Shown here: positions 1 to 64,000 of the stretch, in pieces | Numbering within the stretch: the stretch's first letter is position 1 | How the letters are laid out: each line of letters starts with the position of its first letter | Assembly (NCBI RefSeq): GCF_014926585.1 | Contig: NZ_CP045422.1 | Coordinates: forward strand, 3,006,001 to 3,070,000 | From: Devosia beringensis | GTDB lineage: Bacteria > Pseudomonadota > Alphaproteobacteria > Rhizobiales > Devosiaceae | Direction: 5' to 3' | DNA length: 64,000 bases | Notes under the pieces: generated by a model | The model's input: the letters and a program-made list of their open reading frames with translations, nothing else | What the model was told of the DNA's origin: nothing | Databases searched by the model: none | Program-made: the position numbers and the translations under genes

Positions 1-343
1 TGGCTTTGCGGATATCGCCCAGGGCGATCGGCGCGGCGACGACGATCAGCCGGTCAAAGGCGCCGTCCTGCTGCTTGCGATCCAGGGTCGCCGCCAGCGA
101 TTTGCAGAACTCGGTCTCGCGATATTCCACCGGGTCGGTCTTGGGCTCCATGGCACTGCGGCCCGAGCCGGCGGAGGAGAAGCTGCGCCCCGGACGGTCG
201 GCCTGAATGTCCTGCGCCTGAAGCGGTTCCATGGACCAGTCCAGCCCCTGCACCTGCTGCAGGCCCTTGCCCGGACCGGTGTTCTCCAGAACGCGCGCCT
301 GGGCGCCGTCGGCGATCAAGATCCAAGTGACCGTCTTTTTCAT
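1..343 (-). CDS. Host attachment (baeRF-type) protein, 3' end missing
   Basis: Read on the reverse strand from an ATG at 343, this gives 114 codons and runs off the left edge, so the C-terminus is missing. The start MKKTVTWILIADGAQARVL and the following GPGKGL stretch are typical of proteins annotated 'required for attachment to host cells'. That family is now linked to bacterial release-factor-like (baeRF) folds. An AGGAGT ribosome site lies 7 bases upstream. The molecular role of the family is unsettled, and nothing in the visible part narrows it. The family call rests on the N-terminal motif only. Confidence 0.75.
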   Translation of the reverse strand, partial: MKKTVTWILIADGAQARVLENTGPGKGLQQVQGLDWSMEPLQAQDIQADRPGRSFSSAGSGRSAMEPKTDPVEYRETEFCKSLAATLDRKQQDGAFDRLIVVAAPIALGDIRKA

Positions 344-494
344 GGTGGACTCCTGCTGCTGATTGGGTCGGATTGGCACATGCCAAGGGGACGCCAGCTG
401 CCTCCCCCTCCCTCAACGTCGTCTTCCAACATGGCCATTGCAAGATGGGTGGGATCACGAACTCTGATTGGTCGGCGCGCGCCGGCCCTGCTAT

Positions 495-536
495 CAGGGC
501 GCATGAGCGCGCTCCTCTGTCAGGGCGCATAAGCGC
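495..536. repeat. Pair of 16-bp near-identical direct repeats
   Basis: CAGGGCGCATGAGCGC (495-510) and CAGGGCGCATAAGCGC (521-536) differ at one base and start 26 bp apart. The second can fold as GGCGC-ATAA-GCGCC. They lie 24 bp before the rarD start codon, between two divergent genes. They could be an operator or simply a duplication; no regulator is evident. Confidence 0.4.
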
Positions 537-559
537 CAAGCGCGGCGCGGAGACTTCCA

Positions 560-1522
560 ATGTCCTTGCCTGAATCAGCTCCCGAAGCCCTGGCACCGGC
601 CCAGCTTGCCGCGCCTGGTGGTGTTTCTCCCCACGATGCGCGCAACGGCGCCCTGGCGGCGCTGGCGGCCTATCTGCTGTGGGGCTTTCTGCCGCTGCTG
701 TTCAAGGCCATCGAGGGTGCCGGCTCGGTGATGATCGTGGCGGAGCGGATCGTCTGGTCGCTGCTGCTGCTGGCGGGCATCCTGGCGTTCCGGGGCGGCT
801 TTGGCGATGTGCGGGCGCTGTTTGCCGACCGCCGGCGCGCGCTGGTGACGCTGATGACCGCGGTCCTGCTGGCCGCCAACTGGCTGCTCTATGTCTGGGC
901 GGTGGAGACGGGCCAGGTGCTGGAGGCCAGCTTTGGCTATTTCATCAACCCGATGGTCAATGTGGCCATGGGCATGCTGCTGCTGGGCGAGCGGCAGAAC
1001 AAGCTGCAGACGCTGTCGATCGGCATTGCCGTGGTGGCCATCGCCATCCAGGCGGTGGGGCTGGGCAGCGTGCCGTTCATCGCGCTCGGGCTGGCGCTGT
1101 CATTCGGCTTTTACGGCTATTTCCGCAAGACGGCGCAGTTGGGGCCGGCCAGCGGGCTGTTCGCGGAGACGGCCATGCTGGCGCCGGTGGCGCTGGCCTA
1201 TGTCATCTACAATATCGTCACCTGGGGGCCGGGGATCCATGCCGATCCGATGTCGATGACCCTGATGATCCTGACCGGGCCGGCGACCACGATCCCGTTG
1301 CTGCTGTTTGCCTTTGCGGTGCGGCGGCTGCGGCTGACGACGATCGGCATGTTCCAGTATCTGGCGCCCTCGATCCAGTTCGTGCTGGCCATCACCGTGT
1401 TTGGCGAACACCTCAACGGGTTGCGCCTGCTCAGCTTCGCGCTGATCTGGCTGTCGCTGGCGGTGTTCAGCTATGACAGCTTTGCCCGGCGCAAGCGGGT
1501 AGTGGCGACGCCGGTCAGCTAG
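560..1522 (+). CDS. rarD: RarD-type EamA transporter
   Basis: 320 aa inner-membrane protein of the drug/metabolite transporter superfamily. After a polar N-terminus of about 30 residues, the chain is almost entirely hydrophobic helices, about ten in all. AAYLLWGFLPLLFKA and VAERIVWSLLLL near the N-terminus are the typical RarD opening. The two halves correspond to the two EamA repeats. The substrate is unknown: 'chloramphenicol sensitive' is only the historical name. It ends convergently with the regulator on the other strand, and both stop codons are read from the same CTAG at 1519-1522. Confidence 0.85.
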   Translation: MSLPESAPEALAPAQLAAPGGVSPHDARNGALAALAAYLLWGFLPLLFKAIEGAGSVMIVAERIVWSLLLLAGILAFRGGFGDVRALFADRRRALVTLMTAVLLAANWLLYVWAVETGQVLEASFGYFINPMVNVAMGMLLLGERQNKLQTLSIGIAVVAIAIQAVGLGSVPFIALGLALSFGFYGYFRKTAQLGPASGLFAETAMLAPVALAYVIYNIVTWGPGIHADPMSMTLMILTGPATTIPLLLFAFAVRRLRLTTIGMFQYLAPSIQFVLAITVFGEHLNGLRLLSFALIWLSLAVFSYDSFARRKRVVATPVS

Positions 1523-2418
1523 CTTGCGTTGGGTTGCCGCGTGGCCCGGATCACTTCGGCAATGCGGGCAAAGGTGGGGGCGAAGGGGGTGGCCTCGCGC
1601 CAGACCAGGCGCAGCAGGCGCCCGGCATCGGCTGCCAGCGGGTGAATGATGATGCGCGGATCGGTGGCTTCCTTGCGCAGGGCGATCTGGGGCAGCAGCG
1701 TCACGCCCTGACCATTGGCCACGAATTCGACAATGGTCGAGAGCGATGTCGCGGCAAAGGTGCGCGGACTGGTGTCGCTGGCCAGGTTGCAGGCGGCGAT
1801 GGTCTGATCGCGGAAGCAGTGGCCTTCGTCAAGCAGCAGGATGCGCTCGGGGGCGATCGATGCCAGCGATACCGGGGCAGGGGTGGCCTCGTTGCGGCCG
1901 GTGGCCAGCACGAAGCGATCCTCAAACAACGGGGCGCTGACCAGGCGCGGGCCGTGCTCGGGCGGCTCGGTGGCGATCAGCGCAATATCCAGACTGCCGT
2001 CGACCAGACCCGCCAGCAAAGCCTCGGTGCGGTTTTCGCTGACGGTGAAGTCGAGATCCGGCAGCTGGCTCTGCAGCGCCGGGAAGATTTCGGGCAGCAG
2101 ATAGGGCGCCACGGTGGGGATCAGCCCGAAACGCAGCGGACGATCGAGCTGGCCGCTGCGACCCGTCGCCAGGGCGTTGACCGCATCGGCGGCGGCAATG
2201 GCTTTTTGCGCCAGATCAACGAAATCGCGGCCAAAGGGAGTCAAGATAGCCCCCGTCCGCAGCCGATCGAACAGCGCCGAGCCGCACAAAGCCTCAAGCG
2301 TCATGATCTGCTGCGATAGTGCCGGCTGCGACACGCTGCATTCGGCTGCGGCACGGCCGAAATGGCCGGTGCGGGCAACGGCGGCGGCGTAGCGCAGCTG
2401 TTTGAGGGAGATGGGCAT
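1519..2418 (-). CDS. oxyR: OxyR-type LysR-family peroxide sensor
   Basis: 299 aa LysR-family regulator. Residues 1-60 are the winged HTH (SLKQLRYAAAVARTGHFGRAA, then VSQPALSQQI). Residues 90-295 are the periplasmic-binding-like sensor domain. Cys201 and Cys210, in GHCFRDQTIAAC, have the same nine-residue spacing as the peroxide-sensing pair C199/C208 of E. coli OxyR. This supports a thiol-switch sensor rather than a generic LysR protein. It is transcribed divergently from katG across 95 bp, the usual arrangement for an OxyR that activates catalase. Start ATG at 2418. Confidence 0.88.
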   Translation of the reverse strand: MPISLKQLRYAAAVARTGHFGRAAAECSVSQPALSQQIMTLEALCGSALFDRLRTGAILTPFGRDFVDLAQKAIAAADAVNALATGRSGQLDRPLRFGLIPTVAPYLLPEIFPALQSQLPDLDFTVSENRTEALLAGLVDGSLDIALIATEPPEHGPRLVSAPLFEDRFVLATGRNEATPAPVSLASIAPERILLLDEGHCFRDQTIAACNLASDTSPRTFAATSLSTIVEFVANGQGVTLLPQIALRKEATDPRIIIHPLAADAGRLLRLVWREATPFAPTFARIAEVIRATRQPNAS

Positions 2419-4727
<2,309 letters not shown>

Positions 4728-4766
4728 CGGGCCGGCCTTCGGGCCGGCTGTGACGACAAGAAATCC

Positions 4767-4800
4767 CGCCCCGGTGGTTCGTCCGCCGGGGCGTTTTTGT
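4767..4800 (+). terminator. Rho-independent terminator after katG
   Basis: The perfect 8-bp stem CGCCCCGG/CCGGGGCG (4767-4774 with 4786-4793) is followed by TTTTTGTT. A second GC-rich hairpin (GCCGGCC/GGGCCGGC) sits just before it at about 4731-4748. Confidence 0.85.
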
Positions 4801-4930
4801 TCCCGTGGCGCGCCGGTTTGGCTGCGGTCGCTCAATATTGAATCAATTGTCGCCGCACATGTTCAGCGGCTGAAAGCTGATATCGGGTCATCGTGGACCT
4901 CCAGATGACGGCAGAAGCCGGGAGCAGACC

Positions 4931-6061
4931 ATGAGCGAGCTTGACGAAGGACAGCGGGCGTTTTCCAGCTTTCGCGTGCTGAACGGCGACGCCAATCACT
5001 CCGAGCGTGAGCAATTGTTCCGCAATATGGCCGAGCTGTTCAGCTATGTGTCGGACCGCTGCGACGATGACCAGGTCGCCCAGTATGACGAGGTGCTGTG
5101 CCAGCTGGCCGAGTTCGTCGAGATCGAGGCACGGGCCCATGTCGCCAAGATCCTGGCCAAGCTCGACCGCGCGCCCGGCACGGTGGTGGTCAAGCTGGCC
5201 AATGACGATATCGAGGTCGCCCGCCCGCTGCTGCAGTTTTCCAATGTGCTGTCCGATGACGACCTGATCGACATCATCACCCATCAGAGCGAGCAGCATC
5301 GCGAGGCCATTGCCAGCCGCTATACGGTGGCCGACCGGGTGGGCGAGGCGATTGTCGACCATGGCCAGACCAGTTCGGTGGTGCGCCTGGTGCGCAATGC
5401 CAATGCCCAGCTGCAGAAGGGGACGCTGGAAAAGCTGGTGGAGCGCGCCACCAAGGACAGCGAAATTGCTGCCGACCTGCGCGGCCGAAGCGATATCGAC
5501 TGGAACTCGCTGCGCGGGGAAATCGATGATGTCGCCAGCAAGGTGCTCGAGACCCTGGGCGAGATCGACCGGCGCTTCGATCCGGTTACGGCCGGCAAGG
5601 TCAATGCCGTCGTCTATAACCGCATGCGCAACCGCGCCGGCTTTTCCTCCACCGAGTGGAAGGTGGCCTATAACCAGGTCAAGGCGCTGAGCGACCGCAA
5701 GCAGCTCAATGAGCGCGCGCTGACACGCTTTGCCCGTTTCGGCTATGGCCACCACGCCGCCGCGGCGCTGACGGTGATCCTGCAGGTCAAGCCGGAAGTC
5801 TTCGTCAAATGGCTGGCCAGCCAGGACTATGTTGCCGTCACCGTGGCGCTCAAGGCCGCGGGCCTGGCGCCTGACCTGTTCGAGGCCATTGTCGCCACGC
5901 TGCCGTGGCGCGACCTGCCCAGCCAGGACGATATCAAGATGGTGGTCAGCCGCTTTGATGCGCTGGACCGGGAGGAGGCCATGGGCATTTTCGAGCTGTG
6001 GCGGGCGCATGCCTTCCGCAAGCGCGCCGTGACCGAAGAACGCCTGGCTGCGCAGGGCTGA
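4931..6061 (+). CDS. DUF2336 domain protein
   Basis: 376 aa, predicted soluble and all-helical, matching the DUF2336 family that is common in Alphaproteobacteria. The first 200 residues look like degenerate helical repeats, e.g. VLCQLAEFVEIEARAHVAKIL followed by ANDDIEVARPLLQ. No catalytic motif, signal peptide or membrane segment is visible. Some family members lie in signalling or cell-cycle contexts, but no function is established here. It stands alone between the katG terminator and the ArsR-metF operon, with a GC-rich hairpin after it. Start ATG 4931 follows GGAGCAGACC. Confidence 0.8.
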   Translation: MSELDEGQRAFSSFRVLNGDANHSEREQLFRNMAELFSYVSDRCDDDQVAQYDEVLCQLAEFVEIEARAHVAKILAKLDRAPGTVVVKLANDDIEVARPLLQFSNVLSDDDLIDIITHQSEQHREAIASRYTVADRVGEAIVDHGQTSSVVRLVRNANAQLQKGTLEKLVERATKDSEIAADLRGRSDIDWNSLRGEIDDVASKVLETLGEIDRRFDPVTAGKVNAVVYNRMRNRAGFSSTEWKVAYNQVKALSDRKQLNERALTRFARFGYGHHAAAALTVILQVKPEVFVKWLASQDYVAVTVALKAAGLAPDLFEAIVATLPWRDLPSQDDIKMVVSRFDALDREEAMGIFELWRAHAFRKRAVTEERLAAQG

Positions 6062-6088
6062 TCGATCCTGCCGCTGCCTGATGCATAG

Positions 6089-6123
6089 CGCCGCCCTTGG
6101 CCATTGAACCGGGGGCGGCGATT
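6089..6123 (+). terminator. Candidate terminator hairpin
   Basis: CGCCGCCC (6089-6096) pairs with GGGCGGCG (6113-6120) around a 16-base loop and is followed by only three T residues after an A. It is strong as a stem but weak as an intrinsic terminator. Confidence 0.4.
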
Positions 6124-6177
6124 TCGTGTGGTCAGGGCAGCGCGTGCAAGTTCCCGCTGGACCCCGACAAAAAACCG

Positions 6178-6199
6178 GATATAAAGACATCTTTATATC
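6178..6199. promoter_or_regulatory. Perfect 22-bp palindromic operator before ArsR-metF
   Basis: GATATAAAGA-CA-TCTTTATATC: perfect 10-bp arms around a 2-bp centre, ending 15 bp before the TTG start codon of the regulator. The position and form fit an autoregulatory ArsR-family operator overlapping the promoter. ArsR-family regulators that sense S-adenosylmethionine or S-adenosylhomocysteine (SahR/SamR type) use AT-rich palindromes before methionine genes. Assigning this one to that class is inference. Confidence 0.75.
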
Positions 6200-6214
6200 T
6201 CGTGCGAGGGTGCT

Positions 6215-7165
6215 TTGGCGGAACTGGCGGAATTGGTGGGGGTGCTCAAGGCGGCGGGTGAGGGAACCCGGGTGCGCCTGTTGGCCTTGCTCGCCGATGG
6301 CGACCATTCGGTCAAGGACCTCACGGAAATTCTCAACCAGAGCCAGCCGCGGGTGTCGCGTCATCTCAAGCTTTTGGCCGATGCCGGGCTGGTGCGGCGC
6401 AATGCCGAGGGCGCCTGGGCCTATTATGGCCTGGCCCAGCAGGGCGACGGGGCCGAACTGGCCGCCTGGCTGATCGCCCGGCTCGACGAAAACGATACCG
6501 AGCGCCGGCGCGACATTGCCCGGCAGGCGGCGGTGCGCGAGAGCCAGCAGGCGCAGGCCTCGGCCTATTTTGCGACCGTGGCCAGCAGCTGGGACCTGCT
6601 CAAGACCCTGCAGGTGCCCGAAGAGGCCGTGGAGGCCGCAGTGGTGGCAGCCCTGGGCGGGCGCAAGGTCGAGACGCTGATCGATCTGGGTACCGGCACC
6701 GGGCGCATGCTCGAAGTGCTGGCCGGTTCATACCGGCACGGCTTTGGTGTCGATTCCAGCCGCGAAATGCTGGCGGTGGCGCGGGCGCGCCTGGCCAGTG
6801 CCGGGATCGGGCAGGCGCAGGTGCGGCTGGGCGATATCGGCGATCTGGACGTCTCGCTGGGGCCGGCCGAGGTCATCGTCATCCATCAGGTGCTGCACTA
6901 TTTCGACGATCCGGGCCGCATGCTGGCGCAGGCGCGCCGGCTGCTGGCGCCGGGCGGGACGATGCTGATCGTCGATTTTGCGCCGCATGATCTCGAATTC
7001 CTGCGCAGCGAGCATGCGCATCGCCGGCTGGGCCTGTCGTCGGCGCAGATGGCCGGCTGGGCTGCGGCCGCCGGCCTCACCGTCGCCGGGGTCGAGGAAT
7101 TTCCCAGCGCCAATACTGAACGTGGCCTGACGGTCTGCCTCTGGCGCCTCAGCACCCCTCTGTGA
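6215..7165 (+). CDS. ArsR-family HTH regulator fused to SAM methyltransferase domain
   Basis: 316 aa. Residues 1-85 are an ArsR winged HTH (GEGTRVRLLALLADG, then LNQSQPRVSRHLKLLADAGLV). Residues 115-315 are a class I methyltransferase fold, with motif I DLGTGTGR at 157-164 and HQVLHYFDDP as the post-II region. The fusion and its 4-base overlap with metF (GTGA) point to a methionine-cycle regulator that senses SAM or SAH with the methyltransferase domain, rather than a metal sensor; no metal-binding cysteines are seen. The start is TTG with GAGGG just upstream. The 22-bp palindrome before it is the likely self-operator. Confidence 0.85.
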   Translation: MAELAELVGVLKAAGEGTRVRLLALLADGDHSVKDLTEILNQSQPRVSRHLKLLADAGLVRRNAEGAWAYYGLAQQGDGAELAAWLIARLDENDTERRRDIARQAAVRESQQAQASAYFATVASSWDLLKTLQVPEEAVEAAVVAALGGRKVETLIDLGTGTGRMLEVLAGSYRHGFGVDSSREMLAVARARLASAGIGQAQVRLGDIGDLDVSLGPAEVIVIHQVLHYFDDPGRMLAQARRLLAPGGTMLIVDFAPHDLEFLRSEHAHRRLGLSSAQMAGWAAAAGLTVAGVEEFPSANTERGLTVCLWRLSTPL

Positions 7166-8076
7166 ACGGAACCGAATTGATGATCGACGACAATGTGCGG
7201 GCCAGCCGGCAGACCGCGGACCAGCGCGCCGAGCTGCAGATCTCCTTCGAGTTCTTTCCGCCCAAGACCGATGCGATGGAAGAGCGCTTCTGGGACAGCG
7301 TGCACAAGCTGGCGCCGCTCAAGCCGCGCTTTGTCTCGGTGACCTATGGCGCCGGCGGCACGACGCGCGAGCGGACGCTGCGCATGGTGGCCTCGATCAA
7401 GAACCAGACCGGCGTCGACGCGGCGGCGCACCTGACCTGTGTCGGGGCGAGCCGGGATGAGGTCGATGCCGTGGTGCGCGGCTACCAGGCGGCCGGGATC
7501 AACCGCATCGTGGCGCTGCGCGGCGATCCGCCGGAAGGCGTGGGACAGCCCTTTACCCCGCATCCGCAGGGCTATCAGAATGCCGCGGACCTGGTGGGCG
7601 GGCTGCGCCGCCTTGCCGATTTCGATATTTCGGTATCCGCCTATCCGGAAAAGCATCCGCAAAGCGCGACCTGGGCCGAAGAGATCGACAATCTCAAGCG
7701 CAAGATCGATGCCGGCGCCGACCGGGCCATCACGCAGATGTTCTTCTCCAATGGCGATTACCTGCGCTATCTCGAGCGGGCACGGGCGGCCGGCATTACC
7801 GCGCCGATCGTGCCGGGCATCCAGCCGATCCACAATTTCAAGCAGATCGCCAGCTTTGCCGGGCGCTGCGGCACGGCGATCCCGGCCTGGCTGGCCGAGC
7901 GCTTTGACGGGCTCGACGAGGAGCCGGAAACCCACGCGCTGGTCGCTTCGGCCGTGGCGGCCGAGCAGGTCACCGAACTGCTCGACGAGGGCGTGACGGA
8001 GTTCCACATCTATACCCATAACCGCTCGCCACTGGCGCTGGCGCTGGGACGGATCCTGGGGCGGCGGCCCGAATAA
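7162..8076 (+). CDS. metF: Methylenetetrahydrofolate reductase
   Basis: 304 aa flavoprotein that reduces 5,10-methylene-THF to 5-methyl-THF, the methyl donor for methionine synthase. The family start ISFEFFPPKTDAMEERFW carries the conserved catalytic Glu. VALRGDPPEG and ADRAITQMFFSNGDYLRYL are also characteristic. Length is normal for MetF. The GTG start overlaps the stop of the ArsR-methyltransferase gene; ATG at 7180 is an alternative with a short upstream ACGGAA. It is translationally coupled to its presumed regulator and so probably controlled by the palindrome at 6178-6199. Confidence 0.95.
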   Translation: MNGTELMIDDNVRASRQTADQRAELQISFEFFPPKTDAMEERFWDSVHKLAPLKPRFVSVTYGAGGTTRERTLRMVASIKNQTGVDAAAHLTCVGASRDEVDAVVRGYQAAGINRIVALRGDPPEGVGQPFTPHPQGYQNAADLVGGLRRLADFDISVSAYPEKHPQSATWAEEIDNLKRKIDAGADRAITQMFFSNGDYLRYLERARAAGITAPIVPGIQPIHNFKQIASFAGRCGTAIPAWLAERFDGLDEEPETHALVASAVAAEQVTELLDEGVTEFHIYTHNRSPLALALGRILGRRPE

Positions 8077-8380
8077 AGCATGTCGAAGCCGCCTGTCCTT
8101 GCGGCGCGGGGCGGGTGATGATCGACGCGACGACGGTCCCGGTGGGCGCGTGTGTGCGCTCACAATCTCGACAGGCGTGGTAACCAGCATCCACGATTAA
8201 CCTTGCGTTCACCCTGTTCTGGTGCCATTCGCTCTCGGCCCGCGCGGTTGGAAGCCTGAAAAGCGTCATTCAGCTTCGGTTCAGCTCAAGGGTGACATTG
8301 CTGGGGTGAGGGGCCATTTCATAAAATGGCCACGAAAATCCGGCTCATTCGCCTCATGAGGGCGGAGCAAATCGGGACGT
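8077..8380. other. Intergenic region with one strong hairpin
   Basis: 304 bp without a supported gene. It contains a perfect 8-bp inverted repeat GGCCATTT-CATA-AAATGGCC (8312-8331), 50 bp before the next start codon. No T-run follows it, so it is more likely an operator or leader hairpin than a terminator. GTTAACC-like AT-rich patches around 8190-8215 could hold a promoter. Nothing else is recognised. Confidence 0.45.
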
Positions 8381-9247
8381 ATGACCATGCAGATTGACCG
8401 CCGCATCACCAATGGCCTGGCCTGGGCCGGGGTTGTTCTTGTTGTCGGGATCCCGCTGGCCGATCTGGTCACCGGGCAGCTGATGGGCGATGGCCCCAAC
8501 GCCGCAACAGCGCAGATTGCCATGATCGAGCCCGTTGCGGCCGTCGCGCCCGTGCCCGTGCCGCTGAGCCAGCGCCCCGCTGCACCCGTGGTCCAGCCGG
8601 TTGCGGCTGTGCCGGTCACTGCTCCGGTGGTTGCCCCGGCAGCGCCTGCCGCGCCGGTGCAGACCGCAGCTGTTGCGCCAGTAGCAGCCAAGCCAGCGGC
8701 GCAAGCCACTGGCCAGGGCGACATCGTGGATGGCTATCTGCAGTCCGGCCGCGCTTTGCCTTCCTATATTACCGGCGCCGGGGCGCCGGCCTCGACGCCA
8801 CAGCCTCCTGTTGCGTCGGCGCCTGCTGCCGCGGTTCCCCCAGCCCCCACGCCCGCCGGCGCACCGGCAACCGTCGCCGTCGCGCCCGTCCAGACCGATC
8901 CAGTGGTCACCGCAGCGCTGACGCCGGCAAAGGTGGCGCCCATGCCAATGCCCTTGTCGATGCGGCCCGAGCCCGTGCTGATCGTCGAGGGTGCGACCCG
9001 CACGCGGGCCATCCAGGTCGGCCCTGGCCTCAATCCGCGCTCGAGCGCCACGGTGACCTATGGCGACCTGCAGGACTGGGAAAGCGGCCCGCTGTCAGAG
9101 TTCCTGGCCCGGCGGCAGGGCGTTGCCGTGGTCCCCCCCGACTATGACGAGGATGGCTTTTTCCTCGATGAGGGCCCCAATGGCCCACGGCGCGGCGATC
9201 GCCTGATCGGCCCTGTCGTGCAGCCGGTTTTCCCTTTTGTGAACTAA
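8381..9247 (+). CDS. Pro/Ala/Val-rich membrane-anchored protein, unknown function
   Basis: 288 aa, not recognised. One hydrophobic segment at about residues 13-32 (GLAWAGVVLVVGIPLADLV) would act as a signal anchor. Residues 45-190 are low-complexity Ala/Pro/Val linker likely to extend into the periplasm. The folded-looking part is the C-terminal 80 residues, ending in an acidic DYDEDGFFLDEGPNG patch. A short phrase recurs (PLSQRPAAP and PLSMRPEP), suggesting a repeated binding motif. Composition is typical of alphaproteobacterial envelope linkers, but no domain or catalytic residue is visible. Confidence 0.7.
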   Translation: MTMQIDRRITNGLAWAGVVLVVGIPLADLVTGQLMGDGPNAATAQIAMIEPVAAVAPVPVPLSQRPAAPVVQPVAAVPVTAPVVAPAAPAAPVQTAAVAPVAAKPAAQATGQGDIVDGYLQSGRALPSYITGAGAPASTPQPPVASAPAAAVPPAPTPAGAPATVAVAPVQTDPVVTAALTPAKVAPMPMPLSMRPEPVLIVEGATRTRAIQVGPGLNPRSSATVTYGDLQDWESGPLSEFLARRQGVAVVPPDYDEDGFFLDEGPNGPRRGDRLIGPVVQPVFPFVN

Positions 9248-9363
9248 GCACAGCGCCCATGCACCCGGCATGGTGGACCGGGGCGCCGGGAGTGACTAGT
9301 GTGTCGACTCCTGTTGCGTCGGCTCTGGAGCCGGCGTGACGTCCGCAAGAGGCACGGCATCAA

Positions 9364-10116
9364 GTGTTCCTATGCATGCGCAAGCCTGAAGAAAAATCGG
9401 CAGTCTGGCAGCGAGTGTCCGAGTTTGTCGGCTCGTTCAGCGAGCGGACGGGCCTGGCCGGGTCGCTGATCAATGCGCTCGACCCGGACACCTGGCTGCC
9501 CGGCGGGCGCGACGCCGCCTTCACCCTGGCGCTGATCGCCCTGGCCGCCAAGATGGCGGTTGCAGATGGCATTGTCACGGCGTCGGAAGAGCGCGCCTTC
9601 CGCGCCACGGTGGAAATCGCCGACGGCAATGAAGAGGCGGTGGCGCGGGTGTTCAACCTGGCCAAGCAGGACGTGGCCGGCTTTGACGCCTATGCGCGCA
9701 AGGTGCGTCGCTTCTTCGCCGACAGTCCGGAAACGCTCGAACACGTGCTCGACAGCCTGTTCTTCATCGCCACGGCCGATGGCATGGTGCATCCGGGCGA
9801 GCTGGATTACCTCAAATCGGTCAGCGACATTTTCGGCTTTGACGAGGTGCGCTTCGAGCAGATGGCCAGCCAGCATGTGCGGCTGGAGGCCGGGGTCGAT
9901 CCCTATGCGGTGCTGGGCCTCTCGCCCAATGCGCCCGATCACGAGATCAAGCGGGTCTATCGGAGCCTCGTCGCCGAGCATCACCCAGACCGGCTGATTG
10001 CCCGCGGCGTGCCCGAGGAGCTGATCGACGTGGCGACGGCGCGCATGAAGGCCATCAACCTGGCCTATCAGGCACTGAGCAAGCCGGTGCTGCAGCCGCT
10101 GCTGAGCTCGGTCTAG
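9364..10116 (+). CDS. TerB-DnaJ co-chaperone-like protein
   Basis: 250 aa. Residues 45-165 form a TerB-like helical domain (AAKMAVADGIVTASEERAF, with a second acidic copy IATADGMVHPGELDYL). Residues 173-240 are a C-terminal J domain with the HPD signature in EHHPDRL. This arrangement matches DjlA-like proteins, but no N-terminal membrane segment is present, so it is probably cytosolic or peripheral. The J domain should stimulate an Hsp70; the client is unknown. The reading frame opens with GTG at 9364 (AAGAGG 11 bases upstream). ATG at 9376 is a plausible alternative start. Confidence 0.85.
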   Translation: MFLCMRKPEEKSAVWQRVSEFVGSFSERTGLAGSLINALDPDTWLPGGRDAAFTLALIALAAKMAVADGIVTASEERAFRATVEIADGNEEAVARVFNLAKQDVAGFDAYARKVRRFFADSPETLEHVLDSLFFIATADGMVHPGELDYLKSVSDIFGFDEVRFEQMASQHVRLEAGVDPYAVLGLSPNAPDHEIKRVYRSLVAEHHPDRLIARGVPEELIDVATARMKAINLAYQALSKPVLQPLLSSV

Positions 10117-10162
10117 TGGCCCGCGCTTGACGGCGCGCCCCATACCTCTCTACACCTCGCCA

Positions 10163-10552
<390 letters not shown>

Positions 10553-10707
10553 GTTTACCTTGCCTGCCAACATGTGCTGCACGCATGGTGGGCATCGGCG
10601 CGGCCCCTTGCATCAAGGGGGGAGGGCCGATACACCGTGCGCTCCGCATTCTGCCGGCCTGATGGCGGCCTCCTGGCGGGCCGACCAACGGAGTGCCGAC
10701 AAGCGCC

Positions 10708-11808
10708 ATGAGCCTGACGACCCCTTTTTACCTGATCGATGAAGCCGCTCTCGCCGCCAACCTGGCGCGGATCGACCTGTTGCGCGCCGCCTCGGGCGCC
10801 AAGTGCCTGCTGGCGCTCAAGGCCTTTGCCACCTGGTCGACCTTTGCCCAGATCGCTCCGCACATGGATGGCACGACCTCGTCCTCGCTCTATGAAGTCC
10901 AGCTCGGCCGCGACAAGTTCGGCGGGGAAACCCACGCCTATTCGGTGGCCTATAGCGATGGCGAGATCGATGCGGTGATTGCCGCGGCCGACAAGATCAT
11001 CTTCAATTCGGTGAGCCAGCTCGAGCGCTTCGGCGCCAAGGCCAGCCATATGCCGATCGGGCTGCGGGTCAATCCGGGTGTCAGCCATTCCCATTTCGAC
11101 CTGGCCGATCCGGCCCGGCCGTTCAGCCGGCTGGGCGAGACCGAGCTGGCCCGCATCGAGGGCGTGATGGACCGCATCAGCGGCTTCATGCTGCACTGCA
11201 ATTGCGAGAATGACTCGGTCGAAGCCTTCTCCGCGTTGCTCGACACGATCGAGGCCCGGCTGGGACACCTGCTGGCGCGGCTCGACTGGGTGAGCCTGGG
11301 CGGGGGCATTGCCTTTACCGCGGACGGTTATCCGATCGAGGTGCTGGCGGCGCGGCTCAAGGCTTTTGCCGACAAATTCGGCGTGCAGGTCTATCTCGAG
11401 CCCGGCGATGCGGTGGTGACCGGCACGACGACGCTCGAGGTCAGCGTGCTCGACGTGATCGAGACCGGCAAGGCCGTGGCGATCGTCGACAGTGCCGTCG
11501 AGGCGCATATGCTTGATCTGCTGATCTATCGCGAGAGCGCCGCCGTATCGCCCGACAGCGGGCCGCACCGCTACCAGATCGCGGGCAAATCGTGCCTCGC
11601 CGGCGACGTGTTCGGCGAGTTTGCCTTCCCGGCGCCGCTGGCAATCGGCGACCGCATATCGCTGCTCGATGCGGGCGGCTATACCATGGTCAAGAAAAAC
11701 TGGTTCAATGGCGTCGGCATGCCTACAATCGCCATCCGTCGCCTCAATGGCACCATCGAGCCCATTCGCGCGTTCGTGTATGCCGATTACGTCGCCAGCC
11801 TCTCCTAG
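10708..11808 (+). CDS. nspC: Carboxynorspermidine/carboxyspermidine decarboxylase
   Basis: 366 aa PLP enzyme of the alanine-racemase-like decarboxylase fold. The PLP lysine is probably Lys38 in LLALKAFATWS. LHCNCEN and the late DAGGYTMVKKNWFNG are family signatures, the latter contributing to the active site of the partner subunit. It decarboxylates carboxy(nor)spermidine to (nor)spermidine. The gene for the preceding step follows 40 bp downstream, giving spermidine synthesis without S-adenosylmethionine decarboxylase. Start ATG 10708 was preferred over the upstream GTG at 10693, which would lie inside the GGAG ribosome site. Confidence 0.92.
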   Translation: MSLTTPFYLIDEAALAANLARIDLLRAASGAKCLLALKAFATWSTFAQIAPHMDGTTSSSLYEVQLGRDKFGGETHAYSVAYSDGEIDAVIAAADKIIFNSVSQLERFGAKASHMPIGLRVNPGVSHSHFDLADPARPFSRLGETELARIEGVMDRISGFMLHCNCENDSVEAFSALLDTIEARLGHLLARLDWVSLGGGIAFTADGYPIEVLAARLKAFADKFGVQVYLEPGDAVVTGTTTLEVSVLDVIETGKAVAIVDSAVEAHMLDLLIYRESAAVSPDSGPHRYQIAGKSCLAGDVFGEFAFPAPLAIGDRISLLDAGGYTMVKKNWFNGVGMPTIAIRRLNGTIEPIRAFVYADYVASLS

Positions 11809-11848
11809 AGGCTGATCTCCTTCCCCTCAAAAAGGTGTTTCGTGCCAA

Positions 11849-13129
11849 TTGAAAAAGAACGTTTTGATAATCGGTGCCGGAGGTGTGGCGCAGGTCGCTG
11901 CTTTTAAGGCCGCCATGCACAATGATGTCCTGGGCGACATCCACATTGCCTCGCGTACGCTGTCCAAAGCCGAGGCGATCATTGCCGGCATCCTGGACAA
12001 GAAGGCGCTCAAGCGCCCCGGTGTCCTCGCCGCGCATCGCCTCGACGCGCTCGACGTGGCCGCCACCATGGCGCTGATCACCCAGACCCGCAGCCAGATC
12101 GTCATCAATGCCGGTTCGGCCTTCCTCAACATGAGCGTGCTCAAGGCCTGCATCGAGACCGGTGCCGCCTATATCGACACGGCCATTCATGAGGAGCAGG
12201 GCAAGGTGTGCGAGACGCCGCCCTGGTATGGCAATTACGAGTGGAAACACCGCGAGGCCTGCGAGCGCAAGGGGGTCACCGCCGTGCTGGGCGCCGGCTT
12301 CGATCCGGGCGTGGTCAATGCCTATGCGGCGCTCGCGGCGCGACATTACTTTGACTCCATTGCCAGCATCGACATCATCGACGTCAATGCGGGCAACCAT
12401 GGGCGCTATTTCGCGACCAATTTTGACCCCGAGATCAATTTCCGCGAATTTACCGGCACGGTCTGGAGCTGGCAGGATAGCCAGTGGACCGCCAATGCCA
12501 TGTTCGAGGTCAGCCGCACGGACGATCTGCCCGTGGTGGGCAGTCACAAGACCTATCTGACTGGCCATGACGAGATTCACTCGCTCTCGGCCAATCTCGA
12601 CGTGCCCGATATCCGCTTCTGGATGGGCTTTGGCGACCACTACATCAATGTCTTTACCGTGCTCAACAAGCTGGGCCTGCTCTCCGAGCAGCCGGTGACC
12701 ACGGCCGAGGGCGTCGAGATCGTGCCGCTCAAGGTGGTCAAGGCGGTCTTGCCCGATCCGGTGTCGCTGGCCCCCGACTATAGCGGCCTGACCTTTATCG
12801 GCGACCTGATCGTGGGCGAGCGCAATGGCCAGGCGGCCGAGCTGCTGATCTACAATATCTGCGACCATGCCGAGACCTATGTCGAGACCAACAGCCAAGC
12901 GATTTCCTATACCGCCGGCGTGCCGGTCGTGGCGGCGGCCATCCTGATCGCCAAGGGCATCTGGGACTGCCACCACATGGCCAATATCGAGGAACTGCCG
13001 CCTGTGCCGTTCATCGAGCTGATCGGCCAGATGGGCCTGCCCACCCGCCTGCGCGACGCCAAGGGCGACCGCGCCTTTGACCCGGCCGAGTTCCGCGTCG
13101 AGCGGCAGAAGGCCAAGACGCGGGCATAG
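11849..13129 (+). CDS. Carboxynorspermidine synthase (saccharopine dehydrogenase family)
   Basis: 426 aa NAD(P)-dependent enzyme. The N-terminal Rossmann motif is VLIIGAGGVAQVAAFKA. The gene lies directly after nspC, so this should be the dehydrogenase that condenses aspartate semialdehyde with a diamine to form carboxy(nor)spermidine. Saccharopine dehydrogenase (lysine metabolism) is the alternative from the fold alone, but the nspC neighbour makes that less likely. The start is TTG with AAGGTG about 12 bases upstream, weaker than its neighbours. A strong terminator ends the two-gene unit. Confidence 0.88.
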   Translation: MKKNVLIIGAGGVAQVAAFKAAMHNDVLGDIHIASRTLSKAEAIIAGILDKKALKRPGVLAAHRLDALDVAATMALITQTRSQIVINAGSAFLNMSVLKACIETGAAYIDTAIHEEQGKVCETPPWYGNYEWKHREACERKGVTAVLGAGFDPGVVNAYAALAARHYFDSIASIDIIDVNAGNHGRYFATNFDPEINFREFTGTVWSWQDSQWTANAMFEVSRTDDLPVVGSHKTYLTGHDEIHSLSANLDVPDIRFWMGFGDHYINVFTVLNKLGLLSEQPVTTAEGVEIVPLKVVKAVLPDPVSLAPDYSGLTFIGDLIVGERNGQAAELLIYNICDHAETYVETNSQAISYTAGVPVVAAAILIAKGIWDCHHMANIEELPPVPFIELIGQMGLPTRLRDAKGDRAFDPAEFRVERQKAKTRA

Positions 13130-13151
13130 GGGCAGGGACGATTGAGGCAAG

Positions 13152-13181
13152 GCGGCCGGGGGTGACCTCGGCCGCTTTTTT
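13152..13181 (+). terminator. Rho-independent terminator after the polyamine genes
   Basis: 7-bp stem GCGGCCG/CGGCCGC (13152-13158 with 13169-13175) followed by six T residues. It separates the polyamine operon from the toxin-antitoxin promoter. Confidence 0.88.
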
Positions 13182-13188
13182 GTTGCAC

Positions 13189-13236
13189 ATTGTATATACG
13201 ATATACTTGAGTTGGCGCGGCGCAAATTGTATATAC
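13189..13236. promoter_or_regulatory. Duplicated operator in the brnTA promoter
   Basis: ATTGTATATAC occurs twice, at 13189-13199 and 13226-13236, 37 bp apart. The first extends into a perfect inverted repeat GTATAT-ACG-ATATAC (13192-13206); the second contains the palindrome GTATATAC. Both are AT-rich in otherwise GC-rich DNA. The second ends 4 bp before the toxin ATG, so it may overlap the initiation region. BrnA-type antitoxins repress their own promoters, so these are the probable binding sites (inference). Confidence 0.7.
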
Positions 13237-13240
13237 AGTC

Positions 13241-13498
13241 ATGGAGATCGAGTTCGACCCATCCAAGGATGCCGTCAACCGCGCCAAGCATGGGATATCG
13301 CTTGGACGAGCCCGAGATCTCGACATGCTGGCGGTGATGCCCGACACTCGGTTTGATTATGGCGAAGCCCGGTTCCGGGCATGGGGCATCATTGATGGTG
13401 CTGTCTATTGCCTCGCGTTCACCACGCGCGGTGATCGGGTTCGCGCCATCAGCTTGAGACGGGCCCATGACAAGGAGGTTAAGCGCTATGTCCGATAA
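13241..13498 (+). CDS. brnT: BrnT-family toxin
   Basis: 85 aa type II toxin with a RelE-like RNase fold. The family signature FDPSKDAVNRAKHGISL is at the N-terminus; RAWGIIDGAVYCLAFTTR and IRAISLRRA form the later beta strands. BrnT toxins inhibit translation by cutting RNA. The ATG lies immediately after the AT-rich operator and has no recognisable ribosome site, so translation may be weak or the mRNA leaderless. It overlaps the antitoxin start by 11 bases and carries that gene's AAGGAGG ribosome site within its own 3' end. Confidence 0.9.
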   Translation: MEIEFDPSKDAVNRAKHGISLGRARDLDMLAVMPDTRFDYGEARFRAWGIIDGAVYCLAFTTRGDRVRAISLRRAHDKEVKRYVR

Positions 13499-13745
13499 GC
13501 CGGAATTTGACGAAGACAACCCGGAATGGACCGCCGCGGACTTCAAACGTGCCCGCCCGCCGCACGAGGTCCTGCCGCCGCACATCCTCAAGGCTTTCCC
13601 CAAGACAAGGGGTCCGCAGGCCGCGGCCAAGAAAGTGCCGGTGTCGATCCGGCTGACTGCCGAAGTCGTCGAGCGGTTCAAAGCCGATGGCCCCGGCTGG
13701 CAATCCCGCATCGACGACGTGCTCAAAAAGGCCGTGGGGCTGTAA
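13488..13745 (+). CDS. brnA: BrnA-family antitoxin
   Basis: 85 aa. The N-terminal half is acidic and probably neutralises the toxin (DKPEFDEDNPEWTAADF). The C-terminal half, PVSIRLTAEVVERFKADG then WQSRIDDVLKKAV, is the ribbon-helix-helix that dimerises and binds the operator. ATG 13488 was chosen because a perfect AAGGAGG lies 9 bases upstream; ATG at 13467 lies before that site. Both partners look intact. The pair lies between the polyamine operon and rsmH, where mraZ is often found. Confidence 0.9.
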   Translation: MSDKPEFDEDNPEWTAADFKRARPPHEVLPPHILKAFPKTRGPQAAAKKVPVSIRLTAEVVERFKADGPGWQSRIDDVLKKAVGL

Positions 13746-13898
13746 GCCCGCGCGGCCCATGCCGTCATGTGTGATGGCCATCTCTCCTCAAATTCCCCGG
13801 CAAACCCCACATGGGAAACAGAATCTTAAGCGTCATGGGTCAAGGTGGGAGGAGTTGACGAGCCGGCTTTGTGTGCCGGTAGCGGAGTAGTGACCTTT

Positions 13899-14897
13899 AT
13901 GGGCAAGCGTTCCATGCCCGAAACCAGTGACCAGAGCGGCCCGCATCGCCCCGTCCTGCTGAACGAGGTGCTGGCTGCCTTTGAGCCGCTGGCCGGCAAG
14001 CGCGTGGTCGACGGCACCTTTGGCGCGGGCGGCTATTCGCGCGCGCTGCTCGAGGCCGGCGCCAGCGTCATTGCCATTGATCGCGACCCCAGTGTGCAGC
14101 CCTTTGCCGATGCGCTGAGTGCTGAATTCGGCGCGCGCTTCACCTTCGTGCCCGGCACGTTTTCCCAGCTCGACAGCCTGGCCGCCGCGCATGGCCCCAT
14201 TGACGGCGTGGTGCTCGATATCGGCGTATCGTCGATGCAGCTCGACCAGGCCGAGCGCGGCTTTTCCTTCATGCGTGACGGGCCGCTCGACATGCGCATG
14301 AGCGGGACCGGCGAGAGCGCCGCCGACCTGGTCAACGGGCTCGAAACCGAGCAGCTGGCCAATCTGCTCTATGCCTTTGGCGAAGAGCGCAAGTCGCGCC
14401 GCATTGCCCAGTTCATCACCGCGGCGCGCGAGACCGCGCCGATCGAGAGCACGCTGGCACTGGCAAAGATCATCGAGAAGGCCATTGGCCGCAAGCCGGG
14501 TGACGCGCATCCGGCGACGCGCTCGTTCCAGGCGCTGCGCATTGCCGTCAATGCCGAGTTCGAGCAGCTGGTCGAGGCTTTGTTTGCCGCCGAGCGCCTG
14601 CTGGGCGAGGGCGGGCGGCTGGTGGTGGTGAGCTTTCATTCGCTGGAAGACCGCATCGTCAAGCGCTTCCTTGACCCCGACAAGGGCGGGCCGGCGCAGT
14701 CGCGTCACCTGCCGCAGGTGGTGGGCGAGGCCCGGCGCTGGATCGAGGTCGGCAAGGCGCGCAAGGCCGGCGAAGCCGAGCTGGGCCGCAATCCGCGGGC
14801 CCGCTCGGCCATCCTGCGCGCCGCGACGCGCTCGGCTGAAGCGGCAAGACCGCTCAGCCTTGAAGGCCTGAGCGTACCGCAGGTGCGGCAGGCATGA
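13899..14897 (+). CDS. rsmH: 16S rRNA (cytosine1402-N4)-methyltransferase
   Basis: 332 aa, first gene of the division/cell-wall cluster here. HRPVLLNEVLAAFEP opens the domain, VVDGTFGAGGYSRALLE is the SAM-binding motif, LDIGVSSMQLDQAERGFSF is the family hallmark, and VVVSFHSLEDRIVKRF ends the catalytic domain. It methylates C1402 of 16S rRNA. ATG 13899 was chosen with GCGGAG 11 bases upstream; ATG 13914 is possible. Two TGGG(T/A) motifs five bases apart (about 13836-13849) resemble part of an MraZ site, but no mraZ gene precedes it. It overlaps ftsL by four bases. Confidence 0.95.
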   Translation: MGKRSMPETSDQSGPHRPVLLNEVLAAFEPLAGKRVVDGTFGAGGYSRALLEAGASVIAIDRDPSVQPFADALSAEFGARFTFVPGTFSQLDSLAAAHGPIDGVVLDIGVSSMQLDQAERGFSFMRDGPLDMRMSGTGESAADLVNGLETEQLANLLYAFGEERKSRRIAQFITAARETAPIESTLALAKIIEKAIGRKPGDAHPATRSFQALRIAVNAEFEQLVEALFAAERLLGEGGRLVVVSFHSLEDRIVKRFLDPDKGGPAQSRHLPQVVGEARRWIEVGKARKAGEAELGRNPRARSAILRAATRSAEAARPLSLEGLSVPQVRQA

Positions 14898-15277
14898 TCC
14901 GCAATCTCAACATCATCCTGATCTTTACCAGCGTGCTGATGCTGTCGGGCGTCTATGGGCTCAAGTTCGCCATCGAGAACACGGCCGGCGAACGCAGCAT
15001 GCTGATCGCCCAGATCGACGAGCAGGAGGGCGCGCTGTCGCTGCTCAAGGCCGACGAGGCCGTGCTCAGCCAGCCCGGCCATATCGATCCGATCGTCAAG
15101 CGGCATGCTTTGGCGCTGGATATTGCGCCGGTGCGGCAGGAGCAGTTCGGCGCCTTTGCCGCCCTGCCGATGCGCCCGGCCAAGCCCAATAGCGCGGCGA
15201 TGGATTCCCTGTTCACCGCGCTTGAGGCCGGTGTCGATCCGATCGATGCCATTCTCGAACTGGAGGGCATTTACTGA
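14894..15277 (+). CDS. ftsL: Cell division protein FtsL
   Basis: 127 aa bitopic membrane protein of the FtsQLB/FtsWI complex. A short N-terminus is followed by one membrane helix (about residues 5-24, LNIILIFTSVLMLSGVYGL) and then a coiled-coil periplasmic region (ENTAGERSMLIAQIDEQEG). The C-terminal 40 residues are less ordered. The assignment depends on size, topology and position between rsmH and ftsI, as FtsL sequences are poorly conserved. Start and stop codons overlap both neighbours, so translation is coupled. Confidence 0.85.
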   Translation: MIRNLNIILIFTSVLMLSGVYGLKFAIENTAGERSMLIAQIDEQEGALSLLKADEAVLSQPGHIDPIVKRHALALDIAPVRQEQFGAFAALPMRPAKPNSAAMDSLFTALEAGVDPIDAILELEGIY

Positions 15278-16986
15278 TGGCAATCACTGCCGAGGGCCAT
15301 GCCCCCACCATTGCGCTCGATGGCGCCCGCAAGGTCCGCGGCAACCTGACCCAGGCGCGTATCCGCTGGATGATCCTGGCGCTGGTGCTGGGCTTTGGCC
15401 TGGTGGGTGCCCGGCTGGTGCAACTCGGCCTCGTCGAAACCGATTCCACCATTGAAGGCCAGGCACGCGACCTGATCACGGCGACACGGCCGCCGATCCT
15501 GGATCGCAACGGGCTGGAAATGGCGGTCGATATACGCGTGCCATCGCTGTTTGCCGAGCCGCGCCGGATCATCGATGTCGAAGAGGCGGTGCGCAAGCTG
15601 CGCACGGTGCTGCCCGACCTCAGCGAGACCTGGCTGCGCAATCGGCTGACCGGCGAGCAGGGCTTTGTCTGGGTGCAGCGCGAGCTCAGCCCGACCATCG
15701 AGGATCGCGTGATGCGGCTGGGCATTCCCGGCATTGATTTCATCACCGAGTCCAAGCGCTTTTACCCGGGCATGAGCGAGGCCAGCCATATCCTGGGCTC
15801 GACCAATATCGACAACCAGGGCATTGCCGGCATCGAGCGGCACATGGATGGCGAGAATGTCGCCCTGCTGCAGGATCTGGGCCTGGCGCGCGGCAATGCG
15901 CTGACGCCGGTCGAGCTCAGCGTCGACATGCGGGTGCAGCATGTGATGCACGAGCAGCTGCTGGACGCCATGACGCGCTATTCGGCGATCGCGGCGGCCG
16001 GGGTGATGGTCGACGTGATGACCGGGGAGGTCATCGCCCTGGCATCGGTGCCCGATTTTGATCCCAATGTGCCGGCCTCGGCGCTGGTCAAGGACAGCTT
16101 CAACCGCATCACCGCCGGCATTTTCGAGCCGGGCTCGATCTTCAAGACGGTGACCATGGCCGGCGCGCTCGACAGCGGCGCGGTCAAGATCAGCGACCAG
16201 TTCGATGCGCGCTTCGGCATCCGCTTCGGCCGCTTCACCATTGACGATTTCCACGGCAAGCACCGGATCCTGGACCTGCCGGAGGTCTACAAGTATTCCT
16301 CCAATATCGGCACGATCCGCGTCATGCAGGCCATGGGCAAGGACAATTTCCGCGCCTTTTTGACCCGCATGGGTTTTGACAGCCGCGTGCCGTTCGAGCT
16401 GCCGGAAATGCGGCTGCCCACCGTGCCCAAGGACCTGTCGGAAGTCGGCGCCGCGACGGCCTCGTTCGGCCACGGCCTGTCGGTATCGCCGCTGCACATG
16501 GTGACGGCCTATGCGGCCTTCGTGAATGGCGGCAATTACATTGCCCCCACGCTCTACAAGCGCGACCTGGCCGAGGCGCAGGCGCTGTATCGGCCGGTGA
16601 TCCGGCCCGAGACCAGCGCCGAGATCCGCTACCTGATGCGGCTCAATGCGCTGGAAGGCTCGGGCTCGCAGATGAACAAGGAAGCCCAGGGCTATCGGGT
16701 CGGCGGCAAGACCGGCACCGCCGAGAAGGTGGTCGATGGCCGCTACTCTTCCAGCAAGGTGACAAATTTCTTTGGCTCAGCTTTTCCTCTTGATAACCCG
16801 CGCTATGCGATGATCATCATGGTGGACGAGCCCAAGGCCGAAAATGAGCAGTCGGGCACCACTGCCGGCTGGAATGCCGGCACAGTAACCGGCCGTATCG
16901 TGCAGCGCGTTGCCCCGATGCTGGGTATTGCCCCTGATTTTGCCGAGGTGCTCGATGAGAACCTCGTTCCGTCCGTTATCCGATAG
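15277..16986 (+). CDS. ftsI: Division-specific penicillin-binding protein 3
   Basis: 569 aa class B PBP, the septal peptidoglycan transpeptidase. It has an N-terminal membrane anchor at about residues 30-52, then a non-catalytic pedestal, then the transpeptidase domain. The three catalytic motifs are visible: Ser287-x-x-Lys290 in GSIFKTVT, SSN at 341-343, and KTG at 478-480 in VGGKTGTAEK. The ATG shares its first base with the last base of the ftsL stop. It works with FtsW, encoded further down. Confidence 0.95.
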   Translation: MAITAEGHAPTIALDGARKVRGNLTQARIRWMILALVLGFGLVGARLVQLGLVETDSTIEGQARDLITATRPPILDRNGLEMAVDIRVPSLFAEPRRIIDVEEAVRKLRTVLPDLSETWLRNRLTGEQGFVWVQRELSPTIEDRVMRLGIPGIDFITESKRFYPGMSEASHILGSTNIDNQGIAGIERHMDGENVALLQDLGLARGNALTPVELSVDMRVQHVMHEQLLDAMTRYSAIAAAGVMVDVMTGEVIALASVPDFDPNVPASALVKDSFNRITAGIFEPGSIFKTVTMAGALDSGAVKISDQFDARFGIRFGRFTIDDFHGKHRILDLPEVYKYSSNIGTIRVMQAMGKDNFRAFLTRMGFDSRVPFELPEMRLPTVPKDLSEVGAATASFGHGLSVSPLHMVTAYAAFVNGGNYIAPTLYKRDLAEAQALYRPVIRPETSAEIRYLMRLNALEGSGSQMNKEAQGYRVGGKTGTAEKVVDGRYSSSKVTNFFGSAFPLDNPRYAMIIMVDEPKAENEQSGTTAGWNAGTVTGRIVQRVAPMLGIAPDFAEVLDENLVPSVIR

Positions 16987-17010
16987 ATCGATCCAGAAGG
17001 GTTTGTCCCC

Positions 17011-18456
17011 GTGTCATTAAGCGTAACGCAACTGCTCGAAGGCTCCGGCGCCAGACCCAAAAAGGGCCTGGGTGCGGTCTTTGGCCTCAACTCGGACAGC
17101 CGGCGCATCGAGCCGGGGGACATCTTCTTTGCGCTGCCCGGCGCCAAGGTGCACGGCAACCAGTTTGTCGCCGAGGCAGTCAGGCGCGGCGCGCTGGCGG
17201 TGATCACCGATATCGCCCCGGCGGGTGATCCGGGCGTGCCCGTCATCATCGTCAAGGATGTGCGCGCTTCCTATGCCCGCGCCGCCTCGCGGGTGTATGA
17301 ACCGCAGCCGGAAATCACGGTGGCGGTCACCGGCACCAATGGCAAGACCTCGGTCGCCTCGTTCGTGCGCCAGATCTGGACCTATGCCGGCGTACCCGGC
17401 GCCAGTATCGGCACGCTGGGCGTGGAGACGGCGACGCGGCTTATCGAAGGCAGCCATACCACGCCGGATTCGCGCACGCTGCACCAGTCGATGCGCGCCC
17501 TCAAGGCCCAGGGCATCGACCATGTGGCCATTGAGGCCTCCAGCCATGGCCTGGACCAGCGCCGGCTCGACGGCATGCATTTTGAAGCCGTGGCCTTCAC
17601 CAATCTCAGCCGCGATCACCTCGATTACCACGCCGACATGGATGAATACCGCAATGCCAAGCTGCGGCTGTTCACCGACCTGCTGGTCGATAGCGGCCCG
17701 GCCGTGGTCAATGTCGATGATCCTGAATATGAGCCCTTCATGTTTGCCGCGCTGGGCGCGGGGGCGACGCTGCTGACCGTGGGCCGCGAAGGCGCCTATA
17801 TCGAAGTGCTCTCGATCAAGCCGGAAGGCTATGGCCAGCGCGTGGAAGTGCGCCATGTCGGCGAGAAGCTGAGCTTTCACCTGCCGCTGACCGGCGAGTT
17901 CCAGGTGTCCAATGCCATTGTTGCAGCGGCTCTGGCCATGTCGACCGGCGTCGACAAGTCCGATGCCTTTCCCGCATTGAGCGAACTGGTCGGCGCCAAG
18001 GGCCGGCTCGAACTGGTGGCCGAGCACAACGGCGCGGCGATCTTTGTGGACTATTCGCACAAGCCGGTGGCGCTGGAATCGGCGCTGGCGGCACTGCGGC
18101 CCTATGCAAAGGGCAAGCTGCGCGTGGTGTTTGGCGCCGGTGGCGACCGCGATACCGGCAAGCGGCCGATCATGGGCGAGGTTGCCGCGCGCATGGCCGA
18201 CGACGTCATCATCACCGATGACAATCCGCGCACCGAAGACCCGGCAGCGATCCGGGCGGCCATCATGGCCGAAGCCAAGGGCGCACGGGAAATCGGCGAT
18301 CGCCGCGAGGCCATTACCACCGCCATCAAATCGCTGCAGAAGGGTGATGTGCTGCTGATCGCCGGCAAGGGCCACGAGGATTACCAGATCATCGGGACCA
18401 CCAAGCATCACTTCTCCGACCATGAGGTCGTGGCCGAGGCAATCAAGGGGAAATAA
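17011..18456 (+). CDS. murE: UDP-MurNAc-tripeptide synthetase (meso-DAP adding)
   Basis: 481 aa cytoplasmic Mur ligase. The ATP site is TGTNGKT at 107-113. The substrate-selecting motif is DNPR at 404-407, which marks enzymes adding meso-diaminopimelate rather than lysine. It starts with GTG, with AGAAGGG upstream, 24 bp after ftsI. The last base of its stop is the first base of murF. Length is usual. Confidence 0.96.
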   Translation: MSLSVTQLLEGSGARPKKGLGAVFGLNSDSRRIEPGDIFFALPGAKVHGNQFVAEAVRRGALAVITDIAPAGDPGVPVIIVKDVRASYARAASRVYEPQPEITVAVTGTNGKTSVASFVRQIWTYAGVPGASIGTLGVETATRLIEGSHTTPDSRTLHQSMRALKAQGIDHVAIEASSHGLDQRRLDGMHFEAVAFTNLSRDHLDYHADMDEYRNAKLRLFTDLLVDSGPAVVNVDDPEYEPFMFAALGAGATLLTVGREGAYIEVLSIKPEGYGQRVEVRHVGEKLSFHLPLTGEFQVSNAIVAAALAMSTGVDKSDAFPALSELVGAKGRLELVAEHNGAAIFVDYSHKPVALESALAALRPYAKGKLRVVFGAGGDRDTGKRPIMGEVAARMADDVIITDDNPRTEDPAAIRAAIMAEAKGAREIGDRREAITTAIKSLQKGDVLLIAGKGHEDYQIIGTTKHHFSDHEVVAEAIKGK

Positions 18457-19844
18457 TGCCGGTACTGTTCACGGTCGACGAGGTTCTGGCCGCTACGCAA
18501 GGCCGGGCCCAAGAACTGGCCGGGACATCGATCGGCTCGATCTCTATCGATTCCCGCGAGCTGGGGCCGGACGCGCTGTTCGTCGCCATCCAGGGTGACC
18601 GCCTTGACGGGCATGATTTCGTGGCCCAGGCATTGGACAATGGCGCCGCGGCGGCGTTGGTCAGCCGGGGCGAGGGGCCGCGGCGCATCCTGGTGGGTGA
18701 TGCGCTTGAGGGCCTGCGCGATCTGGCGCGGGCGGCACGGGCGCGCAGCCGGGCGCTGATCGTGGGTGTCACCGGCAGCGTGGGCAAGACCACGACCAAG
18801 GAAGCGATCCGCACGGTGTTCGAGGCCGCCGCCGAGACGCATGCCTCGATCAAGAGTTTCAACAATCACTGGGGCGTGCCGCTGATGCTGGCGCGCATGC
18901 CCGTCAGCGCGCAGTTCGGCGTGTTCGAAATGGGCATGAGCGGGCCCGATGAAATCCGCCCGCTGGCGCAGCTGGTGCGGCCGCATATTGCCGTCATCAC
19001 CACGGTGGCCGCGGCGCATCTGGAAGCCTTTGGCTCGCTTGAGGGCATTGCCCGGGCCAAGGCGGAAATCTTTGCCGGCATCGAGCCGGGCGGCACGGCC
19101 GTGCTCAATGGCGATCATCCCCAGCTCGGCGTGCTGCTCGAGCAGGCGCGGGCAGATGGTATCAGCAACATCGTGACCTATGGCGAGGCGCGCGGGGTCG
19201 ATTGGCAGATCCTCGAGATCCAGACCGCCGCCGACAAGAGCTTTGCCACCATCGAACACAATGGCGAACGCCATGCTTTGGTGCTCAACGTGCCTGGCCG
19301 GCACATGGTGGCCAATGCGACGGCGGCACTGGCCGTGGCGCATCTGGCCGGGGTGGCGATGGACGTCGCCTTGCGGGCGCTGGCCGGCTTTGGCCTGCAG
19401 GCGGGCAGGGGGCAGCGCCGCCTGCTCGGGCCTGTGGAAAAGCCGCTGCTGCTGATCGATGAAAGTTACAATGCCAATACCGCCTCGATGCGGGCGGCGC
19501 TTGAGGTCTTTGCCGCCCAGAGCGCGCCGGATGGCCGCAAGGTGGTGGTGCTGGGCGACATGCTCGAACTGGGCCCGCAATCGGCCGAACTGCATGCCAG
19601 CCTGCGCGACGCGGTGATGGAAGCGGGGGTCGAGCGGCTCTATCTGGTCGGCCCGGCCATGACGGCGCTGGCCGCTGCCATGGGGCGCGAGCGGGTCACT
19701 GCCCATACGCAAACAGCCGCCGAGATGGCCCCGATCCTGCGCAATGACCTTGCCTATGGGGACGCAGTTATGGTCAAAGGGTCCAACGGCGTGGGGCTGT
19801 CGAGTATCGTCGGACAAATCGCCAAGCGGTTCGAGAGAACCTGA
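18456..19844 (+). CDS. murF: UDP-MurNAc-pentapeptide synthetase
   Basis: 462 aa Mur ligase that adds D-Ala-D-Ala to the UDP-MurNAc-tripeptide. The ATP site is TGSVGKTT at 106-113. The family motif YNANTASMRAAL and VLGDMLELG follow in the C-terminal domain. Its D-Ala-D-Ala substrate is made by the Ddl encoded about 8 kb downstream. Start overlaps murE by one base. Confidence 0.96.
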   Translation: MPVLFTVDEVLAATQGRAQELAGTSIGSISIDSRELGPDALFVAIQGDRLDGHDFVAQALDNGAAAALVSRGEGPRRILVGDALEGLRDLARAARARSRALIVGVTGSVGKTTTKEAIRTVFEAAAETHASIKSFNNHWGVPLMLARMPVSAQFGVFEMGMSGPDEIRPLAQLVRPHIAVITTVAAAHLEAFGSLEGIARAKAEIFAGIEPGGTAVLNGDHPQLGVLLEQARADGISNIVTYGEARGVDWQILEIQTAADKSFATIEHNGERHALVLNVPGRHMVANATAALAVAHLAGVAMDVALRALAGFGLQAGRGQRRLLGPVEKPLLLIDESYNANTASMRAALEVFAAQSAPDGRKVVVLGDMLELGPQSAELHASLRDAVMEAGVERLYLVGPAMTALAAAMGRERVTAHTQTAAEMAPILRNDLAYGDAVMVKGSNGVGLSSIVGQIAKRFERT

Positions 19845-19871
19845 CCCCAGCCAACCAGGACCCTGCCTTTC

Positions 19872-20957
19872 ATGTTGTATTTTCTCGGCCAGTTGGGTGA
19901 CGCTCTCACGGCTTTCAACGTCTTCCGCTACATCACCTTCCGCACTGCCGGTGCGGTGATCACGGCGATGTTCTTCGTGTTCATGTTCGGTCCGGGCATG
20001 ATCGCCATGCTGCGCCTCAAGCAGGGCACGGGGCAGCCGATCCGCGAAGACGGCCCCGCCGGGCACCTGCTGACCAAGAAGGGCACGCCCACCATGGGCG
20101 GGCTGATGATCCTGTCGGGCGCGGTGATTTCCACGCTGCTCTGGGCCAATCTGAGCAATGGCTATGTCTGGGTCGTGCTGTTCGTGACGTTGGGCTTCGG
20201 CGCCATCGGCTTTTACGACGACTATCTCAAGGTCAAGCGGATGAGTCACAAGGGCTTTGGCGGACGCCAGCGCCTGCTGATCGAGGCGCTGATCGCCACC
20301 ATCGCCGCCTTTGCCATTTCCCAGCTCAATTCTGGCGTCTACAGCAATGCGCTGCTGTTCCCCTTCGTCAAGGATCTGGCCTTCAATATGGGCTATTTCT
20401 ACATGCTGTTCGGCGGCTTTGTCGTCGTGGCAGCCGGCAATTCGGTCAACCTGACCGATGGGCTCGATGGCCTGGCCATCGTGCCGGTCATGGTGGCGGC
20501 GGCCTGTTTCGCGCTGATCGCCTATCTGGTGGGTAGCGTCAATTTCTCCGACTACCTGTTGCTCAACTATGTGCCCGGCACGGGCGAACTGTCCGTGGTC
20601 TGCGGGGCGCTGATCGGGGCGGGCCTGGGCTTTTTGTGGTTCAACGCGCCGCCGGCGCAGATCTTTATGGGCGATACCGGCTCGCTGGCTTTGGGCGGCG
20701 CGCTGGGCACCATTGCCGTGGCCACCAAGCACGAGATCGTGCTGGCCATCATTGGCGGCCTCTTCGTGCTGGAGACCGTCTCGGTGATCGTCCAGGTGGC
20801 GTCCTTCAAGCTCACCGGCAAGCGGGTGTTCCGCATGGCGCCGATCCACCACCATTTCGAGCATCTCGGCTGGACCGAAAGCCAGGTGGTGATCCGCTTC
20901 TGGATCATCAGCTTCGTGCTGGCGCTGATCGGCCTCAGCACCCTCAAGCTGCGCTAG
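19872..20957 (+). CDS. mraY: Phospho-MurNAc-pentapeptide translocase
   Basis: 361 aa polytopic inner-membrane enzyme that transfers phospho-MurNAc-pentapeptide to undecaprenyl phosphate, making lipid I. Catalytic motifs are present: FYDDYLK with the paired aspartates, [21 protein letters not shown], and the late [12 protein letters not shown]. About ten membrane helices. The gene normally followed by murD is here followed by convergent, unrelated genes. Confidence 0.96.
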
Positions 20958-20978
20958 CAGGACGGGCGCCGCCCGCGA

Positions 20979-21677
20979 TCAGATCGCGGGAGGCTTGGCG
21001 AAACCCTTGACCAGGATCGGCCCGGTGGGCCGGCCGGTCGGCGAGCCGGGAGCAGGCTCCAGCGTAATCTCGTAGAGCTGGCCGGTGGCGGGCAGCGGCA
21101 GGTCTGGCCCGGCAAGGGTCATGGCGCCGCTCTGGGTGAGGGTGCCCAGCGAGACCGGGCCGGTGTCCGCATCGGGCAGTGTCCAGACCTGCATCACCTG
21201 TCCCGCGGGCACGACGAAGTTTTCCAGCGGCAGCAGGCGCACCGTATCATCGGCATAGGCCTCGACGATGGCGCCGGGGCCATTGTCGCTTTCATTGAGC
21301 AGCACGGCCACCATGAGTGGCTGGCGCGCGGTGCTGGTGCTGGCGCCGGTGAAGTAACCAACGCCCAGCGCCACGGCCACACTGGCGGCCATCAGGCCCA
21401 GCCATTGCACCGGCGGCAGGCGACGGCGCAACGGGATTACCGTGGCGGTGGCGTGCGGAGTCGCGTCGAGGGCGCGCTCGATGCTCTGCCACAAAGCCGG
21501 GCTGGCCGGCTGAGGGGTAGCGGTGTCATCGAGCGCCTGGAACTGCTGCTGGACCCGGCTGACCGCGGCGGCCAAAGCGGGGTCGCTGGCGAGGCGCGCC
21601 TCGAAGGCGGCGCGTTCGGGCCCATCGAGCAGGTCGAGCACATAGTCGCCAATTTCCGCCAGCTGATCGGGGGTCAT
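20979..21677 (-). CDS. RskA-type anti-sigma factor
   Basis: 232 aa. A cytosolic N-terminal anti-sigma domain (PDQLAEIGDYVLDLLDGPE) lacks the zinc-binding HxxxCxxC motif, as in RskA-like factors. One membrane helix at about 105-125 (WLGLMAASVAVALGVGYF) is followed by a periplasmic RskA domain with the typical QVWTLPDADTGPVSLG and SPTGRPTGPILVKG. ATG 21677 overlaps the sigma-factor stop (ATGA). It should hold the ECF sigma factor inactive until an envelope signal arrives. A CCCGCGAT/ATCGCGGG hairpin (20972-20990) covers its stop codon. Confidence 0.9.
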   Translation of the reverse strand: MTPDQLAEIGDYVLDLLDGPERAAFEARLASDPALAAAVSRVQQQFQALDDTATPQPASPALWQSIERALDATPHATATVIPLRRRLPPVQWLGLMAASVAVALGVGYFTGASTSTARQPLMVAVLLNESDNGPGAIVEAYADDTVRLLPLENFVVPAGQVMQVWTLPDADTGPVSLGTLTQSGAMTLAGPDLPLPATGQLYEITLEPAPGSPTGRPTGPILVKGFAKPPAI

Positions 21678-22228
21678 GACAGGCACTCCTGCAGGGCAAT
21701 GGTGCCGCGACGGATCCAGGCTTTGACGGTGCCCAGCGGGGCGTTCATCGTTGCCGCCGCCTCGCCATGGTTGAGCCCGGTCACGTAGCACAGCAGGATG
21801 GCGCGGCGCCTTGGCTCGTCTAGCAGGTTTAGGCAGTGCTTGAGCGCATCGCGGTCGGAAAGGGTCTGGAAGGCGGCCATGGCGTCGCCCAGCCGGTCGC
21901 CCATATCGGCCAGCACGTCGGCGTCGTGATATTCCATGCGGCTGCCGTCGCGCAGCAGGTTGAGCGCGCGGTTGCGGGCAATGGTGGTCAGCCAGGCGCG
22001 GCCATGGCCCTGGGCGGGATCGAACTGGTCGGCCTTGCGCCAGGCGGCGACGAAGGTTTCCTGCACCACTTCCTCGGCCAGGTCGCGGCGGCGGACAATG
22101 CGCAGGGCAATGCCGATCAGCCGGGCGGATTCGAGGGCGAACAGGTCTGCCAAAGCGGGCTTGTCGCCTTGGGCAATCCGGATCAGCAGGGCATTGGTAT
22201 CGGGAGCATCAGGCATGAGCAGCAACAT
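21674..22228 (-). CDS. ECF sigma factor (SigK-like)
   Basis: 184 aa. Sigma region 2 is LIGIALRIVRRRDLAEEVVQ followed by ETFVAAWRKADQFDP. Region 4 is LDEPRRRAILLCYVTGLNHG followed by EAAATMNAPLGTVKAWIRRG. No extra domain. Co-transcribed with its anti-sigma gene by a four-base overlap and divergent from the DUF4394 gene, which may be a target. Start ATG 22228 has a GAAGG element 11 bases upstream; a second in-frame ATG lies four codons later. The pair interrupts the cell-wall cluster at the murD position. Confidence 0.9.
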   Translation of the reverse strand: MLLLMPDAPDTNALLIRIAQGDKPALADLFALESARLIGIALRIVRRRDLAEEVVQETFVAAWRKADQFDPAQGHGRAWLTTIARNRALNLLRDGSRMEYHDADVLADMGDRLGDAMAAFQTLSDRDALKHCLNLLDEPRRRAILLCYVTGLNHGEAAATMNAPLGTVKAWIRRGTIALQECLS

Positions 22229-22378
22229 GGGGGAATTCGCCTTCCATGTCGATTACACGCGGCCGAGGCAATTGGATGCAGCGCAGATTTATTTCATGCC
22301 TCTGCATCCAGAGGCGGGGCCCCGTGGGTAAGCCCTCTGTAACCGGCGCATCGCGCGCTGCCCCAAGAGGAGATTTTC
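22229..22378. promoter_or_regulatory. Divergent sigma/DUF4394 control region with overlapping inverted repeats
   Basis: 150 bp between divergent genes. Two inverted repeats share bases: GGATGCAG (22274-22281) with CTGCATCC (22302-22309), and GCCTCTG (22298-22304) with CAGAGGC (22309-22315). They could form mutually exclusive structures or be nested operators. AGGAG (22368-22372) is the ribosome site of the DUF4394 gene. The promoters themselves were not pinned down. Confidence 0.5.
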
Positions 22379-23167
22379 ATGCCAAAGCTCACCCAGACTG
22401 CCCTGCGTACCCTGCTGGCCAGCACCGCGCTGATCGCCGCTGCCGGCGCCGCCCATGCCGCTCCCGCCATCGGCCTCGTCGGCGGCACCACGCTTGTCAT
22501 GTTCGATACCGAGACCCTGGCCGTCAGCGGCACGATGGATGTGACCGGCGTCGACGGCCTGGCCGGCATTGATGTGCGTCCGGCTGACCAGATGCTCTAT
22601 GGCGTGTCGCTGGCCGGCGAGATCGTCACCATTGATACCGCCAGCGGCGCTGCCACGGTCAAGTCGACCCTGTCGGAAATGCTGCCCAGCTTTGACGGCG
22701 CCATTGTCGACTTCAACCCGATGGCTGACCGCCTGCGCCTGATGGCCACGGACGGCACCAATCACCGCGTCAATGTTGACGACGGCATGGTGACGGTCGA
22801 TGGCTCGCTGGCCTATGAGGCGGGTGACATGCATGAGGGCGAGACCCCGGCCATTGTTGCCGCGGCCTATATCAACTCGATCGGCAAGCCCGAAGCCACG
22901 GCGATGTATGACATCGACGCCACCATTGCCGCGCTCATCCAGCAGACGGCGCCCAATGACGGCACGCTGGCCGCTATCGGCAAGCTGGGCGTCGAAGGCT
23001 CGAGCTATGCCTTCGATATCGCTGCCACCGAAGACCTGACCAATACCGCCTATCTCGTCATCGACAACGCGCTGCATACGGTCGACCTGGAAACCGGCGC
23101 GGCCACTGAACTGGGCGCCATCGAGGGCGTCGACGGCATGATCCACGACATCGCCATCCTGCCATAA
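22379..23167 (+). CDS. Secreted DUF4394 protein
   Basis: 262 aa. Residues 1-28 form a Sec signal peptide cleaved after AHA (LLASTALIAAAGAAHA). The rest is a DUF4394 domain, predicted beta-propeller-like, with repeats such as GLVGGTTLVMFDTETL, GVDGLAGIDVRPADQMLYGV and FDGAIVDFNPMADRLRLMA. The function of the domain is unknown. DUF4394 genes beside ECF sigma/anti-sigma pairs suggest an extracytoplasmic stress product. It is closed by a strong terminator, so it forms its own unit. Confidence 0.87.
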   Translation: MPKLTQTALRTLLASTALIAAAGAAHAAPAIGLVGGTTLVMFDTETLAVSGTMDVTGVDGLAGIDVRPADQMLYGVSLAGEIVTIDTASGAATVKSTLSEMLPSFDGAIVDFNPMADRLRLMATDGTNHRVNVDDGMVTVDGSLAYEAGDMHEGETPAIVAAAYINSIGKPEATAMYDIDATIAALIQQTAPNDGTLAAIGKLGVEGSSYAFDIAATEDLTNTAYLVIDNALHTVDLETGAATELGAIEGVDGMIHDIAILP

Positions 23168-23191
23168 GCCTTCCTGCCTGCATCCATCATG

Positions 23192-23222
23192 GCGCGCGGA
23201 CCTCGGGGTCCGCGCGCTTTTT
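23192..23222 (+). terminator. Rho-independent terminator after DUF4394 gene
   Basis: The perfect 11-bp stem GCGCGCGGACC/GGTCCGCGCGC (23192-23202 with 23207-23217) is followed by TTTTT. It insulates ftsW, so the second half of the dcw cluster needs its own promoter within about 23223-23319. Confidence 0.93.
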
Positions 23223-23319
23223 CGTTCACGAGTTGCAAAACGCAAATCCGGTTGGCAAATCGGTAACCATCTACCTGCTACAATTTGAGACAGTTTGTAC
23301 CGAGTAGTCTGGCTGTCCC

Positions 23320-24492
23320 ATGATGTTCTCCCGTGCCGAAAAAACGCCAATGGCGGAGTGGTGGTGGTCGATCGACCGGGAACTGCTGGGGGCGCTGGTG
23401 CTGCTGCTGACCTGCGGCATGGTGCTCAGCTTTGCCGCCAGCCCGCCGGTGGCCGAGCGCATTGGCCTTTCCGAATGGTATTTCGTCATTCGCCACGCCA
23501 TGTTCTGCGCCCTGGCGCTGCCGGTCATGCTGGTCACCTCGCTGCTCAACCACCGCCAGGCGCGCATTGCCGCGCTGGTGACGCTGGTGGTCAGTCTCGT
23601 GCTGCTGTGGGCGACGCTGCGCTTTGGCACCGAGGTCAAGGGCGCACGGCGCTGGATGTCGTTTGGCGGCCAGTCGATCCAGCCTTCCGAATTCGTCAAG
23701 CCGGCCTTTGCCGTGCTCAGCGCCTGGCTGTTCTCGGAATCGATGATCCGGCGCAATGTGCCGGGCAAGCTGCTGGCCACGGCGATCATGGTGGCCATTG
23801 TCGCCGGCCTGCTGCTGCAGCCCGATATCGGCCAGACGGCGCTGATCCTGGGCACCTGGGCGGTGCTGCTGTTTCTGAGCGGGATTTCCTGGTTCGTCAT
23901 CTTTGGCCTGGCCGGTGGGGCCGGGGCGCTGCTGTTTGGCGCCTATATGTTCTTCCCGCACTTTTCGCGCCGCATCGATACCTTCCTCAACCCCGAAGGC
24001 GGCGGCAATACCTACCAGATCGACCGGGCGCTGCAGTCGCTGCTCGAGGGCGGCTGGTTCGGCCGCGGCCCGGGTGAATCGATCGCCAAGAAGCTGATCC
24101 CCGATGCGCATGCCGACTATGTCTTCTCGGCGGCGGCGGGCGAGTTCGGCATCCTGTTCTGCATGGTGCTGGTCAGCCTGATCGCCTTCATCGTCATTCG
24201 CGCCATGCTGGCGGCGCAGCGGCAGTCGAGCCTGTTCGCCCGCCTTGCTGCCTCCACATTGGCGATCCAGTTTGCCATGCAGTCCGGCATCAACCTGGCG
24301 GTGAATCTCAACCTGATCCCGCCCAAGGGCATGACGCTACCCTTTGTCAGCTATGGCGGTACCTCGATGATTGCCGTGGCCTTCGGCATGGGGCTGATGC
24401 TGGCCTTTACCCGTATCAAGCCCGAGGAACGCATGACCACCGGCCTGCCCAGCTTCAAGAGCGCCATCGCACCCCTGGCACCCGCCGAATGA
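23320..24492 (+). CDS. ftsW: Septal peptidoglycan glycosyltransferase FtsW
   Basis: 390 aa SEDS-family protein with about ten membrane helices. It polymerises lipid II at the septum together with FtsI. SEDS signatures are visible: KGARRWMSFGGQSIQPSEFV, LLQPDIGQTALI, and the late NLIPPKGMTLPFVSYGGTSM. Two tandem ATGs (23320 and 23323) can serve as start. It follows a terminated unrelated gene, not murD as usual, and overlaps murG by four bases. Confidence 0.96.
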   Translation: MMFSRAEKTPMAEWWWSIDRELLGALVLLLTCGMVLSFAASPPVAERIGLSEWYFVIRHAMFCALALPVMLVTSLLNHRQARIAALVTLVVSLVLLWATLRFGTEVKGARRWMSFGGQSIQPSEFVKPAFAVLSAWLFSESMIRRNVPGKLLATAIMVAIVAGLLLQPDIGQTALILGTWAVLLFLSGISWFVIFGLAGGAGALLFGAYMFFPHFSRRIDTFLNPEGGGNTYQIDRALQSLLEGGWFGRGPGESIAKKLIPDAHADYVFSAAAGEFGILFCMVLVSLIAFIVIRAMLAAQRQSSLFARLAASTLAIQFAMQSGINLAVNLNLIPPKGMTLPFVSYGGTSMIAVAFGMGLMLAFTRIKPEERMTTGLPSFKSAIAPLAPAE

Positions 24493-25598
24493 AGCGCTTC
24501 ATGTTGATGGCCGGCGGCACGGGGGGGCATCTCTTTCCGGCCATGGCCCTGGCGCAGGAATTGCAGCGGCGCGGCCACGCGGTCGAGCTGATGACCGATC
24601 ACCGGGTCGACGCCTATGGTGGCGATTTTCCGGCCGAGGCTATCCATATCATCCCCTCGGCGACGCCATCGCTGCGCAATCCGCTCAAATTCGTCACCGG
24701 CGGGCTGACCATCCTGCGCGGCATTGCCGTGGCCTGGGGCAAGCTGGGCAAGAGCCGGCCCGACTGCGTGGTGGGCTTTGGCGGCTATCCGACCTTTCCG
24801 CCCTTCATTGCGGCCAGCCTGCTGGGTATTCCGGGCATCCTGCATGAGCAGAATGCGGTGATGGGTCGCGCCAACCGGGCGCTGGTGCGCTTTGCCGACA
24901 TGCTGGCGCTGAGCTTCAGCAAGACCAGATTTGCCGATGGCACGGCGCTCGAACAGGTGCTGACCGGCAATCCGGTGCGCGACCGGGTGCGGGCAGTGGC
25001 CGGCGAGCCCTATCCGGCGCTTGATGATGACAGCCCGATCCGGCTGGTGGTCTTTGGCGGCAGCCAGGGCGCCAAGGCGATTTCCGACATCGTGCCGGCC
25101 GCCCTTGCCGGGCTGGCCGAACCGCTGCAGCGCCGCCTGCTGGTGGTGCAGCAGTGCCGCGCCGACGACCTTGACCGGGTGGCCGAAGTCTATCGGCAGG
25201 CCCGCATCAATGTGGAACTGGCGACCTTCTTTGCCGACCTGCCCGAGCGCATTGCGCGCAGCCATCTGGTGATCGGGCGCTCGGGCGCCTCGACCATTGC
25301 CGAGCTGACCGTGCTGGGGCGGCCGGCCATCCTGGTGCCGCTGCCTGGCGCCATCGATGCCGACCAGAAGCACAATGCCCAGGTGATGGCCACGGCCGGG
25401 GCCGGCTGGGTGCTCGAACAGGCCACGCTGTCGCCGCAATCGCTTGGCACTGCGCTCACGCAGCTGTTATCGGAGCCGGCAAAACTCAGCGCCGCTGCGG
25501 CCGCCGCCCGTTCCCTGGGCCAGCCGCGCGCCGTCGAGAAGCTGGCGGACCTCGCCGAGATGCTTTCGGGCAAGAACATATTGGAACACGCGCGATGA
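24489..25598 (+). CDS. murG: Lipid II-forming GlcNAc transferase
   Basis: 369 aa GT-B glycosyltransferase on the inner face of the membrane that adds GlcNAc to lipid I. The glycine loop [12 protein letters not shown] is at residues 9-20. [12 protein letters not shown] and [13 protein letters not shown] belong to the N- and C-terminal domains; [11 protein letters not shown] contacts UDP-GlcNAc. ATGA overlaps join it to ftsW and murC. Confidence 0.96.
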
Positions 25599-27013
25599 AA
25601 ATGCCCCGCAATATCGGCCCCGTCCATTTCATCGGCATCGGTGGCATCGGCATGAGCGGCATTGCCGAAATCCTGCACAATCAGGGCTATACCGTGCAGG
25701 GCTCGGACGCGGCGGTGAACCCCAATGTGCAGCGCCTGCGCGACATGGGCATCAAGGTCGAGATCGGCCAGAGCGGCGACAATCTGGGCGCGGCCGAAGT
25801 GGTCGTGGTCTCCTCGGCGATCAAGCGCGACAATCCCGAACTGGTCGCCGCCCGGGCGCGCCAGCTGCCCATCGTGCGCCGGGCCGAAATGCTCGCCGAA
25901 ATCATGCGCTTCAAGACCGCCATTGCCATTGGCGGCACGCATGGCAAGACCACCACGACGACACTGGTGGCGACCTTGCTCGATGCCGGCAATCTCGACC
26001 CGACCGTCATCAATGGCGGCATCATCAATGCCTATGGCACCAATGCCCGGCTGGGCGGCGGCGAATGGATGGTGGTGGAGGCCGACGAGAGCGACGGCAC
26101 CTTCGTCAAGCTGCCCGCCGACGTGGCCGTGGTCACCAATATCGATCCCGAACATCTCGATCACTATGGCGACTTCGAAGGGGTCAAGAAGGCCTTCCAC
26201 CAGTTCGTCGAGAATGTGCCCTTTTATGGCTTTGCCGTGATGTGCCTCGATCACCCCGAAGTGCAGGCGCTGGTGGGCGAGATCAAGGATCGCCGCGTCA
26301 TCACCTATGGGCAGAACCCGCAGGCCGATGTGCGCCTGGTGGACCTCGAAACCATCGACGGCGTCAGTCATTTCGCCGTCGAGATCCGCGATCGCATCCG
26401 CATGACGCAGCTGCGCATTGACGGGCTGCAACTGCCGATGCCGGGTGTGCACAATGCGCTCAATGCCACGGCCGCCATTGCCGTGGCCGACCAGCTGCAT
26501 GTGCCGGCCGAGGCGATCCGCAAGGGGCTCAAGGGCTTTACCGGCGTCAAGCGCCGCTTCACCCGCACCGGCGTGGTGGCCGGCATCACCATCATCGACG
26601 ATTATGGCCATCACCCGGTGGAAATCACGGCAGCCCTCAGGGCCGCGCGCGAGTCCACCAAGCGCGACGTCATCGCCGTGGTGCAGCCGCATCGCTATAC
26701 GCGCCTGCGCGACCTGTTCGACGATTTCGCGGCCTGCTTCAACGATGCCGACACGGTCATTGTGGCGCCGGTCTATCCGGCCGGCGAACAGCCGATCGCA
26801 GGCATTACCCATGAGGAACTGGTCAGTGCCATCCTGGCGCGCGGCCATCGCGACGCGCGGGTGATCGACCGCCCCGAGGCGCTGGCGCCGCTGCTGGCCA
26901 GCCGGGCTGCCGATGGCGACTATGTGGTCTGCCTGGGTGCGGGCAATATTACCCAATGGGCGGCGGCGCTGCCGGCTGAGCTGGGCGCCTTGCTGGGCGA
27001 GGATGTCGCGTGA
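25595..27013 (+). CDS. murC: UDP-N-acetylmuramate-L-alanine ligase
   Basis: 472 aa Mur ligase that adds the first amino acid of the stem peptide. The N-terminal nucleotide-binding motif is [16 protein letters not shown], the ATP loop is [11 protein letters not shown], and [10 protein letters not shown] and [11 protein letters not shown] are MurC-specific. The four-base overlaps with murG and murB indicate a single coupled operon. Confidence 0.96.
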
Positions 27014-27987
27014 GCTATCCCGATCTCCTGCCGCAGTTCGAGAGCTGGATCGGCGATATTCGCGGCCGGCTGGTCCCTAACCAGCTGCTCAGCGAAGTCA
27101 CCTGGTTCCGCGTCGGCGGCCCGGCGCAGCTGTTCTTCATGCCGGCCGACGAGGCCGACCTCGCGCTGTTCCTGAAACACCTGCCGGCCGAGATCCGCGT
27201 CACCGTGATCGGGCTGGGCAGTAACCTGCTGATCCGCGATGGCGGGCTCGATGGCGTGGTCATCCGCCTCTCCGGCAAGGCCTTCGGCCAGATCGAGATC
27301 CTCGACGATCAAAAGATCCGGGTCGGCACCAGCCTGCCCGACGTCAAGGTGGCGACGGCGGCGGCCGAGGCGGGCATTGACGGGCTGACCTTCTATCGTG
27401 GCATTCCCGGCGGCATTGGCGGCGCGCTCTACATGAATGCGGGCTGCTACGGCACCGAGACGCGCGAGCGCATGGTCGAGCTGCGCGCGGTGACGCGACA
27501 GGGCGAGATCATTACCCTGACCAATGCCGACATGGATTACCACTACCGCAAGTCGAACGGGCCGCGCGGCGCGGTGTTTGTCTCGGCGGTGTATCAGGGC
27601 TTTGCGGGCGACCGCGAAGACATCCTGGGCCGCATGCGCGAGATCACCGAAAAGCGCGAGGCCAGCCAGCCGACCAAGGCCAGGACCGGCGGCTCGACCT
27701 TCAAGAATCCGGACGGGCATTCGAGCTGGAAGCTGATCGACGCGGCCGGGGGCAGGGGCCTCATGGTCGGCGGCGCGCAGATGAGCGAACTCCACGCCAA
27801 TTTCCTGCTCAATGTCGACAATGCCAGCGCCCACGATATCGAGACGCTGGGCGAAACGGTGCGCGCCAAGGTGCGCGCGCATGCCAGCATCGACCTCAAG
27901 TGGGAAATCCGCCGCATGGGCCATTTCCTGCCGGGCCAGGAAGTGCGCGAATTTCTCGATGGCGATGTCTTCACAGGGGCGGTCTAA
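27010..27987 (+). CDS. murB: UDP-N-acetylenolpyruvoylglucosamine reductase
   Basis: 325 aa FAD enzyme making UDP-MurNAc. [13 protein letters not shown] and [12 protein letters not shown] bind [23 protein letters not shown] is the family signature; the catalytic Ser is in [18 protein letters not shown]. Start GTG overlaps the murC stop (GTGA). Length is usual for the alphaproteobacterial form. Confidence 0.95.
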
Positions 27988-27989
27988 GC

Positions 27990-28910
27990 ATGAGCAAGCA
28001 CGTTGCCGTCCTGATGGGCGGCTGGTCCAATGAGCGCCCGGTCTCGCTGAGCTCGGGCCGCGAATGCGCCGATGCCCTGCGCCGGGCCGGCTACACGGTC
28101 ACCGAGGTCGATGTCGGCCGCGACATCGCCCAGGTGCTGACCGCGCTCAAGCCCGATGTGGCCTTCAACGCGCTGCATGGCCCGTTTGGCGAAAGCGGCA
28201 TGATGCAGGGCGTGCTCGAGCTGCTGGCCATTCCCTATACGCATTCGGGCGTGCTGGCCTCGGCCCTGGCCATGGACAAGCATCAGGCCAAGATCGTGAT
28301 GAAGGCGGCCGGCGTGCCGGTCACCGATCACGTCATTGTGTCCCGCGCCGAAGCGGGCCGTTCCCATGTCATGCCGCCGCCCTATGTGATCAAGCCGATT
28401 GCCGACGGCTCGAGCTTTGGCGTCTTCATCGTCAAGTCCGATACCAGCCATCCGCCGCAGGAAATCCTGCGCGAAGACTGGAATTCGGGCGAGGAACTGA
28501 TGGTGGAGCGCTATATTCCGGGGCGCGAGCTGACCTGTTCGGTGATGGGCGACGTGGCCCTGGGCGTGACCGAGATCATCATCGAACAGGGCTTCTACAA
28601 TTATGAAGCCAAATACGCCAAAGGCGGATCAACACACATTATTCCGGCCCAGCTGAAACCGAAAGTTTACGACAAGGTGCAAAAGTTGAGCCTTGCCGCC
28701 CATGCCGCAATTGGCTGTCGTGGCGTGACGCGCTGCGATTTCCGCTACAACGAGGCGGCAGGCGAGGATGGCGAACTGGTGTGCCTGGAGATCAATACCC
28801 AGCCGGGTATGACCCAGACATCCCTGGTGCCCGAGCAGGCCCTGCATGCCGGACACTCGTTTGAAGAACTGGTCGCCTGGATGGTGGAGGACGCGAGTTG
28901 CAACAGGTAA
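27990..28910 (+). CDS. ddl: D-alanine-D-alanine ligase
   Basis: 306 aa ATP-grasp enzyme supplying D-Ala-D-Ala for Mur[21 protein letters not shown] opens the N-domain, [18 protein letters not shown] holds the ATP-binding Lys, and [20 protein letters not shown] carries the metal ligands. ATG 27990 was chosen with AGGGGCGG just upstream, inside the end of murB. Its 3' end overlaps ftsQ by 13 bases. Confidence 0.96.
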
Positions 28911-29890
28911 AAAGCGAGGCCTTTCTCGCTGGTGCGCGGATCGTGAATCCCCGTACATTGCCTGTTCCTGCCCGCTCTTCCCACCGCAAACTTGCCAACA
29001 ATGTCGGCCGTGCCTGGGTGCTGCACCGCACCCTGATGAAGCGCGGCCTGCTGATCGCCGCGCTGCTGGCCGGCGTCACCACGCTCTATCAGCTGCGCGA
29101 GCCGATCGCCGGCGGCGCGCTTGCCCTTGTCGAGGCGGCCCAGGGCCATTTTGCCGATGCGGGCCTGGCCATTGGCGAGATCGCCATTACCGGACAGGCA
29201 CTGACCAGCGAACAGGCCATCTTTGATGCGCTGGGTGTCGAGCCGCATACCTCCACGGTGAGCTTTGATGTCGAGGCGGCGCGCCAGCGCATTGCGGCTC
29301 TGCCCTCGGTGGCCAGCGTCAGCGTGCGCAAGAATTTCCCCGGCGATGTCACCGTCACCATTGTCGAAAAGCCGCCGGTAGCGCGCTGGCGCATTGATGG
29401 CATCACCTTCGTGGTCGATGCCAGCGGCGAGCAGATCGGCGAGGACCATGGCGCCTATGCCGACCTGCCGCTGGTGATCGGCGATGGCGCCAATGACGAT
29501 GCCTTGGTGATGATCCGGGCGCTGGAGCAGTTCCCGTCTCTCAAGGATGGCCTGGTGGCTTTGTCGCGCATCGCCGACCGGCGCTGGGACATGATCTATG
29601 ATACCGGCCTGCGCGTGCAGATGCCCGAGCTGGGCGTGGCTGGGGCGCTGCGGCACCTCGAGACCTATCAGGCTGACTATCAGCTGCTCGACCGCGACCT
29701 GACCGTCATCGACCTGCGCGTGGCCGGTCTTGTGGCGGTGCGCCCGACCAAGTCCGAGGCGGACCTCGCCAAGGACGAAGAAGAGCGGCAGGCCGCCATT
29801 GCCCTGCGGGCGCTGTCGCCCGACCCCTATCCGCTGCCGCCGCGCAACCTGCCCTCCGAAACCCTCAGCCAACCGATCCCCGCCCAATGA
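28898..29890 (+). CDS. ftsQ: Cell division protein FtsQ
   Basis: 330 aa bitopic protein of the divisome core. A cytosolic N-terminus of about 48 residues is followed by one membrane helix ([17 protein letters not shown]). The POTRA domain comes next ([20 protein letters not shown] to [20 protein letters not shown]), then the beta domain. The C-terminus is Pro-rich. The TTG start lies inside the end of ddl; it overlaps ftsA by four bases (ATGA). Confidence 0.93.
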
Positions 29891-31200
29891 TGACCGATGC
29901 CATGACCTCCCGGCTGCGCCCCGTGCAACCCGGCAAGACTTCGCTTGTGGCGGTGCTCGACATCGGCTCGACCAAGATCTGCTGCGTTATCGCCCGGCTG
30001 ATGCCGCGCCCCGAGGGCAAGGCCCTCAAGGGCCGCACGCACCAGGCGCAGGTGATCGGCTTTGGCTATGGCCCCTCGGCCGGGGTCAAGAGCGGCGTGG
30101 TCACCGATATCGAAAAGGCCGAGCAGTCGATCCGCGCGGTGGTGGGCATGGCCGAGCGCTCGGCGGGGCTCACCCTTGAATCGGTTATCGTCAATGTCAC
30201 GGCCGGACGGCTGGGCTCGGAAACCTTCTCGGCCGCGGTATCGCTGGACGGGCAGGAGGTCGAGGAAGCCGACATCCGCCGCGTGCTGCGGGCCGTCAAC
30301 GAGCGTTCGGTGCGGCCGGAGCGCTCGATCATCCATGCGTTGCCGATCGGTTACGCGATTGATGGCCAGAAGGGCATCCGCGATCCCAAGGGCATGGTGG
30401 GCGACAAGCTGGGCGTCGACGTCGCCGTGGTCAGCTCGGAAACCCTGGCCATGCGCAATCTCGAACTGGTGCTGCATCGCTGCCACCTGCAGATCGAAGC
30501 CCTGATAGCCACGCCCTATGCCTCGGGCCTCGCCACCCTGGTCGACGATGAATCCAAGCTGGGCGTGGCCTGCATCGATTTTGGCGGCGCGACGACCACC
30601 GTCTCGGTGTTCAATGAGGGCCACCTGGTCTATGCCGATGCCATTGCCATTGGCGGCCATCACCTGACGCTCGACATTGCCCGCCAGCTGTCGGTCAGCG
30701 TGGTGGATGCCGAACGTCTCAAGACCTTTTACGGCTCGGTGCTGCCCGGCCAGGCCGACGAGCGCGACATGATCCCGATCCAGCCGGTGGGCGCCAGCCA
30801 TGACGAGGCGCCGGGGCAGGTGGCTCGGTCGGTGCTGACCCGCATCATGCGGCCGCGCATCGAGGAAATCCTCACCGCCATCCGCGACCGCATGCAGGCC
30901 ACCGGCATGATGGATGTCTGCGGCCGCCGCTTCGTGCTGACCGGCGGCGCCAGCGAAATGACCGGGCTGACCGAAGTGGCCCGCCGAACCCTCGCGCGCA
31001 ATGTGCGCATGGGCCGGCCGATGGGCATTGCCGGCCTGCCCGAAATGGCCAAGGGCGCCGCCTTTGCCACGGTGGCCGGCATGCTGATCTATCCGCAGGT
31101 CTGCGCCAAGGAATATGCCGCGCCGCGCGGCAGCCACAAGCTGATCGGCAGCGACGGCTATCTCGCGCGCGTCGGCAACTGGCTGCGGTCGAGCTTCTAG
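29887..31200 (+). CDS. ftsA: Cell division protein FtsA
   Basis: 437 aa actin-like ATPase that anchors FtsZ filaments to the membrane. Phosphate-binding motifs are VAVLDIGSTKICCVI and VACIDFGGATTTVSVF, with the adenosine motif FVLTGGASEMTGL. The last residues, GNWLRSSF, form the amphipathic membrane-targeting helix. ftsZ does not follow directly: the next gene is on the opposite strand, and both stops are read from one CTAG. Confidence 0.96.
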   Translation: MMTDAMTSRLRPVQPGKTSLVAVLDIGSTKICCVIARLMPRPEGKALKGRTHQAQVIGFGYGPSAGVKSGVVTDIEKAEQSIRAVVGMAERSAGLTLESVIVNVTAGRLGSETFSAAVSLDGQEVEEADIRRVLRAVNERSVRPERSIIHALPIGYAIDGQKGIRDPKGMVGDKLGVDVAVVSSETLAMRNLELVLHRCHLQIEALIATPYASGLATLVDDESKLGVACIDFGGATTTVSVFNEGHLVYADAIAIGGHHLTLDIARQLSVSVVDAERLKTFYGSVLPGQADERDMIPIQPVGASHDEAPGQVARSVLTRIMRPRIEEILTAIRDRMQATGMMDVCGRRFVLTGGASEMTGLTEVARRTLARNVRMGRPMGIAGLPEMAKGAAFATVAGMLIYPQVCAKEYAAPRGSHKLIGSDGYLARVGNWLRSSF

Positions 31201-31832
31201 GCCCGCAGGTCGCGCAGGCCCCAGAGCAGCAGGGTGGCGCCGAGCGCGCCGAAGGCCAGGCCAAAGGCGGCCTCGATGATGCGCCAGAACCGGTCATAGG
31301 TGCGCAGGGCGATGGCCGTCGAGAACAGCAGACCATAGGCGCCATAGATGGTCATGGCCGAAAAGGCCACCAGCGGGCCGAAGGCCAATACCTGCCACTT
31401 TTCCAGCCCCGCCCCGAACAGGAAGGTGGCGACGGCCGACCACATCAGGGCGGCCTTGGGATTGGTCATCACCACCACGAAACCACGCCGCCAGGCCTGT
31501 GCGTCGGTGAGCGGCGCCTTGCTCGTGGACACCGTCAGGGCATTGCCGGCGGCAATGGCGCGCAGCGCCCGCCAGGCCACCAGCAGCAGATAGAGGCCAC
31601 CGGCAAATTTGAGCACAGTGAGCAGATGCGGAAAGGCCGCGAACAGCGATCCCAGCCCGAAGGAGACGGCCGCGGCCCAGACCAGGGTGCCGCAGCCAAT
31701 GCCCAGCACCGCCAGCAGGGCCGCACGCCGCCCCTGGCCCAGGGCGACGCTGGCCACGGCCATCATATTGGGCCCCGGCGAAGCCTGGGCGAGGGCAACG
31801 CCGATCCAGACGGCGAGAAAGGCGTGCAGCAT
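31197..31832 (-). CDS. LysE/RhtB-family amino-acid exporter
   Basis: 211 aa membrane protein with about six helices. The family signature QASPGPNMMAVASVALGQG is near the N-terminus and VVMTNPKAALMWSAV in the middle. It should export an amino acid or derivative; the substrate cannot be read from sequence. ATG 31832 was chosen because the family starts here. It is the first of three reverse-strand genes separating ftsA from ftsZ. Confidence 0.88.
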   Translation of the reverse strand: MLHAFLAVWIGVALAQASPGPNMMAVASVALGQGRRAALLAVLGIGCGTLVWAAAVSFGLGSLFAAFPHLLTVLKFAGGLYLLLVAWRALRAIAAGNALTVSTSKAPLTDAQAWRRGFVVVMTNPKAALMWSAVATFLFGAGLEKWQVLAFGPLVAFSAMTIYGAYGLLFSTAIALRTYDRFWRIIEAAFGLAFGALGATLLLWGLRDLRA

Positions 31833-31869
31833 TTGGGTGTTCCGGGATTGAGCAGGTCGGTGCAGGTGA

Positions 31870-32676
31870 TTACCAGATAATGGCATCCGGCCCCAGCGTT
31901 GCGGCCAGATGGCGGCGTGTGGCTGCTTCGAAGGCATCGGGCCAGTCGATCTGCAGCGTGGCTGCCAATTGCCGTGCGACGGGAAAGAATTCCCGTGCCA
32001 GGGCGGCCTGGGCGGCGATGAGCTGATCCCTGTCCGGCCCCGGATAGGGTAGGCCCGCGAGCATGGCCATTTGATGGGGCGGCAGCAGCCTGGTCAGGTG
32101 CAGCGCCCCGCCGGGGTCGGGGAGGGTCACATATTGCTGCAGCAGGTCGGTGAGCAGATTGCGCAGCAGGCCTGTGCCCCAGACGGCGCTGACATATTCG
32201 CCTCGTCCCAGCACCACTGGGGTGAGGCCGAGCACGCGGATGAACTCATTGATGATATAGCGGGTGGCCCTGGGGTCGGGTTGCCGGTCTGGCAGGCGGG
32301 GTAGCAGGGCATCGTAGATCCCATCCCGGTCGATCAGTGGCCTGACAAGGTCACGGGCCCGGCGGGCGCGGAAATTCTCGCTGTCCTGGATCGACAGGTC
32401 GATCCGCAGCCAGTCCTCGGTGATCGCATTGAGCACGATGCCTGCGCCATCGATCTGGTTCCAGAAGACGATCGGGGCGATGGCCTCAAGTGCCTGGCGC
32501 CAGTTGGCGGCCAGAGCGGCGTGGTCGTCGGGTGCCGCCACGGCCACCAGATCGACATCGCTCCATTCGTCCGCCGTGCCGCGGCCCAGACTACCAGCCA
32601 GAAACAAGCCTTGCAGGCCGGGGCACGCATCCATGCTACCGGTGATGGCCGTGATAAGGTTCTGCTGGTCCAACAT
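31870..32676 (-). CDS. Nucleotidyltransferase-domain protein
   Basis: 268 aa. The Pol-beta-type nucleotidyltransferase signature FLAGSLGRGTADEWSDVDLV carries the GS motif and the two metal-binding aspartates. Asp117-like in WLRIDLSIQD could be the third acid. The helical C-terminal half resembles that of aminoglycoside adenylyltransferases, but no antibiotic substrate can be claimed. ATG 32676 has GGGGAGG only two bases upstream, so the following TTG or an upstream codon could be the real start. Confidence 0.72.
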   Translation of the reverse strand: MLDQQNLITAITGSMDACPGLQGLFLAGSLGRGTADEWSDVDLVAVAAPDDHAALAANWRQALEAIAPIVFWNQIDGAGIVLNAITEDWLRIDLSIQDSENFRARRARDLVRPLIDRDGIYDALLPRLPDRQPDPRATRYIINEFIRVLGLTPVVLGRGEYVSAVWGTGLLRNLLTDLLQQYVTLPDPGGALHLTRLLPPHQMAMLAGLPYPGPDRDQLIAAQAALAREFFPVARQLAATLQIDWPDAFEAATRRHLAATLGPDAIIW

Positions 32677-32765
32677 GGCCTCCCCGCTCAATAATTCCGG
32701 GGTCACCAAACCACGTCCGATGGCCGGCGCCAAGCGCCGCAAGGCCGCTCGTCAGCGTTAAACCA

Positions 32766-33227
32766 TCAGCCGCCGGCATAGGCCTTTTCGAGGTCGGCGA
32801 CGATCAGCTTCTTCATCTTGAACATGGCTTCGGTGGCGCGTCTGGCGCCTGCCGGGTCGCTGCCGGCGACGGTGTCGTAGAGCGCGCGCGGCACGACCTG
32901 CCAGCTCAGGCCGAAGCGGTCCTTGCACCAGCCGCACATGCTCTCGGCGCCGCCGCCGTTAACGAAGGCGTGCCAGAAATAATCGACCTCTGCCTGGTCG
33001 GCGCAGTCGATGACGAAGCTGACGGCTTCGGTAAAGGGATAACGCGGGCCGCCATTGAGCAGCATGAAGCGGTGGCCGGCCAGTTCGAGCGTGGCCAGGG
33101 CGGAGGGGGTCTGCGCGTCCTGTCGCACCCGCGAGAGAATGCGCGCCTCCTTGAAGGTGGCGGTATAGAAATCAATGGCATCATCGATACGGTCGTCGAA
33201 CCACAGGCAGGGCATGATCTTGGTCAT
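32766..33227 (-). CDS. VOC-superfamily PhnB-like protein
   Basis: 153 aa with the glyoxalase/bleomycin-resistance fold. The pattern MTKIMPCLWFDDRIDDAIDF, then FMLLNGGPRYPFTEAVSFV and CGWCKDRFGLSWQVVP, is the PhnB/YhdN-like group, often annotated '3-demethylubiquinone-9 3-methyltransferase' without evidence. Enzymatic role unknown. ATG 33227 follows GGAGAG. It is divergent from ftsZ, and the shared 243-bp gap carries both promoters. Confidence 0.85.
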   Translation of the reverse strand: MTKIMPCLWFDDRIDDAIDFYTATFKEARILSRVRQDAQTPSALATLELAGHRFMLLNGGPRYPFTEAVSFVIDCADQAEVDYFWHAFVNGGGAESMCGWCKDRFGLSWQVVPRALYDTVAGSDPAGARRATEAMFKMKKLIVADLEKAYAGG

Positions 33228-33470
33228 GGTCACTCTCCGTGCTGGTGCCAGGCGGTGTGCCGGCACAAAGCTGCTGACTCGACGCTCGGGCGGGCGGCGT
33301 TTCGACGCGGCAGGGGCGGCAGCCGGGCCGGTATGGTTAACGCTCGCTCAATTGGTAACCGATCAGAGTCGCATTTTGCGATCACGTTAACACTGGTGAG
33401 ACAATTGTTAGGGGCCGGTTAACGTTTGGGAGGGTAAATCTTTACCAACACCGCCACTATGAGGCCCTTC
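33228..33470 (+). promoter_or_regulatory. ftsZ promoter region with CtrA-like and GANTC sites
   Basis: ftsZ is detached from ftsA and must use a promoter here. Two near-consensus CtrA sites (TTAA-N7-TTAA) are visible: TTAA-N7-TCAA at 33338-33352 and TTAG-N7-TTAA at 33408-33422. Two GANTC sites for CcrM methylation lie at 33276-33280 and 33366-33370. CtrA and CcrM/GcrA control ftsZ in Caulobacter. Their action here is inference from these sites. Confidence 0.55.
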
Positions 33471-35174
33471 ATGACCATCAACCTCACCATCCCGGATATC
33501 CAGGAGTTGAAGCCCCGCATCACCGTCTTCGGATGTGGTGGCGCCGGCGGCAACGCCGTCAACAACATGATCGAATCCGGTCTTGATGGCGTTGACTTCG
33601 TCGTCGCCAATACCGATGCGCAGGCCTTGTCCCTGTCCAAGGCACCCCGCATCATCCAGCTGGGCGTCGGCATTACCGAAGGCCTGGGCGCCGGATCGCA
33701 CCCCGAAGTGGGCCGCGCCGCAGCCGAAGAGAGCTGGGACGAGATCAATGATCACCTCAGCGGTTCGCACATGGTGTTCATCACCGCGGGCATGGGCGGC
33801 GGTACCGGTACCGGTGCAGCCCCCGTCGTGGCCCGTGCGGCGCGCGAGCAGGGGATCCTGACCGTCGGCGTCGTCACCAAGCCGTTCAACTTTGAAGGCA
33901 ATCGCCGTGCCCGCCTTGCCGAAGACGGCATTGACGAGCTGCATCGCCATGTCGATACGCTGATCGTCATCCCCAACCAGAACCTGTTCCGGGTTGCCAA
34001 CGAGAAGACCACCTTTGCCGACGCTTTCGCGATGGCCGACCAGGTGCTGTTCTCCGGCGTCGCCTGCATTACCGATCTGATGGTCAAGGAAGGCCTCATC
34101 AACCTCGACTTCGCCGACGTGCGCGCCGTGATGCGCGGCATGGGCAAGGCGATGATGGGTACCGGCGAAGCATCGGGCGAAGATCGTGCCCGCCACGCTG
34201 CCGAAGCCGCCATTGCCAACCCGCTGCTCGACGACGTGTCGATGCACGGCGCCCGCGGCCTGCTGATCTCGATCACCGGCGGCCCCGACCTGACCCTCTA
34301 TGAAGTCGACGAAGCCGCCAGCCGCATCCGCGAAGAAGTCGATGTGGATTGCAATATCATCCTTGGCGCGACCTATGATCCGAGCCTGACGGGCACGCTG
34401 CGCGTGTCGGTGGTGGCCACGGGTACCGATGCCACCATGGTGCAGGCGCTCGAGCCGGCCAAGCCGCATGCCTCGCGCACCCCGCTCGAAGTGCGTCGCC
34501 ACGTGCCGGTTGAACCCAGCCGCGCCTCGATCGAGCGCGCTGCCGTGTCCTCGCCTGCCCCGGTCGCCGCACCGGCCGAAAGCCATGCCCATATCGAACA
34601 CCAGGTCGAGGCCGCCGTGGCCGAGGCTTTCGCCTTTGCCGCCTCGCGTCCCCAGGCCGCCGCCCCGTCGATGGCCGACGAGGATGATGGCGTGATGGTC
34701 GAGCCCTATATCCCCGCCGCGGCTCCTGCCCATCAGGATGACGACGAGCCGATGATGGGCGACGACTCACCTGTGCCGAGTGCCTATGTGCCCTCCCATG
34801 CCGTTCGCCCCGAGGGTCAGCGCCGCATGCCGCGCACTGAAGAGCTGCCAGTTGTTGCACGGCGGACACAGGAACCGGCGGATCGTGTCGATGCCGAGCC
34901 GCGCAATGCGCGTGCCTTGTTCAAGCGTCTGGCCTCCAATGTGGGACTCAATCTGGGCCAGCCACAGCCGGCCGAGAAGGAAGTCCCCAATTTCTCCGCT
35001 GCCGATGATGCCGCTGCCCGCAGCGCCATTGAGGCAGGTGGCGCAAGGACTTCGCGGGTTGCCGCGCCGACCGAGGGTGCCCATGGCACGCTTGATGGGC
35101 ATGGCCGCCAGAACGCCGCCGCCCCCCAGAAGGAAAGCCTCGAGATCCCCGCCTTCCTGCGCAAGCACGGTTAG
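33471..35174 (+). CDS. ftsZ: Cell division GTPase FtsZ
   Basis: 567 aa tubulin homologue that forms the Z-ring. The GTP-binding T4 loop is [16 protein letters not shown]; the N-domain opens with [14 protein letters not shown]. Residues 320-545 form a long Ala/Pro-rich variable linker typical of Alphaproteobacteria. The conserved C-terminal peptide [10 protein letters not shown], which binds FtsA and other partners, ends the protein. ATG 33471 was chosen over ATG 33459 because GAGG (33461-33464) lies six bases upstream. A terminator follows, so ftsZ is a single-gene unit. Confidence 0.97.
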
Positions 35175-35205
35175 TCAAGCAGGTTGGTCTGCGCAAACAT
35201 TGCTC

Positions 35206-35233
35206 GGTGCGGCTTCCGCACCGGGTTTTTTTT
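35206..35233 (+). terminator. Rho-independent terminator after ftsZ
   Basis: GGTGCGG-CTT-CCGCACC (35206-35222) followed by GGG and eight T residues. Confidence 0.93.
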
Positions 35234-35284
35234 GGCTAGTACAGGCTTTGGGCGAACCGGGCATGGGGTCGGAGTATTTCGAGT

Positions 35285-36241
35285 ATGCAAAAACTGAGCA
35301 CGCGCCAGCGGACCCTCGCGGCTGCGATCGACTTTTCTGGCTATGGCGTGCATAGCGGTCTTCCCGTCAATCTGACCATCAGCCCTGCGCCGGTCGATAG
35401 CGGTTACCTGATCTGCCGGAAGCTTGAGAGCGGGATCACCACGGTGCCCGTGCATGTGCATTTTTCCCGCGTCAGTCGCACGACCCTGTGCACCACACTC
35501 GATCTGGGCGACAGCGTCAGCATCGCCACCATCGAACATGTGACCTCGGCCCTCAGCGGCATGGGCGTCGACAATGCCCTGATCACCATCGAGGGCAGCG
35601 AATGCCCGATCCTGGACGGCAGTGCGCGGCCCTTCGCCGATGCGATCCTGCGCGTCGGCATGGAAATCCAGCCCGGCCAGCGCAAGCTGCTCAAGATCAT
35701 GCGCGCCGTGACGGTGCGCAACAATGACGCCTTTGCCGCGCTCGAGCCCTATAATGGCCGCTCGCTCGATCTCGAAATAGACTTCGACAGCAAGGTCATC
35801 GGCCGCCAGCGCATGATCTTCGACTGGACGCCGCGCCGCTATTACGACGACGTGTCGCGCGCCCGCACCTTCGGCTTTGCCCGCGATGCCAAGATCCTGC
35901 GCCAGGCCGGCTATGCGCTGGGCTCGAGCCTGGACAATTCCATCACCGTGCAGGATGACCGCATCCTCAATCCGGGCGGGCTACGCTACGAGGACGAGTT
36001 CGTCCGCCACAAGCTGCTCGACGCCATTGGCGATCTATCCCTCGGTGGTCTGCCGATCTGGGGGCGCTTCCGCTCCTACAAGGGCGGGCACGCGCTCAAC
36101 GCGCATGTGCTGGCGGGGCTCTTCTCCAGCGAAGCCAATTACGAGATCGTCAACGCCGAGGATCTGCCGCTCGAATACCAGGCATTCGACGAGCAGCCGG
36201 AAGGACTTGCGGTCAATCACTATCTGCGTTCGGTGCGCTAG
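35285..36241 (+). CDS. lpxC: UDP-3-O-acyl-N-acetylglucosamine deacetylase
   Basis: 318 aa zinc enzyme, committed step of lipid A synthesis. Zinc ligands are His85 (with catalytic Glu84, in IEHVTSAL), His242 and Asp246 in FVRHKLLDAIGD. The catalytic His269 is in YKGGHALNAHVL. Length is normal. It lies between terminators with about 50 bp upstream for a promoter. lpxC next to ftsZ is a common arrangement linking division and outer-membrane synthesis. Confidence 0.96.
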   Translation: MQKLSTRQRTLAAAIDFSGYGVHSGLPVNLTISPAPVDSGYLICRKLESGITTVPVHVHFSRVSRTTLCTTLDLGDSVSIATIEHVTSALSGMGVDNALITIEGSECPILDGSARPFADAILRVGMEIQPGQRKLLKIMRAVTVRNNDAFAALEPYNGRSLDLEIDFDSKVIGRQRMIFDWTPRRYYDDVSRARTFGFARDAKILRQAGYALGSSLDNSITVQDDRILNPGGLRYEDEFVRHKLLDAIGDLSLGGLPIWGRFRSYKGGHALNAHVLAGLFSSEANYEIVNAEDLPLEYQAFDEQPEGLAVNHYLRSVR

Positions 36242-36336
36242 ACGCATCGGCGGGGCATGGCGCGCGCCACAGTTTTGATCTATTTGCTGATTAGGCCGCA
36301 GCCTATGCGGTTTTCGTATGAAAGACGGGGCAGTTC

Positions 36337-37173
36337 GTGACAGTTGATGTTTTTGGTGCTTACACCAGCCGGGCCGCCCGGTTCCTGACGATCGCCCTGG
36401 TTGCCGCCGTGCTGGCCGGGTGCTCGCTGTTCGGGCCCAGCAAGGTCAAGGACGAGCCGATCATTCCATCGGCAACGCTTTACCAGCAGGCACTCGACGA
36501 TATCGACCGGCAGTATTTCAAGTCGGCCATCGAGTCGCTGCAAAAGCTTGACCGCCAGCATCCGCGCGATCCGATCGTGGAAAAATCCAAGCTGATGCAG
36601 GTCTTTGCCAATTATCGCGCCAATGAGCTCGATGAGGCGATCCTGGCCGCCGACCGCTTTCTGGCGATCTATCCCAATGGCAAGGACGCGCCCTATGTCA
36701 TGTATCTCAAGGCAAATTCCTATTTTGCCCAGATCAAGGACATTACGCGCGACCAGCAGCTGTCGGTGGATGCCATCGAGACCTATCAGTTGCTGATCTC
36801 GAACTATCCCAAGTCCGAATATGCCGAAGACGCCAAGGAAAAGCTGCTGGTTGCCTATGATCAGCTGGCCGGCAAGGAAATGTCGGTGGGCCGCTACTAT
36901 CTGGGCAATGGCCAGACCACGGCCGCCATCAACCGCTTCCGCGTCGTGGTGGAAACCTGGCAGACCTCGACTCATGTCGAAGAGGCGCTGTATCGCCTGA
37001 CCGAGGGCTATCTGACGCTGGGCCTCACCAATGAAGCCATGACTGCCGCTGCCGTGCTGGGCCACAACTATCCCAATAGCAGCTGGTACAAGGAAGCTTT
37101 CGACCTGCTGGGCAAGCAGGGGCTGGCGCCCGTCGTCAACAGTGGCAGCTGGCTGGCCGGTCTGCGCAACTAA
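36337..37173 (+). CDS. bamD: BamD outer-membrane assembly lipoprotein
   Basis: 278 aa. A signal peptide ends in the lipobox VLAGCSLFG (Cys at about 29), placing it in the outer-membrane inner leaflet. Tetratricopeptide repeats follow (LYQQALDDIDRQYFKSAIES, DEAILAADRFLAIYPNG, ALYRLTEGYLTLGL). BamD is the essential lipoprotein of the BAM beta-barrel insertion complex. The start is GTG at 36337 with a short GGGG element upstream. The lpxC-bamD-recN order is typical in Rhizobiales. Confidence 0.94.
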   Translation: MTVDVFGAYTSRAARFLTIALVAAVLAGCSLFGPSKVKDEPIIPSATLYQQALDDIDRQYFKSAIESLQKLDRQHPRDPIVEKSKLMQVFANYRANELDEAILAADRFLAIYPNGKDAPYVMYLKANSYFAQIKDITRDQQLSVDAIETYQLLISNYPKSEYAEDAKEKLLVAYDQLAGKEMSVGRYYLGNGQTTAAINRFRVVVETWQTSTHVEEALYRLTEGYLTLGLTNEAMTAAAVLGHNYPNSSWYKEAFDLLGKQGLAPVVNSGSWLAGLRN

Positions 37174-37202
37174 GCGCTGCAAGATTTTGTTGCTAGTTTG
37201 TT

Positions 37203-37233
37203 CCGGGGCGCTATGATGCGCCCCGGTTCGTTT
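37203..37233 (+). terminator. Terminator hairpin after bamD
   Basis: The perfect 9-bp stem CCGGGGCGC/GCGCCCCGG (37203-37211 with 37218-37226) is followed by TTCGTTTG, a broken T-tract. Confidence 0.7.
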
Positions 37234-37393
37234 GTGCAGGGCGGCGAACCACGGCAGAGTCGGGGCCGCTGGCACCGACCCGTTCCTGTGTGAAAGCGGC
37301 ATTGAGGCTTTCGCAGGACCGCCGCCGGGATGATAACCTGCGCGATGAATGGGCTGGCTGCGTGCCCGCCCGCAATCTGGGATGACACCGCGC

Positions 37394-39064
37394 ATGCTGA
37401 ACGCGCTCTCGGTTCGCAACATCGTCCTGATCGACCAGCTCGACCTGGCGCTCGATGGCGGCATGACCGTCCTTACCGGCGAGACCGGTGCCGGCAAATC
37501 CATCCTGCTTGATGCGCTGACGCTGGCTCTGGGCGGGCGCGGCGACGCCTCGCTGGTGCGCAGCGGCCAGGAAAGCGGGCAGGTTGTCGCCGTGCTGCAG
37601 CTGGCCGCTGACCATCCGGCGCGCGCGGCTTTGCGCGACAATGCCATTCCCGACGACGAAGACATCATCCTGCGCCGGGTGCAGTTTGCCGATGGCCGTA
37701 CCCGCGCCTTCATCAATGACCAGCCGGTCTCGGCGGCGCTGCTGGCGCGCGTCGGCAGCCAGATCGTGGAAATCCATGGCCAGCATGACGACCGCGCGCT
37801 GGTCGATGCGGCCACCCATCGCACGGCGCTCGATGCATTTGGCGAGCTCGAGGGCAATGTGGTGCGGCTGCGCGACGCCTGGGCGGCGCTGAGCGACGCG
37901 CAGGAGGCCGTGGCCGCACAGAAGGCCCTGGTGGCTGCCGCACTGGCCGCCGAGGACTATGCCCGCCACACAGTGGAGGAGATCGGCAAGCTCAAGCCGC
38001 AGCCGGGCGAAGAGGATGAGCTGGCGCAACGGCGCACGCATCTGCAGCAGGTAGAGCGCTCGGCCTCCGATCTCGGGGAAATCGACGAGATGCTCAATGG
38101 CCCGGCCGCGCCGGCGCCGGCTCTGGCCAGCCTGATGCGGCGGCTGATGCGCAAGATTGATGGCGGCTCGACATTGTTCCAGCCGATCGTCGACAGCATC
38201 GATGCCGCGCTGGTGAGCCTGGACCATACCAGTGACGCGCTCGAAGCGCTCAAGCGCGAGATGGCCTATGACCCGGCCGAACTCGAAAATGTCGAGGAAC
38301 GGCTGTTCGCGTTAAGGGCGCTGGCCCGCAAGCACCAGACCAGCTGCGACGGGCTGATCGAGGTGCTGGAAAAATATACCGCCGACCTCGAGACGCTGCA
38401 GAGCGGGGAGACAAGGCTGGTGGCGCTCGAAGCGGCCGAGGCCCAGGCGCTCGCGGCCTATCGCAAGCTGGCCGAAACGCTGAGCGCCGGCCGCGCCAAG
38501 GCCGCCAAGGCTTTGGGCAAGGCCGTGGGCGCCGAACTGCCCGAGCTCAAGCTGGGCTCAGCCAAATTCATCGTCGATCACCAGGTCGATACCAGTCGGC
38601 TCGCCGCCTCGGGCTATGACCAGATCGCCTTTCACGTGCAGACCAATCCGGGCACGGCCGCCGGCCCGCTGCTCAAGGTGGCCTCGGGCGGCGAGCTCAG
38701 CCGGTTCCTCTTGGCGCTCAAAGTGGTGCTGGCCGACCGCGGCTCGGCGCCGGTGCTGATCTTTGACGAAATCGACACCGGTGTGGGTGGCGCGGTGGCC
38801 GATGCCATCGGCCGGCGCCTGGCGCGACTGGCCGGCAAGGTGCAGGTGCTGGCCGTCACCCATGCGCCGCAGGTTGCCGCCCGGGCGCAGCGCCACCTGC
38901 TGATCGAAAAGCAGATGGTCAAGGAGGGCGCCTTCATGCGCACGCATGTCAAACCCTTGGACAGCGCCGCCCGCCAGGAAGAGGTGGCCCGCATGCTGGC
39001 CGGCGCCCAGGTGACGGACGAGGCGCGCGCGGCGGCGAGCAAGCTGCTGAGCGAAGTGGGGTAG
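37394..39064 (+). CDS. recN: DNA repair protein RecN
   Basis: 556 aa SMC-like ATPase involved in double-strand-break repair. Walker A GETGAGKS is at residues 29-36. Coiled-coil arms occupy about 160-360. The signature motif SGGELSRFLLALKVVLA and Walker B LIFDEIDTGVGG are near the C-terminus. ATG 37394 begins the conserved LNALSVRNIVLID start; ATG 37382 is an in-frame alternative. The alphaproteobacterial LexA box (GTTC-N7-GTTC) is not seen upstream. Confidence 0.95.
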   Translation: MLNALSVRNIVLIDQLDLALDGGMTVLTGETGAGKSILLDALTLALGGRGDASLVRSGQESGQVVAVLQLAADHPARAALRDNAIPDDEDIILRRVQFADGRTRAFINDQPVSAALLARVGSQIVEIHGQHDDRALVDAATHRTALDAFGELEGNVVRLRDAWAALSDAQEAVAAQKALVAAALAAEDYARHTVEEIGKLKPQPGEEDELAQRRTHLQQVERSASDLGEIDEMLNGPAAPAPALASLMRRLMRKIDGGSTLFQPIVDSIDAALVSLDHTSDALEALKREMAYDPAELENVEERLFALRALARKHQTSCDGLIEVLEKYTADLETLQSGETRLVALEAAEAQALAAYRKLAETLSAGRAKAAKALGKAVGAELPELKLGSAKFIVDHQVDTSRLAASGYDQIAFHVQTNPGTAAGPLLKVASGGELSRFLLALKVVLADRGSAPVLIFDEIDTGVGGAVADAIGRRLARLAGKVQVLAVTHAPQVAARAQRHLLIEKQMVKEGAFMRTHVKPLDSAARQEEVARMLAGAQVTDEARAAASKLLSEVG

Positions 39065-39071
39065 AGCCCCA

Positions 39072-39186
39072 ATACCCCCACCCAACCTCCCCCTGAGGGG
39101 GAGGAGCGGATCGGGGTTCAGGCGGGATGGTGCCCTATCCACAGTCCGGATTCCTCCCCCTTCAGGGGGAGGCGAGGTGGGGGTAT
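39072..39186. repeat. 115-bp palindromic intergenic repeat, uninterrupted copy
   Basis: The outer arms ATACCCCCACC (39072-39082) and GGTGGGGGTAT (39176-39186) are exact inverted repeats. Inside lie two REP-like palindromes: a 9-bp-arm one centred on G at 39095 (39086-39104), and a similar one with a TC centre at 39153-39172. A second copy of this element, split by an insertion sequence, is at 43976-45237. It sits between recN and ligA with no coding capacity. Confidence 0.88.
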
Positions 39187-39200
39187 GCTCCTTAAACTGA

Positions 39201-41447
<2,247 letters not shown>

Positions 41448-41468
41448 GCGCATCAGCAGGAGAGCGGC

Positions 41469-42746
41469 ATGCGGGTTTTTGGATTTTTGGCGATGGCCTT
41501 GCTGGCGCCCATGGTGGCGCAGGCCAGCGAGAACGGCGACCTGCTGACCAGCCATCTCTATGCCGGCACGCTGGCGGAGGGGCAGGCGGCTTTTGCCGCC
41601 GGCAAGGATGCGGGTGACCCTGATGCCTGTTTCGGCTGGGGCCTGCTGAGCCTGGCGGGTGCCGTCGAAGGCCTGGCGCAGGACCTCTACCGATATGGCG
41701 CCACCACGCCGGGCACGGCGCTGGCGGCGCGGATCCTGGGCGGCGGCATGATGGACGCGCCCGCTCCAGCCAATCCTGCGCCGGAACAGCTCAGCTATGC
41801 CGGCCTCCGCACGGTGCTCAGCGATTTCCGCAGCGAGGTGGCGGCGGCGCAGGCCGGGTTCCTGTGCGGCGGGGAAGCGGGCAGCGATTATGCCATGTCG
41901 GTCGACGTGCTGCAGGCGCGGCTCGACTTCAATGGCGACGGCAAGGCCGAAGAGGGCGAGACGCTTGGCGCGTTCCTGGCGCCGCTGCTGGGTGAGCTGG
42001 CCGGCGCCGACCTGACGCCGGATGACAAGGCGCTGTCCAAGGGTGTGGTGGCGGCGCCCGACAGTGTGGTGGGTTTTGATGCCGCCGATGCCATCTGGTT
42101 TGCCGGCTATAGCCAGATCCTGATGGTGCATCTCGATCTGGTGCTGGCGCATGATTTCGAGGCCTTCTTTGACGCCTATCTGCACCGGGTGTTCCCGAAG
42201 GCCGGGTTGCCGATGCAGGATTATGCCCAGGGCGGCACGCTGATGCTCGATCCGGATAGCGATGCCGGCATTGCCGACATCATCGCCGCCATTCATACGC
42301 TGAACTTCCCCGTCATCGACCGGCCGCTGCTGGCCTCCATCCCGGCCGCGCTCAAGCAGGTCACGGCTTTGTCGCGGCAGAACTGGGACCTGATCCTGGC
42401 CGAGACGGACGACAATGCCGAACTGATCCCCAATCCCGGCCAGACGGCGCGGTTCGAGGGCATGGCGGTGACCGATGACACCGTGGCAGCCTGGCGCGAG
42501 ACGCTGGACGTGCTCGACCAGATCATCGCCGGTGACCTGCTGATCCCGCATTGGCGCTTCAGCCAGGGCTTTGACCTCAAGGCCTATTTCGAGACCTCCG
42601 AGCGTAGCGACCTGGTCATGCTGCTGACCGGGCAGGGGGCGCTGCCTTATCTGCGTGACGGGCCGATTGCCGATGCGCAGAGCTTTGCTGCGGGCAATGC
42701 AGTGTTCGGCGAGGAGTTCTTCCTGTTTGCGCTCTGGTTCAACTGA
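41469..42746 (+). CDS. Secreted protein of unknown function
   Basis: 425 aa, not recognised. A signal peptide (FGFLAMALLAPMVAQAS) indicates the periplasm. The mature protein is mixed alpha/beta with one EF-hand-like loop, DFNGDGKAEEGETL (about residues 154-167), which could bind Ca2+. Two cysteines, in DACFGWG and GFLCGGE, could form a disulphide. An AGGAGAG ribosome site lies close upstream, and the gene starts 21 bp after ligA, perhaps in the same transcript. Two smaller secreted proteins follow. Confidence 0.75.
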   Translation: MRVFGFLAMALLAPMVAQASENGDLLTSHLYAGTLAEGQAAFAAGKDAGDPDACFGWGLLSLAGAVEGLAQDLYRYGATTPGTALAARILGGGMMDAPAPANPAPEQLSYAGLRTVLSDFRSEVAAAQAGFLCGGEAGSDYAMSVDVLQARLDFNGDGKAEEGETLGAFLAPLLGELAGADLTPDDKALSKGVVAAPDSVVGFDAADAIWFAGYSQILMVHLDLVLAHDFEAFFDAYLHRVFPKAGLPMQDYAQGGTLMLDPDSDAGIADIIAAIHTLNFPVIDRPLLASIPAALKQVTALSRQNWDLILAETDDNAELIPNPGQTARFEGMAVTDDTVAAWRETLDVLDQIIAGDLLIPHWRFSQGFDLKAYFETSERSDLVMLLTGQGALPYLRDGPIADAQSFAAGNAVFGEEFFLFALWFN

Positions 42747-42816
42747 GCGGGCGCTATCGCCCGTCCCACCTGCCTGATAGGCCTGCCTGACCGAAGCCAC
42801 GACCCCGGAGACGACG

Positions 42817-43275
42817 ATGCGCCTTGCCCTTGCTGCCGGAATGCTGCTTGCCCTGACGGGCCTGGCCCATGCCCAGAGCTATGACACACCCGAGGCGCTG
42901 CTGGCGGCCTTCTACCAGCCCTATCTGGATGACTCGTTCGGCGAGGACGACGGCCGCTTCCGGTCGCAGGACCTGCAGGCTCTTTACGACCAGGACGCCG
43001 AGATCACGCCGGAGGGGGAGATCGGCACGCTCGACTTCGATCCGTTCATCAGCGGACAGGATTATGCCATCAGCAATCTGGTCATCGGCGAGGCCGCGAT
43101 CGACGGCGACTGGGCGACCGTGGTCGTCAGCTTCGACAATTTCGAGCGGCCGGTGACGATGGATTATGACCTGGTGCTGGAAGGCGATGGCTGGAAGATC
43201 GACGACGTGGCCTTCCGCGACGCGACATCGCCCTATCGGCTGAGCGAGATCTTTGCAGCTGCCGCCGGCAACTGA
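42817..43275 (+). CDS. Secreted DUF3828 protein (copy 1)
   Basis: 152 aa. Signal peptide MRLALAAGMLLALTGLAHAQ with AHA cleavage. The mature part matches the small DUF3828/NTF2-like pattern: TPEALLAAFYQPYLDD, acidic residues, then LVLEGDGWKIDDVAF as the terminal strand. No function is known for the family. It is paralogous to the next gene (same layout: signal peptide, Y-[DE]-x-P-x-AL start, DGWK[IV]DDV end), so the two look like a tandem duplication. Confidence 0.78.
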   Translation: MRLALAAGMLLALTGLAHAQSYDTPEALLAAFYQPYLDDSFGEDDGRFRSQDLQALYDQDAEITPEGEIGTLDFDPFISGQDYAISNLVIGEAAIDGDWATVVVSFDNFERPVTMDYDLVLEGDGWKIDDVAFRDATSPYRLSEIFAAAAGN

Positions 43276-43383
43276 AACCATATTGCCAAAATGTAATGGC
43301 GCCGCCGCAGTTCGGCCATGGCGCGATCACAGTCGCGCCGTGTCCGGACGCTAGCGCTTGGCTCTCACTTGGGGAGTATGGGC

Positions 43384-43878
43384 ATGCGGTTGCAACTGGT
43401 GGTACTGGCCCTGGCGGGGCTGCTGGGCGGTCCGGCGCTGGCCGCCGAGCGCTATGACGATCCCAAGGCGCTGGTGAGCGCGATCTATGCCGAGTACCAG
43501 CCGGGGGCCCATGCCAGCGCGCCCAACAGCTTCTATTCGCAGCGCCTGCAGGCATTGTACGAGCAGGCGGTCGAGAACAACGTCTTCGCCGACGATGCGG
43601 CAGTGAACGGGGAAGCTTTCGTCGCCACCCAGATTTTCAACCCCTTCATGCCCGATGTCAGCGCGCTGCTGTTCGACCTCAGCATCGGCGAGCCCACAAT
43701 CAGCGGCGACCGCGCCATGGTCAATGTCAGCTACCATAATTTCGACCAGCTGCGCCTGCTCAGCATCGCCGCAGTGCGCGAGGCCGATGGCTGGAAGGTC
43801 GACGACGTCGCTGCCATGGGCAGTGACGAGCATTGGCTGCTCAGCTGGGCGCTGACCTACGATCCACTGGGGTTTTGA
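43384..43878 (+). CDS. Secreted DUF3828 protein (copy 2)
   Basis: 164 aa, paralogue of the preceding gene. Signal peptide RLQLVVLALAGLLGGPALAA, then ERYDDPKALVSAIYAEYQ and the closing DGWKVDDVAAMGSDEHWLL. ATG 43384 was chosen because GGGGAG lies seven bases upstream; ATG 43378 would lie only one base after it. Function unknown. A two-hairpin repeat follows and probably ends transcription. Confidence 0.76.
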   Translation: MRLQLVVLALAGLLGGPALAAERYDDPKALVSAIYAEYQPGAHASAPNSFYSQRLQALYEQAVENNVFADDAAVNGEAFVATQIFNPFMPDVSALLFDLSIGEPTISGDRAMVNVSYHNFDQLRLLSIAAVREADGWKVDDVAAMGSDEHWLLSWALTYDPLGF

Positions 43879-43889
43879 GCTTCGCCTTT

Positions 43890-43942
43890 CCTCTCCCCAT
43901 TGGGGAGAGGTGGCCCGGCGCAGCCGGGTCGGTGAGGGGAGG
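43890..43942. repeat. Double-hairpin intergenic repeat
   Basis: Two adjacent stem-loops: CCTCTCCCC/GGGGAGAGG (43890-43898 with 43902-43910) and CCCGGC/GCCGGG (43914-43919 with 43923-43928), followed by GGTGAGGGGAGG. This has the form of a dispersed palindromic unit. It lies 12 bp after a stop codon, so it may also act in transcript ending or protection. Confidence 0.6.
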
Positions 43943-44015
43943 TTTCGGATTGACCAGGGTCAGGAGCAGTCCCCAGACCCCCACCTAACCTCCCCCTGAG
44001 CAACCGTGTTTGCGG

Positions 44016-44957
44016 TCAAGCTGTGTTGGTGTGCCAGGGGGTGTTGTTGGCAAGGACGGCATTGGCTGTCGTGATGAGTTTGCGCATGGCGGCGACGATG
44101 GCGAGCTTTCCCGGTTTGCCCTGGGCGCGCAGCCTTTTGTAGAAGTCGCGGATGGGCGGGTTAGCACGGATGGCCGACAGGGTGGCCATATAGAGAGCGC
44201 AGCGCACCGAGAGGCGTCCGCCGGCGATATGGGCCTGGCCGCGCATCTCACCACTATCGCGGTTGAAGGGGGCGACTCCGGCCAAGGCGGCCGCCTGCTT
44301 GTTGCCGATGCCGCCCAGCTCGGGCATTTCGGCCAGCAGCACGGCGGCCGTAGTCTGGCCGATGCCGGGGATGGTGGTGAGTAGTTCGGCCCGGCGCCGT
44401 AGCGTCGCATCGCTATCGATCTGGCGGGTAATGGCCCGATCCATCTCGCCGATCTGGCTGCTCAAGAAGCCTATATGAGCATCGATGCTGGCTTGCGCCA
44501 GCGCAGCTTCAGGGTGCTCGCGACGCTGCTTTTCCATGGCCAGCATATCCACCATCTGGCGGCGCCGGCGCACCAGATCGGCCATTTCCACGGCATTTGG
44601 ATCGTAGAGGGGGTCGGGATCTGGGTGCATCAGGTGAGCGAAGCGCAGGATCGCCGCGGCGTCAATCGCATCGGTCTTGGCCAGCAGCCCGTCGGCCCGA
44701 GCCAGATCGCGCACCCGGCGCGGGTTAATCGTGCTCAGCGCGATGCCATGCTGGCTGAGCGAGCGGGCCATCAGCCGCGTATAGCTGCCGGTGGCCTCAC
44801 AGACCAGATGGGGCCGGGTCAGGCTGGAGATCTTTTGCACCAACCGAGCCATGCCAGCCGGATTATTGGACGCGCGCAACCTGCTCGAGCCGGTGATGGC
44901 CAGATCCAGGTGCTTCTTGGAGACGTCGACACCAACATAGTCTGGGGAAAAAATCAT
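44016..44957 (-). CDS. IS110-family transposase (DEDD plus serine)
   Basis: 313 aa. The N-terminal RuvC-like DEDD domain has the acids in YVGVDVSKKHLDLAI, LVCEATGSYTRLM and AKTDAIDAAAIL. The C-terminal Transposase_20 domain has TIPGIGQTTAAVLLAEMPE and the putative catalytic Ser in FNRDSGEMRG. Recombinases of this family use an RNA guide from the element's non-coding end. ATG 44957 starts the family's usual IFSPDYVGVDVSK. No frameshift or stop is seen, so it is probably functional. Confidence 0.95.
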   Translation of the reverse strand: MIFSPDYVGVDVSKKHLDLAITGSSRLRASNNPAGMARLVQKISSLTRPHLVCEATGSYTRLMARSLSQHGIALSTINPRRVRDLARADGLLAKTDAIDAAAILRFAHLMHPDPDPLYDPNAVEMADLVRRRRQMVDMLAMEKQRREHPEAALAQASIDAHIGFLSSQIGEMDRAITRQIDSDATLRRRAELLTTIPGIGQTTAAVLLAEMPELGGIGNKQAAALAGVAPFNRDSGEMRGQAHIAGGRLSVRCALYMATLSAIRANPPIRDFYKRLRAQGKPGKLAIVAAMRKLITTANAVLANNTPWHTNTA

Positions 44958-44961
44958 GATC

Positions 44962-45115
44962 GCTCTGCCTTGTATGCGGGCATGTCGCCCAACCAACCGT
45001 TCGAGACAGTCAAGATGGGCCGGACGCGTCTGCTCAGGGGCGAGCTTGCTGGCTCTTGGGGGACACACGCTATCCAGCCCGGGAGCCCGGTAAACCCAAA
45101 GCTCCCAGGCCGATC
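44962..45115 (-). ncRNA. Predicted IS110 bridge RNA
   Basis: On the transposase strand, upstream of the gene, three structures appear in the published bridge-RNA order. First is a 5' stem (GCCTGGGAGC with GCTCCCGGGC, 45110-45077). Second is a target loop with tip hairpin GAGC/GCTC flanked by TCCCCC (45063-45058) and CCCCTGAG (45040-45033). Third is a donor loop with tip GGGC/GCCC flanked by ACGGTTG (45000-44994) and CATACAA (44976-44970). The first member of each pair equals, and the second is complementary to, the target or element-end sequence on the transposase strand. Exact RNA ends are not known. Confidence 0.8.
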
Positions 45116-45257
45116 ATCGCCAATCACGGCCTCCAAGCAAACATACAAAGGGGGAGGGATCTCTTCGCGTTCCGGACGCCATCTTGCCCTATCCCCGGCA
45201 GACTCCTCCCCCTTCAGGGGGAGGTTGGGAGGGGGTCGGCGGGCGTAACTGAATGTC

Positions 45258-47081
45258 TCAAATCGCCGCCGTCGCCGCCTTGAGCCAGGTGCGGACCTCG
45301 GCCTCGACCTTGGGCCCGATTACCTCGTAGACCCGCTGGTGATAGGCATTGAGCCAGTCGCGTTCGGCCGGGCTCAGCAGATCGGAAGCGATCAGCCGCG
45401 TGTCGATCGGGGCCAGGGTCAGCGTCTCGAAGTCGAGATAGCCGGCAAAGCCCTGGCTGGGCTGGACCACGATCAGGTTCTCGATGCGGATGCCATATTC
45501 GCCGGCCTTGTAGTAGCCGGGCTCGTTGGAGAGCACATTGCCCGCTTCGAGCGGGATGGTGTAGCGCGACGAAATGCCGACCGGGCCCTCATGCACGCCC
45601 AGATAGGCGCCGACGCCGTGACCGGTGCCGTGATTATAGGTCACGCCATCCTGCCAGAGAAACTGCCGTGCCAAAGTATCGAGCTGGGCGCCGCTGGTGC
45701 CCTGGGGGAAACGCGCCAGCGAGATGGCGATCATGCCCTTGAGCACGCGGGTGAAGCGGTCGCGCTGCTCGGGCGTGGATGCGCCGGTCGAGAGCGTGCG
45801 GGTGATGTCGGTGGTGCCGCTGAGATATTGCGCGCCGGAATCGACCAGCATCAGCTCACCCGGCGCGAGGGTGCGGTCGGTCTTGGTCGTCACCCGATAA
45901 TGCACAATGGCGCCATTGGCGCCGGCGCCGGAAATGGTGTCGAAGCTGGCGTCGACGCAGCTTTCCTCCTCTCGCCGGAAGGCCTCGAGTGCGGTGACGA
46001 TGGCGATCTCGGTCAGCCCGCCCTGAGGCGCATGCTGGTCGAACCAGGCGAGGAATTTGGCCATGGCTACGCCATCGAGCAGATGGGCCTCGCGCATGCC
46101 GGCGAGTTCGGCCGCGTTCTTCTTGGCCTTGGGCAGCAGCACCGGGTCGGCTTTTTCGATCAGTCTCGCGCCGGCATCGCTGAGCGCGCTGGCGATGGCG
46201 ATGGGGGCACTGGCCGGATCAAGCAGCACGGCCTTGCCGGCGGCGCCGAGGGCGGCGAGGTCATGGGGCAGGGCGGCGTTGGCGGCGACATGGGCAATGC
46301 CATCGAGCGCCGCCACCAGCTCGTCTGTGATCTTGGCCTTGTCCAGATAGAGCGTCGGCAGGCCCGTCTGCGGCAGCACGGCGAAGCCGAGCACGAAGGG
46401 GGTATTGGGCACGTCGCGGCCGCGCATGTTGAGCAGCCAGCAGATCGATTCCGGCAGGGTCAGCACGGCTGCATCGGCCTTGTCACTGGCGAGACTGGCC
46501 TGGATGGCGGCGATCTTGTCGGCGGCGCTCTGGCCGGCGCGGTTGTGGCCGAGAAATTCCACGCTGCTGACCGGCGCGCCGGGACGGCCGGTCCAGATGG
46601 CGTCCACAAGATTGGCGTGCGGCAGCAGGGTGCAGTGGCCCTCGACCAGCTTGCCCAGGTGACGCAGCTCGCCCGGCGTATGCAGCCAGGGGTCATAGGC
46701 CAGGATGCCGCCCTTGGGGACAAAGCTCAGCAGATCGGGCGAAAAACCCGGCTGCAGCCATTCGTGAATGGTGACGAGACCGGTATCGGTCTGGGCCGGC
46801 GCCTGCAAGGTATAGCGGCTGTCGACGAAGAGGCCGGCGCGGTCGCGACCCACCACGGCCAGGCCGGCCGAGCCGGTAAAGCCGGTGACATAGGCCAGCC
46901 GCGCCTCGCCGGGTGGGACGGATTCGCCGCGATGCGCATCGGCGCGCGGGATCAGGAAGGCATCCACCCCGGCCGCGGCCATGGCGGCCCGCAGATCGGC
47001 CAGGCGCGGGGCGACATTGCTGGGGTCGGCCTGTTCGACAAAGCTCTGGAACACGGTGGGCGGGAAGCTGGGCTCGGTCAT
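45258..47081 (-). CDS. Xaa-Pro aminopeptidase (M24B)
   Basis: 607 aa cytosolic metallopeptidase removing N-terminal residues before proline. Two creatinase-N-like domains precede the pita-bread catalytic domain. Metal ligands are visible in MLVDSGAQYLSGTTDITR (two Asp), NHGTGHGVGAYL (His), LSNEPGYY (Glu) and IRIENLIVV (Glu). The length matches the long alphaproteobacterial/eukaryotic APP1 form. ATG 47081 was chosen (AAGGA upstream, MTEPSFPPTVFQSF start); the upstream extension lacks family similarity. Confidence 0.93.
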   Translation of the reverse strand: MTEPSFPPTVFQSFVEQADPSNVAPRLADLRAAMAAAGVDAFLIPRADAHRGESVPPGEARLAYVTGFTGSAGLAVVGRDRAGLFVDSRYTLQAPAQTDTGLVTIHEWLQPGFSPDLLSFVPKGGILAYDPWLHTPGELRHLGKLVEGHCTLLPHANLVDAIWTGRPGAPVSSVEFLGHNRAGQSAADKIAAIQASLASDKADAAVLTLPESICWLLNMRGRDVPNTPFVLGFAVLPQTGLPTLYLDKAKITDELVAALDGIAHVAANAALPHDLAALGAAGKAVLLDPASAPIAIASALSDAGARLIEKADPVLLPKAKKNAAELAGMREAHLLDGVAMAKFLAWFDQHAPQGGLTEIAIVTALEAFRREEESCVDASFDTISGAGANGAIVHYRVTTKTDRTLAPGELMLVDSGAQYLSGTTDITRTLSTGASTPEQRDRFTRVLKGMIAISLARFPQGTSGAQLDTLARQFLWQDGVTYNHGTGHGVGAYLGVHEGPVGISSRYTIPLEAGNVLSNEPGYYKAGEYGIRIENLIVVQPSQGFAGYLDFETLTLAPIDTRLIASDLLSPAERDWLNAYHQRVYEVIGPKVEAEVRTWLKAATAAI

Positions 47082-47208
47082 GAAGGTCCTTGGGGCGTTC
47101 TTGGTGGTTCTGGAGCGGCGTGCGCCCCGGTCATGGCTGGCTTGAGGGATGAGGGCGGTGCAATCGGCCCCAAAAGCTCTATCTATGGGGTCAATACAGG
47201 AGACAATC

Positions 47209-47343
47209 ATGGCCAATGACAAGAATTTTTTCGTCCGGGCATTTGACGCGATGGTCGCCAGCCGCGAACTGACCGCCAAGCGCTATGTTGCGCAGTTCGA
47301 GCGCGACTATGGCAAGCACAACCGCCCGTTAACGAAGCGGTAA
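47209..47343 (+). CDS. Very small basic protein, unknown (44 aa)
   Basis: 44 codons from ATG 47209, with AGGAG six bases upstream, a near-perfect initiation site. The sequence is hydrophilic and basic (ANDKNFFVRAFDAMVASREL then AKRYVAQFERDYGKHNRP) and probably one or two helices. It is divergent from the aminopeptidase and followed by a second tiny gene. The strong ribosome site and codon use support a real gene; no function can be suggested. Confidence 0.65.
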   Translation: MANDKNFFVRAFDAMVASRELTAKRYVAQFERDYGKHNRPLTKR

Positions 47344-47463
47344 CGGGCTCTGCGAGTCCCGCAGGGCTGGTGTTCGGTTTTGGGCCTAACGGATCGTTGC
47401 GAATAGGCCTAAACAGATGATGACGACGGCAGAAGGCCCAAGTCAGAGTGCATGGAGATGATG

Positions 47464-47595
47464 ATGACTGAGAGCAAGAACGATTTTCGCAAGACACTGG
47501 GTTCGGTAATCGATGCCCGCGGTCGCGAGTCCGGTCGCCAGGTCAGCTACCGCATGCAGCACCAGCTGATCGGTGCTTTCACCAAGCGCCCATAA
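47464..47595 (+). CDS. Very small basic protein, unknown (43 aa)
   Basis: 43 codons from ATG 47464, the last of three tandem in-frame ATGs (47458, 47461, 47464). GGAG at 47454-47457 favours the third. The protein is basic and polar (TESKNDFRKTLGSVIDARGR, ESGRQVSYRMQHQLIGAF, ending TKRP) with no signal or membrane segment. It resembles the 44-aa neighbour in size, charge and helix pattern, and a hairpin terminator follows. Function unknown. Confidence 0.6.
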   Translation: MTESKNDFRKTLGSVIDARGRESGRQVSYRMQHQLIGAFTKRP

Positions 47596-47631
47596 CGCCA
47601 AACGCGTTATATCACTGACGATCTTTTTGAG

Positions 47632-47658
47632 ATCCCCGGAGCCTGCTTCGGGGATTTT
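47632..47658 (+). terminator. Probable terminator after the small-protein genes
   Basis: The 7-bp stem ATCCCCG/CGGGGAT (47632-47638 with 47649-47655) is followed by TTT. The tract is short, so moderate strength. Confidence 0.6.
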
Positions 47659-47779
47659 GCTTGTCCCATGTTCCGATAGTGCAACTCGACGCGGGTCGAC
47701 CGAGCCAAAACAGCGAAGCTCAAGGTTAACAGTCTGCTAACCGATTGGCGCCTTCGGTGGTGCCAAATCGACTGTGCTG

Positions 47780-48649
47780 CTACTTCATTTCCAGCATCAA
47801 AGTGGTCCAGTCCTTGCGCTGCAGCTTCTGCGTCAGCGTCATGCCCTGGCGGGCATAGGCGTTGATCACGCCGCGCGCCTGGTGCTGCAGAATACCCGAC
47901 AGGATAATGGTGGCGCCCTTTTCTGCCGCCTTGCCGACGGCCGGGGCCAGGGCCATCAGCGGCCCGGCCAGGATATTGGCGACGATCAGGTCATAGGGAC
48001 CATTTTGCGTGATGGTGGGGTGGGTTAGCCCGGTCGCCTCGACGGCGACGATGAGCTTGCCGACGCCGTTCTGCTCGGCATTGGCAATGGTGGTTGTCAC
48101 CGAAATGGGGTCAATATCGCTGGCAATGACCGGGGTGCGGGTGCGCTTGGCCAAAGCAATGGCCAGCACGCCGGTGCCGGTGCCGACATCGATCATGTGG
48201 CGGGGTTTTCTGCGCTTGAGCAGCAGGTTTATGGCCTCAAGACACCCGGTGGTGGTTTCGTGATGGCCGGTGCCAAAGGCCTGGGCGGCGTCGATCTGCA
48301 TGGCGGTGAGGCCGCCGGGGATCGGGCCGGTCTCGTGGCTGCCATAGACATAAAAGCCGCCGGCAATGACCGGGGCCAGGCCCTCGAGCGACTTGGCCAC
48401 CCAGTTGAAATCCGGGTCGATTGGCGACACGGAAAATTCCACGGTGCCACCAAGGGTTTGGCGCGCCAGTTCAACAAATCCTGCAAGATCGGGCGGGCTG
48501 TCGCAGGTGGCCTCGAAGAACCATTCGCCGGTCTCTTCGTTCTCGTGCGCCGATGCGGTCAGCGCCAGGTCGTCGCGCTCCATCACCGCATCGACCAGGG
48601 CATAGGCCTGATCCTTGGAGAGCGGGGCGGAGAGCTGATCGACGGACAT
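47780..48649 (-). CDS. prmA: Ribosomal protein L11 methyltransferase
   Basis: 289 aa SAM enzyme that trimethylates L11. A small N-terminal substrate-recognition domain (to about residue 90) is followed by the methyltransferase core: AFGTGHHETTTGCLEAI, DVGTGTGVLAIALAKR (motif I), and DLIVANILAGPL, where the Asn of ANIL is the family hallmark. ATG 48649 was chosen with AAGGAA six bases upstream. Confidence 0.94.
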   Translation of the reverse strand: MSVDQLSAPLSKDQAYALVDAVMERDDLALTASAHENEETGEWFFEATCDSPPDLAGFVELARQTLGGTVEFSVSPIDPDFNWVAKSLEGLAPVIAGGFYVYGSHETGPIPGGLTAMQIDAAQAFGTGHHETTTGCLEAINLLLKRRKPRHMIDVGTGTGVLAIALAKRTRTPVIASDIDPISVTTTIANAEQNGVGKLIVAVEATGLTHPTITQNGPYDLIVANILAGPLMALAPAVGKAAEKGATIILSGILQHQARGVINAYARQGMTLTQKLQRKDWTTLMLEMK

Positions 48650-48826
48650 GCTGATTTCCTTGGGCTTTTGGTCTTGTTGCGCCATCGGCGTGCGGGCGTC
48701 AATGCGAACTTATCCCCGCAGCGGCCGCGCATGCTAGCTTTGCAGGAATGCGGGCAGGGTGGGAATTGGCCTTCCAGCGCAAGCAGGGAGAGGCTATTGG
48801 CGGGTAGTATCGTGTGAGAGAATCAT

Positions 48827-49066
48827 ATGTCCCGACTGCCGCGTCGTGTCGTGGTGGTGGCCGTAGTCGCCATCATCGTTCTCAGTTTGAGCTGGCTTCG
48901 CTATGTCACCAATAGCGTTAGCCTCTATGACGAGGTCGGCATCACGCTCAATAGCTGGATGCCGGCGCCGATCCGCCAATGGGGCTGTGACCAGCTGCAG
49001 GCCAACTTCCCCGGTGCCCTGCCGCCCCATGGCTGCAGCACGGGCGACGGGACGAGCTGGCTCTAG
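48827..49066 (+). CDS. Small single-pass membrane protein, unknown
   Basis: 79 aa. A basic N-terminus (SRLPRR) and one membrane helix at about residues 8-24 (VVVVAVVAIIVLSLSWL) are followed by a 50-residue probably periplasmic tail with two cysteines (RQWGCDQL, PHGCSTG). No family recognised. Start ATG 48827 with GAGAGAA upstream. It ends immediately before, and convergent with, the YbjQ-family gene (no bases between the stops). Confidence 0.6.
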   Translation: MSRLPRRVVVVAVVAIIVLSLSWLRYVTNSVSLYDEVGITLNSWMPAPIRQWGCDQLQANFPGALPPHGCSTGDGTSWL

Positions 49067-49384
49067 TTAAAGCTTAACTGCAGTGCCCGAGATCGACACC
49101 ATCAGCATCGAGCCGCCCTGGCCGACGACTTCATAATCGAGATCGACGCCGACCACCGCGTCGGCGCCCATGCGCTCGGCCTCGTAGCGCAGTTCCTCAT
49201 GGGCCTGGCGGCGCGCATCGCGCAGCGCGCCCTCATAGGCCCCGGCGCGGCCGCCGACGATGTCGCGAATGCCGGCAAACAGGTCCTTGAAGATATTGGC
49301 GCCGACAATGACCTCGCCGGTGACGATGCCGAGATATTCCCGAACGGGCCGGCCTTCGAGCGTGGGGGTGGTGGAGATGATCAT
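49067..49384 (-). CDS. YbjQ/UPF0145 family protein
   Basis: 105 aa. The family pattern is complete: [20 protein letters not shown], then [20 protein letters not shown], and [16 protein letters not shown]. Annotated as a putative heavy-metal-binding domain because of fold similarity, without firm biochemical proof; it probably forms a pentamer. Length is normal. Stand-alone gene. Confidence 0.9.
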
Positions 49385-49634
49385 GGGGTGGGGCCTCGTG
49401 TGGTCGTGTCAGAGATAGGCCAGCACAGCCGGCGGGGAAACCCCGCAGCGGCGTTTTTTGCCCGATTTGTGGACAGATGAAAGTCAGCAATAGACGAATG
49501 GATGCTATATATAAGTATTTTATAGTACGTAGAAATAGTCCGTCCTATATTTCTACATTTAAACTTTGCTGTCTTGTCAGGTTGTTGTGTTAGGAGAATA
49601 ACAACGAACTGTCATAATCAGGTCGGTGTTAACG
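49385..49634. other. AT-rich gap before an orphan gene
   Basis: About 130 bp (49480-49620) are far richer in A+T than the rest of the window, e.g. CTATATATAAGTATTTTATAG at 49504-49524. Promoter-like elements are plentiful there, and an AGGAGA at 49592-49597 has no matching start codon. The composition suggests imported DNA. Confidence 0.5.
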
Positions 49635-50165
49635 ATGAACGATGTGAATTACGCGGATCGGCGCTTTTCGAGCCGAGCGCCGAGGCTGACCCTTCATCTG
49701 TCATGCTCGGTTCCCCTATCCTACTCAGACCTTGCAGAGGTCCTGAAGGACGTGGAAAGCATCTACAAGGTATCGGCACAGGAGGTTGTTGCCCGACTTA
49801 CGAGCAGACCATCATCAAAACCCGATGTCCGTCTTTTGGCGTCAGAGTTCAGGTCGGGATCGCTGGAGATTTTTACCGATCCAATATTCACCGGCGTTGT
49901 GTCCGGGGTGGCAGCCAACGTTATCTACGGCGTCTTTATCCATGTGATGCAGCGGATAAAGGGGCGCGCGCCCAGTGAGAATGGCAACGGACCGGCCCTC
50001 GACGAAGAAGCCAACATCATTTCGTCGGAAAAACTGAAAACTGCCAAAGCCAAGTCCATGGAAAAGACGAATGCTCCGCGGCGACGTCTAAAGGAAAAGT
50101 CACGGACGCACGAGTTGCATATCCGCATTACCTACCGCGAGAAGACAATCGAAGTCCTCGACTAG
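49635..50165 (+). CDS. Orphan protein with one hydrophobic segment, unknown
   Basis: 176 aa from ATG 49635; GTG 49626 is an in-frame alternative, and neither has a good ribosome site. Layout: a polar N-terminal domain (to about residue 85), a hydrophobic stretch TGVVSGVAANVIYGVFIHVM that could be a membrane helix, and a strongly basic C-terminal tail. Codon choice is less GC-biased than in neighbouring genes, and the DNA before it is AT-rich. No family recognised. Probably acquired horizontally. Confidence 0.6.
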   Translation: MNDVNYADRRFSSRAPRLTLHLSCSVPLSYSDLAEVLKDVESIYKVSAQEVVARLTSRPSSKPDVRLLASEFRSGSLEIFTDPIFTGVVSGVAANVIYGVFIHVMQRIKGRAPSENGNGPALDEEANIISSEKLKTAKAKSMEKTNAPRRRLKEKSRTHELHIRITYREKTIEVLD

Positions 50166-50168
50166 CGC

Positions 50169-52508
50169 TCACCCCTTGCTCACAAAGCTCTCCAGCACCT
50201 TTTTCCGGCCGGCCTTTTCGAAGTCGATGCTCAGTTTGTTGCCCTCGATATCGGCGATGGTGCCGTAGCCGAATTTGAGGTGGAACACGCGTTCGCCCAT
50301 GCCGTAGGCGGATTTGTCATTGCCGATATCGACCGAGCGGGCGACGAGGTCGCCGTCGATGGTCATGGGGCCGGCGCTGCGGCGGCTGGCCTGGTTGGCG
50401 CGGGCGCGGGCCCAGCCGGGGGTTTCATAGACGCTCTCGAAGGGGTCGGCCTTGTTGAAGCGGCTTGAGGCGCCGCCGCCGTAGCCATAGCCGCCATAGG
50501 AGGAGCCGGTATCGGTGACCTCCACCGCGTCGGCGGGCAGTTCATCGAGAAAGCGGGACGGAATGGCCGACTGCCAGAGGCCGTGGATGCGGCGGTTCTG
50601 CGCGGCGGAAATGCGCACGCGCTTGCGGCCGCGGGTAATGCCGACATAGGCCAGGCGCCGCTCTTCCTCGAGCCCGGCGCGGCCGCTTTCGTCCATCGAG
50701 CGCTGGCTGGGGAAGGTGCCTTCCTCCCAGCCGGGCAGGAAAACCGTGTTGAATTCCAGGCCCTTGGCGCCATGCAGCGTCATGATGGTGACGGCATCGG
50801 CAGCGTCGGTATTGTCGCGGTCCATGACCAGGGAAATGTGTTCGAGGAAGCTGCCCAGGGTGTCGAACTCCTCCATGGCGCGGCTGAGTTCCTTGAGGTT
50901 TTCCTTGCGTCCCTGCGATTCCACGGATTTGTCGGCCGTGAGCATGTCTGTATAGCCGCTTTCCTCGAGGATCTGCTCTACCAGCTCGAAGGGCCGCAGG
51001 CTCTGGGCCTGCATGGTCCAGAAATCGAACTGGCCCACCAGAGCCCGCAAGGTGGTGCGCTGCTTGGGCTTGAGCTCTTCGGTATCGACCAGCATGCGGA
51101 TGGCCGAGAGCAGGGGCACATTGGCGGCGCGGGCGGCGCTGTGCAGCAGCTGCACCGTTGAATCTCCCAGGCCGCGCTTGGGGACGTTGATGATGCGGTC
51201 CAGCGCCAGATCGTCGGAGGGCTGGGCGACGAGGCGCAGATAGGCCAGGGCGTCGCGGATTTCCTTGCGCTCGTAAAAGCGCGGGCCGCCGATGACGCGG
51301 TAATTGAGGCCCAGGGTGATGAAGCGCTCTTCGAATTCGCGCATCTGGAAGGAGGCGCGGACCAGGATGGCCATGGAATTGAGCGGATCGCCATCGCGCT
51401 GATACTGCTCGATCTGCTCGCCGATGGTGCGGGCTTCCTCCTCGCTGTCCCAGACCTGGGTGACGGCGACCAGCTCGCCGAGTTCGGCGACATCGGTCTG
51501 CAGCGTCTTGCCGAGACGGCTTTCGTTGAAGGCGATGATATTGCTGGCGGCTTTGAGGATATTGGCGGTGGAACGGTAATTGCGCTCGAGCTTGATCACC
51601 TTGGCGCCGGGAAAATCCTTTTCGAAGCGCAGGATATTGTCGACTTCGGCGCCGCGCCAGCCATAGATGGACTGGTCGTCATCGCCGACGACGCAGATAT
51701 TGGCCTCGCTGGTAGGTTTCCCCTGCGCCAGCAGCCGCAGCCAGAGATATTGGGCGACATTGCTGTCCTGGTATTCGTCCACCAACATGTATTTGAAGCG
51801 GCGATGGTAGTCGGCCAGCACGTCGGGATTTTCGCGGAACAGGCGGATACATTCGAGCAGCAGGTCGCCGAAATCGGCGGCATTGAGGGATTTGAGCCGC
51901 GCCTGGTAGGCGTAATAGAGCTTGCCGCCCAGGCCATTGGCATAGGAGCCGCTATCGGCCACCGAGACGTCCTTGGGCAGCAGGCCCTTGTTCTTCCAGC
52001 CATCCATCATCGAGGCGAAGAGCTTGGCGGGCCAGCGCTTTTCGTCGATGTTTTCGGCGTCGAGCAATTGCTTGATCAGCCGGATCTGGTCGTCGGTATC
52101 GAGAATGGTGAAGGAGCTGGTCAGCCCCACCAGCCCGGCATGGGCGCGCAGCATGCGGGCGCCGATGGAGTGGAAAGTGCCCATCCAGGGCATGGCTTCG
52201 AGGCGCGGCACCAGCTTTTCGATGCGCTCCTTCATTTCCCGCGCGGCCTTGTTGGTGAAGGTCACCGACAGGATCTGCGAGGGCCAGGCGCGGTTGGTAT
52301 TGATCATGTGCGCGATGCGGGTGGTCAGCACGCGGGTCTTGCCGGTGCCGGCGCCGGCCAGCACCAGCAAAGGGCCGTCGAGGCTTTCCACCGCATCGCG
52401 CTGCTCGGCGTTCAGGCCCTGCAGGTAGTCAGGCACCTGGCTCAACTTGAACTGGCCGGTTATGGCCCCGGCTGTCGGGCGGGCGGGGGGGGGAGAGTCA
52501 CCGGACAT
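50169..52508 (-). CDS. uvrD: DNA helicase UvrD/PcrA
   Basis: 779 aa superfamily 1A 3'-5' helicase for excision and mismatch repair. Motif I is LVLAGAGTGKTRVL, motif II VDEYQDSN, motif III GDDDQSIYGWRGAE, motif VI AYVGITRGRKR. The C-terminal 50 residues (GERVFHLKFGYGTIADIEG) form the Tudor-like domain that contacts RNA polymerase in PcrA. ATG 52508 was chosen with AAAGG seven bases upstream; ATGs at 52523 and 52547 would only add a nonconserved tail. Confidence 0.95.
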   Translation of the reverse strand: MSGDSPPPARPTAGAITGQFKLSQVPDYLQGLNAEQRDAVESLDGPLLVLAGAGTGKTRVLTTRIAHMINTNRAWPSQILSVTFTNKAAREMKERIEKLVPRLEAMPWMGTFHSIGARMLRAHAGLVGLTSSFTILDTDDQIRLIKQLLDAENIDEKRWPAKLFASMMDGWKNKGLLPKDVSVADSGSYANGLGGKLYYAYQARLKSLNAADFGDLLLECIRLFRENPDVLADYHRRFKYMLVDEYQDSNVAQYLWLRLLAQGKPTSEANICVVGDDDQSIYGWRGAEVDNILRFEKDFPGAKVIKLERNYRSTANILKAASNIIAFNESRLGKTLQTDVAELGELVAVTQVWDSEEEARTIGEQIEQYQRDGDPLNSMAILVRASFQMREFEERFITLGLNYRVIGGPRFYERKEIRDALAYLRLVAQPSDDLALDRIINVPKRGLGDSTVQLLHSAARAANVPLLSAIRMLVDTEELKPKQRTTLRALVGQFDFWTMQAQSLRPFELVEQILEESGYTDMLTADKSVESQGRKENLKELSRAMEEFDTLGSFLEHISLVMDRDNTDAADAVTIMTLHGAKGLEFNTVFLPGWEEGTFPSQRSMDESGRAGLEEERRLAYVGITRGRKRVRISAAQNRRIHGLWQSAIPSRFLDELPADAVEVTDTGSSYGGYGYGGGASSRFNKADPFESVYETPGWARARANQASRRSAGPMTIDGDLVARSVDIGNDKSAYGMGERVFHLKFGYGTIADIEGNKLSIDFEKAGRKKVLESFVSKG

Positions 52509-52625
52509 AGAAGGCCTTTCCATCGCTGCGCGCCGGTCCAGGCGCATCAGCGCGGCGATTGACGAATCTTGATTTGTTCTCCTGCGAATATAGGGACGGG
52601 CAGGGGGATTGTATAGAACGGGGGG

Positions 52626-52665
52626 CCGTCACCGATCTGTCATAGTGGCGTCATGGAAGTGTAGC
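52626..52665 (+). promoter_or_regulatory. PHO-box-like repeat array before the phytase-like gene
   Basis: Consecutive heptamers separated by 4 bp: CCGTCAC (52626), CTGTCAT (52637), GCGTCAT (52648) and a weaker GTGTAGC (52659). PhoB binds direct CTGTCAC-like heptamers with this 11-bp period. The array ends about 45 bp before the ATG of a gene likely to act on phosphate esters, so phosphate-starvation control is plausible (inference). Confidence 0.7.
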
Positions 52666-52708
52666 CGGGCCGGCTTATGGCACCCCTTGAACTCAAAGGG
52701 GGATATCC

Positions 52709-54889
52709 ATGTCGCAGACAAAACTTCTCGTCGCGCTCACGGCCACGCTGCTGGCCACGACCGCCAATGCCGGTGCTGCTGAATTTTTCAACCGCATTTC
52801 CAGCTTTCCGGTGGCGCTGAACAATCCGGATGCCGAAGAGACCTCTGCAGAGATCATCACGGTTTCGGAAGACGGCATGACGATGATCTATTCGGACAGC
52901 CCGGCTGGCGGCATCGGCTTTATCGATATCACCGATCCCAAGGCGCCAGCTGCCAAGGGCTTCCTGTCGCTGAATGGCGAACCCACCACGGTCGTGGTCA
53001 TCGGCGACAAGGTGTTTTCCGGCGTCAATACGTCTGAGAGCTTCACCGCCCCCTCGGGCAATCTTTCGACCATCGATCTGGCCAGCCAGACTATCGAGGC
53101 CAGCTGCGATATTGGCGGGCAGCCCGACTCCGTGGCGCGCAATGGTGACGGCAGCCTGATCGCCATCGCCATCGAGAATGAGCGCGACGAAGACGTCAAT
53201 GACGGCGAAATTCCGCAAATGCCGGCCGGTTCGCTGGCGCTGCTGAACGTGGTCGATGGCGTCGTCGACTGCGACAGCCTCAAGATCGTCGACATGACCG
53301 GTCTGGCCGAGGTCGCCGGCGATGATCCAGAGCCGGAATATGTCTCGATCAACAGCCTCAACGAGGTCGTGGTCTCGCTGCAGGAAAACAACCACTTCGC
53401 CATCGTCGACGGGAATACCGGCGAGGTCAAAAACCACTTCAGCGCCGGCGCCGTGGACCTGGTCAATATCGATACGCTCGACAACGGTTCGCTCGATTTC
53501 ACCGGTTCGCAGGACGGCGTGCTGCGCGAACCCGACTCGGTCAAGTGGATCGATGACGACCGTTTCGCCGTCGCCAATGAGGGCGACTATAATGGCGGAT
53601 CGCGCAGCTTCTCGATCTTCTCGAAAACCGGCGAAGTGCTCCATGAGAGCGGCGCCGATCTCGAAATGATCGCGGCGCAGATGGGCCATTATCCGGACAA
53701 GCGCTCCGATGCCAAGGGTGCCGAGCCCGAGGGCATGGACGTCGCCACCTTTGGCGAGAACACCTATATCTTTGTCGGCCTCGAGCGCGCCTCGCTGGTC
53801 GGGGTCTATAAGGATACCGGTGCCGAGCCCGAATTCGTGCAGGCGCTGCCCTCGGGCGTTGGTCCGGAAGGGGCGGTCGCCATTCCGTCGCGCAACCTCT
53901 TCATCACCGCCAATGAAAACGATCTGGGTGCCGATGGCCTGGCCCGCAGCCATGTCAATATCTTCGAACTGGCCGAGGCCGAAGCCCCGACCTATCCCCA
54001 CATCATCAGCGACCTCGACGCCGATGGCCGCCCGCTGGGCTGGGTCGCCCTGTCAGGCCTGGTTGCCGATGCCGAAAAGCCCGGCATGCTGTTCGGCGTG
54101 TCCGACAGCTTCCTGGGCAACCAGCCCTCCATCTACACCATCGACGCAACCAGCCAGCCGGCCCGGATCACCGCCAAGACGGTGGTAACCCGCAATGGCC
54201 ATCCGGCGCAAAAGCTCGATATCGAGGGCATCGCCCTTGATGGCGAAGGCGGGTTCTGGCTGGCCTCGGAAGGCCGCAGCGACCGGCTGATCCCGCACGC
54301 GCTCTACCGCGTCGGCGCGGATGGCGCGATCGAGGAAGAAGTGCCGTTCCCGGCCGAACTGCTGGCCGAGGAAATCCGCTTTGGCGCCGAAGGCGTCACC
54401 GTGGTCGGCACGGGCGACGACACCACGCTGTGGATCGCCATGCAGCGCGAGTGGAAGAATGACGCCAAGGGCGTCGTCAAGCTGGTGTCCTACAATCCCG
54501 CTTCGGGCGAATGGGGCGCCGTCAACTATCCACTGGAAGCCCCGGCTGAAGGTGCCTGGGTCGGCCTCAGCGAAATCACCGCACATGGCGATCTGGTCTA
54601 TATCGTCGAGCGTGACAACCAGATCGGCAGCAAGGCCGTGCTCAAGGCGCTCTACAGCGTGCCGGTTGCCGAACTGGTGCCGGGTGCCCTGGGTGGCGAG
54701 CTGACCACGGTCACCAAGACGCTGGTGCGTGATTTCGTGCCGGACCTGACCTCGACGGGTGGCTATGTGCTCGACAAGGTCGAAGGCTTTGCCATCGATG
54801 CCAGCGGCGAAGGCTTTGCCGTGACCGACAATGACGGCGTGGATGACAGCTCGGGCGAGACCATGTTCTGGTCGATCGGCGCGCTGTAA
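52709..54889 (+). CDS. Secreted phytase-like esterase / choice-of-anchor I protein
   Basis: 726 aa with a signal peptide (LLVALTATLLATTANAGA). The N-terminal half (about 35-410) is a beta-propeller typical of choice-of-anchor I proteins (REPDSVKWIDDDRFAVANEGD, SGVGPEGAVAIPSRNLFITAN). The C-terminal half (about 425-720) is the 'esterase-like activity of phytase' domain (LDIEGIALDGEGGFWLASEG, DKVEGFAIDASGEGFAVTDN). Acidic clusters suggest Ca2+ binding. It probably releases phosphate from organic esters in the periplasm or outside; a PHO-box-like array precedes it. Confidence 0.85.
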   Translation: MSQTKLLVALTATLLATTANAGAAEFFNRISSFPVALNNPDAEETSAEIITVSEDGMTMIYSDSPAGGIGFIDITDPKAPAAKGFLSLNGEPTTVVVIGDKVFSGVNTSESFTAPSGNLSTIDLASQTIEASCDIGGQPDSVARNGDGSLIAIAIENERDEDVNDGEIPQMPAGSLALLNVVDGVVDCDSLKIVDMTGLAEVAGDDPEPEYVSINSLNEVVVSLQENNHFAIVDGNTGEVKNHFSAGAVDLVNIDTLDNGSLDFTGSQDGVLREPDSVKWIDDDRFAVANEGDYNGGSRSFSIFSKTGEVLHESGADLEMIAAQMGHYPDKRSDAKGAEPEGMDVATFGENTYIFVGLERASLVGVYKDTGAEPEFVQALPSGVGPEGAVAIPSRNLFITANENDLGADGLARSHVNIFELAEAEAPTYPHIISDLDADGRPLGWVALSGLVADAEKPGMLFGVSDSFLGNQPSIYTIDATSQPARITAKTVVTRNGHPAQKLDIEGIALDGEGGFWLASEGRSDRLIPHALYRVGADGAIEEEVPFPAELLAEEIRFGAEGVTVVGTGDDTTLWIAMQREWKNDAKGVVKLVSYNPASGEWGAVNYPLEAPAEGAWVGLSEITAHGDLVYIVERDNQIGSKAVLKALYSVPVAELVPGALGGELTTVTKTLVRDFVPDLTSTGGYVLDKVEGFAIDASGEGFAVTDNDGVDDSSGETMFWSIGAL

Positions 54890-54911
54890 GCTGCCTGCTA
54901 CGGCATGATCT

Positions 54912-54949
54912 GGCGGCCGGTCCCAACGGGGCTGGCCGCCATCTCTTTT
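54912..54949 (+). terminator. Probable terminator after the phytase-like gene
   Basis: The 7-bp stem GGCGGCC/GGCCGCC (54912-54918 with 54934-54940) is followed by ATCTCTTTT. Confidence 0.6.
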
Positions 54950-55083
54950 CTGGCGGGCCTGTCGGCCCGCATGCCTGCGCCGACGATCGTGAAATGGTTA
55001 CGTGTATTCAAGGCAATGGCGGGGTTGCGCCGGGGCCGCTCTTGCCTACACTCTGACCCATCAATCCGGATGATCCACGTGCT

Positions 55084-58000
55084 GTGCTGAACCGCATCTA
55101 CATCGTTGTTGGCCTGCTGGCGATCATCGTGCTCGGTGGGGCGTTCGTTGCCCCATACCTGATCCAGTGGGGCGATTATCGCAGCCGCATGGAGGCGCTG
55201 GCCAGCCAGGCGCTGGGTACGCCGGTGACCATTCGCGGCGACATTGCCTTTGCCCTGCTGCCGCAGCCGCGGCTCAATTTTTCCGACGTGCTGGTCGGCT
55301 CGCCGGAAGAGCCGGCCGCGACGGTGGACAGCGTCGACGCCGAATTCTCGCTGATGGATTTCCTGCGCGACAATTATGACGTGACCAAGCTGGTGCTGAG
55401 CGGGCCGGTCATCGATTTCAGCATCGACGAAAGCGGGCTGTTCGGCAGCGGCGTCAGCCTGGCCGGCGCCGGGGGCGGGGTAGCGCTGGGCCAGGCCAGC
55501 ATTGTCGATGGCACGATCCGGCTGCTGGACCGGCGCGTCGGCCAGACCATGCAGGCAACCAAGGTCGAGGGCGAATTGAAGCTGTCGAGCTTCAGCGGGC
55601 CGTTCCAGCTGCAGGGGTCGGCGGAATATCAGGGCGCCCGCTATGGGCTGCGCGTCAATGCCGCAGCGCTCGATGCGGCCGGTTCGATGCAGCTATCGAG
55701 CTTCGTGCAGGCCGAGGGCGGGGCGTTTTCTCTTGCCGCCGAAGGGCTGTTCACGCCGGGCATCGCGCCCAAATTCGATGGCACGATGACCTATCGGCAG
55801 ACGCCGCCGGTGGCCGCGCGGGCCGATGATATCCGCGGCGATCTGGTGCTGGAAAGCAAGCTGGTGGCCTCGACCGACCGCATCGTGCTGTCGGGCTATA
55901 CGCTGCAGCCGGACCAGAACCGCGCCGGCACGCGGCTGACCGGGGCGGCAAGCATCCAGCTCGGCGCCCGGCGCAGCTTTGATGCGGTGGTTTCGGGCGG
56001 GGTGTTTTCGCTGCCGCCGCGCGACGCCAAGGAAGATGCCACCGCCTTGCCCTATGAGGCGGTGCGGTTGCTGACCGAATTGCCGGCGCCACTGATCCCG
56101 CCCCTGCCGGGGCGCATCGGCATCGACCTGGCCGAAGTGGGGTTGCGCGGCTTTGCGCTGCGCGATGTGCGGCTGGATGCCAGCAGCGACGGGCAGAGCT
56201 GGACCGTCGAGCAGTTTCTCGCGCAACTGCCGGGTGATACCGGCGTCCAAGCCAGCGGGCAGCTGGACCGGGAAGGCGATCAGCCGGCATTTCGCGGGAC
56301 CTTCGCCATCAACAGCGGACGGCTCGATGGCCTGGCCCAGCTCTGGCGCAAGCCGGAAGACGACACGGCGCTGTTCAATCAAGGCGGGACGCTGGCGGGC
56401 AATGTGATGCTGACCGGCGATGCGCTGCGCGTCAGCGAGGCGCAGCTGACGCTGGCCGAGGCGCCCCATGCGGTGGAGCTGCGGATCGGCTTTGGCGCGG
56501 AACAGCGGCTCGACGTGGTCGGGCATTTTGCCGATCTCGGTCGGCAGGGCAGTGCGGTGCTGGGCGCGCTGCTGCCTGACTGGGTTGCCGAACCGCGCTT
56601 TGGCATCAGCTTCCCGGAGGGAAGCTTTTCGCTGACCGGGCAGGCGGCCCGGGTGCTGGGCCAGGATGGCACGGCGCTGGTTGCCGAGGGGCAGTGGACG
56701 CAGAACGCCATCAGCTTTTCCCGGCTCTCGGCCGGCGACTGGGGCGGGTTGGGCTTCGATGCAGCCTTCACCGCGTCGGGGAATCTCGTGGCGCCGCGGC
56801 TGGCCGGATCGGGCCGGATTGCGGTGTCGGCGGCGACGGCGCCGGCATTGGCCGGGCTCTATGACCTGCTGGGCACGCCGCCGGCCTGGCGCGACTTCAT
56901 GGCGCGTTCGGCCCCGGCTGAGGTGCTGGTCGATCTCGAGCCCGGCGATGGCGACGGGCAGATCCTGACGCTGGGCGGCAAGCTGGGCGTCGCCCGGCTC
57001 GACCTGCGGGCGGAACTGGACGGCGGGATCTCTGCGCTGCGGACGGCGCCGTTGCAGCTGACGGCAACGCTGGAGGCCGAAGATTCGGCGGCGCTGGGCG
57101 AGCAGATCGGGCTGGGCCAGGCGGCCCTGTTCGACAGCGACGACATGATGGTCAGCCTGCGGCTCGACGGCACGCCGAGCAACAGCCTCGACAGCCGGAT
57201 CAATATCAGCGCAGGCGAGGAATATCTGGGCTTTGCCGGGTTCCTGGTGAGCACCGATGCTGGCGAGGTGCAGGGCACCGGGTCGCTGGACATGGCCCTG
57301 GGCGATGCGGGTGGGCTGGCGCGGATCATCGGCGCGCCGGGGATCAGCCTGCCAGAGGCCAGTGGCAGCGCGCTGCTGCACTTTGAAGGCGACCGGCTGG
57401 CGCGGCTGAGCGAAATTGAAGGCAAATCCGGCGAAGCCGGTTTTTCCGGCACGCTGGGCCTGACGCGGACGCGCGATGGCGGCGTCGTGGCCGGCGACAT
57501 TGCTGTCGATACAGCATCGGTTGAGGGCCTGGCAGTGACGCTGTTTGGCCGGGCGGCGATGGTCGGCGGCGATGGCGGCTGGCCCGAGGGGCCGATCAGC
57601 ATTGGTGAGCAGGCGCGGACGGTGCGGGGCAGTGTCGCCGTGACGGCCGGGGGTGTCACGGCTGGGGGCAATGAGCGGCTGGGGGTAACAAGCTTTGAGC
57701 TGGTCTGGGATGAGACGCGGCTGCGGCTGGCGCGGTTCGAAGCGGTGCTGGGCGCCGGCACGGCCAGCCTCGATCTGGCGGTGTGCTGCGCCGGGCCGCT
57801 GGCCGACAAGACGGTCAGTGGGCGGCTGAGCCTGAGCGGTGCGGCCATAGCCGGGATCGCCCCGCCCGCGCTGGCCGAGGCGCTGACGGGCGTGCTGGAA
57901 GGCGGTGTGCAGGTCGACGGCACCGGCGCCAGCATTGCCGAAGTGCTAGGCGCGCTGGCCGGGGAGGGCAATTTCACTGTAACCGATTTTGCCGCTTCGC

Positions 58001-58704
58001 AGCTGTCGCCGCAGGTGTTTCCGGCACTGGCTGGGCTCAGTGACGTGTTGAACATGGATGGCGATGCGCTGCGCACCATCATTGCCCAGAGCCTCGAACA
58101 GGGGCCGTTTGCGGCGCCGTCGGCGGCCGGCGCCTTCACCATTGCCGGGGGCGTGCTACGGCTGACCAATTTCCTCGTCGATGGCGCCGGAGCGCGGCTG
58201 GCCGGGGATCTGACCCTTGGGCTGGAAAGCCTGGGCCTGGGGGGCGAATTCGCCCTGACGCCCAATGGCTTTGAGGATGCCGGCGGGCTGATCGGCGCCG
58301 ATACGGCCCGCATCTTCAGCCGGATCGGCGGCACGCTGCTGGCCCCCATGGCGCAGCTTGACCTCGATGAAATGGTGGCCGCCATCCAGGTGCGGGCCAA
58401 TGAGCTGGAAGTCGATCGCCTCGAGGCCTTGCGGGCAGCCGATGCCGAACGGCAGCGCGCGGCGGCTGAGGAGCGCAACCGGCTGATTGCCGAGCAGCGG
58501 CGGCGGGCGGCCGAAGAGGCCGCGGCGCGGGCGGCGGCCGAAGAGGCGGCGCGGCTGGCCGAGGAAGCCGCGGCACAGCAGGCGCTCGAGGCGCCACCGC
58601 CCGCTTCCGAGCCGGCACAAGCCAATCCTGCGCCGTCAGGGCCGCTTTATCTGGGTCTGCCGCCGCCGCAGCTGCCGCCCTCGACAGGCCTGCCCGGTAC
58701 CTAG
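55084..58704 (+). CDS. Large AsmA-family envelope protein
   Basis: 1206 aa. An N-terminal membrane helix (YIVVGLLAIIVLGGAFVAPYL) is followed by the AsmA N-domain (RSRMEALASQALGTPVTIRG), a long beta-rich periplasmic region, and the AsmA C-domain (about 990-1110, GNFTVTDFAASQLSPQVFPA). Members are thought to form lipid-conducting grooves between the membranes. Unusually for the family, it ends with a 60-residue Arg/Glu/Ala coiled coil and a Pro-rich tail. Start GTG 55084. Its stop shares CTAG with the convergent RHH gene. Confidence 0.87.
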   Translation: MLNRIYIVVGLLAIIVLGGAFVAPYLIQWGDYRSRMEALASQALGTPVTIRGDIAFALLPQPRLNFSDVLVGSPEEPAATVDSVDAEFSLMDFLRDNYDVTKLVLSGPVIDFSIDESGLFGSGVSLAGAGGGVALGQASIVDGTIRLLDRRVGQTMQATKVEGELKLSSFSGPFQLQGSAEYQGARYGLRVNAAALDAAGSMQLSSFVQAEGGAFSLAAEGLFTPGIAPKFDGTMTYRQTPPVAARADDIRGDLVLESKLVASTDRIVLSGYTLQPDQNRAGTRLTGAASIQLGARRSFDAVVSGGVFSLPPRDAKEDATALPYEAVRLLTELPAPLIPPLPGRIGIDLAEVGLRGFALRDVRLDASSDGQSWTVEQFLAQLPGDTGVQASGQLDREGDQPAFRGTFAINSGRLDGLAQLWRKPEDDTALFNQGGTLAGNVMLTGDALRVSEAQLTLAEAPHAVELRIGFGAEQRLDVVGHFADLGRQGSAVLGALLPDWVAEPRFGISFPEGSFSLTGQAARVLGQDGTALVAEGQWTQNAISFSRLSAGDWGGLGFDAAFTASGNLVAPRLAGSGRIAVSAATAPALAGLYDLLGTPPAWRDFMARSAPAEVLVDLEPGDGDGQILTLGGKLGVARLDLRAELDGGISALRTAPLQLTATLEAEDSAALGEQIGLGQAALFDSDDMMVSLRLDGTPSNSLDSRINISAGEEYLGFAGFLVSTDAGEVQGTGSLDMALGDAGGLARIIGAPGISLPEASGSALLHFEGDRLARLSEIEGKSGEAGFSGTLGLTRTRDGGVVAGDIAVDTASVEGLAVTLFGRAAMVGGDGGWPEGPISIGEQARTVRGSVAVTAGGVTAGGNERLGVTSFELVWDETRLRLARFEAVLGAGTASLDLAVCCAGPLADKTVSGRLSLSGAAIAGIAPPALAEALTGVLEGGVQVDGTGASIAEVLGALAGEGNFTVTDFAASQLSPQVFPALAGLSDVLNMDGDALRTIIAQSLEQGPFAAPSAAGAFTIAGGVLRLTNFLVDGAGARLAGDLTLGLESLGLGGEFALTPNGFEDAGGLIGADTARIFSRIGGTLLAPMAQLDLDEMVAAIQVRANELEVDRLEALRAADAERQRAAAEERNRLIAEQRRRAAEEAAARAAAEEAARLAEEAAAQQALEAPPPASEPAQANPAPSGPLYLGLPPPQLPPSTGLPGT

Positions 58705-58937
58705 AGCGCCGTGCTGCCTGCAGCCGGTGTCTCCGCCTTGCGGCGATACCAGTCGAGCACGGCCAGGCGCGCCGCCGATGACAGATTGGTGGTCTGTCGG
58801 TCGGCGTCGATGCTGGCGATCAGGGCGGTCATGGTTTGTCCGGCCTCACCCGCCATCAGTTCCAGCGCCGCCCAAAATTCGGGCTCGAGCGCAATGGACG
58901 TGCGGTGGCCGGCGATGGACAGGGAGCGCTTGTCCAT
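58701..58937 (-). CDS. Ribbon-helix-helix domain protein
   Basis: 78 aa of the RHH_4 type (KRSLSIAGHRTSIALEPEFW, then ALIASIDADR and NLSSAARLAVLDWYRR), common in Alphaproteobacteria and probably a dimeric DNA-binding protein. It follows sspB by 9 bp in the same direction and is probably cotranscribed. Targets unknown. Confidence 0.85.
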   Translation of the reverse strand: MDKRSLSIAGHRTSIALEPEFWAALELMAGEAGQTMTALIASIDADRQTTNLSSAARLAVLDWYRRKAETPAAGSTAL

Positions 58938-58946
58938 CGGCAGGAG

Positions 58947-59435
58947 TCAGGGCTTCTTGCGGAAAGCGTCGAGGCTGACGACCTTTTCACCGGGCTTTTC
59001 GCCTTCGGCGCCGGCTGTGCCGGCCTCTGCCTCGACGGCGTCGTCCTCGGCAGCTTCGACCATTTCGGCACCCGGCGCGGTCTGCGGATCAAACTGCAGG
59101 CCGAACTGGACCGACGGATCAAAGAAGCCCTTGACCGCCGAGAACGGGATGACGAGGGTTTCGGGAATGCCGTCAAAAGAGAGGCCGACTTCAAAACCGG
59201 TCTCGGAAACCTTGAGGTCCCAATACTGGTTCTGGATGACGATGGTCATTTCCTTGTCATACTGGCCGAGCAGTTTTTCGCTCAGACGCACGCCAGGGGC
59301 ACGTGTCAGGAAGGAAATGAAGAAGTGGTGTTCGCCCGGCAGGCCGGTCCTGGCGACTTCCGCCAATACCTTGCGCACGACGCCGCGCAGGGCTTCCTGA
59401 GCGAGAATATCGTAGCGCATGTGGTCTTCGGCCAT
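58947..59435 (-). CDS. sspB: SspB-type ClpXP adaptor
   Basis: 162 aa. The folded domain (residues 1-115) contains HFFISFLTRAPGVRLSEKLL and MTIVIQNQYWDLKV, as in alpha-SspB. An acidic flexible linker (EAAEDDAVEAEAGTAGAEG) leads to the C-terminal ClpX-binding tail VVSLDAFRKKP. SspB delivers ssrA-tagged proteins to ClpXP. ATG 59435 was chosen with GAAGG six bases upstream. It lies directly downstream of the tmRNA gene on the same strand. Confidence 0.93.
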   Translation of the reverse strand: MAEDHMRYDILAQEALRGVVRKVLAEVARTGLPGEHHFFISFLTRAPGVRLSEKLLGQYDKEMTIVIQNQYWDLKVSETGFEVGLSFDGIPETLVIPFSAVKGFFDPSVQFGLQFDPQTAPGAEMVEAAEDDAVEAEAGTAGAEGEKPGEKVVSLDAFRKKP

Positions 59436-59477
59436 GGTCACCCTTCCGGTGCTGAGAGATAGAATCCCGAACGGCCC

Positions 59478-59507
59478 ATATCAGCCCTACGTTCCGTGCG
59501 ATTTCAA
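59478..59507 (-). promoter_or_regulatory. Probable sspB promoter
   Basis: On the reverse strand TTGAAA (59507-59502) and TGATAT (59483-59478) are 18 bp apart, placing the transcript start about 35 bp before the sspB ATG. Confidence 0.5.
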
Positions 59508-59514
59508 GAACTAA

Positions 59515-59864
59515 AGCTTGTCGGCTGCCCGGCACCTGAAAATGCAAGTGCAGGCTTCTGTTGCCAGGTGCCTGCGAACCCCGCCTGTCACCCGGCTAGG
59601 GGTGGAGGACTTAATTTCCCAATGCTAGCACTGCTTACGCAGCGAGAGCGACTGGAGCCTTATTGTTGTCATTTGCAACTATAAGTTTCGGACCGATAAC
59701 GGTGGTACCTCACCGAGCAAAAGCACACCCTTTACACCCTCGTCGATCCTGTTTCGCCCCCATTGGCTGCCCCGAAAAGGGGTAGATGGTGGAGGCGCCG
59801 GGTACTGCCCCCGGGTCCGAATGGCTTATTACGATGACAATTTATCGCCATAGCTCTTGCGAGC
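59515..59864 (-). ncRNA. ssrA: tmRNA, circularly permuted two-piece form
   Basis: The acceptor piece comes first and ends at CGCCTCC-ACCA (59797-59787). The coding piece begins at GGGGGCG (59761), which pairs with CGCCTCC; the 25 bases between (59786-59762) should be excised. The T-arm is CCGGG-GGCAGTA-CCCGG. The tag frame, GCA (59676) to TAA (59635), encodes ANDNNKAPVALAA, with the ClpX degron LAA. It rescues stalled ribosomes and marks the products. The outer ends are estimates from the promoter and the last helix. Confidence 0.93.
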
Positions 59865-59870
59865 AATCCC

Positions 59871-59899
59871 TATATAGGCGCGCTGCCGGTGCGATGCAA
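59871..59899 (-). promoter_or_regulatory. ssrA promoter
   Basis: On the reverse strand TTGCAT (59899-59894), exactly 17 bp, then TATATA (59876-59871): close to the sigma-70 consensus. Expected start near 59864, just before the acceptor piece. Confidence 0.75.
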
Positions 59900-59988
59900 A
59901 TGCTGCGACAAATTTCTGCGTGATCCCGGCGGTACACCGGCCCCCGCATGGCGCTTGTCCCGGTACGGCGTCATGCGCTAACGTCATC

Positions 59989-60174
59989 GTGATGGTTTTC
60001 GCCCCCGCATGCGCGGGGCGGATGAAAAGGGAACACGGTGCGGCGTATCCATCAGGAGCCAAAACCGTGGCTGCCCCCGCAACTGTAAACGGTTTTCGGC
60101 CGCAAAATGCCACTGACGCCAGGTCGGGAAGGCGCGTGCCGATGCAATCCGTGAGCCAGGAGACCTGCCATCAC
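59989..60174 (+). promoter_or_regulatory. Cobalamin (B12) riboswitch
   Basis: The closing helix GTGATGG (59989-59995) / CCATCAC (60168-60174) encloses the conserved elements GGGAA, GCTGCCCCCGCAACTGTAA, GCCACTG, GGGAAGGC and GAGCCAGGAGACCTGCC. Two hairpins follow: GAGCAC/GTGCTC with TTT (60179-60197), a possible attenuator, and CCGCAC/GTGCGG (60210-60226), whose 3' arm abuts the GAGAGGAG ribosome site. Adenosylcobalamin binding should lower expression of the gene that follows. Confidence 0.95.
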
Positions 60175-60239
60175 ATGCGAGCACAGCAGTGCTCTTTGAC
60201 GACAGCAGGCCGCACGGTGGGTGCGGAGAGGAGCCAGAC

Positions 60240-60920
60240 ATGCATATCGAACCGGGCATCGTTGACGGTGCCAAGATTACCCTGAGCTACGCCACGGCCG
60301 CCGGATCGTTCGGGCTGGCCGCCAAGATGGCGCTCGACACGATTCGCACCGAAGGCGCCGGCGCCCTGGCGCTGCGCAGCCTTTGCACCACGGCGCTGGT
60401 GTTCAGCTTCTTCGAGGTGTTTCCACACCATGCCGTCGGCGTGTCGGAAGTCCACCTGATCCTGGGCTCGACCCTGTTCCTGATCTTTGGCGCCGGCGCG
60501 ACCGGGCTGGGCCTCGCCCTGGGCCTGCTGCTGCAGGGCCTGTTCTTTGCGCCCTTCGACCTGCCGCAATATGGCATGAACGTCACCACGCTGCTCGTGC
60601 CGCTCTATGCCATGACCTTCCTGGCCAAGCGCATCATTCCGCAGGCCACGGCCTACAAGGATGTCGGCTATGGCCAGGCGCTCATGCTGTCGACCGCCTA
60701 TCAGGGCGGCACGGTCGCCTGGGTTGCCTTCTGGTCGCTCTATGGCGGCGGTCTCGGGGCACAGAACCTGGCAGCCACGGCCAGCTTCGGCGCCGCCTAT
60801 ATGCTGGTGATCGTGCTGGAGCCGCTGATCGACCTTGGCGTACTGGCTTTGGCCAAGCTGACCGGCGGTTTCAAGGGCCTGCCGCTTTTGCACAACCGGC
60901 TCTACAGTCCCGCTGTCTAG
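60240..60920 (+). CDS. CbiM-like energy-coupling-factor permease (cobalt/B12-related)
   Basis: 226 aa with about six membrane helices. The exact N-terminus MHIEPGIVDGAK matches the CbiM/NikM rule that Met1 and His2 bind the metal; PHHAVGVSEVHLILG carries further candidate His ligands. LGLLLQGLFFAPFD corresponds to the conserved CbiM core helix. ATG 60240 was chosen on this basis and has GAGAGGAG six bases upstream. The B12 riboswitch implies a cobalt or corrinoid role. No cbiN, cbiQ or cbiO gene is adjacent. Confidence 0.82.
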   Translation: MHIEPGIVDGAKITLSYATAAGSFGLAAKMALDTIRTEGAGALALRSLCTTALVFSFFEVFPHHAVGVSEVHLILGSTLFLIFGAGATGLGLALGLLLQGLFFAPFDLPQYGMNVTTLLVPLYAMTFLAKRIIPQATAYKDVGYGQALMLSTAYQGGTVAWVAFWSLYGGGLGAQNLAATASFGAAYMLVIVLEPLIDLGVLALAKLTGGFKGLPLLHNRLYSPAV

Positions 60921-61033
60921 GCATTCAGGCGGTCCCAAAACTTGGGGCCGCCACCCCTGCATGTCGCCGTTTTAACGCCGTGGCAGGGGCGATCGGGGTA
61001 TAGTCCGGCCAGCACTAATGTGGTGAGGCTGGC

Positions 61034-61624
61034 ATGGCGACGACGACATCTGACAAGCTCGGTCACGCGGCAGAGCGGTTTCTGGACAAGGGCGAGACCG
61101 CGCTCAATGCGCGCGAGCGGCATGTGCTGGAAAAGGCGCTGAGCCGGCAGACCCTCTCGCTGGACACCAGCAAGACCTTTGACGAGGACGCCACTTTCGG
61201 CCAGCGGCTGGCCGATGGCGTGGCCTCGTTTGGCGGCTCCTGGACATTCCTCATCATCTTCGGCGTGGCCCTGCTGGCCTGGGTGGCCAGCAATCTGCTG
61301 CTGGCCGGCGGGGCACCCGACCCCTATCCCTTCATCTTTCTCAACCTGATCCTGTCGATGCTGGCGGCCGTCCAGGCGCCGGTCATCATGATGAGCCAGA
61401 ACCGGCAATCGGCCAAGGATCGCCTCGTCACCAGCCACGACTACGAGTGCAATCTCAAGGCCGAGATCGAGATCATGGCGCTGCATGACAAGATCGACCA
61501 GATGCGCAATGACGATCTCAAGCGGCTGATCGGCCAGCAGCAGGAGCAGATCGCCCTGCTGACACGCCTGGTGCAGGGCCATCTTGGGGACGGTGCCAAG
61601 CCGGATGGTGCAGAACCCGCCTGA
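61034..61624 (+). CDS. DUF1003 membrane protein
   Basis: 196 aa. Two membrane helices (SWTFLIIFGVALLAWVASNL and FIFLNLILSMLAAVQAPVIM) with the DUF1003 signature QAPVIMMSQNRQSAKDR. A coiled-coil cytosolic C-terminus follows (ALHDKIDQMRNDDLKRL). Function unknown. The polar N-terminus of about 60 residues is typical. Single gene between B12-controlled and convergent genes. Confidence 0.9.
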   Translation: MATTTSDKLGHAAERFLDKGETALNARERHVLEKALSRQTLSLDTSKTFDEDATFGQRLADGVASFGGSWTFLIIFGVALLAWVASNLLLAGGAPDPYPFIFLNLILSMLAAVQAPVIMMSQNRQSAKDRLVTSHDYECNLKAEIEIMALHDKIDQMRNDDLKRLIGQQQEQIALLTRLVQGHLGDGAKPDGAEPA

Positions 61625-61627
61625 GAG

Positions 61628-61867
61628 TCAGCGTTTCCAGGCCATGCCCATATAGACGTCGCCTGCCCGCAGTTCGGCGAGCATCTGCTCAAGGTGCTTG
61701 CGCTTGGTGTCGTCGCGCTTCACCTTGTTGATCCACAGCAGGTAATCATTGCGCTGATAGGGCGGGCGGGCCTCATAGGCCTGGAGCAGGCCGCGGGCGT
61801 CGAGCGCCTCCCGGACGAAGTCGGGCATCGCTTCTCGTGGCCGCAAAGGCCGCAGGACCGGGCTCAT
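61628..61867 (-). CDS. YdeI/OmpD-associated-type small protein
   Basis: 79 aa matching the C-terminal OmdA/YdeI segment: ALDARGLLQAYEARPPYQRN, then LLWINKVKRDDTKRKHLEQM and GDVYMGMAWKR. Larger YdeI proteins carry a DUF1801 domain in front, which is missing here, so it is the short form of the family. Role unclear. GAGGAA lies about seven bases before ATG 61867. It ends four bases after the DUF1003 stop. Confidence 0.75.
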   Translation of the reverse strand: MSPVLRPLRPREAMPDFVREALDARGLLQAYEARPPYQRNDYLLWINKVKRDDTKRKHLEQMLAELRAGDVYMGMAWKR

Positions 61868-61961
61868 CTTGTTTCCTCATCGACCTGGTGACGAAGGTGT
61901 TCAGCGACCATATCGCCCCCTCAATCACGATCGCGGCCAAGCTATTAAAGCATTGCTGACA

Positions 61962-61976
61962 CGTCCTGTCAGGACG
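61962..61976. repeat. 15-bp palindrome upstream of thyA
   Basis: CGTCCTG-T-CAGGACG has perfect 7-bp arms around one base, 76 bp before the thyA start, between divergent genes. Suitable as a dimeric-repressor operator; no regulator identified. Confidence 0.45.
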
Positions 61977-62052
61977 CTTGGCGGTATTCACCTACCGGGC
62001 GCCACGCTGATCACGGATCGAAGCGGCGAGCGAATCGCGGTATTGAAAGGCT

Positions 62053-62847
62053 ATGCAGCCCTATCTCAAGCTTCTCGCCACCATCCTTGAACACGGCACC
62101 GACAAGGCCGATCGTACCGGTACCGGGACGCGGAGCCTGTTCGGCTACCAGATGCGCTTTGACCTGGCGCAGGGCTTTCCGCTGCTGACCACCAAGAAGC
62201 TGCATATCAAGTCGATCATCTATGAATTGCTGTGGTTCATCCGCGGCGAGACCAATGTGCGCTGGCTGCAGGAGCGCGGGGTCAAGATCTGGGACGAATG
62301 GGCCGACGAAAATGGCGATCTGGGCCCAGTCTACGGGTCGCAGTGGCGCAGCTGGCCGGCGCCCGATGGCCGCAAGATCGACCAATTGGCGCAGGTGATT
62401 GAATCGATCAGGAGCAAGCCGGATTCACGCCGACATATCGTCTCGGCCTGGAACCCGGCCGAGGTCGACGACATGGCGCTGCCGCCGTGCCACTGCCTGT
62501 TCCAGTTCTATGTCGCCAATGGCAAATTGAGCTGCCAGCTCTATCAGCGCTCGGCCGACAGTTTCCTGGGCGTGCCGTTCAACATCGCTTCCTATGCCCT
62601 GCTGACCCATATGGTGGCGCAGGTGACCGGGCTTGAGGTGGGCGACTTTGTGCACACTTTCGGGGACGTGCACCTCTATTCCAACCATTTCGAACAGGCG
62701 CAGCTGCAGCTGACGCGGGAGCCCCGCCCGCTGCCGACCCTGGTGATGAACCCGGCGGTGACGCGGCTGGAGGACTTCGTCTTCGAGGATTTTGCCTTCG
62801 AGGGCTATGATGCGCACCCGACCATCAAGGCGCCCATCGCGGTATGA
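62053..62847 (+). CDS. thyA: Thymidylate synthase
   Basis: 264 aa, same length and numbering as E. coli ThyA. The nucleophile is Cys146 in [12 protein letters not shown]. The dUMP phosphate site includes [10 protein letters not shown], and [19 protein letters not shown] is the folate/dUMP region. It converts dUMP and methylene-THF to dTMP. It overlaps the downstream MazG-like gene by four bases (ATGA). Confidence 0.97.
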
Positions 62848-63161
62848 GCCGGGACCTGGCCGCACTCGGTGATCTGGTCGCGCAGGTTTCCGACATCTAT
62901 GCGCAGGGCAATGGCATTGCCCGTGACGACGACTGGTATCTGCTGAAGCTGCAGGAAGAGCTGGGCGAGCTGACGGCGGAGTATCTCAAGCTGTCGGGCC
63001 GCGGCCGGCTGAAAGATGCCGCGCCGGCGGCGATCCGGGCGGCGCTGGAGGATGAAACGGCCGACGTGCTGGCCATGATCCTGCTGTTTGCCCGCAACAA
63101 TGGCATCGACCTCGAGGCGGCGCTGCAGCGGAAATGGTTCAGGCACCTTCCGCAAGACTAG
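62844..63161 (+). CDS. MazG-like nucleotide pyrophosphohydrolase
   Basis: 105 aa all-alpha NTP-pyrophosphatase. [17 protein letters not shown] supplies the EExxE metal site and [16 protein letters not shown] the downstream ExxxD pair. A HisE-like activity cannot be excluded, but the translational coupling to thyA suggests nucleotide-pool cleaning, e.g. of dNTPs. dfrA, which often follows thyA, is not the next gene. Confidence 0.82.
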
Positions 63162-63251
63162 CAGACCGCGCTAGATAGGTTTGCGTGCGCCCTTGCCGGT
63201 GCCGTGGCGTTTTACTCAAGTGACTATGATGCTGGCGTCGGGGGACATGCC

Positions 63252-64000
63252 ATGAAACTGCTCTGGACTGCGACTATGCTGCTGGCGACAGGCCTGCCCG
63301 CGCTGGCCAATGACACCTCGGCGGTGCTGACGACGGGTGGTCTGGAATTCGTGACCAATGCGGATATCGTCATGCAGAGCGAGGACCTGTTCATCTCGGC
63401 CGAGCAGATCCGCGTCACCTATGAATTCCGCAATGACGGGGCGACGGACCAGACCGTGCTGGTGGCCTTTCCGATGCCCGACATCGCGCCGGATTTCTAT
63501 TCACCAATCGGCTATCCGACCGGGCCGGACGACAATCTGTTTGAATTCGAGACCCGCTTCGAAGGCGAGCCCGTGGTGGCGGAGCTGCACGAATATGCCT
63601 TTGCCCATGGGGTGGATCGCAGCGACATCGTGCGGCAGTTCGGCCTGCCCATGGTGCCGATCAGCGAGCGGGCGCAGCTGGCAACCGAAGCGCTGCCGCC
63701 GGAAGCCCTGGCCGAGCTGCTGCATCTGGGGATGGTGGCGCCCGATGAATATGACGTTGGCCAAGGCATGGAAAAGCACTATTTCCCGACCTGGACCTAT
63801 AGGGCGACCTATACCTGGGAGGCGGTGTTTCCGGCCGGCCAGACCGTCACCGTGGTGCACAGCTACAAGCCAAGCATCGGCGGTACGGCGGGGGTGAGTT
63901 TCCTCTACCCGGCCGATGCCTATGGGGATCCGGGAGCGGACTATGCCAAGAAATACTGCACCGATGCCGGCTTCATCAAGGCCGTGCGCGCCACGCTGAC
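63252..64000 (+). CDS. Secreted DUF4424 protein, 3' end missing
   Basis: 249 codons visible before the right edge. A signal peptide (LLWTATMLLATGLPALAN) is followed by the DUF4424 pattern: TTGGLEFVTNADIVMQSEDL, then ISAEQIRVTYEFRNDG and VAFPMPDIAPDFY. Probably a periplasmic beta-rich protein; its function is unknown. ATG 63252, inside GGGGACATGCC. Separate from the thyA pair. Confidence 0.83.
   Translation, partial: MKLLWTATMLLATGLPALANDTSAVLTTGGLEFVTNADIVMQSEDLFISAEQIRVTYEFRNDGATDQTVLVAFPMPDIAPDFYSPIGYPTGPDDNLFEFETRFEGEPVVAELHEYAFAHGVDRSDIVRQFGLPMVPISERAQLATEALPPEALAELLHLGMVAPDEYDVGQGMEKHYFPTWTYRATYTWEAVFPAGQTVTVVHSYKPSIGGTAGVSFLYPADAYGDPGADYAKKYCTDAGFIKAVRATL

Follow-up and report, generated by a model that had tools for sequence, protein, structure and literature searches.

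A sigma factor cassette in the murD-free mraY-ftsW interval of Devosia and an apparent MurD2-MurL route across the Devosiaceae

An alternative peptidoglycan pathway that uses MurD2 and MurL was discovered in Xanthomonas oryzae, reportedly in work by Feng et al. from 2017. In Escherichia coli K-12, which has a canonical MurD, the gene order is mraY-murD-ftsW. According to the available part of the review PMC8788868, MurD2 attaches L-Glu, and MurL is the ATP-dependent epimerase that performs the conversion to D-Glu. The same text attributes the stereospecificity of X. oryzae MurD2 to its Glu197 and Arg358, which correspond to Asp182 and Lys348 of E. coli MurD, and states that a change of E. coli MurD Lys319 to Thr allowed the use of L-Glu. 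The MurD2/MurL pair is listed there for the alphaproteobacteria Devosia, Pelagibacterium and Parvularcula, and the MurD2-MurL pathway in Devosia is already published. As in the X. oryzae system (accessible portions of PMC8788868 and PMC5808125), the MurL and MurD2 genes of the Devosia genome studied here are adjacent, the positions that PMC8788868 points out are likewise Glu, Arg and Pro in its MurD2, and it is without a glutamate racemase above the cut-off. In contrast, Devosia MurL scores 390 bits against the Xanthomonadales MurL model (cut-off 700), and the activity of the pathway in Devosia is a prediction. The erased murD slot seen here is not mentioned in the part of PMC8788868 that was available.

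The window is a 64,000-nucleotide stretch of the Devosia beringensis genome. In the window, the dcw cluster runs in the order murE (17011-18456), murF, mraY, a 2362-bp interval, ftsW, murG and murC. The mraY gene (19872..20957, plus strand) matches Pfam Glycos_transf_4 and MraY_sig1 and scores 410.6 bits against TIGR00445 in its own genome. The ftsW gene (23320..24492, plus strand) scores 239.7 bits against PF01098. These two genes are the left and right borders of the vacated murD slot. When the TIGR01087 (murD) profile was run over the whole window, the murC, murE and murF paralogues alone were matched, all under the cut-off. Canonical murD is flanked by mraY and ftsW in 14 of the 15 order relatives read; the 15th contains ftsW, with no mraY within the stretch read. 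The first-pass annotation had described this position as the usual place of murD, occupied here by a DUF4394 gene and by a sigma/anti-sigma pair on the reverse strand, and had noted that murD is nowhere in the window. This description is accurate, including its coordinates and gene names.

The gene next to mraY encodes an RskA-type anti-sigma factor (20979..21677, minus strand) that scores 83.2 bits against PF10099 (RskA_C) and 115.6 bits against NF052375 (cut-off 100). Judged by eye, this protein likely has one membrane segment. Its start overlaps by 4 bp (ATGA) with the stop of a gene for an ECF-type RNA polymerase sigma factor (21674..22228, minus strand), which matches Sigma70_r2 and Sigma70_r4_2 and scores 71.2 bits, above the cut-off, against TIGR02937. 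With sigma regions 2 and 4 beside an adjacent RskA_C protein, the two genes form an ECF sigma/RskA pair. The overlapping genes and the RskA_C domain are shared with RskA/SigK-type pairs. Unlike those pairs, the cassette includes DUF4394 in divergent orientation and has a promoter pattern that, within the genome, is confined to the cassette. The DUF4394 gene (22379..23167, plus strand; PF14339, 233 bits) encodes a protein that is probably exported, as its N-terminus resembles a signal peptide by eye. It is followed by a terminator-like hairpin (23191..23218, plus strand) with a 12-pair GC-rich stem and then TTTTT. A hairpin scan of the region is weak by itself (2 found against 1.4 expected from shuffles), and the hairpin is favoured because of its placement after DUF4394 and its 12-pair stem.

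The mraY-ftsW slot was surveyed in stretches downstream of mraY from 100 of the 131 Devosiaceae genomes with a mraY match. Ninety-seven slots were measured, 96 of them in addition to that of the window. Four stretches could not be measured: two reach a contig end (L116 and L160), one is too short (L126) and one has ftsW outside the stretch (L174). The slot counts are valid for the measured set only, because at least three genomes outside the survey (G079, G096 and G097) have DUF4394 within ~2 kb of mraY. When 16 canonical MurD sequences were searched against the slots, neither murD nor a hidden remnant of it was found at E<=0.1 (0/97).

In the other Devosiaceae genera, 30 of 38 slots are shorter than 500 bp (median 156.5 bp), eight exceed 500 bp and contain other sequence, and neither the cassette nor DUF4394 occurs in any of the 38. 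The window's genus has 28 of 59 slots shorter than 500 bp. With the window included, the full cassette is present in 12 of these 59 slots, DUF4394 without the pair in 12 and neither in 35; across all 97 slots, the corresponding numbers are 12, 12 and 73. A DUF4394-only slot is here one with no match to the window's sigma or anti-sigma factor at E<=1e-4. Cassette order and orientation are identical in all 12 slot carriers. The window's nearest tree neighbour, L141 (91% identity), has a slot of 110 bp. In a four-protein FastTree tree, cassette presence requires at least 8 changes, and a group test on the tree gives 3 changes that are forced by starred branches. The tree does not separate cassette gain from loss. 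One genome, G066 (L160), contains a fossil in which the anti-sigma tail is fused directly to the DUF4394 tail.

This distribution does not sustain the proposal of the first-pass annotation that the cassette replaced murD. Because murD is absent in 97/97 slots and the cassette is present in only 12/97, murD was lost independently of the cassette and, on the simplest reading, before it arrived. The mraY-ftsW intervals of relatives indicate an old lineage trait with the ligase in a separate locus, which for murD is the outcome that the first-pass annotation had named as refuting a replacement. Comparison across the family makes the original finding an ordinary one.

The sigma/anti-sigma/DUF4394 module is also found outside the slot in other genomes of the genus and the family. 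Twenty DUF4394 loci were picked as lying outside the slot, and 17 of them adjoin a close sigma factor (58-71% identity) and an anti-sigma factor. In L348, only distant sigma/anti-sigma relatives are beside DUF4394, and in L354 there are none. L360 is in fact a slot in which DUF4394 adjoins ftsW without the pair.

In the window, two promoter-like elements diverge between the sigma and DUF4394 genes. TGCATCC-N15-GTGTA (22254..22280, minus strand) points into the sigma/anti-sigma operon and TGCATCC-N16-GGGTA (22303..22330, plus strand) into DUF4394; their first halves form an inverted repeat. In the whole 4.05-Mb genome, the pattern TGCATCY-N15..16-GKGTA has these 2 sites, both in the cassette, and the reversed control pattern has 0, although an exact-pattern search can miss weaker promoter sites. 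The idea that the ECF regulon includes envelope biosynthesis genes is not borne out by this search, which returned just the two cassette sites. The simplest reading would be that the sigma factor regulates itself and one exported DUF4394 protein.

The wider motif TGCATC(C/T)-N14..17-G(G/T)GTA lies upstream of DUF4394 in 12/12 slot cassettes and 16/20 other stretches, where shuffles expect 0. It is found in 0/12 DUF4394-only slots, 11 of which have GAAAC-N14..18-CGTA instead. Upstream of the sigma gene, the TGCATC motif class is present in 7/12 slot cassettes and 11/18 other loci, and the sigma-side promoter is therefore less certain. In the literature searched, no paper was found that treats DUF4394 and a sigma factor together. 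The cassette itself has the appearance of a small stress-response module of a common type.

A conserved element, TTGGCAAATCGGTAAC, identified by cross-slot comparison, lies upstream of ftsW (23252..23267, plus strand). The GGTAAC element precedes the ftsW start by a median of 60 bp (range 45-124). It is present in 53/59 slots of the window's genus and 31/38 of the other Devosiaceae (84/97 in total), and in 0/8 of the order relatives looked at; the background in the window is 14 of 913 stretches of 140 bp. Slots have the element whether or not they contain the cassette, which is therefore not its source. The earlier suggestion that the swap put ftsW under a separate promoter is thus not supported. 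The element may have arisen upon the loss of murD, and we infer that it is a promoter. A consensus scan for a sigma-70 promoter before ftsW found none at that place.

In the 4.05-Mb single-contig genome, the sole TIGR01087 match above the cut-off is G000:C1:2737022-2738278 on the minus strand, which scores 274 bits against a cut-off of 212. This gene is outside the window, ~289 kb from the slot. Automatic annotation would name it murD because it passes the TIGR01087 cut-off, and this name would mask an alternative route that the whole family seems to use. Directly upstream, and overlapping it by 11 bp, is a MurL gene whose product aligns with positions 10-445 of the 447 in the NCBIfam MurL model and scores 389.7 bits. 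The model, NF041275, is a Xanthomonadales equivalog with a cut-off of 700, which is reached in 0/136 family genomes and 0/385 class genomes. Because its score is below this cut-off, the Devosia protein is assigned to MurL in the broad sense only. By its residues and its place in the MurD tree, the ligase is classified as MurD2 and not as a displaced murD. The conclusion of the first-pass annotation that murD must lie elsewhere is therefore right in that a MurD-type ligase is encoded at a distance, but wrong in that this ligase is not a murD that has moved.

For the residue comparison, 158 of 189 MurD rows were kept in the alignment after duplicates and rows shorter than 380 residues were excluded. 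At the sites equivalent to E. coli MurD 182/348/414, E/R/P is found in 72/72 Devosiaceae proteins, a set that includes a few MAG rows placed there by MurL similarity. The 16 canonical alphaproteobacterial MurDs all have D and K at sites 182/348, as does E. coli. Exceptions are found outside the Devosiaceae: D182 is kept in 2/7 named alphaproteobacterial and 1/18 actinobacterial MurD2 rows, and in the group of gammaproteobacterial and other MurD2 sequences (n=28) C at site 182 and V at site 348 occur in one row each. At site 319, all 17 canonical rows have K and all 141 MurD2 rows have I or L. The accessible text of PMC8788868 makes no mention of I or L at this site in MurD2.

In the MurD tree, a quick tree of 72 of the 158 aligned rows with SH-aLRT support and no bootstrap, one branch with support of 100 divides 55 MurD2 rows, which are MurL-associated, from 17 canonical MurDs. 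The Devosiaceae MurD2 rows are split from the remaining rows with the same support (SH-aLRT 100). The Devosia ligase groups with the MurD2 of gammaproteobacteria, actinobacteria and other alphaproteobacteria; the characterised X. oryzae MurD2 sequence is not among the rows.

A MurL match is present in 131/136 Devosiaceae genomes and in 15/16 genera, with some of the matches being fragments. The five genomes with no MurL match (G017, G044, G045, G049 and G121) have a completeness of 62-92%. MurD2 is present in G049 though it has no MurL match, and G121 may be contaminated or a real exception. MurI (TIGR00067) scores above the cut-off in 0/136 Devosiaceae genomes. The best racemase-like match in the family, at 113 bits, is below the cut-off and comes from G047, a genome that may be contaminated or may still encode a racemase. 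MurI is above the cut-off in 10/16 order relatives. The absence of MurI alone is no proof of the pathway, because three order relatives keep canonical murD with no clear MurI (G027, none; G030, 35 bits; G032, 41 bits). On the evidence of gene content, the whole family Devosiaceae appears to use the alternative MurD2-MurL route for its wall precursor.

Two separate events very probably account for the locus, namely the MurD2-MurL route with loss of murD and murI, and the later arrival of the cassette in the slot within the genus. With MurD2 and MurL present, canonical murD and murI would have become dispensable and been lost, which would have brought mraY and ftsW together. For this event, gene content and residues were observed, the activities are taken from characterised orthologues, and the order of gain and loss is a reconstruction. 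Later, within the genus, a self-contained sigma/anti-sigma/DUF4394 module would have come to lie in the emptied slot of some species, with a subsequent loss in one or more of them; this event is drawn from the presence pattern and one fossil. The module is probably a small envelope-signal circuit in which the membrane anti-sigma factor holds the sigma factor. Once released, the sigma factor would transcribe its own operon and DUF4394 from the two diverging promoters that the conserved motifs suggest.

It is extremely improbable that the cassette instead displaced murD in a single exchange that moved murD elsewhere and split the operon. The cassette does sit exactly at the usual murD place, and the only murD-like gene above the cut-off is far away, but neither murD, the cassette nor DUF4394 is present in 38/38 slots of other genera and 35/59 slots of the same genus. 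The distant ligase also groups with MurD2, and the element upstream of ftsW is independent of the cassette. That the distant gene is an ordinary murD is very improbable as well. Its score of 274 bits passes the cut-off of 212, but the L-Glu-type residues in 72/72 proteins, the position on a separate side of the MurD tree, the overlap with MurL and the lack of MurI above the cut-off in 136 genomes are all contrary to this assignment. Within the two-event reading, the history of the cassette is less settled. There is slightly less than an even chance that the genus ancestor had it in the slot and that many losses, not repeated insertions, gave the present pattern. Such an ancestry agrees with the gene order and orientation shared by the 12 carriers, the G066 fossil and the 12 further slots that contain DUF4394 without the pair. 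However, the genus and the family include genomes with the module at other places, and the DUF4394-only slots may not derive from the cassette because their promoter motif is of another type (11/12).

The MurL reaction is called unclear in the available part of PMC8788868, where an adenylate mechanism is proposed without structural support. In an alignment of 26 MurL sequences (A2), from which L298 was excluded for a stop within its reading, GGGKDS is invariant, as are C322, C337, C340 and C343 (Devosia psychrophila row numbering). The predicted MurL model has a mean pLDDT of 93.3 and a pTM of 0.92. Foldseek matched this model to QatC (E 4.6e-5, but with a whole-chain TM of 0.42 and rmsd of 11.2), QueC (E 7.4e-5) and Cap9 (E 3.2e-4). 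With VIA-align, the Z score is 19.1-19.2 for QatC over 317-318 residues with an rmsd of 3.7-3.9, and 13.2-13.4 for QueC, with 186 residues at Z 13.4. The VIA-align matches listed chiefly cover model residues 148-419, and MurL may also resemble folds outside this list.

PF06508 (QueC) has no match at E<=1 in the 26 MurLs, the PADLOC QueC model matches 1/26 (E 0.027), PDB sequences searched with a MurL profile yielded weak PP-loop matches only (best E 0.013), and a search of Pfam returned nothing convincing. According to the available part of PMC13329287, QueC family motifs are an SGGxDS loop and a C(x)8CxxCxxC zinc motif. The MurL GGGKDS resembles SGGxDS, and the four invariant cysteines of MurL include a CxxCxxC run, as in QueC, QatC and Cap9. 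Unlike QueC, the MurL loop starts with G rather than S, the cysteines follow C(x)14CxxCxxC with 14 rather than 8 residues between the first two, and the MurL substrate differs from that of the QueC/QatC/Cap9 family. Judged strictly by these motifs and by Pfam, MurL falls outside the QueC family, and the claim made here is limited to fold and likely mechanism because strict membership fails. The model suggests that MurL has a QueC-like fold and probably works alike, with ATP activating a carboxylate and AMP being released. Such a mechanism fits the adenylate mechanism proposed in the accessible portion of PMC8788868. The main text, as available, of the QueC-family papers PMC13329287 and PMC13279940 (2026) names neither MurL nor an epimerase, and among the literature naming both 'MurL' and 'QueC' none is on this subject by title or abstract; a text match to 'MurL' in PMC2922099 was 'Mur_ligase'. 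The fold match is a possible new mechanistic clue and makes the mechanism testable.

Of 385 genomes drawn from the whole class, 17 have a MurL match, among them the window's and G237. The mraY gene was searched in 23 further genomes, drawn from 12 of 80 named MurL loci and 11 of the 16 other MurL-matching class genomes. One of these was not read (G436) and two have no mraY above the cut-off (G539 and G547), which leaves 19 genomes with MurL and one control, G237. In none of the 19 outside MurL genomes is there a murD match in the gap from mraY to ftsW, which is too short for murD. These genomes span four Xanthomonadales-type genomes, two Alteromonadaceae, Roseiarcaceae and other alphaproteobacteria, and two Micromonosporaceae. 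The murD-free slot, which held in 19/19 outside genomes, would be a simple genomic sign of the MurD2-MurL route. No published statement on a murD-free slot in MurL users was found in a search of mainly open-access literature. With moderate confidence, we suggest that the spread of MurL-MurD2 repeatedly made murD dispensable, so that a murD-free slot marks users at least in Pseudomonadota and Actinomycetota and is a free landing site for further genes, the sigma cassette being one example. The control G237, in which the MurL match is partial (103 bits), retains canonical murD in the slot.

In the MurD alignment (158 rows), the position corresponding to E. coli Lys319 is isoleucine or leucine in all MurD2 rows (141/141) and lysine in all canonical rows (17/17). 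Replacement of Lys319 by threonine is reported to allow E. coli MurD to accept L-Glu (PMC8788868). This position, which divides MurD2 from canonical MurD, is the same one at which the threonine change permits L-Glu.

The MurL sequences of the D. beringensis genome, L035:9287-10687, and of the 26 loci in alignment A2 contain a GGGKDS loop and CxxCxxC cysteines. The predicted fold of the first A2 member is QatC/QueC-like. In a proteobacterial metagenome genome, the MurL reading at L298:3001-4335 contains one in-frame stop, which may reflect a pseudogene, an error or another genetic code.

Within the Devosiaceae, the highest-scoring glutamate racemase match is at G047:C236:1055-1654 (113 bits, under the cut-off). 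This genome also contains MurL and MurD2. In genome G008, no ftsW was found in the 7.2 kb downstream of mraY (stretch L174), and the contig carries its murC-type match at a distance of approximately 137 kb; the cluster therefore seems to be split in this species.

In seven alphaproteobacteria with MurL (G241, G352, G444, G341, G436, G514, and G224), the open frame that contains the murE match is as long as the one that contains the murF match (939-953 codons). This shared length suggests a fused MurE-MurF. In stretches L010, L011, and L015 (genomes G033, G040, and G038, respectively), the murD match is inside open frames of 850-875 codons, which are stop-to-stop frames only and are long enough to hold mraY and murD.

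Twelve mraY-ftsW slots contain DUF4394 without the sigma pair (L134, L136, L147, L148, L159, L165, L168, L177, L178, L180, L182, and L191). Upstream of DUF4394 in 11 of these is the motif GAAAC-N14..18-CGTA. Because this motif differs from that of the cassette, it suggests that DUF4394 in slots lacking the sigma pair is under another ECF sigma factor. A cassette fossil is present at L160:986-1465 (genome G066), where the tail of the anti-sigma gene is fused to the tail of DUF4394. This junction is the result of a deletion.
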